Shown in pieces: positions 1 to 39,595 of a DNA stretch of 39,595 nt. The position numbers were made by a program, and so were the translations under genes. Source of the stretch: Candidatus Acidiferrales bacterium (GTDB taxonomy: Bacteria; Acidobacteriota; Terriglobia; Acidiferrales; UBA7541); contig JASHRC010000247.1 in NCBI GenBank assembly GCA_030037525.1, positions 1 to 39,595 on the forward strand, in the 5' to 3' direction. The stretch's first letter is position 1, and each line of letters starts with the position of its first letter. Below the pieces are notes generated by a model. It did not search any database. It saw only the letters and a program-made list of their open reading frames with translations, and was not told the DNA's origin.

Positions 1-782
1 GATTCGATCACTTCTCGCACCACGCCTCGGGGACCCAGGTCTAGCGCGCGGCGCAAAGCGTCATAACCCTCCATACGCAGGTAGTCATCCAGGCTCGCGG
101 GATTCACCACGCCCACGCGGCGCAACAGGCGCAGCCCGGCACGGCCCGCCTGAGGAACTGAGATTTTCGGTCCTAGCGCGTCGGGCTCGGCCGGCAGTTT
201 CCCAGCGATCGCATCGTCGATCACCGCTTTGACGCCCTCGGCATCGGCCGGTGCGACCACCCGCTCGCGCGGTTCCGGACCAGCCGCGCTGATCAGCGCA
301 GCCGTGGCGCGTTCGCAGAGACCCAGGCACGGGCTGCGCAGCCACGTCGCGCGGCCGTCGACGGAGGGCGAACCCGGGGCACCCAGCTGGGCTTCGAGTT
401 GTTGGCAGAGCGCTTCGGCACCCTTGGCGAGGCAGGCGATATCGTCACATACGTGCGCTACCACCGTCGGCCGCGGCGAAAGCGCAAACATCCCGTAAAA
501 CGAGGCGACCCCGTACATTTCCGCCGGGGCAATATCCAGACGCAGCGCGGCGTAGTTGATGGCTCCCGGGCTGATCCAGCCGATCCGGGATTGGATTGCG
601 TGAAGGACAGGGAGCAGGCGGTGACGTTCGGAGCGCCTTTGCTCGCCGCCAAATGCCACGCGTCCCTCCGCTTCGATCTGCCGCCGGCCGCCCACCCAGC
701 CGGTTTCCGGGGGTCCCAACTCCGCGTTGACAGCGGCTCGTTCCTCGGGCGATGCCTCTTGCGCGGTGACGTGGATGTCCAA
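1..782 (-). CDS. NuoE-NuoF fusion (HoxF-like) NAD-linked diaphorase subunit of formate dehydrogenase, 3' end off the window
   Basis: The first 260 residues are visible; the gene runs off the left edge. Residues about 60-200 form a NuoE-type thioredoxin-fold [2Fe-2S] domain with the family's cysteine spacing: Cys112-x4-Cys117 (HVCDDIAC) and Cys152-x3-Cys156 (SPCLGLC). From about residue 215 the sequence matches the start of NuoF (LLRRVGVVNP, then SLDDYLRMEGYDALRRAL), so this is a NuoE-NuoF fusion like HoxF of NAD-reducing hydrogenases. The expected FMN, NAD and [4Fe-4S] sites of NuoF lie outside the window. The start is taken as TTG at 782, with GGAGAG just upstream and only 12 bases after the formate dehydrogenase stop, so the two genes are probably cotranscribed. 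Inferred role: pass electrons from formate to NAD+ in the cytoplasm. The start codon is the least certain point. Confidence 0.85.
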   Translation of the reverse strand, partial: MDIHVTAQEASPEERAAVNAELGPPETGWVGGRRQIEAEGRVAFGGEQRRSERHRLLPVLHAIQSRIGWISPGAINYAALRLDIAPAEMYGVASFYGMFALSPRPTVVAHVCDDIACLAKGAEALCQQLEAQLGAPGSPSVDGRATWLRSPCLGLCERATAALISAAGPEPRERVVAPADAEGVKAVIDDAIAGKLPAEPDALGPKISVPQAGRAGLRLLRRVGVVNPASLDDYLRMEGYDALRRALDLGPRGVVREVIE

Positions 783-794
783 GAAACTCTCCGG

Positions 795-2696
795 TCAGTT
801 GGTCTGGTACTTTTCGATGCGGATGGCCGTGGCTTTGAACTCGGATGTGCCCGATTTGGGATCGACGGCATCGATCGTAAGATCGTTGGTCGCCACCTGG
901 TCATGGAAGTGAGTGGTGAGAAAGGCAAGACCCGGACGCAATCCTGAATCAAAGCGGACAGGCGCGATCACCGAGCCCCTGCGCGAGCTGACTCGTACCT
1001 TCTCGCCTTCACGCACGTTATAACGCGCGCCATCTTCAGGCGAGATATCAATCGCTTCGTCGCGGCGCAACGGAGATGGAAAAAGCCCCGTCTGCACATT
1101 GGTGTTGAAGGAGTCGAGCCGGCGGCCTGTGGTCAGACGAATCGGGTAGTCTTGGTCGACACGATCAACCGGCGCCTCGTATTCCACAACACTGAAGGGC
1201 GCGCGAGGGCCCACCACAGGAGTTTGCCACAGACGTCCATGCAGATAAATTTCGCCCGGATGAGCCTCGTCGTAACATGGCCAGTGGATGCCGCCGATCT
1301 GCTCCAACCGCTTGTAGCTCATACCGGCGTGCATGGGGCTGAGCGTGCGCAGTTCTTCCCAAACACACTCGGCTTTCGGCACTCCCCAGTTGTGGCCGAG
1401 CCGGCGCGCCAGATCGTAAATGATTTCCATATCGTCGCGCACGCCCGGGGGTGGAGGAACTGCAGCGCGCACCCGCTGCACCCGCCGTTCGCTCGAGGTC
1501 ACTGTTCCCTCGGTCTCGCACCAGCCGGCAGCGGCCGGAAGCACGACGTCGGCCATCTTGGCCGTGTCTGTGTAAAACAAATCCTGAGCGACCATGAACT
1601 CCAGCCCGCCGAGCAGCCTTTTGGCACGGTTGCGGTCCGCCTCAGAGTCGACCGGATTCTCACCCAGCACATAGAGGCACGTCAGCTTGCCGTGCTCCAT
1701 GGCTTCGAACATCCCGCTCAGATGCAATCCCCTCTTGGGATCGAGCCCGACGCCCCAGGCATGCTCGAATTTCGCGCGCAGCTGATCGTTTTCGACATGC
1801 TGAAACCCGGGCAGACGGTCCGGAATCGCACCCATGTCCCCGCCGCCCTGCACGTTGTTCTGCCCGCGCAGTGGGTTGAGCCCGCTGCCATAACGCCCGA
1901 CGTGACCGGTCAGCAACGACAGATTGATTAATGCCAACACATTGTCGACAGCGTTGTGGTGCTCGGTAATGCCCAGCGTCCAGCACAATTCCGCGCGTTC
2001 GGCGCGAGCATAGGCGTGCGCGGTCTCGCGAATCACCTGGGCGGGTACGCCGGTCTCCTGTTCCGCGCGCGCGAGCGTATATTTTTCCACGCACTTCCGG
2101 TAGGCTTCGAACCCGCTTGTCGAATTCTCGATGAAGCGCTCGTTGGTCAGGCCGGCAGCGATGATTTCGCGCCCCATGGCATTGGCAAGCGTGATGTCCG
2201 TGCCAACGTCAATGCCCAGCCAGACATCCGCCCATTGCGCTGAGCTCGTCCGCCGCGGGTCGATTACGAACAGCTTGGCGCCATTGCGCACGCCCTTCAG
2301 CACGTGATGAAAGAAGATCGGGTGCGTTTCGCGAGCGTTCGAGCCCCAAAGTAGAATCACGTCCGTCTCCTCAACGGAACGGTAGGAACTCGTGCCGCCG
2401 CCCGCGCCGAAAACCGCCGCCAGACCGGCGACGCTCGGAGCATGTCAAGTCCGGTTGCAACTGTCGATGTTGTTGCAGCCGATGACCGACCGCACGAACT
2501 TCTGCGCGACATAGTTCAGCTCGTTGGTCGTCTTGGAACAGCTGAACATGCCGAAGGCATGCGGCCCGTGCTTGTCGACCTGGGCCTTGAAATTCTTAGC
2601 AACAACGTCGAGCGCCTCACCCCACTTCACGGGCGAGTGCGAGCCGTTGGCGCGGATGAGCGGCTGTGTAAGCCTGCGTTTTGAGGAAACCTCCAT
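795..2696 (-). CDS. fdhA: Selenocysteine-containing formate dehydrogenase catalytic (alpha) subunit, read through TGA at 2447-2445
   Basis: Molybdopterin-dependent oxidoreductase oxidising formate to CO2, 633 residues when the in-frame TGA (codon 84) is read as selenocysteine. The flanks match the E. coli FdhF active site: NNID before the TGA, then HAPSVAGL, including the His that follows Sec in FdhF. Arg277 lies in NPLRGQNNVQG, 193 residues after codon 84; FdhF has Sec140 and Arg333, the same distance. The C-terminal molybdopterin-dinucleotide domain is complete (LTTGRR, then EFKATAIRIEKY). An SECIS-like hairpin follows the TGA. The ATG at 2696 has a strong ribosome site (GGAGGAG, 9 bases upstream); an in-frame GTG at 2729 is possible, and a TAA sits just above that. 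The protein begins at RRLTQPLIR, so the roughly 60-residue N-terminal [4Fe-4S] segment of FdhF is absent. The downstream diaphorase gene supports an NAD-linked enzyme. Read as two ordinary genes, the active site would be split. Confidence 0.85.
2415..2433 (-). promoter_or_regulatory. Bacterial SECIS-like hairpin directing selenocysteine at the fdhA TGA
   Basis: In the mRNA a 7-base-pair stem (CGUCGCC with GGCGGCG, one G-U pair) closes a GGUCU loop. The loop starts 18 bases after the UGA (2447-2445). In E. coli fdhF the GGU CUG codons also start 18 bases after UGA, and the apical loop bound by SelB carries the same GGUCU. The element lies inside the coding sequence and encodes VAGLA. Stem and loop are read directly from sequence; SelB binding is inferred. 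Confidence 0.8.
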
Positions 2697-3081
2697 TCTG
2701 GAACTCTCCTCCGGACACAATTCTGCCACACCGAATTACGGCCTCCAAGCACCAACTCGTATATCCACGGCTTCCGTAAGGCGAAACCCTTGGCACGCGC
2801 GCAGGTCCAGCTCGCAAGGCACAACTCCGGCTGCCAAGAGCATTACCACCGCACGCGCGAGATCAGCACACCGATTTCTCGAGGCTCGTCCGGGCAACCG
2901 ATCCGGCGAGAGGCAAAGAAGCGAGCCGCGCAGAGGAAAGTGCGGCCTTTTCGATCCCGAACAAGTCCCCGGGAAATCCCTCTCCCGGCGGACGATTGCC
3001 TGCTAATCTATCCCCTGAAACATTCGAGCGATCGCCTCCCAGCGCTGCGGTCACTGCCGGCCAACGGGAGGAGAGCGATGC
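2697..3081. other. Intergenic region between divergent fdhA and MFS transporter
   Basis: This 385-base gap holds the ribosome sites of both flanking genes (GGAGGAG for fdhA, GGGAGGAGAG at 3066-3075 for the transporter). I looked on the minus strand for the missing FdhA iron-sulfur segment (Cys-x2-Cys-x3-Cys and a CxKGRFGWDF-like stretch) and did not find it in any frame. No tRNA-Sec, convincing sigma-70 promoter or terminator was recognised. Confidence 0.5.
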
Positions 3082-4473
3082 ATGGGCGCAACTAAGGTCG
3101 AACCCTCGCGCACCCAAAGCGGCGTCTTCGTCTTCACCATCTCCGCAGTCTCGGCTCTGGCCGGTTTGCTGTTTGGCTATGACACGGGCGTCATCTCCGG
3201 AGCGATCCTTTTCGTTCAGGAGGATTTTCACCTCGCGACGTTTCAGGAGGAAGTCGTCGTCAGCGCCGTGCTGCTCGGCTGTCTGGCCGGCGCAGCCTTC
3301 AGCGGGCGCCTGGCGGATCGCTTCGGCCGCCGAAGTGTCCTGATCCAGGTTGCCTGCCTGTTTATCCTCGGTGCGCTGGGAACAGCCTTGGCCACCGACA
3401 GGGTTTGGCTTTCGGTAGGCCGCGTGATCGTCGGCATTGCGATTGGGATCGCCTCTTACACGGCGCCTCTGTACATTTCGGAAATATCTCCGGCGCGGGT
3501 CCGCGGCAAACTTGTCTCGCTCAATCAATTGATGATCACCATCGGAATTCTCGTATCCTATCTTGTCGATTATGGGCTGGCTGCTTCGCGCGGGTGGCGC
3601 TGGATGTTCGGCCTTGCCGCAATTCCAGCTCTGGTCCTGCTGCTGGGGCTCGCATTCGTCCCGGAAAGCCCGCGCTGGTACGTGAAACAGCTCATGCACG
3701 AGCGCGCCCGAGAAGTGCTTTCGAAAATACGCAAGCCCTTCGAGGTGGACCCGGAACTGGCTGAAATTGAGGCCAGCTTCACTCAGCAGCAAGGAAGCTG
3801 GCAGGAGCTGCTGAGCCCTTCGCTACGCCCGGCACTCGTAATCGGAATCGGGCTCGCCATTTTCCAGCAATTCACGGGAATCAACACCGTCATTTACTAC
3901 GCTCCCACGATTTTCCAGCTCGCCGGCCTGCAGTCACACTCCGCCGCAATTCTCGCCACTGCCGGCGTCGGAGTCGTGAACGTGCTCCTCACTGTCGTCG
4001 CTCTCGAGCTGCTGGACCGCGCCGGGCGCCGCCCGCTGTTGCTCTTCGGCCTGGTGGGAATGATCCTCAGCCTCGCCCTGCTCGGATTTGGGTTTCTCAC
4101 ACAGAACCCCACGCCCGTTCTCGCTTGGGTCTCGGTCATTTGCGTGATGGCCTACGTGGCTTGCTTCGCCATCAGTCTCGGGCCGATCTTCTGGCTGATG
4201 ATCTCGGAAATCTATCCGTTAAAGATTCGCAGCCTGGCCATGAGCGTGGCGGCGGCCGCGAATTGGGGATCGAACTTGCTTGTCGCGCTGACGTTTCTCA
4301 GCCTGCTCCGCGCTCTGGGGGGACCGCGGACGTTCTGGCTTTATGCGCTCATTGGTGTTGCCGCCTGGATCTTCGTGCTTCGCTTGGTTCCCGAGACAAA
4401 AGGAAAAACGCTCGAACAAATTGAAGCGGGCTGGCGGTCCCAGCGGGAAGACCTAAGGCATCCGTCATTCTGA
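3082..4473 (+). CDS. MFS transporter, sugar porter family
   Basis: A 463-residue, 12-span membrane transporter of the sugar-porter branch of the major facilitator superfamily, probably a proton-coupled sugar importer. Family signatures are all present: GLLFGYDTGVISGA in helix 1, GRLADRFGRR in the first cytoplasmic loop, PESPRWYVK after helix 6, QQFTGINTVIYYAP in helix 7, DRAGRRPLLL in the second half, and PETKGKTLEQIE at the C-terminus. The start ATG is preceded by GGGAGGAGAG at 3066-3075; the ATG at 3078 is in another frame and closes after five codons. It stands alone on this strand, divergent from fdhA. The substrate cannot be named from sequence; xylose, arabinose, galactose or glucose are all possible within the family. 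Confidence 0.92.
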   Translation: MGATKVEPSRTQSGVFVFTISAVSALAGLLFGYDTGVISGAILFVQEDFHLATFQEEVVVSAVLLGCLAGAAFSGRLADRFGRRSVLIQVACLFILGALGTALATDRVWLSVGRVIVGIAIGIASYTAPLYISEISPARVRGKLVSLNQLMITIGILVSYLVDYGLAASRGWRWMFGLAAIPALVLLLGLAFVPESPRWYVKQLMHERAREVLSKIRKPFEVDPELAEIEASFTQQQGSWQELLSPSLRPALVIGIGLAIFQQFTGINTVIYYAPTIFQLAGLQSHSAAILATAGVGVVNVLLTVVALELLDRAGRRPLLLFGLVGMILSLALLGFGFLTQNPTPVLAWVSVICVMAYVACFAISLGPIFWLMISEIYPLKIRSLAMSVAAAANWGSNLLVALTFLSLLRALGGPRTFWLYALIGVAAWIFVLRLVPETKGKTLEQIEAGWRSQREDLRHPSF

Positions 4474-4636
4474 ACCGAACGAGCACGGACCTGGCATCCC
4501 CTGAGCACTTGTGAGTTCCTTCACCGAATCTTGCTAGCTGCTCTTGGTCGAAGCCATACCGGCCCAGGGCGCCGGGACTGGTCGCGATTTTTTCCGCTAG
4601 CGGCCTGTGCCAGCCATTGGGTCGACCGTCCGTGCT
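4474..4636. other. Convergent intergenic spacer
   Basis: A short gap between the MFS gene and the convergent exported-protein gene. An imperfect GC-rich inverted repeat (CCGGC...GCCGG, about 4568-4584) is followed some 14 bases later by a run of six T. This could be a weak terminator for the transporter, but the spacing is poor and I do not assert it. Confidence 0.3.
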
Positions 4637-5167
4637 CTATTCCTCAGCCGCGGCGACTCTGAAACGGCGGTGCATTGGCTGGTCGCCGCCGCGATCGATT
4701 CCCTCTCCGGGATTTTTGATCCACTTCCAGATCTCCGAAACCTTCAGCTTCGTTTCAACGATGGTAGCGTTGTCTTGGCTGACCGAAACAATCAGCAACT
4801 GCAGCTTTTTCCGATCAGGGTTCGTGTAAGCTATTGTCAGCTGGCCATCGGCGCGTGATCGGGCGCGCACCAGCGGATGCCAGGCGCTCCCCATTGCTGC
4901 CTCAACGGATTGCTCCACCGAATCGGCCGAGAGGGTCTCCCGATCGCGGGGATCATCGAACGCGGCAATCCTTACCCCTGCCATCTGGGGCGTTCCGCTG
5001 ACGCACAAACAAAACGTCGCCAGTCCCAGGAGTGGGATGTGCACGTGACGCACGCCGTATTGCCTTTCAACCGCTTTCACCAGCGCATTGAATTCGTGAT
5101 CGTTTCCGCCGAAACACGGGACGGCCAGCGCGAACAGGGCACAGATGGCGAGCAGGCGTCGCATCAT
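4637..5167 (-). CDS. Exported hypothetical protein, last gene of the ECF/DUF4252 operon
   Basis: A 176-residue protein with an N-terminal signal peptide (MMRRLLAICALFALAVPCFGG) and a small mixed alpha/beta body. I do not recognise a named family. The layout (a short helical segment DHEFNALVKAVERQYGV, beta-rich middle, and a late LLIVSVSQDNATIVETKLKV strand pair) is similar in style to the DUF4252 neighbour, so it may be a diverged relative; this is only an impression. Its start ATG overlaps the stop of the preceding gene in an ATGA (5167-5164), which implies translational coupling; two adjacent ATG codons are available. Probably periplasmic or surface-exposed and controlled with the sigma factor upstream. 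The gene is intact. Confidence 0.75.
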   Translation of the reverse strand: MMRRLLAICALFALAVPCFGGNDHEFNALVKAVERQYGVRHVHIPLLGLATFCLCVSGTPQMAGVRIAAFDDPRDRETLSADSVEQSVEAAMGSAWHPLVRARSRADGQLTIAYTNPDRKKLQLLIVSVSQDNATIVETKLKVSEIWKWIKNPGEGIDRGGDQPMHRRFRVAAAEE

Positions 5168-5721
5168 GGACGTTCTTCCTTCTTCGTCGCGGAATTCTGG
5201 TCCACCTCGACCCGCGGGATGCCGAATTGTCCGCCGAGGTCCCGTAGCTCCTCGGGCGTAATCGGACCGACGATGTCAACGAACGTCAACTGAGTGGGTT
5301 CGGTCGCAATCACTAACAATCCCTTGAATTTGTCCCCTTCTTTGCGGAAATAGACTTCGATGCTCTGCCCCTCGGTTTTGCTTCGCACGTTGACGATTCG
5401 CGACCACTCAGGCGCCTTCAGTTGCTCCCGAATCGCCGCAATGTCCTGCTCGGTGTACTGGCCAGTCTTATCGAATTGGAAGCTGTGAACGTAAATCCCC
5501 TTCATACCCGCGATAATTCTTTTCGCCTTGGCCTGATCGGGATCTTTTGGATCGAGAAATGCGCTCGCGAACTGGAGCATGGATTGGTCGAGACTTACAT
5601 CCACCGTCTTGGCCGCCTTGGCGTCGAACCTCTTCAGCGCGGCGCCCGGATCCCAGTCCTGGGCGAACACCGTCAGCTGGGTAACGACCAGCAGGGCCAT
5701 CACGATTGCCATCCGTTTCAT
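5164..5721 (-). CDS. DUF4252-family exported protein
   Basis: A 185-residue protein with a signal peptide (KRMAIVMALLVVTQLTVFA, cleaved near AQD). The body fits the DUF4252 family: an early segment on loss or spread of residues (LDQSMLQFASAFL), a GMKGIYVHSFQF strand, and the late LLVIATEPTQLTFVDIVGPI strand pair. Function is unknown; members are exported and often sit beside ECF sigma factors in Acidobacteria and Bacteroidetes. The start has an excellent ribosome site (CGGAGGAACT then ATG). The gene is third in an operon of sigma factor, membrane protein, DUF4252 and exported protein, separated by 17 bases from the gene before and overlapping the gene after by four bases. The family call is from recognition of the pattern, not from a search. 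Confidence 0.75.
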   Translation of the reverse strand: MKRMAIVMALLVVTQLTVFAQDWDPGAALKRFDAKAAKTVDVSLDQSMLQFASAFLDPKDPDQAKAKRIIAGMKGIYVHSFQFDKTGQYTEQDIAAIREQLKAPEWSRIVNVRSKTEGQSIEVYFRKEGDKFKGLLVIATEPTQLTFVDIVGPITPEELRDLGGQFGIPRVEVDQNSATKKEERP

Positions 5722-5738
5722 AGTTCCTCCGCTCTACT

Positions 5739-6071
5739 TCATGGCTGGCGCGGCTCGGGCGAATTCATCTCCTGCATGATTTGAGTGGCGATCTGCAGCT
5801 TACTGCTGGTAATCCGCAGTGCCAGCATGAGCCGTTCCTTCGCCTGTTCACCTCGCTTCTCCCGTTCGTGGTGGTAGGCGAGCCCCCAGGCCAGAACCGC
5901 GCACAGGGCACAGGTCAGGGCCCACCGCAAACCGAACCCTTCAAACCATGCGCTTGGTTGCGCGGCCGGCTTCCCCTGGTTCGCGGCCCGAGCCAGCACG
6001 CGGTCGGCAAATCCCGCCGGAGGATCGACGCGTCGCAGCGCCTTCTTCAGTTCCCGTTCGAGCTCCGTCAT
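5739..6071 (-). CDS. Small single-span membrane protein, possible anti-sigma factor
   Basis: A 110-residue protein with a cytoplasmic N-terminal part (about residues 1-45, starting MTELERELKKALRRVDPPAGFADRV cut here by kind), one membrane span at about 48-67 (LRWALTCALCAVLAWGLAY), and a charged helical tail. It starts inside the end of the ECF sigma gene (ATGA overlap at 6068-6071), the usual place for an anti-sigma factor. The N-terminal LxxALRxVDPPxGFxxRV pattern is seen in many short acidobacterial proteins next to ECF sigma factors. It lacks the His-x3-Cys-x2-Cys zinc motif of classical ZAS anti-sigma domains, so the role is inferred from position and topology only. Confidence 0.7.
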   Translation of the reverse strand: MTELERELKKALRRVDPPAGFADRVLARAANQGKPAAQPSAWFEGFGLRWALTCALCAVLAWGLAYHHEREKRGEQAKERLMLALRITSSKLQIATQIMQEMNSPEPRQP

Positions 6072-6616
6072 GGATTCGCTTCTCCGAGGCTTGTTCCAAT
6101 CTTTTCGCGCAACACCGCATGCGCACGGTGCAACGTACTCTTCACCGTATTCAGCGGAATCTTCATGGCTCTGGCAATCTCCTCGAGCCCTGCATCCTCC
6201 TGATAGCGCAGGATGACCACCATGCGCATTTTGTCAGGCAATGCAGCGATCACCCGCCGCAGGCGATCCGACAGCAACGGATCGCTGGATGCCGGCAACT
6301 GCCCGCCCTCCCGCCGGTGTTCGGGCAGTTCGTCCCAACTCACCTCCGCCGCAAAATTCTTGTTGCGCCGCGCGTAGTCAATCGACCGATGACAAGCAAC
6401 CCGCCGAAGCCAGAACGTCGCGTGCGCGGTTGATTCCAGTTTCGAGAGGCTCCGGAACAGCTCGAGAAAGACGTCCTGGGCCACCTCTTCGGCAGCCGCC
6501 GCGTTTTGCAGGAAGTGGTGCGCAATGCTGAAGACCATCCGCTCGTGCTCGCGCACAAGCTCCTCGAAGTTCAACTGGTTCGCCAGGGCGGCAGCTGCGC
6601 CGGTCACGTTGTCCAT
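6068..6616 (-). CDS. ECF-type RNA polymerase sigma factor (sigma-70 family)
   Basis: A 182-residue protein with both ECF domains: region 2 at about residues 18-90 (FEELVREHERMVFSIAHHFL, AEEVAQDVFLELFRSL, TFWLRRVACHRSIDYAR) and region 4 at about 118-170 (LRRVIAALPDKMRMVVILRY, EEIARAMKIPLNTVKSTLHRA). It directs RNA polymerase to a small set of promoters, probably including its own operon. The start ATG lacks a clear ribosome site. It is the first gene of the operon and overlaps the membrane protein gene by four bases. Target genes and the inducing signal cannot be told from this window. Confidence 0.92.
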   Translation of the reverse strand: MDNVTGAAAALANQLNFEELVREHERMVFSIAHHFLQNAAAAEEVAQDVFLELFRSLSKLESTAHATFWLRRVACHRSIDYARRNKNFAAEVSWDELPEHRREGGQLPASSDPLLSDRLRRVIAALPDKMRMVVILRYQEDAGLEEIARAMKIPLNTVKSTLHRAHAVLREKIGTSLGEANP

Positions 6617-6780
6617 CTCGCACTGCTAGCGATATATACGGCAACCCGAAGCCCCCAGGGTGCAAAATCTTGCCGTCCGCTCACACGATCGCCGACAGGT
6701 TGCCGGGCTGTCTTATGCCGCCCGAACTAGAGGGCAATGCTGAATTCATTCCAAGCGGGCGCGTTCGGTTTTTTCTGGAC

Positions 6781-7803
6781 TCAGATTTCTGCCACTTGGC
6801 CGTTCGCTGTTTTCAAGAAGTTGGTACAGCAGAACTCCACAATACGCGCCTCGCACCAGAACCGCTCGTCCCCGCTTTCTCGGGAAATGAAGGCGCAGTG
6901 GCCGCCATGTCGCGGCGCGACAAGCTGAATATTGCTGTTCTCCCGTATGGCCGGAGTTTGGAAGATTCGAAAAGGCACGAAGGGATCGTCCTGCGCCGCC
7001 ACAATGAGTGTCGGCACGCGAATGGCTTGCAAAAAATGCATGGCGCTCGATCGTTGGTAATAATCGGCGGCGTCCCTGAAACCGGACAACGGCGCCGTAA
7101 TCGCATCATCAAACTCACGAACGTTCCCGGCGTGTGCGAGTTTGGCCATCAGTCCGTTGGCCCGATACACCTCGGGGAAAAGCCCCGCCTTACGCCGCAT
7201 CCGCCGTTTCAGGCTCCTAACGAAATGCCGGTTGTAAAGAAAATTCCGGCGCTCGCTTAACGCATCACAGCAGGCCGCCAAGTCCAGGCAGGGCGCCACC
7301 GCCACGATTCCGCGCAATCGCGTCGGTCGACCGTTTCCGAGTTCTCCTGCCATCTTCAGCGCCAGATTCCCTCCCATCGAAAATCCCGCGAAAAAGATGG
7401 CAGGCAGCCGATCGCGCCCTATGAGTTCCACTAAGATGGCCCGGAAGTCCGCGCTGCGCCCGGAGTGGTACAGCGTTTTGGTCAAATGCTCGGTGCCGCC
7501 GCAATTCCGCTGGTTCAGGCGCACCACGTTGAATCCCGCCCGGAACGCCTTTTCGGCCGTCCCGAGCATGTAGGCCGACTCGCTTGAGCCCTCCAGGCCG
7601 TGGAGCAGTACGAGCGTCGGGCGTTGTTGAGGAATCTCCTGCCAGTGGCAGTCGCCGCGGATCTGTGTTCCCGCCTCGACAGCAAAATACCTTGGGACGC
7701 TCGCGGGCAGTCGCGGGAACTGGCGTGGCAAAAACGCGCCCGCTACTGTCATCAGGTGGCCAGTGGGCAGGGCCGGATGCGGCAGGAACTCTTTCACGCT
7801 CAT
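6781..7803 (-). CDS. YheT-like alpha/beta-fold hydrolase
   Basis: A 340-residue cytoplasmic alpha/beta hydrolase of the YheT / EMB8 group. Visible features are the oxyanion-region LLHGLEGSSES (about 67-76), the RLNQRNCGG motif typical of this group (about 95-103), the nucleophile elbow FAGFSMGGN with Ser142, an acid candidate in AAQDDPFVP, and the late His in PRHGGHCAF. All catalytic elements are present and the length is normal. Substrate unknown; relatives act on small esters or lipids. Its ATG overlaps the response-regulator stop by four bases (7800-7803), so the two are translated together. The gene ends 164 bases before the sigma factor start on the same strand. Confidence 0.88.
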   Translation of the reverse strand: MSVKEFLPHPALPTGHLMTVAGAFLPRQFPRLPASVPRYFAVEAGTQIRGDCHWQEIPQQRPTLVLLHGLEGSSESAYMLGTAEKAFRAGFNVVRLNQRNCGGTEHLTKTLYHSGRSADFRAILVELIGRDRLPAIFFAGFSMGGNLALKMAGELGNGRPTRLRGIVAVAPCLDLAACCDALSERRNFLYNRHFVRSLKRRMRRKAGLFPEVYRANGLMAKLAHAGNVREFDDAITAPLSGFRDAADYYQRSSAMHFLQAIRVPTLIVAAQDDPFVPFRIFQTPAIRENSNIQLVAPRHGGHCAFISRESGDERFWCEARIVEFCCTNFLKTANGQVAEI

Positions 7804-8291
7804 GATGGTATTTGCTCGATGCCCTCAACGCAATCCCTGCTCAGGTGCTTCCGCTTTCTCCGCCTTGTTTCGCCCATCTCGCTGGCGGCACGCTCTCGCT
7901 TTTGCCGTCGGGCGGCCAGCCGAGGCTTTCCCTTTGCAAGCGCCTCGATTGCGCTCAACAACTCGGTCACTGCCGTTTTGCTCAACACCTGTCGAACCCC
8001 GGCTCTGTTCGCTGGGCGCTCCAGCGTTGGCGAAACACGGTTCGTATAGAGCAGTACGGGAAGCGTGGGCCAAGCAAGCAGGATTTCCCGGGCGGCGTGA
8101 ATGCCGTCCATCACGGGCATGGCGAAGTCCAAGATCAGCACATCCGGCTTCGTTTCCCTCATCTTTTGGACCGCCTCTCGCCCGTCGCCCACAAGGGCGC
8201 AAACTTGCCAATCCGACGGAGCTTCCAGGGTGGCTTTCAACGTTTTGCGCACACCGTTGTGGTCACCCGCTACGAGGATTCGAAGAGCCAT
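7800..8291 (-). CDS. Stand-alone response regulator (REC domain with basic tail)
   Basis: A 163-residue protein with a receiver domain over about residues 1-120: Asp10 in the acidic pocket, phospho-acceptor Asp55 in DVLILDFAMPVMDG, Thr in LLYTN, and Lys in VLSKTA. After it comes only a short, very basic tail (about 125-155, rich in Lys and Arg) with no recognisable DNA-binding domain. The start is taken at ATG 8291 because the receiver begins there (MALRILVAGD); upstream in-frame sequence to 8555 does not look like protein. No sensor kinase is next to it. It overlaps the YheT-like hydrolase gene by four bases. The output could be a protein contact or weak nucleic-acid binding by the tail; this is not known. 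Confidence 0.85.
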   Translation of the reverse strand: MALRILVAGDHNGVRKTLKATLEAPSDWQVCALVGDGREAVQKMRETKPDVLILDFAMPVMDGIHAAREILLAWPTLPVLLYTNRVSPTLERPANRAGVRQVLSKTAVTELLSAIEALAKGKPRLAARRQKRERAASEMGETRRRKRKHLSRDCVEGIEQIPS

Positions 8292-8579
8292 GCTCGCGTC
8301 CGATGTCTCAATACCTATGCTTGATGCACGGCAGATGGGTTGTCGGTCGGGGCAACCCTGTGGCTCGGGTTCCGATCGATTTAAGGTTTCTTCTGTATCG
8401 TCACTGGTGGCTCGCTGTCGCCCTTGAGATTTGCCAGTCAAGCCATGCAGTCGAGCAGACGGAGTCTTGTCGCTGGGGGCTTGGGGCAGACCGCGCTGCC
8501 ACCGCATCTCCGGCGCGCCGACAATGCCGCCCCGGCCCTGGCGGACGCCGACCACTCAAAATCTATGAAAGCCGCCTGC

Positions 8580-8608
8580 TTGTTTCAAAGGCGTCAAATT
8601 CGGATAAT
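8580..8608 (+). promoter_or_regulatory. Probable sigma-70 promoter of the tricorn-like protease
   Basis: TTGTTT (8580-8585) and GATAAT (8603-8608) are separated by exactly 17 bases. A start near 8615 would give a leader of about 64 bases to the ATG at 8679. Read from sequence by eye; not proven. The rest of the 387-base gap 8292-8678 shows nothing else I can support. Confidence 0.5.
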
Positions 8609-8678
8609 GCCAAGCGCCCATTTCGGGGCGGAATGGGTCGGTGGAACTCAGATTCTTTTCCGGGGTGAAAGAGGGATC

Positions 8679-11600
8679 ATGCAAAAACTTGGCTTGTCGT
8701 TTGTCTGGATTCTTCTGAGCGCGCTCGCCTGCTCGGCCGGGGACTCCAAACCGCTCCTCATGCGCAACCCGACCATGAGCAAGACCGAGATCGTATTTCA
8801 ATATGGCGGCGATATCTGGATCGTGGATCGCAACGGCGGCGACGCCCAACGCCTAGTCACCGGCACGGGACTCGAAAGCGGCCCCCTGTTTTCACCAGAT
8901 GGCACCATGGTCGCCTACACCGGCGACTACGACGGCAACGAAGATGTTTACGTCGTGCCCGCAGCCGGCGGCGAGCCTCGCCGCTTGACCTACCATCCAT
9001 CTAGCGACGTTGCCGTGGGATGGTCCCCGGATGGCAAGCGCGTTCTGTTTCGTTCGATGCGCAACAGCTTTTCGCGTTTCGAGCGCCTCTTCGCCGTCTC
9101 GGTCGACGGAGGCCTACCCACCGAGCTGCCGTTGCCCATGGGCGTACAGGGCTCTTATTCAGCCGATGCTTCCCAGATTGCTTACGTGCCGCGCTGGAAT
9201 CGCCGCTCGGGCGCTAGCCCCAACTACATCGCTATTAAGCACTACCGCGGCGGCCTGACCTCCCCGATCTGGATCGCCAATCTGGCCGATTCGAGCATCG
9301 TGAAAGTGCCGCGAGACAACTCCAATGACTTCAATCCCATGTGGATAGGGGAAAAAATCTATTTCCTTTCCGACCGCCACGGCCCGGTTGGCCTGTTCGT
9401 GTATGACTTGAAGACCAAAGAGGTGAGGGAAGTTATTCGCGACGAGGGCTTCGACATCAAATCTGCTTCCGCAGGCCCTGGCGGAATCGTCTACGAAAAG
9501 CTTGGCTCGCTTCACATCTACGATCTCGGAACCGGAAAGGAACACCAAGTCGACATTCGTGTCTCAGCCGACATGCAGGAAGTCCGGCTGCATTTCGAAA
9601 AAGTTGCCGAGCACATTCTCAATGCCGGTATCTCACCCACCGGACAGCGCGCGGTTTTCGAAGCGCATGGTGAAATCCTCACCGTCCCAGCGGAGAAGGG
9701 CGACATCCGCGACATCACGCGCACTCCGGGCGTCGCAGAGCGCGATCCAGCCTGGTCCCCCGACGGCAACTCGATCGCTTACTTTTCCGATGAATCTGGC
9801 GAGTACGAGCTCCACATCCGCAGCCAGGACGGTCTCGCGCCCGTTCGCAAAATCGATCTCGGCCAGCCCCCTTCGTTCTTCTACACGCCTACCTGGTCGC
9901 CCGACAGCAAGAAGATCGCCTATAGTGACAAGCGCCTCAATCTCTGGTACGTCGATCTCGATCACCCGACGCCGGTCAAAGTCGATACCGACCTGTTTGA
10001 TACGCCTCTGCATGAGTTTGATGTGGTCTGGTCTCCGGATAATCGCTGGCTTGCCTACACCAAGCAGCTTGGAAACCACATGCGCGCCGTCTTTGTGTAT
10101 TCGCTCGACGACCGGAAGGTAACGCAACTCACCGATGGCATGAGTGACGCCCTCTACCCCAATTTCGACAAGAACGGCAAATACCTGTACTTCATGGCCA
10201 GCACGAACATGGCCCTCACTACGGGATGGTTGGATATGACCAGCGAGGACCATCCCGTCACGCGCGCCGCCTACGTGACGGTCCTGCGCAAGGACCTGCC
10301 TTCGCCGATTGCTCCGGAAAGCGACGAGGAAAAACCCGAGAAGAAAGATGAAGCACCCGATACTTCCGCTCGGGAGAACCAGGAGAAAACTGCCGAGCAG
10401 GACAAAAACCAGCCGAAGGGCAAAGAGGAAAAGAACCAAGAGAAAGAAGTCAAGGTTTCGATCGATTTTGATGGCATCAGCCAGCGCATTCTGGCCCTGC
10501 CCATTGCGCCGCAGAATTATGTGGGCATGACCGCCGGCAAGGAAGGGATCCTCTATCTCGAGCAAGCTCCGCTGGTGGATCTCAGTCAGGGTCCCACGGT
10601 CTTCTCCATCCAGCGTTTCGATCTGAAATCGCGCAAGACCGAACAAATTGTGGACGGCGCACGCGCCTTCGCGCTTTCTGACAACGGCGAAAAAATGCTT
10701 TACCAGCAGGGCGAGACGGCCTGGTTCATCACCGCCGCCGACAAGCCGGTCAAGCCCGGCGACGGCAAGCTAAAGACGGAAGATATGGAGGTGTATGTCG
10801 ATCCCCGGGCCGAATGGAAGCAGATGTTCCACGAGGTGTGGCGCATCGAGCGGGACTTCTTCTACGACCCCCATTTTCACGGCCTCGATCTGAAAGCCGC
10901 CGAAAAGGCGTATGAACCGTTTCTGGCGGGCGTAACGACGCGTGCCGATCTCGACTATCTGTTCGCCGATATGCTCGGCAATATGACTGTCCAGCATATG
11001 TACGTGGAGGGCGGAACGATGCCGGAGCCTAAGAAAGTCAAAGTGGGCCTGCTGGGAGCCGATTACACGGTCGAGCACGGCCGTTACCGCTTCTCACACA
11101 TCTACGGAGGCCAGAATTGGAATCCCGAACTTCATGCACCTCTTACCCAGCCCGGCGTGAATGTCAAAGAAGGCGAGTATCTGCTCGCCGTCAACGGACA
11201 CGACCTCCGCGGCAGCGACGAAATCTACAGCTTCTTCCAGGAAACGGCTGGCAAGCAGACGGTCCTCAAAGTCGGACCCAATCCCGACGGCAGCGGTTCG
11301 CGTGACCTGACCGTGGTCCCTGTTGAAAGCGAAAATGCTCTCCGCAACCTGGCCTGGATCGAAGGCAATCGCCACAAAGTCGACGAACTGAGCGGCGGCA
11401 AGCTCGCATACGTCTGGTTGCCGAACACCGCCGGCGCCGGCTACAGCAATTTCAATCGTTACTATTTCGCGCAGGTCGGTAAACAAGGCGCCGTCATCGA
11501 CGAACGCTTCAACGGCGGTGGCCAGCTGGCCGACTACATCATCGATTACCTTCGCCGCCCGATCCTGAGCCTGGTAGAGACCCGCGAAGGCGAAATCTAT

Positions 11601-12008
11601 TCCGAGCCGCAGGAGGCGATCTACGGCCCTAAGACCATGATCATCAATGAATTTGCCGGATCCGGTGGCGACGCCATGCCTTGGTACTTCCGCAAGGCGG
11701 GAATCGGTCCGCTCGTCGGCATGCGCACCTGGGGTGGCTTGGTCGGCATCGGCGGGTATCCGGAACTCATCGATGGGGGCGGCGTCACCGCCCCACGCTA
11801 CGCAATCTATGGCACGCACGGTCAGTGGGAAGTCGAAAATCATGGCGTTGACCCTGATTTCGAAGTCGATATGGACCCCAAACTCGTGCGCGAGGGGCAC
11901 GACCCGCAGCTGGAAAAGGCGGTCGAGGTGGTCATGGAATCGCTAAAAGAACACCCGTTGCCCGAGTACCAGCGTCCGCCGTACCCGGTCTATCATCCGA
12001 GCTTCTGA
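8679..12008 (+). CDS. Tricorn protease homologue (S41-type core peptidase with beta-propellers and PDZ)
   Basis: A 1109-residue exported protein. A signal peptide (LGLSFVWILLSALACSA) is followed by WD40-like propeller blades with repeated WSPDGxxIAY motifs to about residue 540, a second propeller region to about 690, a core domain, a PDZ domain (about 820-885), and the S41 core. By family alignment the catalytic residues are Ser995 (AGSGGD), His773 (VQHMYVEGG) and Glu1053 (WEVENHG). The Ser next to the catalytic His in archaeal tricorn is Gln here. A Lys/Glu-rich insert at about 545-590 separates the propellers. The ATG at 8679 has GAAAGAGG upstream and begins the signal peptide; an open frame further upstream to 8424 is not protein-like. 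Probable role: degradation of peptides in the periplasm. Family members are common in Acidobacteria. Confidence 0.92.
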   Translation: MQKLGLSFVWILLSALACSAGDSKPLLMRNPTMSKTEIVFQYGGDIWIVDRNGGDAQRLVTGTGLESGPLFSPDGTMVAYTGDYDGNEDVYVVPAAGGEPRRLTYHPSSDVAVGWSPDGKRVLFRSMRNSFSRFERLFAVSVDGGLPTELPLPMGVQGSYSADASQIAYVPRWNRRSGASPNYIAIKHYRGGLTSPIWIANLADSSIVKVPRDNSNDFNPMWIGEKIYFLSDRHGPVGLFVYDLKTKEVREVIRDEGFDIKSASAGPGGIVYEKLGSLHIYDLGTGKEHQVDIRVSADMQEVRLHFEKVAEHILNAGISPTGQRAVFEAHGEILTVPAEKGDIRDITRTPGVAERDPAWSPDGNSIAYFSDESGEYELHIRSQDGLAPVRKIDLGQPPSFFYTPTWSPDSKKIAYSDKRLNLWYVDLDHPTPVKVDTDLFDTPLHEFDVVWSPDNRWLAYTKQLGNHMRAVFVYSLDDRKVTQLTDGMSDALYPNFDKNGKYLYFMASTNMALTTGWLDMTSEDHPVTRAAYVTVLRKDLPSPIAPESDEEKPEKKDEAPDTSARENQEKTAEQDKNQPKGKEEKNQEKEVKVSIDFDGISQRILALPIAPQNYVGMTAGKEGILYLEQAPLVDLSQGPTVFSIQRFDLKSRKTEQIVDGARAFALSDNGEKMLYQQGETAWFITAADKPVKPGDGKLKTEDMEVYVDPRAEWKQMFHEVWRIERDFFYDPHFHGLDLKAAEKAYEPFLAGVTTRADLDYLFADMLGNMTVQHMYVEGGTMPEPKKVKVGLLGADYTVEHGRYRFSHIYGGQNWNPELHAPLTQPGVNVKEGEYLLAVNGHDLRGSDEIYSFFQETAGKQTVLKVGPNPDGSGSRDLTVVPVESENALRNLAWIEGNRHKVDELSGGKLAYVWLPNTAGAGYSNFNRYYFAQVGKQGAVIDERFNGGGQLADYIIDYLRRPILSLVETREGEIYSEPQEAIYGPKTMIINEFAGSGGDAMPWYFRKAGIGPLVGMRTWGGLVGIGGYPELIDGGGVTAPRYAIYGTHGQWEVENHGVDPDFEVDMDPKLVREGHDPQLEKAVEVVMESLKEHPLPEYQRPPYPVYHPSF

Positions 12009-12044
12009 GCGGGCCGCGCGAGCAGTCCTCTTAGTGGTGCGTAC

Positions 12045-12770
12045 ATGTCGACAGAGCGCGCGGCTGCTACGGTCGGAAACCGGACCAGATCCAAAGCGAA
12101 GTTCCTCATTCGCCGCATCGGATGGATAGCGCTTTCGTTGATCCTTCTCTGGCTCGTGGTCGGCTATCTGGCCACCATACCCGTTGTCGGCAACGATCCT
12201 TATTGGCGCACACTCCGGGCGCAGCCCGGCGAATTTGGCTTGCACGCCGAAACAGTTTTCTTTCCCGCGCGGGACCAGACCCCTCTGGTGGCTTGGTACA
12301 TCCCCGCACTCGGAACGCCCCGCGGCACGGTAATCCTCGCGCACGGCATCGACGGCAATCGTTCCGACATGCTTCCCCGCGCCGCTTTCCTGGTGCGCGA
12401 CGGCTACAACGCGCTTCTGGTCGATCTGCGCGACCACGGCCAGAGTGGCGGAAATTACGCAAGCCCCGGTTACGTGGAATCGCGTGACATTCTGGGCGCG
12501 ACGATCTTTTCACGCACCTACTCTTCCCACGCCTACGATCTCAAGTCTCGTCTAGCCTCCAGCCGGGGTACTGCTCAAGAACAATCTCCGCCCACCGCGA
12601 CCTACACCCACGAAGTCACTGCCACGATCGCGACGGAAAAAGAGGCCAAACAAACCAGAAAGACAGAAAGAGTTCCGCTTTCGCTGGAGGGCAGCAAAAT
12701 CGATGTTGCCTTCGATCTCGTTCCCGGCAGAGGCGCGCGCACAAAGGTGTCCGGCGTCGCCAGCAGATGA
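12045..12770 (+). pseudogene. Alpha/beta hydrolase truncated before its active site, with an unrelated C-terminal sequence
   Basis: Residues 1-150 look like a membrane-anchored alpha/beta hydrolase: a span at about 25-45 (IGWIALSLILLWLVVGYLA), VILAHGIDGNRSD (oxyanion region), and LLVDLRDHGQSGG. The expected next steps (the D(I/V)xGAxxYL helix, the nucleophile GxSxGA, the acid and the His) are missing. After ESRDILGA, near 12505, the reading frame continues into a Thr/Lys/Glu-rich stretch (EVTATIATEKEAKQTRKTE, then KIDVAFDLVPGRG) that does not resemble a hydrolase. It ends at TGA 12768-12770, 33 bases from the convergent amidohydrolase gene. The likely reading is an in-frame deletion or junction fusing the hydrolase start to the end of another gene. 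A short functional protein cannot be excluded. Confidence 0.7.
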
Positions 12771-12803
12771 TCGGCACGACGGGCGCTGCGAGTCTGGCCG
12801 AGG

Positions 12804-14069
12804 TTATGCACGCTTCACTCTCCTTTCCAGAGCCGGTGATCGGGCGAGCAGCGAAAGTAAATGCGAACCGGCCTCGAGCGCCCTGGCCACATCCTCCATC
12901 CGCACCGTTTCTTCTGGGTTGTGGCTGAGCCCGCCTGGCGTTCGCAGAAAAATCATCGCGGAGGGAACTTTTTCCGCCAGGATCATCGCGTCATGCCCCG
13001 CGCCGCTCACCATTCGGTGTGGCTTCAAGCCCGTTCTGCGAATCGCTTCTTCGATCTGCTCGACCATGCCTCGGTCCATCGGCACCGACGGCTGGCTGAG
13101 CAGGGTGCGCTCGGTCACCGTGAGTCCCCGCCGCGTGGCAATCTCTTGGGCCAGACGCACCAGCGCATCGACCGCGCGCGTTCGCACGTCGTCCACCCGG
13201 TGCCGCACATCCAGCGTCAGCCGTGTTTCGCCCGCGATCACGTTTGCTACCCCGGGTTTTGGCTCCACGGTTCCGACCGTCGCTACCAGCCCGGGGACGC
13301 TTTTTCCTTCGCGCTCGACCACCGAGATCCATTCCGCCGCGCCCGCCAGCGAATCGCGGCGCAAATGCATGGGCGTGGTGCCGGCGTGATTGGCACGCCC
13401 CAGAAAGGCGAATTCCAGTTTGCTCTGCCCGGCAACGGCTTCGACCGCACCCAAAGCCAGCCCGAGCTCCTCGAGGACCGGCCCCTGCTCTATATGAAAC
13501 TCGACGTAGCCGAGCACGTCGCCCTTCAAACGCGCGGCCGGAATTTCCGCAGGCTTAAGCCCGAAACCCTCGATCGCTGCGCGCACGCTCGTCCCGTGTG
13601 CATCCTCGTGCCGCAGCAAGTCTTCATCGAGCCGACCAACGAGCGCTCGGCTGCCGATGAACGGCGTGCCAAACCGTACTCCCTCCTCCTCGGAAAATCC
13701 GATGATCTCAATCCCAAACGGAAGCCGTACGCCTTCGAGCGATTCCAGCAAGGCTACGCCCAAAACCACCCCGAGCGCCCCGTCAAACGCTCCCGCGTCG
13801 GGCACCGTGTCGAGGTGCGATCCGACGAGCAGCCGGGGCGCCGCCCGATCTGAGCCCGGATAGAACCCGCGCAGATTCCCGGCCGCATCGATTCTTACTT
13901 CGACGCCCAGCGGCTCCAGCCATTCCCCAATCTCCTGGTGGCAATCGCGCATGGGAGGGGAAAGAAACGTCCGGCTCGTCGAATCCGGCCTCTCGCTGAA
14001 ACCGGCCAGCTTGCGGCAACGGTCGATGACTGTTTTGGCCCGAACCCGGCTTTCCTCACTCGGCGGCAC
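12804..14069 (-). CDS. Allantoate amidohydrolase / hydantoinase-carbamoylase family M20 amidase
   Basis: A 421-residue cytoplasmic metalloenzyme that would release ammonia from allantoate. The two-metal site of the family is complete: His85 and Asp96 (GSHLDTVPDAGAFDGALG), Glu128/Glu129 (GFSEEEGVRFG), His192 (EFHIEQGPVLE), and the late His in SGAGHDAM. The dimerisation region carries NHAGTTPM. Start is GTG at 14069; an AGGAGG lies about 12 bases upstream, a little far. It is the last gene of a minus-strand cluster with xanthine dehydrogenase, so allantoate is the favoured substrate, but N-carbamoyl-amino-acid hydrolysis cannot be excluded within this family. The gene looks intact, in contrast to the fragment 18 bases before it. 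Confidence 0.85.
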   Translation of the reverse strand: MPPSEESRVRAKTVIDRCRKLAGFSERPDSTSRTFLSPPMRDCHQEIGEWLEPLGVEVRIDAAGNLRGFYPGSDRAAPRLLVGSHLDTVPDAGAFDGALGVVLGVALLESLEGVRLPFGIEIIGFSEEEGVRFGTPFIGSRALVGRLDEDLLRHEDAHGTSVRAAIEGFGLKPAEIPAARLKGDVLGYVEFHIEQGPVLEELGLALGAVEAVAGQSKLEFAFLGRANHAGTTPMHLRRDSLAGAAEWISVVEREGKSVPGLVATVGTVEPKPGVANVIAGETRLTLDVRHRVDDVRTRAVDALVRLAQEIATRRGLTVTERTLLSQPSVPMDRGMVEQIEEAIRRTGLKPHRMVSGAGHDAMILAEKVPSAMIFLRTPGGLSHNPEETVRMEDVARALEAGSHLLSLLARSPALERRVKRA

Positions 14070-14087
14070 CTAGCCCTCGCGCCTCCT

Positions 14088-14402
14088 TTACGCCCGCCTC
14101 GACACGCGCGCGTCGATATATCCGTGCGGCTCATCGGTTGGAACAAAAATCTCGTTGGGATTGTCCTGGCCAGTGTGCGAGAGGTCCACGAGCAGGCAAT
14201 GGATCTCGAACGCTTCGATCCAATCTCGCTGGTCAAGGCTGCGCCAAATCTCATCGGACGCGCCCAGCAGCGTCGTCTTGTCTGGAATGGGCCGCCGCTC
14301 CGCCATCTGCCGCGCCCACGCCCGCGCGCCGCAGCAGCGCAAGATTTCGCTTTCTACTTCCGCCGACGACAGCCGATTCCAACGCGTCAGCGTCTCATTC
14401 AT
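14088..14402 (-). pseudogene. Chimeric remnant: N-terminus of OHCU decarboxylase (UraD) joined to C-terminus of urate oxidase
   Basis: The 104-residue open frame has two recognisable halves. Residues 1-68 match the start of OHCU decarboxylase (LTRWNRLSSAEVESEIL, RAWARQMAERRPI, DWIEAFEIH), stopping at the catalytic His region normally read as HPRIG. The next residues match the last 35 of urate oxidase (LLVDLSHTGQDNPNEIFVP, then TDEPHGYIDARV). The junction is near 14200. B. subtilis PucL is a UraD-uricase fusion in the same order, so the simplest explanation is an in-frame internal deletion of about 1.1 kb. Neither active site can be complete. The ATG at 14402 overlaps the end of the FAD-subunit gene by eight bases, as in an operon. 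The stop is TAA at 14090-14088. Confidence 0.8.
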
Positions 14403-15273
14403 GACCCGTCGCGCCGCCCAGCGTTTCGAGAAATTCCCCGACGAGGTTGCCGACGACCGCCGCGCGGTATCGCGCCGTCGAGCGGATATCGTCAATCGGA
14501 TGCGTTTCGGCCACCGCCGCCCCTCGCGCCTGGCCAATCGCGTCTCTGTCAAGCGCCCTGCCCTCGAGCACCCGCTCGGTTTGGCGCAGGCGAATGGGAG
14601 TGGGCGCCACGCTTCCCAGGGCGATGCGCACATCGGCAACCTGGCCCTTCTCGACTCGCCCGAGACCGGCGATTGAGACCTTCGCAATCGCCTGCGCGTT
14701 GCGCGCACCCACCTTGCGCCCATAGGAAACGTAGCCCGCAAATCGCCGCTTAAGACAAATCGCCCGAACCAGCTCATCCGGCTCCAGGGCGATCTTTTTG
14801 TAGCCAGTGTGGAAATCCAGGTAGGGCACGCGCCTTTCTCGGCGCGCTGAAACCAGAATCAGCTCGGCTTCATAGGCCAGCAGCGCGGGCAGCGAGTCCG
14901 CCGCCGGCGACGCGTTCACGATGTTCCCGCCGAGTGTCCCGCGATTCTGGTTCGCGATTCCGCCCGTCCAGCTGGCGGCCAACGTCAGCAACGGAAATTC
15001 CCGCCCGACCGTCTCGTGCCTGCGCAGGTCGGTGTAAGTTGAACCGGCGCCGATCCGAACTTCCTCGGGTAGGACTTCGATGTGCCGCAGCTCAGGAAGA
15101 TTCCAAATGCTCAGCAGCTTGCGCGCCCCAAGCGTTCCGGCTGCAAACTGGACCATCACATCGGTGCCGCCCGCGATCGGCAGCCAGGCCGCCGGCTGCT
15201 CCGCCAGCAGCTGGACGGCATCGACAAAACTTGCGGGCGCGACAAACTCATACTCGGTGGGATCTGCCCTCAT
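14395..15273 (-). CDS. Xanthine dehydrogenase FAD-binding subunit
   Basis: A 292-residue flavoprotein of the CO-dehydrogenase/xanthine-dehydrogenase medium-subunit type; it passes electrons from the iron-sulfur subunit to its acceptor. FAD-contact motifs are visible: AGGTDVMVQF (about residues 33-42) and TLGGNIVNASPAADSLPALL (about 110-129). The C-terminal CO_deh_flav_C part is present (ALGSVAPTPIRLRQTE). The start ATG at 15273 overlaps the stop of the [2Fe-2S] subunit (ATGA, 15270-15273). It sits third in the order molybdenum subunit, [2Fe-2S] subunit, FAD subunit, all on the minus strand. Intact and of normal length. Confidence 0.9.
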   Translation of the reverse strand: MRADPTEYEFVAPASFVDAVQLLAEQPAAWLPIAGGTDVMVQFAAGTLGARKLLSIWNLPELRHIEVLPEEVRIGAGSTYTDLRRHETVGREFPLLTLAASWTGGIANQNRGTLGGNIVNASPAADSLPALLAYEAELILVSARRERRVPYLDFHTGYKKIALEPDELVRAICLKRRFAGYVSYGRKVGARNAQAIAKVSIAGLGRVEKGQVADVRIALGSVAPTPIRLRQTERVLEGRALDRDAIGQARGAAVAETHPIDDIRSTARYRAAVVGNLVGEFLETLGGATGHE

Positions 15274-15743
15274 CTTGCCGCAGTGCGCCGCGCCGCCTCC
15301 GCCACGGCCTCCAGAATTTGTAGATAGCCCGTGCAACGGCAGAGATTGCCCGAAAGCCCTTCGCGAATGTCGTCGGCCGTCGGGTTAGGCTTTCTAGCGA
15401 GCAGAGCGACCGCTGCCACCATCATCCCCGGCGTGCAGATGCCGCACTGAGCCCCGCCGCAGTTGAGAAATGCCTCACGCAGCGCCCCAAACCGGAGATT
15501 CGCCGCGACTCCCTCGATGGTGACGACGCTCGTGCCTTCCGCCTGCGCCACCGGCACAAGGCAGCTCGTCGCCAGCTCGCCATCAATCAGCACCGAACAG
15601 GCCCCGCACTCGCCTTCGCCGCAGCCTTCCTTGGTGCCCGTCAGCGAAAGCTGCTGCCGCAGTACATCGAGCAAGCGCTCCATCGGGTAGGCGCGGACGC
15701 TGCGCCGCTCCCCGTTCACGACGAACGAAATTTCGGTCTTCAT
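15270..15743 (-). CDS. Xanthine dehydrogenase [2Fe-2S] subunit
   Basis: A 157-residue iron-sulfur subunit with both clusters of the family. The N-terminal ferredoxin-type cluster has [13 protein letters not shown] with a later Cys in ATSCLVP. The C-terminal four-helix cluster has [13 protein letters not shown] and CRCTGY. It links the molybdenum centre to FAD. The start ATG at 15743 overlaps the stop of the molybdenum subunit in an ATGA, and its own stop overlaps the FAD-subunit start, so all three are translationally coupled. Of usual length (about 150-170) and with all eight cluster cysteines. Confidence 0.92.
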
Positions 15744-18028
15744 CGCACTCCGGCCGGCGTGCGCGCCGTGGTTGCTCGCCAAGCCGCCGCTCGTTCGACG
15801 CCCTCGAAGATGCTCTCGGGCAGCAAGGGCACGCTGTCAAAGGGAATTCCCAGTGCGTCTTCCACGGCATTCACCACCGCCGGCGCCGGCCCATCCATCG
15901 GCAGCTCGCCGATTCCCTTTGCGCCAAAGGCGCCATAACGATTGCCCAACTCTTCGAAAAACACGCGAACGGCAGGCAGGTCCGCCGAAGTGGGAATGGT
16001 GTAATTGGTCATCTGGCTGTTCGCCATGCGGCCTTCCCGCCATTCTACTTTCTCGTACAATGCGAATCCAATTCCCTGCGCCACCCCGCCCAGAATCTGT
16101 CCCCGTGCCAGCACCGGATTCATCACGCGTCCCACCTCCTGCAGAGCGACGAAGTCATCCACTCGTGTGCTGTAACTCGTCAAGTTCACCGTGACTTCCG
16201 CTACATAGATGGCCCAGGTGAAGGCCGCATAGGCCTCGCCGCGGTACTTTTGATCGTCCCAGTAGATTCCCTCGGGTGACTCGTACCGCGCAAGCGATCG
16301 CAGCCGTTGGTGCGCGGCCACATAAGCGCGGCACGCAGCGCGAAATTCCGCCGCCGTGCCGTTGCCCTTGAGCAGTCCAGCAGCAACCAGCGTCTGCTTT
16401 AGGCCCAGCGCCGCCGACGCCACCAATTTGCCCACCACCATGGCCGTGCGCGACGCCACGGTCGGCCCGCTGTTGGGTACCTCGCCGGTGTCGGGCCGCG
16501 CCATGGTTACATCTTCATACGGCAGGCCCAGCGCCTCGGCCGCAATCTGGCACAGGACGGTGTTGGTTCCCTGCCCGAATTCGGTGCTCGAAACCAGCAC
16601 CTTGACGCCGCCATCGGCCGATCCCTCGACTCCCACCACCGAGGCGAGATGCCGCTCGCCCGATCCGGTGAATCCCGCTCCATGCAGAAACGCCGCGATT
16701 CCCATCCCTTTCTTCTCCGAGCCGAGGGGATTTTCCTTCGCAAAGCGCCTCTTCTTCTGCTCGTAGTCCGCCAAGCCGAGCGCGCGATCGAGCAATTTCC
16801 CTAGATCGATCGGCTCGTTGATCACCTGCTCGGTAATCGTGGTCTGGCCCGGCTGGAGGAAATTGCGCCGCCGAATTTCCGCGGGCGAAAGTCCCACAGC
16901 GCGCGCGAGCCTCTCCATGTGCCGCTCGATCGCAAAGAGCGCCTGGGGCGCGCCGAAGCCGCGAAACGCCCCGTGAGGGGGAGTGTTCGTCGCCACCGCC
17001 TTGGCCCTCACCCGCACGTTTGGCCAGTAGTAGGGACCGCCGGCATGGATCGTCGCGCGCGACAGCACCACCGGCGAAAGCGTCATATAGGCGCCGCCAT
17101 CGATGACCAAGTCGATTTCGCCACCCAGAATTTTTCCATCCTTGCTTAGGGCTGTGCGATGCCGCGTGCGCGACGGGTGCCGCTTGGTTGTCGCCGCCAT
17201 GTCCTCGGCGCGATCATAAATAATCTTTACCGGCCGCCCGGCTTTCATCGCCAGCAGCGATGCGTGGGCCGCGATCATCGACGGATAGTCTTCCTTGCCG
17301 CCGAAGGCGCCGCCCGTTTCGGTCTGCACCACGCGCACTTTGTCTTCCGGCAACCCGCACAATTCGACGAGCGCCTTATGCACGTAATAGGGACACTGCA
17401 GCGAACCCCACACGGTAATTCCCTTTTCGGCATCGAACGCGGCGATCACGCCATTGGTCTCGATGTAGAGCTGCTCCTGCGCGCCGGTCGAATATTCGCC
17501 TTCGACGATGTAATCCGCCTTGGCCCACACGCTGTCCACATCGCCCTTTTCAATTCGATACGACTTGAAAACATTGTCCGTACCCCAGATGATCTGCTCT
17601 TGGCGCTCGCTAGAGTCCATCGTGAACACCGCCGGCAGAGCCTCGTATTCAATCTCGACCGCCGCCACGGCTTTGGGCAAAGCATGACGGCGAGGGTGCG
17701 CCAGCAGCAGAATGGCCTCCTCGGGATGATTGACGACATCGGCGGCAAGACACGGCTGATCGTTTTCAATCAGCGCGACCCAGTTCCGCCCGGGAATGTC
17801 TTTTGCCGATACGATGACGAACTCGTTCCAAGCGACCCCCGGCCCAAAATCTATTTTTTTGATTTTTCCGCGCGGGATCTGGCTGCGCACCGTTGCGCCG
17901 TAGAGCATGTGGGGGAAACTGAGGTCGTCGATGTACCGCGCGCAGCCGCTGACCTTGTCGCGGCCTTCCTTGCGCGGCGCAGAGGATCCTACGATGTGTT
18001 CAGTCTGGGACCCGGACACGCCTCCCAT
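15740..18028 (-). CDS. Xanthine dehydrogenase molybdenum-binding subunit
   Basis: A 762-residue catalytic subunit of the xanthine oxidase family, oxidising xanthine/hypoxanthine to urate. It holds the N-terminal a/b-hammerhead domain (KVSGCARYIDDL) and molybdopterin motifs ETGGAFGGKEDYP, PPHGAFRGFGAPQ, SSTEFGQGTNTV, and the catalytic Glu in GAKGIGELPMDGPAPAV near the C-terminus. Substrate choice among xanthine, nicotinate-type or aldehyde substrates is not certain from motifs alone. The neighbours (guanine deaminase, allantoate amidohydrolase, UraD/uricase and allantoinase fragments) strongly favour xanthine. The ATG at 18028 has only a distant AGGAG. First intact gene of the operon. Confidence 0.88.
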   Translation of the reverse strand: MGGVSGSQTEHIVGSSAPRKEGRDKVSGCARYIDDLSFPHMLYGATVRSQIPRGKIKKIDFGPGVAWNEFVIVSAKDIPGRNWVALIENDQPCLAADVVNHPEEAILLLAHPRRHALPKAVAAVEIEYEALPAVFTMDSSERQEQIIWGTDNVFKSYRIEKGDVDSVWAKADYIVEGEYSTGAQEQLYIETNGVIAAFDAEKGITVWGSLQCPYYVHKALVELCGLPEDKVRVVQTETGGAFGGKEDYPSMIAAHASLLAMKAGRPVKIIYDRAEDMAATTKRHPSRTRHRTALSKDGKILGGEIDLVIDGGAYMTLSPVVLSRATIHAGGPYYWPNVRVRAKAVATNTPPHGAFRGFGAPQALFAIERHMERLARAVGLSPAEIRRRNFLQPGQTTITEQVINEPIDLGKLLDRALGLADYEQKKRRFAKENPLGSEKKGMGIAAFLHGAGFTGSGERHLASVVGVEGSADGGVKVLVSSTEFGQGTNTVLCQIAAEALGLPYEDVTMARPDTGEVPNSGPTVASRTAMVVGKLVASAALGLKQTLVAAGLLKGNGTAAEFRAACRAYVAAHQRLRSLARYESPEGIYWDDQKYRGEAYAAFTWAIYVAEVTVNLTSYSTRVDDFVALQEVGRVMNPVLARGQILGGVAQGIGFALYEKVEWREGRMANSQMTNYTIPTSADLPAVRVFFEELGNRYGAFGAKGIGELPMDGPAPAVVNAVEDALGIPFDSVPLLPESIFEGVERAAAWRATTARTPAGVR

Positions 18029-18099
18029 TGTGACCGAAAATTGCTCCTATTTACACGCTGGATTCCGAGAATCGAGGCCTTCCCTTTGGGACAGTGGTC

Positions 18100-18345
18100 T
18101 CAAGCGCGGACCGATCCAGGCCGATGTTCTCTTCCCTGGGGCTCACGCGGAAATTGGTCGCAATCGAAGGCGAGTTTGCCTCGCATATAGGTTGCCTTCA
18201 CGACGCCCCGCAAACGCTTGCCCCCATAGGGCGACAGCTGATGTCGCTGGTAGAGCCGCTCGCTCGTTACCACGAATTCCGCCTCCGGCTCGAACACAAC
18301 CAGATCCGCATCTGATCCCGCGGCGATCCGCCCCTTGTGCGAAGC
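18100..18345 (-). pseudogene. C-terminal fragment of an allantoinase/dihydropyrimidinase-type amidohydrolase
   Basis: About 80 residues match the very end of allantoinase: HKGRIAAGSDADLVVFEPEA cut by kind, then EFVVTSERLYQRHQLSPYGG, then KRLRGVVKATYMRGKLAFD, ending in TGA at 18102-18100. The HKGxIxxGxDADLVVF strand and the YxGxxLRGVVxxTxxRG tail are hallmarks of the cyclic amidohydrolase family. The metal-binding part (HxH, carbamylated Lys, later His and Asp), roughly the first 370 residues, is absent. Upstream in frame there is a TAG before any plausible ATG. The fragment lies 72 bases before the xanthine dehydrogenase operon on the same strand, so the intact gene was probably its first member. 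It overlaps the leader of the divergent guanine deaminase gene. Confidence 0.8.
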
Positions 18346-18410
18346 GCAGTATGGGAAATTCGTTTGCCGTTGGGGACACGACTACCGATATTCGAGCTTA
18401 TACTCAAGCA

Positions 18411-18878
18411 ATGTCCAGCCCTTTCATGGCTCGCGCCATCGAGCTCGCTATTGAAAATGTCCGCTCAGGCCGCGGCGGCCCCTTCGGGGCCGTCGTGGTC
18501 AAAGAGGGCCAAATTATCGCCGAGGCTGCCAACCGGGTCACCGCCACCAATGATCCCACCGCCCACGCCGAGGTCCTGGCCATCCGCGCTGCTTGTGCAA
18601 AACTCGGCGCTTTCGAGCTCCGCGGCTCGGAGCTCTACACCTCCTGTGAGCCCTGCCCGATGTGCCTCGGGGCCATCTACTGGGCACGGCCGGATCGCGT
18701 CTATTTTGGCGGTAGCGCTTCGGACGCCTCGCGCGCCGGCTTCGACGACTCCCTCATCTATTGCGAAATCGCCCAACCCCACACCTCGCGCAGAATCCCG
18801 ATGATCCAGCTCATGCGCGACGAAGCGCTGGAAACCTTCCGCGCCTGGGAACGCCAACCCAACAAAATCCCCTATTAG
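18411..18878 (+). CDS. guaD: Guanine deaminase, CMP/dCMP-deaminase fold
   Basis: A 155-residue zinc deaminase converting guanine to xanthine, like B. subtilis GuaD. The zinc motif is complete: His52-Ala-Glu54 (THAHAEVLAIRAA in outline) and Cys82-Pro-Met-Cys85 (SCEPCPMCLGAIYWA). The WARPDRVYFGG segment and the C-terminal YCEI...PMIQLM...AWERQPNKIPY region fit the domain-swapped GuaD type rather than tRNA adenosine deaminase. The start ATG at 18411 has no clear ribosome site; a longer open frame upstream overlaps the allantoinase remnant and is not protein-like. Feeding xanthine to the divergent xanthine dehydrogenase operon is its likely job. Confidence 0.88.
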   Translation: MSSPFMARAIELAIENVRSGRGGPFGAVVVKEGQIIAEAANRVTATNDPTAHAEVLAIRAACAKLGAFELRGSELYTSCEPCPMCLGAIYWARPDRVYFGGSASDASRAGFDDSLIYCEIAQPHTSRRIPMIQLMRDEALETFRAWERQPNKIPY

Positions 18879-18938
18879 GGAACTTTTGCCGCCCCTGGGG
18901 GCAAGTATCGTCAAACCGTGGTAGTGTGGGGTTGGCCT

Positions 18939-20516
18939 ATGCTCCGGATTGGTCTTGCCGCTGCCGAACTCCTCGCGCTGCTTGTTGCCGCGCTCTTGCC
19001 TGCCCTAGGACAGGGCATGCAGTACGAAATCCACTCGGAAAAGCGTCTGTTCCCCACAATCGGTCCCGGCGTGGTCGCCCTCAAACGGGATGCCGCCGGA
19101 AACTACTATATTCTCGCGGAGCCGGCCGACAGGATCTTGGTTTTTGATGCCGCCCAGCGCCCCAAGGGACAGATTCCCAACGCCAATTCCGCCGGCGCCG
19201 TGATCCGCTACGCGGTCGGCATGGATCTGGATTCTGAAGGTCGCCTCTACGTGGCCGACCGCGGCGCGAACGCCGTCAAGGTTTTCGCTCCCGACGGAGC
19301 TCCGATCGCGAACGTTCCGGTCACCGCTCCGACCTCCGTCGTCGCGCTTTCCGACGGCCAGTTCGCCGTTACCAAACTCCAATCGAAGCGGCTGGTCCAG
19401 ATCATGGACCAAACGGGCGCAACGATCCGCACCTTCGGCGACCCGGGTGATCTGAGCGCTGCTCCGACCTCGACACCTTCTCCTGTAGCGGGCCGTCCTA
19501 CCCCGCCGGTGCCCCCGGTCGATCGCGGGCGCATCACCGGCGATCGTGCCGGAAATATCTATTTTGCTTTCACCTCTCTCGCCGATCCCGCCGTCCAACG
19601 GTTTGATCGCTGGGGTTACTCCGCCTACGACTCCGTCATGCCCGCCACTGATTTTGGTGCCCTCGGCGGACGAAACGGGCGCGACGTCGAGCTCGGCTAC
19701 AGCATTTCCGGCATCACCGGCGCTGACACTGTCAGCGCCTGGACCGACCTCCACTCGGTGAAGGCTTCCGTCAGCAGCAGGGGAGAGCGCCGCGGCCGCA
19801 CTGGCACAGGACCGGGAACGACCGGAAGCGGTACCAACAGCTCGGCCACATCCGATTCCTCGACAGCGGCGATTGCCGGAGATGATATTTCAGATTCCTC
19901 AGACTACGACGGAGAGATTCTTAACTACAACGGGCAAACCGCCTCGGACACATCACTGTTTGGGACTTCCGGGCTGGGAATGCTTGGTCCCGGGTTCGCG
20001 ATGCCCGGCATGATGGGTATGGGGTTTGGCGATCCGTTTCGCATGGGAGGATTTCCCAGAGCCTTCGGAGATTTCGGCGCCGATCACACCCACCCAGACT
20101 TCCCCGGCGGAAGACCCGACGGCGAGGGTTTTGGCCACTTTCATCCCGGCTTTAACACCTATCGCTCCACCGTTACGGTGCGCGTCGCGCTTGACGATCC
20201 GTCCAAGCGCAAACTCGCCAAGCCCGTGATTACGGCAATGGCCGTCGATCCCCAAACCGAGGAGGCCTGGGCCGCCATCGGCGACATGCTGGTGCACCTG
20301 GGTCGCAACGGCAATCGTCTGGACACTTACTACGTTACGATTACTGGCGACACGACGGCAAAAGCCTCGGCGATTCTCGTCGAACCGAGTCGCATCCTGA
20401 TCGCCTCCGATTCTTGGGGCATTTACGAATTCGCCCGCCCCGACAATTCCTCCCGGGCACAACCCACCGGCCACACCGCTGTCGCCCAGCCGCTCGCCCC
20501 TCCGACGTCCAAATAG
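18939..20516 (+). CDS. Exported NHL/beta-propeller-like protein with a Gly/Met/Phe-rich insert
   Basis: About 525 residues. A signal peptide (IGLAAAELLALLVAALLPALG) is followed by propeller-like repeats over about 25-230 (YAVGMDLDSEGRLYVADRGA, NAVKVFAPDGAPIA, RGRITGDRAGNIYFAFTS). A long low-complexity linker follows (about 280-410): Thr/Gly/Ser repeats, an Asp/Ser run, then MPGMMGMGFGDPFRMGGFPR and His/Gly/Phe-rich sequence. A last propeller-like part (VITAMAVDPQTEEAWAAIGD) ends the protein. Function is not recognised; a scaffold or binding role outside the cytoplasm is plausible. The start is ambiguous between ATG 18939 and GTG 18918; I chose the ATG since the signal peptide begins there. 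It converges on the subtilase gene with a 10-base gap. Confidence 0.7.
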   Translation: MLRIGLAAAELLALLVAALLPALGQGMQYEIHSEKRLFPTIGPGVVALKRDAAGNYYILAEPADRILVFDAAQRPKGQIPNANSAGAVIRYAVGMDLDSEGRLYVADRGANAVKVFAPDGAPIANVPVTAPTSVVALSDGQFAVTKLQSKRLVQIMDQTGATIRTFGDPGDLSAAPTSTPSPVAGRPTPPVPPVDRGRITGDRAGNIYFAFTSLADPAVQRFDRWGYSAYDSVMPATDFGALGGRNGRDVELGYSISGITGADTVSAWTDLHSVKASVSSRGERRGRTGTGPGTTGSGTNSSATSDSSTAAIAGDDISDSSDYDGEILNYNGQTASDTSLFGTSGLGMLGPGFAMPGMMGMGFGDPFRMGGFPRAFGDFGADHTHPDFPGGRPDGEGFGHFHPGFNTYRSTVTVRVALDDPSKRKLAKPVITAMAVDPQTEEAWAAIGDMLVHLGRNGNRLDTYYVTITGDTTAKASAILVEPSRILIASDSWGIYEFARPDNSSRAQPTGHTAVAQPLAPPTSK

Positions 20517-20526
20517 CGGGATCGGC

Positions 20527-22386
20527 CTAGCGACTGATTTGCTGTTCTAACAAGGCGACCGAGCGCTTCTCGTCAATCAAATGGAGGCGGCCGTCGGCGC
20601 TGGTGGTTGCACCCTTCCGGATGAGCTCAATCGCGCGTTCCGGGGTAAGTGACGGCGAGATGGCAAACAGCTTCGCGGCCAGATTCACCACGTTCGGCGA
20701 AGCCATCGAGGTCCCGGACAGCCTCAGCCTGGCACCCCCGGGAATGTAGCTTTCAACCTCGTATCCGCCGGCATCGACCACCACCGTCGGGCCGTAGCTG
20801 GTAAATGAGGTCTCCTCGCCTGCCTGATCGACGGCGCCAACCGCAATCAGGTTGGGGAGGTCGAGCGAGGCCGGCACGTCGCCCAGAAACGCCGCGTCGC
20901 TGTTGCTGTTGCCGGCAGCGGTGACGAACAGAGTGTCCGGCGCGTTCCGGATGGCACTCTCGATGGCCTTGCGCCAGACGGCATAAAGCTCGTCGGCACG
21001 TTTCTTGCGCTCAGCGGGATCGGCGCCGCCTCCAGTCCGCGACAGCCACGTCTCAAACTCTTCCGGATCGTCTCCCCAACTCATGTTCACCACGCGAACA
21101 TGGCGCGTGCGGAAATAATCGGAGATCTGCTCGAAATCGGCCGCCAACTTATGCGCCCACTCGACTGTGGGAGGAAACGTCAGTTCGCTCAGTTGGTCGT
21201 CGAAGGCGGCGACGACCAGCCGCGCAAACGGATTGCCGCGCACGGCGATACCGGCGCAGTGCGTTCCGTGGGCATAAAAGCCGAGAGTTTCCTCGATTTG
21301 GAAAAGCCGGTGCAGCTGCTCGGGAGTTTCGGTGCGATAAACCTTCTCGAGTTCCTGCGCGTCGGGAGAATCCTTGGTGTTTTCGATGTCCAGCCGTCCG
21401 TTGACGAGGGCGCGAAACTCGGGATACGTTTCCCGTTCCTCCGGGGACAGCGGAAAGAGGTAGGAGGCCATCGGCGCGCCGCGATCGTCATAGGCCAGCC
21501 CGTGGCTGCCGCTGGCCGTCGGTCGCGGATCATCGAAAACCTGTCCGGGATAAACCGAAAGATCCACACCCGAATCCCAAATCCCGACCACAACCGGCGT
21601 CAAATCTTGATCCTGCCGGAGGGTGACCTCGCGCGAGGCCCAGATGTCAGGCTTGGTGTCAGGATGGGCCGCGATGTACTCCTTGAGAATCGGAGCGCGC
21701 AAGGGTCCGAGTGGAACACCGAATTCGATCTCGTCACGCGTTTCGACGACAGTCCAAGCCTCGGCATTATTGAGCGCACCGGACTTTTCGACGGCGGGAT
21801 CAATGTCGGTCATCACGCTGGCGAGTGCGACGGATTTCGAGTGGATGCGTGCGTCGACGTAGGAGCGCCGCGCCCAGTCCTCTGCGAGATTCCAGGGCAG
21901 CGAATCTACCCCCTGGCGATAGCGTTTCGTGAACGCTTGATCGAATGCTGCACCGTGCGTGGATTTCGTTTCCAGGAAGGCCTCCAGCTGGGCGCGAGCA
22001 CCAAGGCCGGTGGTCAACTTGGCCTCGGGCTTCTCCTGGAGCGAACGGAGCTGCTCGAGGGTTCCCAGCGCAGCAGAGTTGTCGCTGGCAAGGTCCTCGA
22101 GGTCGAACTTGACCTCGGTGAGCGTACGCAGAGTCGCCTTGTCGTCAATCTCGTAATTGTTGAAGATGTTGTCCAGATCGACGCGAACCTTCCGAGCGAA
22201 GGCGTTAAAGGTCGCGTCGTCGGCCCCTAAGAGCGCCGAAGCCGAACCTTCGAGCGGGTAACTGAAACGCGGCAGATCCGCTTCGCTTGCTACTCTCTTC
22301 TTGTTCGATCGGGCGGCGGCGGGAAATAGAACCGTCAGAAGGAAAAGACATCCGATCGAGCGCCAGAGGGTCTTCGCTGCCGGCAT
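20527..22386 (-). CDS. Subtilisin-like serine protease (S8 family), exported
   Basis: A 619-residue secreted protease. A signal peptide (residues about 5-25) and a long pro-region of about 240 residues precede the catalytic domain. The triad is complete: Asp271 (GIWDSGVD), His373 (YAHGTHCAG) and Ser560 (SGTSMASPN); the oxyanion Asn is in VTAAGNSNSD. The pro-region is helical and lacks an obvious Inhibitor_I9 signature. The start is ATG 22386; GTG at 22392 is two codons upstream and equally possible. No ribosome site is evident for either. Substrate unknown. It shares a 252-base upstream gap with the divergent M23 peptidase. Confidence 0.9.
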   Translation of the reverse strand: MPAAKTLWRSIGCLFLLTVLFPAAARSNKKRVASEADLPRFSYPLEGSASALLGADDATFNAFARKVRVDLDNIFNNYEIDDKATLRTLTEVKFDLEDLASDNSAALGTLEQLRSLQEKPEAKLTTGLGARAQLEAFLETKSTHGAAFDQAFTKRYRQGVDSLPWNLAEDWARRSYVDARIHSKSVALASVMTDIDPAVEKSGALNNAEAWTVVETRDEIEFGVPLGPLRAPILKEYIAAHPDTKPDIWASREVTLRQDQDLTPVVVGIWDSGVDLSVYPGQVFDDPRPTASGSHGLAYDDRGAPMASYLFPLSPEERETYPEFRALVNGRLDIENTKDSPDAQELEKVYRTETPEQLHRLFQIEETLGFYAHGTHCAGIAVRGNPFARLVVAAFDDQLSELTFPPTVEWAHKLAADFEQISDYFRTRHVRVVNMSWGDDPEEFETWLSRTGGGADPAERKKRADELYAVWRKAIESAIRNAPDTLFVTAAGNSNSDAAFLGDVPASLDLPNLIAVGAVDQAGEETSFTSYGPTVVVDAGGYEVESYIPGGARLRLSGTSMASPNVVNLAAKLFAISPSLTPERAIELIRKGATTSADGRLHLIDEKRSVALLEQQISR

Positions 22387-22638
22387 CGTCACACACGTTG
22401 GTGCTGCAAGTGAAGTCTAGGCGTCCAGGTGTGACCCGTCAATCGACGAAAGCCACTCGAGCCAAAGCACGCCCAAAGCCTTTCTGTATTTTCGCGCCGC
22501 CGATCGCTTGTCGCTTGCGCCGGGGGGGATTGGGACGCCCGTCACTACTTGCGAATCGCCCTTCACATTTTCGCTTTTCTATCGCGCGCGCCTTGGGCTA
22601 TCCTGCCGAATCATTTCGAGTGGAACGAAGGGTCCTCG

Positions 22639-23931
22639 ATGAGCAGGGCGCGACAAATCTTCTGGGCGGGCTTTCTTCTGCTGGCCGCGGGCTTCGCCGC
22701 CGCCTCTTACCAGGTGCGGTTTTCCGCCGAAAGAGTTTTGGCTCGCAACCGCTCGGCGGCGCAGGGGGAGGCCTTGCGCCTTGAGCAGCAGATCGTTCGT
22801 TTCAGCGCGTACACCCTTCCCAAAGGGCTGGCTTTTGCCGCCTCTCTGGAGGACATGGGCGTGGATCGGCCGACCGCAGTGCGCCTGGAAGCTTCTGCAC
22901 AGTCTGTCTTCGACTTGCGTCGTCTTCGTGCCGGCAATCAACTGGCGATCGGACGCTCGCTCTGGGGCGATCTGCGCGAAGTCCGCTACACCATCGATCC
23001 CGAGCATGTCCTGTCGATCGCGCCCCAGGGAGGCAGTTTCCATTCCGAGATCGAGGCCATTGCTTCCCATATGGAAACGGTGGGCGTCGGGGGCCGAATC
23101 GAAGGCTCTCTGTTTGAGGCCGTCACCGATGCCGGCGAAAACCCCCAGCTGGCGATGCGCCTGGCCGGTATCTTCGCATTCGATCTCGACTTCTCGACCG
23201 ATCCGCGCCCCGGCGATACGTTCCGCGTCGTGGTCGAAAAGAAAATACTGGCGAATGGGGAAACCGTCTCGTACGGCCGCATTCTCGCCGCCGAATACAA
23301 CCGCGGCACACGCTCCTATCGCGCCGTCCTGTTCCGGGACGCGTCTGGCAACCAGGCGTACTTCACACCGGAAGGCAAGCAAATGAAGAAGGCCTTCCTC
23401 GCTTCACCGCTGAAGTTCGCCGCACCGATCACTTCGCATTTCAGCTATCACCGCTTCCATCCGATTCTCAAGGAATACCGGCCGCACCTCGGAATCGACT
23501 ACGGCGCCCCGATGGGCGCTCCCGTGCAAACGATTGGCGATGGCCGGGTCATTTTTGCAGGGCTAAAGGGCGGCGACGGTAATCTCGTCAAGGTCCGGCA
23601 CGCGAACGCCTACACCACCTATTACATGCATCTCTCGCGCGTTTTGGTCCGCAACGGCCAGCGGGTCGAGCAGGGCCAGCCGATCGGGCTGGTCGGCATG
23701 ACGGGGCTTTCGACCGGGCCGCATCTCGACTTCCGCATCGAGCTAGGCGGACGATTTTTGAACTTCGAGAAGCTGGGACTTCCCACCGCCGATCCGATCT
23801 CCAAGCGCAACTGGCCGGCATTCGCTGCCGCCCGCGATCGAGCCTTCGCCCTGATGCCGCCGCCCGAGGGAGACCACACCTCCGTCGCCGAGAGCCGGCA
23901 GCCCCGAGCCCCTGTTTCCTCGGCTCGCTGA
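22639..23931 (+). CDS. M23-family (LytM-type) metallopeptidase, membrane-anchored
   Basis: A 430-residue protein with an N-terminal signal anchor (IFWAGFLLLAAGFAAASY), a region similar to the spacer of MepM/NlpD-type hydrolases (about 45-220), and a C-terminal M23 domain (about 255-375). Zinc ligands His283 and Asp287 are in RPHLGIDYG; a catalytic His is in YYMHLSRV; His362 is in TGPHLDFRIE. The usual HxH is HxD here (Asp364), a variant I recall from other M23 subfamilies, so activity is likely but not certain. Probable role: cleaving peptidoglycan cross-links in the periplasm. The ATG at 22639 is chosen because the signal anchor begins there, with GAAGG upstream. Confidence 0.88.
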   Translation: MSRARQIFWAGFLLLAAGFAAASYQVRFSAERVLARNRSAAQGEALRLEQQIVRFSAYTLPKGLAFAASLEDMGVDRPTAVRLEASAQSVFDLRRLRAGNQLAIGRSLWGDLREVRYTIDPEHVLSIAPQGGSFHSEIEAIASHMETVGVGGRIEGSLFEAVTDAGENPQLAMRLAGIFAFDLDFSTDPRPGDTFRVVVEKKILANGETVSYGRILAAEYNRGTRSYRAVLFRDASGNQAYFTPEGKQMKKAFLASPLKFAAPITSHFSYHRFHPILKEYRPHLGIDYGAPMGAPVQTIGDGRVIFAGLKGGDGNLVKVRHANAYTTYYMHLSRVLVRNGQRVEQGQPIGLVGMTGLSTGPHLDFRIELGGRFLNFEKLGLPTADPISKRNWPAFAAARDRAFALMPPPEGDHTSVAESRQPRAPVSSAR

Positions 23932-24013
23932 GCGCACCAAAAAAAAGTGAAGCCCGGGCGCACGGGGAGTACCAGGCAAAGCGGAGTCGGGCGGGATCGA
24001 ATGCTTCGCGATT

Positions 24014-25045
24014 TCAGGGGCGAACTTCCCAGGTGTCGCCCTCGCACAGCAGCTTGGCGAGGTCGCCTGGTCCGCGCTTGGCCCGGACGTCGCGAATCTG
24101 CGCGGCAATGTTTTCCTCGTAGCGCGGGACGTCCGGCCAGGACCGGAAGACGCCGATGGGAGTCGGAAAACCCGGCTGCTCTTCCATATGCGCAAGCAAA
24201 AACGAGTATGCGGGCTGCCGATTATGCTCGTCGTGGACCAGGAGATCCCGTTCGGTCTTGCCGTTGCCAACGGAGACCACTTCGAGATTGAGCCCGTTCA
24301 GGCGGATTCCCTTGTCTCGGTTCCGTCCGAACACGAGCGGCTTGCCCTGCTCGAGCTGCACAACATGTTCGCTGCGCGCATCTTTTTCGGTCAGCGATTC
24401 CCACGCGCGATCGTTGAAGATGTTGCAGTTCTGAAGAATCTCGACGTAGGCAGAGCCCTTGTGCGCCGCCGCCTTCCGCAGCGTCTCTTTCAAATGCTGC
24501 TGGAACACGTCGACCGAGCGGGCCACGAATGTCGCATTCGCGCCCAGCGCGAGTGCGATCGGATTAAAGGGGCGGTCGGCGGTCCCGTAGGGAGTCGATT
24601 TCGTTTTCTTGCCGATTTCCGAAGTGGGGGAGTACTGCCCTTTCGTCAGTCCGTAGATGCGATTGTTGAACATCAGAACTTTCAGCCCGACGTTGCGGCG
24701 CAGCATGTGAATGGTGTGATTGCCGCCGATCGAAAGCGAGTCGCCGTCACCGGTCGCCACCCAAACCTCCAGATCCGGGCGAGTGATTTTAAGGCCGGTC
24801 GCCACCGCCGGCGCGCGGCCGTGAATGGAGTGAAAACCGAATGTGTTCATATAATACGGAAAGCGGCTCGAGCAGCCGATGCCGGAAATGACGACGAACT
24901 TTTCCTTCGGAATGCCGAGCTCCGGGAAAACCGACTGCACGGCTGACAGGATGGCGTAGTCGCCGCAGCCGGGACACCAGCGAATCTCCTGGTCGGTTTG
25001 AAAATCCTTCTTGGTGTAAGGCAGCGGCAGGGTTAGCGTGCTCAT
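24014..25045 (-). CDS. korB: 2-oxoacid:ferredoxin oxidoreductase beta subunit
   Basis: A 343-residue thiamine-pyrophosphate-binding subunit of 2-oxoglutarate/2-oxoacid:ferredoxin oxidoreductase; with KorA it decarboxylates a 2-oxoacid with CoA and reduces ferredoxin. Visible: CPGCGDYAIL near the N-terminus, GIGCSSRFPYY, the TPP/Mg motif GDGDSLSIGGNH, and NNRIYGLTKGQYSPTS, typical of KorB. No extra ferredoxin domain is present. GGAGAAATCCCG precedes the ATG at 25045. It follows korA on the same strand after 40 bases. The most likely substrate is 2-oxoglutarate, giving an oxidative or reductive TCA step; this is a family-level inference. Confidence 0.9.
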   Translation of the reverse strand: MSTLTLPLPYTKKDFQTDQEIRWCPGCGDYAILSAVQSVFPELGIPKEKFVVISGIGCSSRFPYYMNTFGFHSIHGRAPAVATGLKITRPDLEVWVATGDGDSLSIGGNHTIHMLRRNVGLKVLMFNNRIYGLTKGQYSPTSEIGKKTKSTPYGTADRPFNPIALALGANATFVARSVDVFQQHLKETLRKAAAHKGSAYVEILQNCNIFNDRAWESLTEKDARSEHVVQLEQGKPLVFGRNRDKGIRLNGLNLEVVSVGNGKTERDLLVHDEHNRQPAYSFLLAHMEEQPGFPTPIGVFRSWPDVPRYEENIAAQIRDVRAKRGPGDLAKLLCEGDTWEVRP

Positions 25046-25085
25046 CGGGATTTCTCCAAATCCGGGTTCGAAACGACCGTGCGCA

Positions 25086-26939
25086 TTAGTCCAGGAGCTC
25101 CTCGATTTTCTGCTCGATTTCGGATTGCTTGAAGGGCTTGCCCTGAATTTTGTTGTAGCCGACGGCGTCCACTAGATACTTCGCCCGCAGCACCATCACG
25201 AGCTGGCCCATGTTCATTTCAGGCACCAGAACGCGGTCGTAGCGCATCAACACATCGCCCAAATTCTTCGGCAGCGGATTCAGGTGACGCAGGTGAACGT
25301 GACCGATGCGGCGTCCCTTGGCGCGCTGGGCTCGGAGCGCGGCGGTGACAGGCCCGAACGTCGAGCCCCAGGCCACGATGAGCAGATCGCCCGAGGGGTC
25401 GCCGGCGGCGACGACGTCGGGAACGTCTTCGACGATCGCCGCGACCTTTTCGGCGCGCAGATGCACCATGCGCTCGTGATTCAGCGGCTCGTAGTTGACA
25501 TTTCCGGTCACGTCCTGCTTTTCGAGTCCGCCGATGCGATGTTCCAATCCCGGCGTTCCGGGAATCGCCCAGGGACGGGCGAGCGTCCGGGGATTTCGCC
25601 GGTAAGGCCGGAAGCCTTCCGGATCGGTTTCAAACTTCACCGGAATTTCCGGCAACTCGGAAACCTTCGGGATCTTCCAAGGCTCGGCCCCGTTCGCCAG
25701 GTAGCCATCGGAGAGAACGATCACCGGTACCATGTACTTGATGGCGATGCGGCTCGCTTCCAGCGCCATCCAGAAGCAGTCACCCGGCGTGGCGGGCGCC
25801 AGCACTGGAATCGGCGCCTCTGAATTTCGGCCGAAAAGCGCCTGGAGCAAATCGGCTTGCTCGGTCTTGGTGGGCAGGCCGGTCGATGGACCGCCGCGCT
25901 GAATGTCGCAGATGACCAGCGGCAACTCGACCGCAACCGCCAAGCCAAGTGCTTCGGTTTTCAGCGCCATTCCCGGACCAGACGTGCTGGTGACGCCGAG
26001 CGAGCCGCCGTACGCCGCCCCGATTGCCGAAGTGATCGCCGCGATTTCGTCTTCGGCCTGAAAGGTGATGACCCCGAAATTCTTGTAGCCGGAAAGCTCG
26101 TGCAGAATGTCAGAGGCCGGAGTGATCGGATAGGAACCGAGAAACAGCGGCAAGCCCGATTTTTGAGAGGCCGCGACGAAGCCCATGGCCAGCGCACTGT
26201 TTCCGCTGACATTGCGGTACACGCCGGGAGAAAGCTTGGCCGGCGGAATCTCGTAGGTGATCTGAAACGCCTCAGTGGCCTCGCAGTAACTGTAACCGGC
26301 CCGCATCGCCGTGCGGTTGGCCTCGACCAGCTGCGGCTTGGCCTTGAATTTGTCCTCGATCCAGCGCAGGGAGGTTTCCATCGAGCGGTTGTAGAGCCAG
26401 TAGCACATCCCGAGCGCGAAGAAATTCTTGCAGCGGTCCATGCTCTTGGCGTCCAGACCAAGGTCCTTCAGCGCGGCGCGCGTCAGTTTGGTCAGCTCCA
26501 CCGGAAACACGCGATAGCCGTCGAGCGAATGGTCCTCGAGCGGATTGGTGCTCATCTGCGCTTTGCGCAGATCGGTCTCCTGAAAATTGTCGAGGTTGAC
26601 GATCAGAATGCCGTTCGGCTTGAGGTCGGAAAGGTTCATCTTCAGCGCCGCGGGATTCATGGCTACCAGCGCATCGACGCTGTCGCCGGGCGTGTAGACG
26701 TCGCTCGAAGAAAAATGAACCTGAAAGCCGCTGACGCCGGGAAGAGTGCCCGCCGGGGCGCGAATCTCCGCCGGGAAGTCGGGGAGGGTGGCCAGATCAT
26801 TGCCGTACAGCGCCACCGTATTGGTGAACTGGCTTCCGGTGATCTGCATTCCGTCACCGGAATCGCCGCAAAAGCGGACCACCGCGCGCTCAAGCGTCTC
26901 CCGCTTGCGCTCACGAGGAGGAGCTACTGTGGTAGACAT
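25086..26939 (-). CDS. korA: 2-oxoacid:ferredoxin oxidoreductase alpha subunit (gamma-alpha fusion)
   Basis: A 617-residue protein with the gamma domain fused at the N-terminus (RFCGDSGDGMQITGSQF at about residue 21, DSVDALVAMNPAALKMNLSD) and the alpha part from about 200 (GNSALAMGFVAA, GSYPITPASDILHELS, FQAEDEIAAITSAIGAAYGG, TSGPGMALKTEALGLA, RGGPSTGLPTKTEQADLLQALFG). Such fusions are normal for KorA. The C-terminal transketolase-like domain is complete (LIVAWGSTFGPV, VLVPEMNMGQLV). The ATG at 26939 begins the homologous sequence; the ribosome site (AGGA) is weak and distant, and an open frame upstream to 27014 is not protein-like. korB follows, likely in one transcript. Confidence 0.9.
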   Translation of the reverse strand: MSTTVAPPRERKRETLERAVVRFCGDSGDGMQITGSQFTNTVALYGNDLATLPDFPAEIRAPAGTLPGVSGFQVHFSSSDVYTPGDSVDALVAMNPAALKMNLSDLKPNGILIVNLDNFQETDLRKAQMSTNPLEDHSLDGYRVFPVELTKLTRAALKDLGLDAKSMDRCKNFFALGMCYWLYNRSMETSLRWIEDKFKAKPQLVEANRTAMRAGYSYCEATEAFQITYEIPPAKLSPGVYRNVSGNSALAMGFVAASQKSGLPLFLGSYPITPASDILHELSGYKNFGVITFQAEDEIAAITSAIGAAYGGSLGVTSTSGPGMALKTEALGLAVAVELPLVICDIQRGGPSTGLPTKTEQADLLQALFGRNSEAPIPVLAPATPGDCFWMALEASRIAIKYMVPVIVLSDGYLANGAEPWKIPKVSELPEIPVKFETDPEGFRPYRRNPRTLARPWAIPGTPGLEHRIGGLEKQDVTGNVNYEPLNHERMVHLRAEKVAAIVEDVPDVVAAGDPSGDLLIVAWGSTFGPVTAALRAQRAKGRRIGHVHLRHLNPLPKNLGDVLMRYDRVLVPEMNMGQLVMVLRAKYLVDAVGYNKIQGKPFKQSEIEQKIEELLD

Positions 26940-27247
26940 AGATTTACTGCTTCCTGTCCTCTTCCTTAGATAGCAGAGGAGATGGACGAGATGCCGGGCC
27001 GTTCCCCAAACCAAAGAGCAGCTGCCGATGCTCTCGTCTACGGAAAGCGTAACACAAACCGAAGCCGCCGAGCCACCCAGTCACGAAGATGAAACGCAAA
27101 GAGGCAAGATGATTTCTTCCCTGCTCCGACCTGGAATTTTCCTTTTTCGAAACTGCGCACCTCCCCAGGCGCATCAGAATGGTTCAGGATCACCTCCAGC
27201 GTGGCGGGAAGCCGGCAGCAACCTCGGCTGCCAAGTGCCAATTGGGG
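26940..27247. other. Intergenic region between azgA-like stop and korA start
   Basis: 308 bases, both flanking genes on the minus strand. One small inverted repeat (GGCAGC aacctcg GCTGCC, about 27210-27229) lies just past the permease stop. It has no T-run after it on the minus strand, so a terminator is not supported. No gene or convincing promoter for korA was recognised. Confidence 0.4.
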
Positions 27248-28543
27248 CTATTCCGCACCGAGGAAGATATAGCGGAGGAGAAACAAGACGCTGAGCACCC
27301 AAATCAGGGCGCTAATTTCCCTTCGCCTTCCTGCGAATAGTTTCAGGAAGGTGAAGGAAAGCAACCCCATGCTCAGACCCGTAGCGATGCTGAACGTCAG
27401 CGGTGTGGCGATGAGCGTCAGAAACGCCGGAACCGCATCGGTAAAATCATCCCACTTCACGCGTGCAACCGCCCCGCACATGAGCGCGCCTACCAAGATC
27501 AGCGCGGGCGAAGTGGCGTAGGAGGGAATCGCCGCCACAATCGGCGCGCAAAACATCGCCGCCAGAAACAGCGCCGCGATCAGCAGGTTGCCCAGGCCGG
27601 TGCGCGCGCCCGCCGCCACACCGGCGGCGCTTTCCACATAGCTCGTGACCGTCGAGGTTCCCGTCAGCGCCCCGACGATCGTGCCCAAGGCGTCGGACAG
27701 CAACGCACGGCTGGCTCGCGGCAATTTGCCATCCTCGAGAAAGCCGCCCTCTTCGCACACGCCGACCAGCGTCCCGACGTTGTCGAAAAGATCGACGAAG
27801 AAAAATACGAACACCAGTTCGCCGAGCCCCAGTTTCGCCGCGGAGCGCAGATCGAGCTTCAGGAAAGTTCCCGAGGCATGCGGCAGCGAAAACAAGTGCT
27901 CGGGCCAGTGGCTTACGCCCAGCGGTATGCCCGCAATCGTAATCGCCACGATGCCTACCAAAATCGCGCTCCCCACCCGTTTGGCAACGAGAATGGCAAT
28001 CAGCAAAAGGCCCAGCAGCGCCAGAATCACTTGCCGATCGGAAAGTTTCCCCAGCCCGACAAACGTGGACGAATTGCCCACGATAATGTTGGCGTTGCGA
28101 AATCCGATGAAGGCGATGAAAAGCCCGATGCCGGCGGCGGTGCCGTGCTTTAGGCAATCGGGAATCCCGTTGACGATCTGCTCGCGCACATTGGTGAGAG
28201 TAAGAATCAGAAATAGCACGCCGGAAAGCAGCACGACGCCCAGGGCCGTCTGCCACGGCACATGGCGCCCGATCACGATCGAGTAGGTGAAATAGGCGTT
28301 GAGCGACATGCCTGGCGCAAGCGCAATCGGGTAGTTCGCCCACATGCCCATCACCAGCGTTGCGATGGCCGATGAAACACAGGTCGCAAAGAGCACCCCA
28401 TCGACCGGCATGCCCGCCTGCGAAAGAATCTGCGGGTTCACCACCACCACGTAGGCCATGGTCATGAACGTGGTGAGCCCGGCCAGCAGCTCCCGCCGCA
28501 GGGTGGTCTTGTTTTCCGAAAGATGAAACACGCGCTCCAGCAT
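27248..28543 (-). CDS. AzgA-like purine permease (NCS2/AzgA family)
   Basis: A 431-residue integral membrane protein with about 12-14 spans, a likely importer of adenine, guanine or hypoxanthine. AzgA-family signatures are visible: ELLAGLTTFMTMAYVVVVNP near the N-terminus, GMWANYPIALAPGMSLNAYF, the helix-8 region VFFFVDLFDNVGTLVGV, and GALTGTSTVTSYVESAAGVA. The length is normal (AzgA about 430). The ATG at 28543 is used because GGGGAAGCGGC precedes it; an in-frame start at 28561 is possible. A sigma-70-like promoter lies about 54 bases upstream. The purine-degradation cluster 9 kb away makes purine uptake a sensible shared theme, but the two are not in one operon. Confidence 0.9.
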   Translation of the reverse strand: MLERVFHLSENKTTLRRELLAGLTTFMTMAYVVVVNPQILSQAGMPVDGVLFATCVSSAIATLVMGMWANYPIALAPGMSLNAYFTYSIVIGRHVPWQTALGVVLLSGVLFLILTLTNVREQIVNGIPDCLKHGTAAGIGLFIAFIGFRNANIIVGNSSTFVGLGKLSDRQVILALLGLLLIAILVAKRVGSAILVGIVAITIAGIPLGVSHWPEHLFSLPHASGTFLKLDLRSAAKLGLGELVFVFFFVDLFDNVGTLVGVCEEGGFLEDGKLPRASRALLSDALGTIVGALTGTSTVTSYVESAAGVAAGARTGLGNLLIAALFLAAMFCAPIVAAIPSYATSPALILVGALMCGAVARVKWDDFTDAVPAFLTLIATPLTFSIATGLSMGLLSFTFLKLFAGRRREISALIWVLSVLFLLRYIFLGAE

Positions 28544-28596
28544 GCCGCTTCCCCGGCGCAAAATCGCGCCCCAACAAAGCTAAGCAAAAATGAGTC

Positions 28597-28626
28597 ACTA
28601 TAGGGTGCGCTCAATCATCCAGTCAA
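28597..28626 (-). promoter_or_regulatory. Probable sigma-70 promoter of the AzgA-like permease
   Basis: On the minus strand TTGACT (28626-28621) is followed after 18 bases by TATAGT (28602-28597), or after 17 bases by CTATAG. A start near 28590 gives a leader of about 46 bases. That leader is too short for a purine riboswitch, and none of its conserved loops are present. Confidence 0.6.
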
Positions 28627-28659
28627 TCAAAGAACGCAACCCAAAAGCCGCGGGGTCAA

Positions 28660-28787
28660 ATGCCGAAGGTGGCAGCTTCCTCCTCGATCGCCTGGGCTAA
28701 GCTGCGCGCCTTGTCCGCCGGCGCCGCCCAAGCCAGCAAGCAGCTCGCCACCTCCTCGGCCGTATCCCGCGTCGTTGAGGTTTAACG
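28660..28787 (-). other. Short open frame resembling the C-terminus of a lost gene
   Basis: About 41 codons open from a TAA to a TGA on the minus strand read like a helical protein end (TAEEVASCLLAWAAPADKA, then RSLAQAIEEEAATFGI). There is no ATG; one GTG is possible. I do not recognise a family. It may be the tail of a deleted gene, in keeping with other fragments in this window, or chance. The rest of 28627-28900 shows nothing else I can support. Confidence 0.25.
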
Positions 28788-28900
28788 CTGGTCAGTTCTT
28801 CCCTTCCACATTCCCGCGTCCGCCCGGGCAGTTGGGAATCAAATAAATTTATAGTGAATGGGCTCTAGATTTTCGACTCCCTGATCTATAGGAGGGTCCT

Positions 28901-28960
28901 ATGGAAAACGTGATGGACCCTACCTGCCGCCGATTGAAGAACCCCAGAACCCGACAATGA
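28901..28960 (+). CDS. 19-codon open frame coupled to the next gene (leader peptide or gene scar)
   Basis: An ATG at 28901 lies six bases after a strong GGAGGG ribosome site (28891-28896). It opens a 19-residue frame (MENVMDPTCRRLKNPRTRQ) whose TGA overlaps the ATG of the following carboxymuconolactone-decarboxylase-like gene (28957-28960). That gene has no ribosome site of its own, so coupling through this mini-frame is plausible. It may be a leader peptide, or the scar of a longer first gene. Not recognised as a known peptide. Confidence 0.45.
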   Translation: MENVMDPTCRRLKNPRTRQ

Positions 28961-29466
28961 AGCTACTGTATCGCTTGACGCGCCGCCAATTTGGCAAGGT
29001 ACTGACGCCGCTGAAGGTGGCCTACGCCCGTCTGCCGGTTGCATTTACACTCTTCTCCTCGAAGATCAGCCGTCTGGACAAAAAGCTCGAATTGCCTCGC
29101 GAGACCGCTTTTCTGGTCCGCGAACAGGTCGCGCGGACTAATGTTTGCCTCTTCTGCATGGACATCGGCCGCGCTTTCACCATCAAAGAATCCATGGACT
29201 AGGCCAAATTCGACGCACTCGAACATTACCGCACGAGCCCTCTTTTCACCGACCGAGAGCGCGCGGCGCTCGATTATGTGACCGAACTGACCAAAGAAAA
29301 GAAAGTCAGCCCGGAAACGTTTGCCCGAATGCGCCGCCATTATTCAGAACGCGCCATCTGCGAAATCGTCTGGCTGGTCGCTACCGAGCATTTCTACAAC
29401 ATGACCAACATCGGCCTGAACATCCATTCCGACATGCTCTGCGACCTACGCCGCACCGCCGCCTAG
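28957..29466 (+). pseudogene. Carboxymuconolactone decarboxylase / AhpD-like protein with an in-frame TAG
   Basis: One reading frame of 169 codons is broken only by TAG at 29200-29202 (codon 82). Both sides fit one carboxymuconolactone-decarboxylase-family protein: before it LPRETAFLVREQVARTNVCL with the Cys64-x2-Cys67 redox pair, and after it AKFDALEHYRTSPLFTDRER, AALDYVTELTKEKKVS, AICEIVWLVATEHFYNMTN and a DMLCDLR end. The remainder is free of frameshifts, so the lesion is either a recent nonsense mutation, a sequencing error, or a suppressed codon. Family members reduce peroxides or act on lactones; the role here is unknown. Translation probably enters through the 19-codon frame upstream. 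Confidence 0.75.
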
Positions 29467-29699
29467 TGCTCTTCGGCTTGTTGGATGGCCCATTGTTCGG
29501 CGCGTCGAGGGCGGGCCACCACGGCGGTGTTCCTGCCGCGGCACGGAACCGCCTTGGGGGCGATGAATTTCTTTGGTCTCCTACACCCGCCTTGCGGTTT
29601 TTTTCCTCCTGAGTGAACTTCGAACAGGTGCCGCGCCCTCGGCCTATCGCGTTAACCAATTGGCGTATTGGCTTGAGAGGCAGCGGCTCGCGCAGTAGA

Positions 29700-31271
29700 A
29701 TGCCGCCACAAGTGATAAATCGAACTTGCATTCCTTGCTTCGCGCTCTGGGTCGCGCTGCTATCGGTTTGTGCCAGCCGACCGCCGATCTACGCTCAAAC
29801 GAGCCCGCCTCAAACATCCGGTGGCGCCGTCGCTTCCGCCGCGACGCCGACCTACCACATGCTGCGCGCTGCTTCCGGCACCAAGAGTCTCGAACGCAAT
29901 GGCCAGATGTATTTTGAGGATCCCCGCTCTACCTTTCGTCTTGGCGACGACCACAAGATCATGGTCGAGTTCGAGTGGACAGGGCCAGTCGGGCTCCATC
30001 ATTTTCAGGGCATGTGGAAGGACCCTGGCAACAACGTGGTATCGGTCGGACGTTTCGATTTCACGGCGCAGAACTCCCCATTCGCCGCGTACTTCACCCT
30101 GCTGATCGATGAAACTGCGCCGACCGGAATCTGGGGCATCGAGGCACGAATAGACGGCGAGACGGCGGGTACCTACTCGTTCGAAATCGTACCTGCCGAT
30201 GCCCCGCTGCCGGCGGCTCAGCCCGCTCCACGCGTTCCACCAACTACCGCCGAGGTGTATAAGCAGGCTCAGGCCGCAACGGTGTTTGTAGAGAAACTGG
30301 ATGAAAAGGGGAGACCGATCAGCCGTGGCTCAGGATTCTTCGTCGAACCCCGCATGCTGCTTACCACCTTCGAGAATATCGACGGTGCAAGCGGATTGCG
30401 TGTTCTGTTTCCGGACGGCCGGTCCGAAACAACCAATCAGATCCTCGCTTGGGATCGTTGGCAGGATTGGGCGATTGTTCGAGTGAATGCAGCCGACGTC
30501 CCGGCCCTGAAACCTGTCCCACAAAAATCCTGGAACGTGGGAGACCGCTGCTACTCTCTTGGAATTTCCGCGGGAGGTCGTACGATTATCGAGGGCGGCA
30601 TTTTGGGCGATGTGACCCAACCCCGAATCGGCGAGCGCCTGACGGTTTCCTTCGCGTCCGAGCCCAGCTCGCTTGGCTCGCCGTTGCTCAACGAATTCGG
30701 TGACGTCGTCGGGATGTTGGGGGGCGAACTTCTGCCGGGCCTGCAGAATTCCGAACCTCCCTCGCAAGGCGGCACGGATTCCCTGCCCGCCCCACGCGCC
30801 GCCATGGCCGATCTCGCCGTGCCCATCCTGAGCGTGAAGCCGCCGTCCACCGGGCAAGCGCCCTCCGCGTTAGCGGACCTGCGAGCCAAGGGATTGTTTT
30901 TGCGACCGCTCGAAACGAATGACGAAGTCGCTTTCGCAACGCTGTCGTCGGGAATCGACAAAAGAGACGGCGGGCCCGGCATGCCCCGCGATTGGCGAAA
31001 TCAGTTCTCGCTGAGCGACCGTCAAATGTTCGTCTTCATCAATTGGAATCCGAAGAGAAAGTACAAAGGCGTCGCGAGCGTGCACTTCTTTGACCTTGAC
31101 AACAAAGAACTCGCTCAATCCTCTGCCTTGAAGGTGAATCTCCAGCCGGATAACTTCACACGCACCTACTGGACCGTCCCACTGAACACATTCGTGCCGG
31201 GCGCTTACCGTGTCGATGTCTACCTCGGCGATGCTCCCGCGTGGCGCCAGTATTTCCGTATCACTCCTTAA
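29700..31271 (+). CDS. Exported trypsin-fold protein without catalytic residues (pseudo-protease)
   Basis: A 523-residue protein. A signal peptide (CIPCFALWVALLSVCA, cleaved near YAQ) precedes an immunoglobulin-like beta domain (about 50-165: DHKIMVEFEWTGPVGLHHF, APTGIWGIEARIDG), then a trypsin-like HtrA-type domain (about 185-350), then another beta-rich domain. By alignment to HtrA motifs, the His position in LTNxHVxxG is Glu225 (LLTTFENIDGA), Asp256 remains (DWAIVRV), and the Ser of GNSGGPL is Leu325 (SSLGSPLL). It is therefore unlikely to cut peptides and may bind them or act as a scaffold. The ATG at 29700 is chosen for the signal peptide; GTG at 29613 would add 29 residues. Confidence 0.75.
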   Translation: MPPQVINRTCIPCFALWVALLSVCASRPPIYAQTSPPQTSGGAVASAATPTYHMLRAASGTKSLERNGQMYFEDPRSTFRLGDDHKIMVEFEWTGPVGLHHFQGMWKDPGNNVVSVGRFDFTAQNSPFAAYFTLLIDETAPTGIWGIEARIDGETAGTYSFEIVPADAPLPAAQPAPRVPPTTAEVYKQAQAATVFVEKLDEKGRPISRGSGFFVEPRMLLTTFENIDGASGLRVLFPDGRSETTNQILAWDRWQDWAIVRVNAADVPALKPVPQKSWNVGDRCYSLGISAGGRTIIEGGILGDVTQPRIGERLTVSFASEPSSLGSPLLNEFGDVVGMLGGELLPGLQNSEPPSQGGTDSLPAPRAAMADLAVPILSVKPPSTGQAPSALADLRAKGLFLRPLETNDEVAFATLSSGIDKRDGGPGMPRDWRNQFSLSDRQMFVFINWNPKRKYKGVASVHFFDLDNKELAQSSALKVNLQPDNFTRTYWTVPLNTFVPGAYRVDVYLGDAPAWRQYFRITP

Positions 31272-31572
31272 TCTCGATCTCGCACCGATCGATCATTACT
31301 TGCGCAAACGGCCGTTTACACTTTGCTTCGTGCTAGGCGATCCTGATATCGTTCTTGCGTCTCCTGCTGAGAGGTCTTTGCCTGGAAACTGGTCATTTGC
31401 GGTGCAGGCTGTTCCGCCACTCGCCAGAGATCAGGCTAAGCACGGCAAAACTACTTGGACTTCTACCGATCACGGTGTCCAGCAGAAATCGCCTCATCCT
31501 TCTGGGACCCTCAGGACATGAGGATGGCAATCGGGCAGCGCGAAAGGAAGTAGAACCATTGGGGGCAAAAGC
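31272..31572. other. Intergenic region upstream of asd
   Basis: 301 bases with no gene I can support. AAAGGAAG at 31540-31547 could serve as a ribosome site if asd began at the in-frame ATT at 31558 rather than at TTG 31573. No terminator, promoter or RNA gene was recognised. Confidence 0.4.
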
Positions 31573-32673
31573 TTGCGCGTAGGGTTGATCGGCTGGCGGG
31601 GAATGGTCGGAAGTGTTCTTCTCGAACGCATGCGGGAGGAGTCTGACTTCAGCGGCATCGAGCCGGTCTTCTTCTCGACGTCCAATGCCGGCGGCGCCGC
31701 TCCCCAGGAAGCGGGTGGCGCCCCGCTTCGCGACGCCCGGAACCTGAAGGACCTCTCCTCCTGCGAAGTACTCATCAGTTGCCAGGGCGGAGAATACACC
31801 ACCGAGATTTACCCCCTGCTGCGCAAAAGCAGCTGGGGTGGTTACTGGATCGACGCTGCCTCCACACTCCGCATGAGCGACGATGCGGTGATCATTCTCG
31901 ATCCTGTGAATGCGGACGTGATCCGCCAAGGCCTTGCCCGCGGCATCCGCACCTTCGCGGGGGGCAACTGCACCGTCAGCCTGATGCTGATGGCCATGGT
32001 TGGCCTGTTCAAAACGGACTTGGTCGAGTGGGTCACCACGATGACCTATCAGGCCGCTTCAGGTGCCGGTGCGGCCAAAATGCTCGAACTCGTCAAGCAG
32101 ATGGAATGGCTCAGCGATCCAACGCGCAAATCGCCCTCTGAAAACGCGCTCGAAGTCGATCGCATGGTCATCAACGCGCAGCGTTCAACCTCATTGCCCG
32201 TCACGGAGTTCGGCGTGCCCCTCGCCGGCAGCCTCATTCCCTGGATCGACAAAGAGATGCCCGGCGGCCAGACCAGAGAAGAATGGAAAGGCATGGCCGA
32301 AGGAAACAAAATCCTCGGCCTCGATCCCCCCGTACCCATCGACGGCATCTGCGTCCGCATCGGCACGATGCGCTGTCACAGCCAGGCGCTCACGATCAAG
32401 CTGAAAAAGGACGTGCCAATTGCCGATATCGAGCAGCTCCTGGCTGGCGCCCACGAATGGATCCGCGTCATTCCCAACACCAAAGAATCTTCCGTGCGTT
32501 GTCTTACCCCCACGGCCGTTTCGGGAACGCTCAACGTCCCCATCGGACGCCTGCATGAATTGAATATCGGCCCGGAATATCTCGGTGCCTTCACAGTCGG
32601 CGACCAGCTCCTCTGGGGCGCCGCCGAACCCCTGCGCCGAATGCTCGGCATTCTTCGCGAACATCTCGGATAA
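31573..32673 (+). CDS. asd: Aspartate-semialdehyde dehydrogenase
   Basis: A 366-residue cytoplasmic NADP enzyme that reduces aspartyl phosphate to aspartate semialdehyde for lysine, methionine and threonine synthesis and for diaminopimelate in the cell wall. The N-terminal nucleotide motif is [13 protein letters not shown], the catalytic Cys is in [12 protein letters not shown], followed by [13 protein letters not shown], and a His in [11 protein letters not shown]. These match the Gram-negative (E. coli Asd) type rather than the Gram-positive type. The start is taken as TTG 31573 next to the dinucleotide motif; ATT 31558 is an alternative. It stands alone between unrelated genes. Intact and of normal length. 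Confidence 0.93.
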
Positions 32674-32735
32674 GGCGAAGACGCTCGCCTCTGCTCCGCC
32701 AGCGTGATTGCGAAGGCAACTCGGAAAAGCCGGTG

Positions 32736-32741
32736 TATAAT
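32736..32741 (+). promoter_or_regulatory. Probable -10 box upstream of the two-repeat exported protein
   Basis: A perfect TATAAT lies 62 bases before the ATG at 32803. The best -35 candidate upstream (TTGCGA at 32708-32713) is 22 bases away, too far for a standard promoter, so only the -10 box is claimed. Confidence 0.4.
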
Positions 32742-32802
32742 GCCGCCACTTTGGGTGAAACAAACTGCTCTGGGCCGCCGTATAGGCGTCCAGGAGGATT
32801 CC

Positions 32803-33786
32803 ATGCATCGAAAATTTCTCGCGTTGTTGTTTAGCCTCGCCTTGCTCGCCCTGCCGAGTCGGGCGCAGGATTCGAAACTGAACGGAACCTGGAAACTGGA
32901 TGTGGCCAAAAGCAACTTCGGACAATTCCCGCCGCCGACCAGCGAAACCGACACGATTACTGTTAGCGGTAGCGAATTCAAACAGCAGTTCACCAGCGTC
33001 ACCGCGCGCGGCAGTCAAAACGGGCTGCGCTCCTGCACGATCGACGGCAAGGAAGTGGACCTCACTCCCGACGATCCGCGTGTTCAGCTCGGCGCGATTA
33101 AGCTTTCTAAGATGCAGTGCTCGTGGGAAGGAAAGTCTGTTGTCTTCCTCGAGACGGCCAACTTCAACGGTGACGTGCTTACTGACAAGCTGACCTTTAC
33201 CCCTTCCGATGATGGCAAGACGATGACGATGGCGTCGCACATCACCTCCGCCACCATGAATGGCGACCGCACTTTGGTTTACGACGCGGCCGACTCGAGC
33301 GCGGCCGCGGCGCCCACAGCTGGCGCGGCTCCGATGGCAGCGACGCCGGGGACAGCGGCGATGATCCACGCCGGCGGCGCCTCGAACCTCAGTGGTACTT
33401 GGAAGCTGAACATTCCGAAGAGCGACTTCGGCCAAATGTCTCCGCCCGCAAGTCAAACCGACACGATCGAAGATAGCGAGCCCAGCATCAAGATCGTGGA
33501 AGACCAGAAGGGCGGCATGATGGGCGACTTTAACATCACCACAAACCTGAGCACCGATGGCAAGGAAACAACGTCAACCGGAATGGGCGGTTCCGAAGTG
33601 AAAAGCACTGCGCATTGGGAAGGGTCAACCCTGGTGGTGAATTCGACGACGAGCTTTCAGGGCAGCGATGTAAAAATCAAAGATAGCTACTCGCTCAGCC
33701 CGGATGGAAATACCCTCACTGAAATGGCTCACGTCGAAACCGGCATGGGCAACTTCGATTCCACCAGCGTGTTCGACAAACAGTAG
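32803..33786 (+). CDS. Exported protein with two tandem lipocalin-like repeats
   Basis: A 327-residue protein. A signal peptide (KFLALLFSLALLALPSRA, cleaved at AQD) precedes two copies of one domain, starting at residue 26 (LNGTWKLDVAKSNFGQFPPP) and near residue 196 (LSGTWKLNIPKSDFGQMSPP), each followed by a (S/Q)xTDTI segment. They are joined by an Ala/Pro/Met-rich linker (about 165-190). The GTWKL(D/N)xxKSxFG start is seen in many acidobacterial exported proteins and suggests a small beta-barrel, perhaps lipocalin-like; function unknown. AGGAGGATTCC precedes the ATG. The gene is followed by a strong terminator, so it is probably a single-gene transcript. Confidence 0.8.
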   Translation: MHRKFLALLFSLALLALPSRAQDSKLNGTWKLDVAKSNFGQFPPPTSETDTITVSGSEFKQQFTSVTARGSQNGLRSCTIDGKEVDLTPDDPRVQLGAIKLSKMQCSWEGKSVVFLETANFNGDVLTDKLTFTPSDDGKTMTMASHITSATMNGDRTLVYDAADSSAAAAPTAGAAPMAATPGTAAMIHAGGASNLSGTWKLNIPKSDFGQMSPPASQTDTIEDSEPSIKIVEDQKGGMMGDFNITTNLSTDGKETTSTGMGGSEVKSTAHWEGSTLVVNSTTSFQGSDVKIKDSYSLSPDGNTLTEMAHVETGMGNFDSTSVFDKQ

Positions 33787-33809
33787 CCGATCCCCACAAG
33801 GCAGATTGC

Positions 33810-33854
33810 AAGAAAAGCGCCGCCGATGCTTATAGAGCCGGCGGCGCTTTTCTT
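33810..33854. terminator. Strong intrinsic terminator, likely bidirectional
   Basis: A perfect 15-base-pair inverted repeat (AAGAAAAGCGCCGCC at 33810-33824 against 33840-33854) with a 15-base loop, extendable by one G-C pair. The GC core is flanked by A-rich sequence on one side and TTTTCTT on the other, so it can end transcripts in both directions: the two-repeat exported protein from the left and the receptor region from the right. Confidence 0.88.
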
Positions 33855-33885
33855 CGAGCCGCGCTCTGTTTCGTCCAACTCGAAA

Positions 33886-33960
33886 TCAGAAGATCAGTTT
33901 CAGCGCGAACCGAATCTCTCGCTGACTGTTGGGGACGGTGCCCGCAATCAATCCGTGAAA
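33886..33960 (-). pseudogene. C-terminal scar of a TonB-dependent receptor
   Basis: On the minus strand the last 23 codons before TGA 33888-33886 read GLIAGTVPNSQREIRFALKL IF by kind, nearly the same as the end of the complete receptor next door (STIPNSQREIQFALKLLF). The DNA is similar too (33889-33950 against 34218-34275). Nothing upstream of about 33960 in this frame resembles a receptor, so the other thousand or so residues are gone. The remaining 256 bases to 34216 hold no gene I can support. Confidence 0.75.
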
Positions 33961-34216
33961 AGGGATTGATCATTCCACTTCGCTTCTGAGCCCCGCCGAC
34001 AGAGAGGAACTGGGGCAGCTGGAGGCATTGTTTGCGGACAGACGGCCGTAAACAGGCTGGGATTCGCCCAGAATGCCGCTCACGCTTCTCGCCGCACGGA
34101 TTTTGCGACCATGTCCAGCGTTGTGTCCAAAGATGGCAGGCTTTTCGCGAGCTGCCCGGACCCTCTGACCATTTGGACGGCGGCGGGGCCGGCAAACTTT
34201 TCCTGTGTAGTGAGCG

Positions 34217-37200
34217 TTAGAACAACAGTTTCAGCGCAAACTGAATCTCCCGCTGGCTATTGGGGATTGTGCTGCTAATGAAGCCGTACGTCGGACTGGG
34301 CACTCCCGCATCGGTCGGACCGGCAGCGGTATACAGGTCCGTGTTCGTAAGCCCGAAATCGGTTCGGTTCGCGATGTTGAAGAACTCCGCCCGGAATTGC
34401 GCCGAGAACCGCTCGGTGATTTTGGTGTTCTTGAGCAGGGCAAAATCCAAGTTGATGAAACGCGGACCAAAAAGCGAGTTCCTTCTTGCGTCGCCAAGCG
34501 TGCCGACAGGTTCAAGCGTGAAGCAGGAGCTATTGAGCCACTGCGGTTCGTCGATCGGAGACCCGAGGAAGGGCACTCTCTTCTCCACATAAGGGTCGCA
34601 ACCGGGAATTACATCGGGGCGGGTTGACTGCGCATTATTGGACAACCCCGCCTGATCGAAACCATCGCTGATGCTGAGTGGGCCGCCACTCTGCGCAGTA
34701 AAGATGCCGCTGAGTTGCCAGCCCTCAACAAGCCGGTTACCGCGGAACGGCAGCGTGTAGATCACGTTGGCAACGAAGTTGTGGCGGAGATCGAAGGTGC
34801 AATTCCCGTATTCGTACCGCGGATCGTACGGATCGAGCTGCCCAAGAGCACCCAGCTCAAGGCCGTAAGAGCCCGAGCCATCGTCAAGGCAATGGGAGTA
34901 GGTGTAGGAGAGTTGCATGGTGACTCCCCGGGCTGCCTGGCGAACCAAGCTCACCTGGAGGGAGTTGTAATTGGAGTTTCCTTTCGTGACATTTTCGTTG
35001 AGAGAAGTGTAGTTGTCGTTTACGCGAGGTAATACCGGCTCCACGGCGCCTAAGATCGGATCGAAAGCACCGAAATAACAACTCGAAAGATTTGCGACCG
35101 TGGGAACGCACGGCGTTCCGGTGCCGTAAGCCACGCAGCCTGGAAAGACCGTCGAAAAGCAGGGCGTGCCCGTTGTGGGATTTTCGATCCTCACCGAGGT
35201 GTTTGTAATCGACGGGTTCAGGTTACGTTGGCTAAATAGATGGACGCCGCGGGAGCCCACATATCCCACAGTCAAGATCGTCCCTCTTCCAAGATTTCTC
35301 TGCACATTCAGATTCCATTGCTCCTGATACGGCGCCTCGTCGGTCGGGAATGGCACACCGTCGCCGAGACCGGTGCAGAAATTAGTGTTGTTGGTAAGGT
35401 TGTTCGCTGCGCACAACGTGGGCTCCTCTTGCGGCGGCAACGCAGGAGGAGCTCCGAGGAACGGATTCGGGAATGGTTCGGGTAGCAAGAAATGATAGAC
35501 AAACGGTGGATCGAAGTAATAGGCGGATGCGTAAGTCCGAGGAGCGACGGGGTTGTGGAAAATTCCAAAGCCCGCACGGATCGACGTATTCTGCCCTCCG
35601 AAAGGAGCCCACGCCAAACCGATTCGGGGATCGATATTCTTTCTATTCGGGCTCGTTTGAAAAACGTGATTGACGGGAGCGAACCCCCCATTGCCATACG
35701 GTGGATCCAGTAAGGTGTAAAGTGGCCAACCGGACGGATTGGTTCCGTACTCATAGCGAACACCGAGGTTCAGTGTCAGGCGCGAACTGACCTTCCAACT
35801 GTCGTTGATATACGGGTTGACGTCGATCTCTCGGAAGTAACGGTTAGGAATGTCAGTGTAAGGGCTACTCTGGACTGCGTACCCGAGCAGCGGAGTGCCC
35901 TCGATAAACGACTGCAAACTAGTGAATACGAAGAAGCCTCCGTACATGAACGGCGCGTAGATATTGGTTTGGACGCGGAGGAGGTCCGCACCGACGGTAA
36001 TTGTGTGGGCTCCATGGTTCCACGCGACGTCGTCGCCTACTCCGAACGTGTTCTGGGCGAGGCGGTCCGAAACGAATTGGTCACTGCCCACGCCTGTGCA
36101 CGGACCGCACGGGATCACGTAGGCATCTTCGTTGCGGCCAGGAAAGAAATCCAGGGGATCCGAGGCCCCTCCGAGCGCGCTTGAGAACGAAGACTCGTAC
36201 GTCCGAACGAAGATGAATCGGGCCGAATTGACCACATTGGAGGAAAATATGTGCTTTTCCTCAACCGTGAAGTATTGATTCTTCGTGTGGTCCACCTCCG
36301 GCCAATAAGGCAGGAACGAGCCGAACCCGGCGAAAGGATTGTGATTGTACGCGCCGTCGAAGACATACCGCCCGAAAATGTTATCGCTGGACGAAAGCGC
36401 ATAGTCGATTCGCCCGAGGACGTAATTTTCGTTTGAGATCTGAGGTCCGCTTACCGTCGTGAAGTAAAAGCCGCCCAGGTCCGGAGCGCCCGCTGGTGGA
36501 GTCAGCTTGTTGTAAAGGCCCATGATTCCAGTTATTGCAGCCGCGGCTGCCGCCGTTTGCCCAATTGCTCCGGAACCAATCGCCTCGGGGATCGGGAGAA
36601 TGGGGTTGGTGGCGGTGCCCGGAGCCCCGGACGGGCTGGCAGGGCATGAGGCATTCGCGGGACTCTGAATGCTGCACGGCAATTCGCCAGATGCAACATA
36701 AGGCTCTGGGATTCCCACGTCCGGGATTGATTGACCCAGTGATTGGCGGAAACCCTCATAATTCCCAAAGAAGAACAGCTTATTCTTCTTTACGGGTCCG
36801 CCCAGACTACCGCCAAATTGATTGCGGCGGAATTGGGGCTTGTCCGGCTGACCGAGCCCGTTGAAATCATAGTAACTGCGGGAGTCCAGTGCGGAATTCC
36901 GCAAGAATTCGTACGCCGAACCGTGGAAATCGTTCGTACCCGATTTCGAAACCGCGTTCATTACGGCGCCATTGCCGCCAAATTGCGCGCTATAGGTATT
37001 CGTGAGGAGCGTGAACTCCTGGATTGCTTCAATTCCGAGCGAAGTTCCCAGGGCGGCCGAGCCAGCCTGGTGATTCCAGAAATCCTGCATGTTCGTGTCG
37101 TCTAGCAGAAATTGCTCGCCTTCCGTTCGAGCTCCAGCGATAGAAAAGCTGGGAGCGTTTCCATACAACGCGCCAGCGCCGCCCGGGATCGGCGTCACGC

Positions 37201-37714
37201 CTGGGGCAAGGTTCAGCAGTTGCTCGTAATTTCGGCCGTTAAGAGGCAGGTCGACCATCTGCTGCGGGCTTACCAGCGTCGAAACGGCGGTCGATTGCGT
37301 CTCCACCTGGGCGATAGAAGTTTCAACCGTGACCGTCTGCTGCGCCTGGCCAACGGGCAAGCTCAAATTAACAACGAGCTGGCTGCCGACAGTCAGATTG
37401 ATGTTGCTCTGCACGACTGTCTGAAAGCCCTCTTTCGAGGCCCGTACCTCGTATGGACCGACGACCAGATCCGGTGCGTTGTACCGGCCCTGATCGTTCG
37501 AAGTGAGAGTCAGGCCGACGCCTGTGGCCGTATTCTTGACTACCACCTGGGCACCGGCGATGATGGCGCCGGTCGGGTCCGTCACCGTTCCGGAAATATT
37601 TGCTGTAACCGCTTGCCCAGACACGTGAGTTGCTAGACTAACAAAGAAGAAAAGAAACAATCCAACCAGCGCGAGAATAGAAGCCCACCTCGATCCCGCA
37701 CGACCCTTGGTCAT
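34217..37714 (-). CDS. Oar-like TonB-dependent receptor with carboxypeptidase-regulatory-like domain
   Basis: An 1165-residue outer-membrane protein. A signal peptide (ILALVGLFLFFFVSLATHVSG) is followed by a CarboxypepD_reg-like beta-sandwich (about 36-115: ISGTVTDPTGAIIAGAQVVV, GRYNAPDLVVGPYEVRASKE), a plug domain (about 125-260: VDLPLNGRNYEQLLNLAPGV), and a long beta-barrel ending in the aromatic FALKLLF typical of outer-membrane barrels. This family, expanded in Acidobacteria, is thought to take up or bind large carbohydrates or peptides; the ligand is unknown. GGGAGG lies five bases before the ATG at 37714, and a good sigma-70 promoter lies about 70 bases upstream. Intact and of normal length. 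Confidence 0.92.
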   Translation of the reverse strand: MTKGRAGSRWASILALVGLFLFFFVSLATHVSGQAVTANISGTVTDPTGAIIAGAQVVVKNTATGVGLTLTSNDQGRYNAPDLVVGPYEVRASKEGFQTVVQSNINLTVGSQLVVNLSLPVGQAQQTVTVETSIAQVETQSTAVSTLVSPQQMVDLPLNGRNYEQLLNLAPGVTPIPGGAGALYGNAPSFSIAGARTEGEQFLLDDTNMQDFWNHQAGSAALGTSLGIEAIQEFTLLTNTYSAQFGGNGAVMNAVSKSGTNDFHGSAYEFLRNSALDSRSYYDFNGLGQPDKPQFRRNQFGGSLGGPVKKNKLFFFGNYEGFRQSLGQSIPDVGIPEPYVASGELPCSIQSPANASCPASPSGAPGTATNPILPIPEAIGSGAIGQTAAAAAAITGIMGLYNKLTPPAGAPDLGGFYFTTVSGPQISNENYVLGRIDYALSSSDNIFGRYVFDGAYNHNPFAGFGSFLPYWPEVDHTKNQYFTVEEKHIFSSNVVNSARFIFVRTYESSFSSALGGASDPLDFFPGRNEDAYVIPCGPCTGVGSDQFVSDRLAQNTFGVGDDVAWNHGAHTITVGADLLRVQTNIYAPFMYGGFFVFTSLQSFIEGTPLLGYAVQSSPYTDIPNRYFREIDVNPYINDSWKVSSRLTLNLGVRYEYGTNPSGWPLYTLLDPPYGNGGFAPVNHVFQTSPNRKNIDPRIGLAWAPFGGQNTSIRAGFGIFHNPVAPRTYASAYYFDPPFVYHFLLPEPFPNPFLGAPPALPPQEEPTLCAANNLTNNTNFCTGLGDGVPFPTDEAPYQEQWNLNVQRNLGRGTILTVGYVGSRGVHLFSQRNLNPSITNTSVRIENPTTGTPCFSTVFPGCVAYGTGTPCVPTVANLSSCYFGAFDPILGAVEPVLPRVNDNYTSLNENVTKGNSNYNSLQVSLVRQAARGVTMQLSYTYSHCLDDGSGSYGLELGALGQLDPYDPRYEYGNCTFDLRHNFVANVIYTLPFRGNRLVEGWQLSGIFTAQSGGPLSISDGFDQAGLSNNAQSTRPDVIPGCDPYVEKRVPFLGSPIDEPQWLNSSCFTLEPVGTLGDARRNSLFGPRFINLDFALLKNTKITERFSAQFRAEFFNIANRTDFGLTNTDLYTAAGPTDAGVPSPTYGFISSTIPNSQREIQFALKLLF

Positions 37715-37782
37715 AACGGCCTCCCACCCAGTTTTTTGGTTTCCTACGGGAAAGTGCGCCCCCCGGCGCGGTGCTGGGCGAA

Positions 37783-37811
37783 CATTTACTCCGCGCGTGG
37801 AGAGTTGTCAA
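37783..37811 (-). promoter_or_regulatory. Sigma-70 promoter of the Oar-like receptor with a palindrome in its spacer
   Basis: On the minus strand TTGACA (37811-37806) and TAAATG (37788-37783) are exactly 17 bases apart, giving a leader of about 60 bases. The spacer holds a 14-base near-palindrome (CTCCACGCGCGGAG), a possible operator. A second dyad (AGTTG tcaagcg CAACT) overlaps the -35 box. The site lies just past the stop of the LysR gene, on the same strand. Confidence 0.65.
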
Positions 37812-37923
37812 GCGCAACTTTTAAGAAATGGGGGACTTAATCGCATCCGGCAGTACCGGTGACATCTCAGGAAACGCGGAGTGGTAACTGTAATCGCTTC
37901 GAGCCGTAAGTACCAGAAGAAGG

Positions 37924-38901
37924 TCAGCGTAGTTCGCGACGGGATTTTGCAGATGGAGATGCAGCGAGACTGACGTGAGGCACAAGGACAGCGTCGGCCG
38001 CCGGCGAGCGTAAGACTCGACGGACCGATTCCAGGAACGCAAGCACCGCACAGGATTTCTCGTTCTTGCGCCAAATCATGCAGACGTCGATTTTGGCGTT
38101 CGGCTCATCGAGTGGCACGGCGACCACCTCGCCGCCCGAATGCGGACGCCCGGACGACTCATCCGGGAGTATGAAAATTCCCTTGTGGGAGGCCACGTGA
38201 ACGATCTGGCTGTCGCCGTTCGCCACCGGATTGAGCGGCACGTGGAGTACTTGGGGAGGGATGCCGGCCTCGGCATAGAGCTCCAGAGTTTTGTCGTATA
38301 AGGCCGCGCAGAACTGGCGATTCGGCAGCAGCAATGTTTCCCGAGCGAGGTCACGTATGCGCAGCGTTCGGCGACGGGCCAGCAGGCTCGTCCTGCTAAG
38401 ATGAACGACAAATTTTTCCTCGAAGAGAATTTCCGAATCCAGGCGAGCGCCATCGACGATCGATCTCCCGAATCCGATGTCGATATCTCCTTCTAGCAAA
38501 GGCTCGATTTGCAGGTCCGAGAAAATCTCATCGTATTGCAGATCGACCGCGGGGTATTTTTTTGAATGCTCCACCAGCACGCGGCTCACGCGCTCACCAA
38601 GTCCCGGCGCAATGCCCATTCTCACCAGGCCGGCTTCGCCCGATTTCGCCAGGCGCACGCAATCAGAGACGCGCTCGGTTTGAGCGATCAGCGCCCTGGC
38701 CTCGCGCAGAAGAGCGCGGCCCGCGTCGGTTAGGGCTACGTGCCGGCGATCGCGCACCAAGAGCGGCACGCCGAACTCGTCCTCTAGCTGGCGGATCTGG
38801 CGGCTGAGCGGAGGGACGGTTAGGTGCAGCTCGTTTGCCGCCTTTGAAAAACTGAGCCGTTCTGCGACTGCGACGAAATACCTGAGCTGCCGGAACTCCA
38901 T
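37924..38901 (-). CDS. LysR-family transcriptional regulator
   Basis: A 325-residue regulator. The N-terminal winged helix-turn-helix (about 1-60: MEFRQLRYFVAVAERLSFSK, AANELHLTVPPLSRQIRQLE) is followed by a linker helix and a periplasmic-binding-like effector domain (about 90-300: VRMGIAPGLGERVSRVLVEH, LLEGDIDIGFGR). A Ser/Thr/Arg-rich tail follows. GGGAG lies six bases before the ATG at 38901; an open frame to 38964 upstream is less likely. The gene is divergent from the receptor gene at 39224 and upstream of the receptor at 37714. LysR proteins usually act on a divergent or adjacent target, so either receptor is a candidate. The effector is unknown. Confidence 0.92.
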   Translation of the reverse strand: MEFRQLRYFVAVAERLSFSKAANELHLTVPPLSRQIRQLEDEFGVPLLVRDRRHVALTDAGRALLREARALIAQTERVSDCVRLAKSGEAGLVRMGIAPGLGERVSRVLVEHSKKYPAVDLQYDEIFSDLQIEPLLEGDIDIGFGRSIVDGARLDSEILFEEKFVVHLSRTSLLARRRTLRIRDLARETLLLPNRQFCAALYDKTLELYAEAGIPPQVLHVPLNPVANGDSQIVHVASHKGIFILPDESSGRPHSGGEVVAVPLDEPNAKIDVCMIWRKNEKSCAVLAFLESVRRVLRSPAADAVLVPHVSLAASPSAKSRRELR

Positions 38902-39223
38902 GGCAAACTCCCACCCTGAGGAATTGTCAGTTTTATATTCCGAATCGGTAAAAGAAGCAATCAAAATAAGAAATAGACAAGTGCTGCTGAATTGGTATTA
39001 GTTCTCGATCTGTTCTGGGGTGCTTGTGTATCCCGCCTCTGGGTGGGGTCTGGCCCATAACGATGCGAAGGGGCGAGTGCACATACTGTCAGATAAGAAC
39101 GCGCGTATTCGTATGGACTTCCAAACCCTATGTGTTGCTCGAGGGAAAATTTCATATTTCCTTCTAGGTTCGGGAACTGTAGCTCGGTTGCTGACTGATA
39201 GGTTTCAAAAGGGGGAAGGGGCG
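38902..39223. other. Divergent intergenic region between LysR and the receptor gene
   Basis: 322 bases, AT-richer than the neighbouring genes. It should hold promoters in both directions and any LysR site. I see the receptor's ribosome site (GGGGGAAGGGG, 39211-39221), but no -35/-10 pair that I would defend and no clear T-N11-A dyad with good arms. Confidence 0.4.
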
Positions 39224-39595
39224 ATGAATTTACGGTTCGTTCGACAGGTCCTCACAGTTGCGGCTTTGGCGTGCTTGGCGATGCTGTTCCTATGCGTCTC
39301 GATGGCGAATGCGCAAACAGCAGGTACTGGTGCGATTACGGGCACCGTGACGGATCCGTCGGGCGGAGCAGTCGCGAACGCTACCGTGACGGCCACGAAC
39401 ACGGGTACCAACCAATCGCGCGACGAGAAGACCGGTCCAGACGGCGTCTATAAGTTCAGCCTTCTGGTGCCGGGAGTCTACAGCCTAAAATTCGGTGCCA
39501 CGGGTTTCAAATCGGCCGAGGTTCCCTCGGTTACGGTCAACGTCACAGAAACATCAACGGTCAATCAGGTTATGCAAGTGGGTGCTGTGACGGAA
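39224..39595 (+). CDS. Start of a carboxypeptidase-regulatory-domain (Oar-like TonB receptor) protein, 3' end off the window
   Basis: The first 124 codons are visible. A signal peptide (VLTVAALACLAMLFLCVSMA, cleaved near ANAQ) is followed by a complete CarboxypepD_reg-like domain (GAITGTVTDPSGGAVANATV, PDGVYKFSLLVPGVYSLKF, TGFKSAEVPSVTVNVTET). The same arrangement opens the 1165-residue receptor on the other strand, so this is probably a second Oar-like receptor, though plug and barrel are outside the window. GGGGAAGGGGCG precedes the ATG. It is divergent from the LysR gene. Confidence 0.82.
   Translation, partial: MNLRFVRQVLTVAALACLAMLFLCVSMANAQTAGTGAITGTVTDPSGGAVANATVTATNTGTNQSRDEKTGPDGVYKFSLLVPGVYSLKFGATGFKSAEVPSVTVNVTETSTVNQVMQVGAVTE

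Follow-up and report, generated by a model that had tools for sequence, protein, structure and literature searches.

A 104-amino-acid open frame in the window (the whole 39,595-nt stretch analysed, from a Candidatus Acidiferrales bacterium) joins the start of UraD to the end of uricase, and is best read as a deletion scar: a pseudogene within a purine-degradation operon undergoing stepwise decay. We put the probability of this reading at about 84%. Coordinates of the features are collected in the table below.

Profile searches support the composition that the original prediction had assigned to the frame. The UraD half matches Pfam OHCU_decarbox (E 2.9e-7; frame residues 9-72 on profile positions 1-64 of 155) and NCBIfam UraD_2 (E 4.6e-11; positions 2-65 of 158). 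The uricase half matches the very end of NCBIfam TIGR03383 (frame residues 67-102 on positions 248-283 of 283, E 7.1e-6), with a score under the whole-protein cut-off of the model, as expected of a fragment; searched alone against Pfam, the 36-residue uricase tail gave no match. Likewise, a sequence search of the PDB aligned hybrid residues 17-70 with residues 27-80 of the OHCU decarboxylase 2q37 (E 4.4e-5) and hybrid residues 66-103 with residues 239-276 of uricase 1vax (E 1.8e-6). Both the UraD and the uricase matches are well past chance. The hybrid is neither a complete UraD domain (~155 positions with the HPRIG motif, present in 12/12 comparison rows and absent here) nor a complete cofactor-free uricase (~280 aa, two uricase domains). 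It is placed between full-length genes for an XDH-type FAD subunit and an allantoate amidohydrolase. The frame had been described as coupled to the FAD-subunit gene, which stands only in the sense that its start overlaps the end of that gene by 8 nt (14395-14402). Promoter and terminator scans gave scores close to the shuffled mean.

Features of the decayed purine cluster in the window
Feature	Position	Strand	Description
Cupin remnant ((S)-ureidoglycine aminohydrolase)	12713-12892	-	G009 residues 1-60 of 275; start overlaps the allantoate amidohydrolase gene
Deletion point 3	near 12713-12723		cupin homology ends after ~56-60 codons
Allantoate amidohydrolase (M20)	12804-14069	-	open, full length; NF006775 531 bits, cut-off 479
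Hybrid frame	14088-14402	-	UraD codons ~1-66 and last ~36 uricase codons; probable pseudogene
Deletion point 1	14199-14207		1,397 bp of G009 (L022 9209-10605) against 2 bp here
XDH-type FAD subunit	14395-15336	-	open, full length; stop overlaps hybrid start
[2Fe-2S] subunit	15270-15782	-	open, full length
Molybdopterin subunit	15740-18028	-	open, full length; 78% identity to G009
Allantoinase remnant	18103-18381	-	93-codon open frame; 18121-18342 = G009 allantoinase residues 388-461 of 462
Deletion point 2	18347-18391		45 bp here against 1,222 bp in G009
Deaminase-like gene, divergent	18411-18878	+	full length; right edge of the old cluster

Same-genus relatives show what is missing from the frame. 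The cluster of G009 (contig PMUS01000014.1) runs allantoinase, XDH molybdopterin, 2Fe-2S and FAD subunits, UraD, HIU hydrolase, uricase, allantoate amidohydrolase, ureidoglycine cupin and M20, and G018 (JARLGK010000188.1) keeps this order as far as its contig, which ends within allantoinase, reaches. BLASTN alignments of window 12723-14204 and 14207-18006 abut where G009 has the intervening 1,397 bp; the flanks fall at 14204/14207 against L022 and at 14201/14208 against L023, and G018 has 1,398 bp where the window has 6 bp. Missing are UraD from ~residue 67, the whole HIU hydrolase and uricase up to ~residue 245. The predicted large, in-frame internal deletion is supported by intact copies in both relatives and by none found elsewhere in the genome, whereas its size had been given as ~1.1 kb: the flanks give ~1.4 kb, a third gene (HIU hydrolase) included. 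Complete UraD and uricase in the relatives, and only fragments of them in the hybrid, agree with the expectation that both activities would go.

The sense codons across junction 1 are GAA GCG TTC GAG ATC CAT TGC CTG. Because the UraD of relatives reads E-A-F-x-x-H-P and their uricase P-N-x-H-C/F/Y-L, matching either side, and the His codon occurs in both parents, the switch from UraD to uricase lies within codons E66-I67-H68. By eye the ends carry no long repeat in the present sequences, and the deletion was presumably joined through few or no matching bases. Several junctions, in this cluster, were placed from BLASTN flanks together with sequence reading.

B. subtilis PucL is a bifunctional UraD-uricase with the UraD part first, and the original prediction had derived the frame from such a gene by a single internal deletion. 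The hybrid shares this domain order in one frame, but its two parts are fragments while the relatives carry three separate genes, and neither the hybrid nor its relatives combine a complete UraD and a complete uricase in one frame. UraD and uricase are both present in 26 of the 46 comparison loci scanned (6 + 20 out of 12 + 34, with L070 and L125 being one contig), and HIU hydrolase intervenes in 26/26, so deletion 1 crossed three genes. Descent from a true PucL-like fusion, contradicted by the nearest relatives, is hardly credible; comparison with related clusters upholds the internal deletion and not the single PucL-like ancestor. A different joining recurs among these loci: of 33 examined, 23 (the window included) have the XDH FAD subunit next to UraD, and in 10 of them no stop separates the two, which gives a single XdhB-UraD fusion frame. 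These frames lie at L022 10289-11674, at L023 11902-13284 and in L123, L124, L125, L126, L128, L139, L066 and L088, and Pfam detects both domains in the G009 protein.

The cluster has suffered two further losses, which an account limited to deletion 1 omits. The last ~74 codons of allantoinase remain (TIGR03178 positions 367-437 of 441, E 3.3e-19); the first ~387 codons, together with most of the spacer between allantoinase and the divergent deaminase gene, went at deletion point 2. Past deletion point 3 the window contains neither the remaining cupin sequence nor the M20 gene that comes next in G009; the G009 cupin itself scores 302 bits with TIGR03214 (cut-off 200). On the opposite strand, a frame at 12045-12770 (+) shows a weak match to an alpha/beta hydrolase start (E 2.9e-4, under the Pfam cut-off), then continues into unrelated sequence and the antisense of the cupin remnant; it may itself have been truncated by deletion 3.

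Judged from their sequences, the XDH-type subunits and the allantoate amidohydrolase look intact. The amidohydrolase is 71% identical to that of G009 over residues 2-417 of 417. For the FAD subunit the top NCBIfam models are XdhB, and for the molybdopterin subunit they are XDH subunits, in both cases with scores under the cut-offs of the models. Beyond the deaminase gene, ~8.4 kb (18877-27256) separates it from an NCS2-type permease, an interval of 140 bp in G009; genes named there by eye are NHL-type, subtilase-type, M23-type and 2-oxoacid:ferredoxin oxidoreductase-like. Near the start of the window, a gene that by eye is formate-dehydrogenase-like (795-2729, -) is split only by an in-frame TGA (2445-2447) in the context NRT*HAPSVAGL, which resembles the surroundings of the selenocysteine in E. 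coli FdhF; it is probably a selenoprotein gene and not a pseudogene. An Rfam search of the window at gathering scores gave no match.

The missing functions were sought throughout the genome assembly, which comprises 4.22 Mb in 286 contigs at 93% completeness (~7% missing). Across this 93%-complete assembly, uricase (PF01014) gave no match, HIU hydrolase was not found and UraD gave nothing past the hybrid fragment. The search for intact copies that had been proposed as a check therefore fits a deletion; that no working copy exists elsewhere is, at this completeness, not absolute. Allantoinase gave five matches genome-wide, none past the family cut-off: apart from the remnant in the window there are two short matches and two long ones (291 and 220 bits; cut-off 358), compared with 552 bits for the G009 allantoinase against the same model. 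By sequence and neighbours, the two long matches read as a hydantoinase/dihydropyrimidinase and a dihydroorotase. The HpxO model gave four matches in the genome, none past the cut-off. With the PuuD model there was a single weak match, in C145, which passes the cut-off of 26.9 bits when its neighbours in the frame are added (37.7 bits; 26.7 by itself); it belongs to a frame that by eye encodes a 252-aa membrane protein with purine genes absent in the surrounding 3.6 kb. Given this remote homologue of the membrane-type enzyme, some residual urate oxidation is conceivable.

Within the family, uricase has a scattered distribution, with 25/89 genomes carrying it. Among the comparison loci, 12 have HIU hydrolase and no uricase; in 11 of them (L029, L030 and L129-L137, but not L031) the place of uricase beside HIU hydrolase is taken by a membrane urate oxidase domain of the PuuD type (PF06181). 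The domain scores 287 bits in L133 (11345-12163), and a cytochrome c domain, sought in the L133 protein only, was not found. PuuD is described in PMC4562309. Within the window no PuuD match was found.

Three gaps in one cluster of a fragmented assembly (286 contigs, 93% complete) raise the question of an artefact, in which contig collapse, a chimeric join or a minor strain hides a true genome with the whole operon. For the comparison, 41 loci of this genome (574,525 bp, the window among them) were set against 61 loci of G009 (905,296 bp); four of the loci consisted of N throughout. The aligned part came to 117,355 bp, with 109,351 bp lying beyond the window. Taking a clean loss as at least 400 bp missing with at most 150 bp left, the window shows two against G009, deletion points 1 and 2, and the 69 neighbouring collinear block pairs outside the window (109,351 bp) show none in either genome. 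With wider limits, one window pair is cleanly shorter in G009 (140 versus 8,380 bp, deaminase to permease) and one pair outside is nearly clean (154 bp in G009 versus 8,897 bp). Differences of at least 400 bp with a longer remainder were also counted outside the window, 10 pairs being shorter here and 4 in G009, so the genome or assembly may be somewhat loss-prone. The 0/69 clean losses nevertheless speak against a genome-wide assembly fault, although such a comparison is not equal to read mapping. Furthermore, junction 1 in its present sequence shows by eye no repeat long enough for a read misjoin, no other contig carries the missing uricase, UraD and HIU hydrolase, and the remnants carry extra changes of this lineage. 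Together these observations make an artefact unlikely.

The hybrid, or its UraD half, might instead be a retained small protein with a new role, for example in binding the FAD subunit. Its frame is open and overlaps the FAD gene, the two partners are often one stop-free frame in the adjacent loci counted above, and modelling gives the UraD half confident helices. The structure model of the hybrid, for which 12 UraD relatives were aligned with it (mean pLDDT 74.8, pTM 0.60), shows five helices followed by a uricase tail of low confidence. A structure search of the PDB with this model gave no match at E 0.001 or better; the best matches were OHCU decarboxylases over 60-64 columns, with TM-scores of 0.35-0.40 by target length. 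The model thus resembles UraD in part only and does not look like a complete known fold, the outcome that was to have told against a deletion. The tail, the TM-score of just 0.40 to the best UraD structure, the similar behaviour of the adjacent allantoinase remnant, the faster change on the window branch and the restriction of the hybrid to one genome all argue against a retained protein, which we consider very improbable.

The rates behind this argument were obtained by comparison with G009. Window/G009 branch ratios of amino acid change are 1.57 for the UraD part (64 sites), 3.8 for the uricase part (35) and 1.82 for the allantoinase part (74), compared with 0.72-1.34 for six intact genes. 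One-sided changes in the window versus G009 number 26 versus 8 in the remnants and 162 versus 124 in the intact operon genes (Fisher p 0.028). Restricting the count to outgroup-invariant sites leaves no excess (3/54 changed in remnants versus 29/619 in intact genes, p 0.74), and the codon-position patterns of the remnants are not clearly apart from those of the same stretches in intact pairs. The excess of change is modest and absent from invariant sites; therefore the scar is young or the test is weak. As to distribution, the joined form was seen in the window only, in 1/89 family genomes (38/89 with any match) and in 1/399 sampled genomes of the class (63 with a match at 1e-12 or better). 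A G091 match over both halves (7-103) lies within an intact uricase gene and is not a hybrid, and other such matches (e.g. 6-103 in G151) were set aside by frame length alone (~280-370 aa, 173 aa for G262). The literature, represented mostly by titles and abstract openings, yielded no report of a UraD-uricase hybrid.

These findings suggest the following course for an operon whose decay is probably real and recent and took at least three losses. The ancestral operon would have had the G009 order, from allantoinase through M20. A single deletion of ~1.4 kb probably took the UraD end, HIU hydrolase and most of uricase, its ends meeting in frame by chance. Most of allantoinase and the cupin/M20 end, missing by the same comparison, went in two more losses. 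Urate oxidation and allantoin hydrolysis by the enzymes of the cluster would thereby be lost, so the remaining XDH-type enzyme, if xanthine-active, would stop at urate, the likely end point of the remaining pathway as far as the gene content indicates. The pseudogene is most likely still open because it is young, and its open frame could leave translation into the downstream amidohydrolase gene unhindered, which may have helped the frame to persist. A variant of this course, which we regard as rather unlikely, holds that the losses were selected. The three deletions would then have removed urate oxidation, allantoin hydrolysis and the last steps while sparing XDH and the amidohydrolase, leaving a pathway that ends in urate, an amidohydrolase acting on another carbamoyl substrate and a hybrid that serves as a translational bridge only. 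If so, a nitrogen-scavenging pathway would have become one ending in urate, excreted or retained as an antioxidant. The cluster is a compact case of piecewise pathway removal with the first enzyme surviving, and if the XDH-type enzyme is expressed and xanthine-active, the bacterium may release urate with its nitrogen unused. Operon decay can also yield an in-frame chimera that resembles a new two-domain gene, which calls for caution in naming fusion proteins.

Set beside known systems, the window is closest to the clusters of G009 and G018. Its genes are collinear with theirs, and the three XDH-type subunits and the amidohydrolase share 71-78% amino acid identity with G009, but the complete allantoinase, UraD, HIU hydrolase, uricase, cupin and second M20 are absent. 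From the XdhB-UraD fusions it differs in having two separate, overlapping frames. Like the PuuD-type loci, it lacks uricase at that operon position; those loci retain UraD and HIU hydrolase, whereas the window has lost both. As in deletion pseudogenes generally, truncated remnants stay in place between collinear flanks and the missing parts are not found elsewhere. What differs is that the reading frame runs on through the junction, and automatic annotation could therefore report a 104-aa gene. The type of event is well known, ordinary gene decay, and the instance is a tidy one, readily mistaken for a fusion gene.
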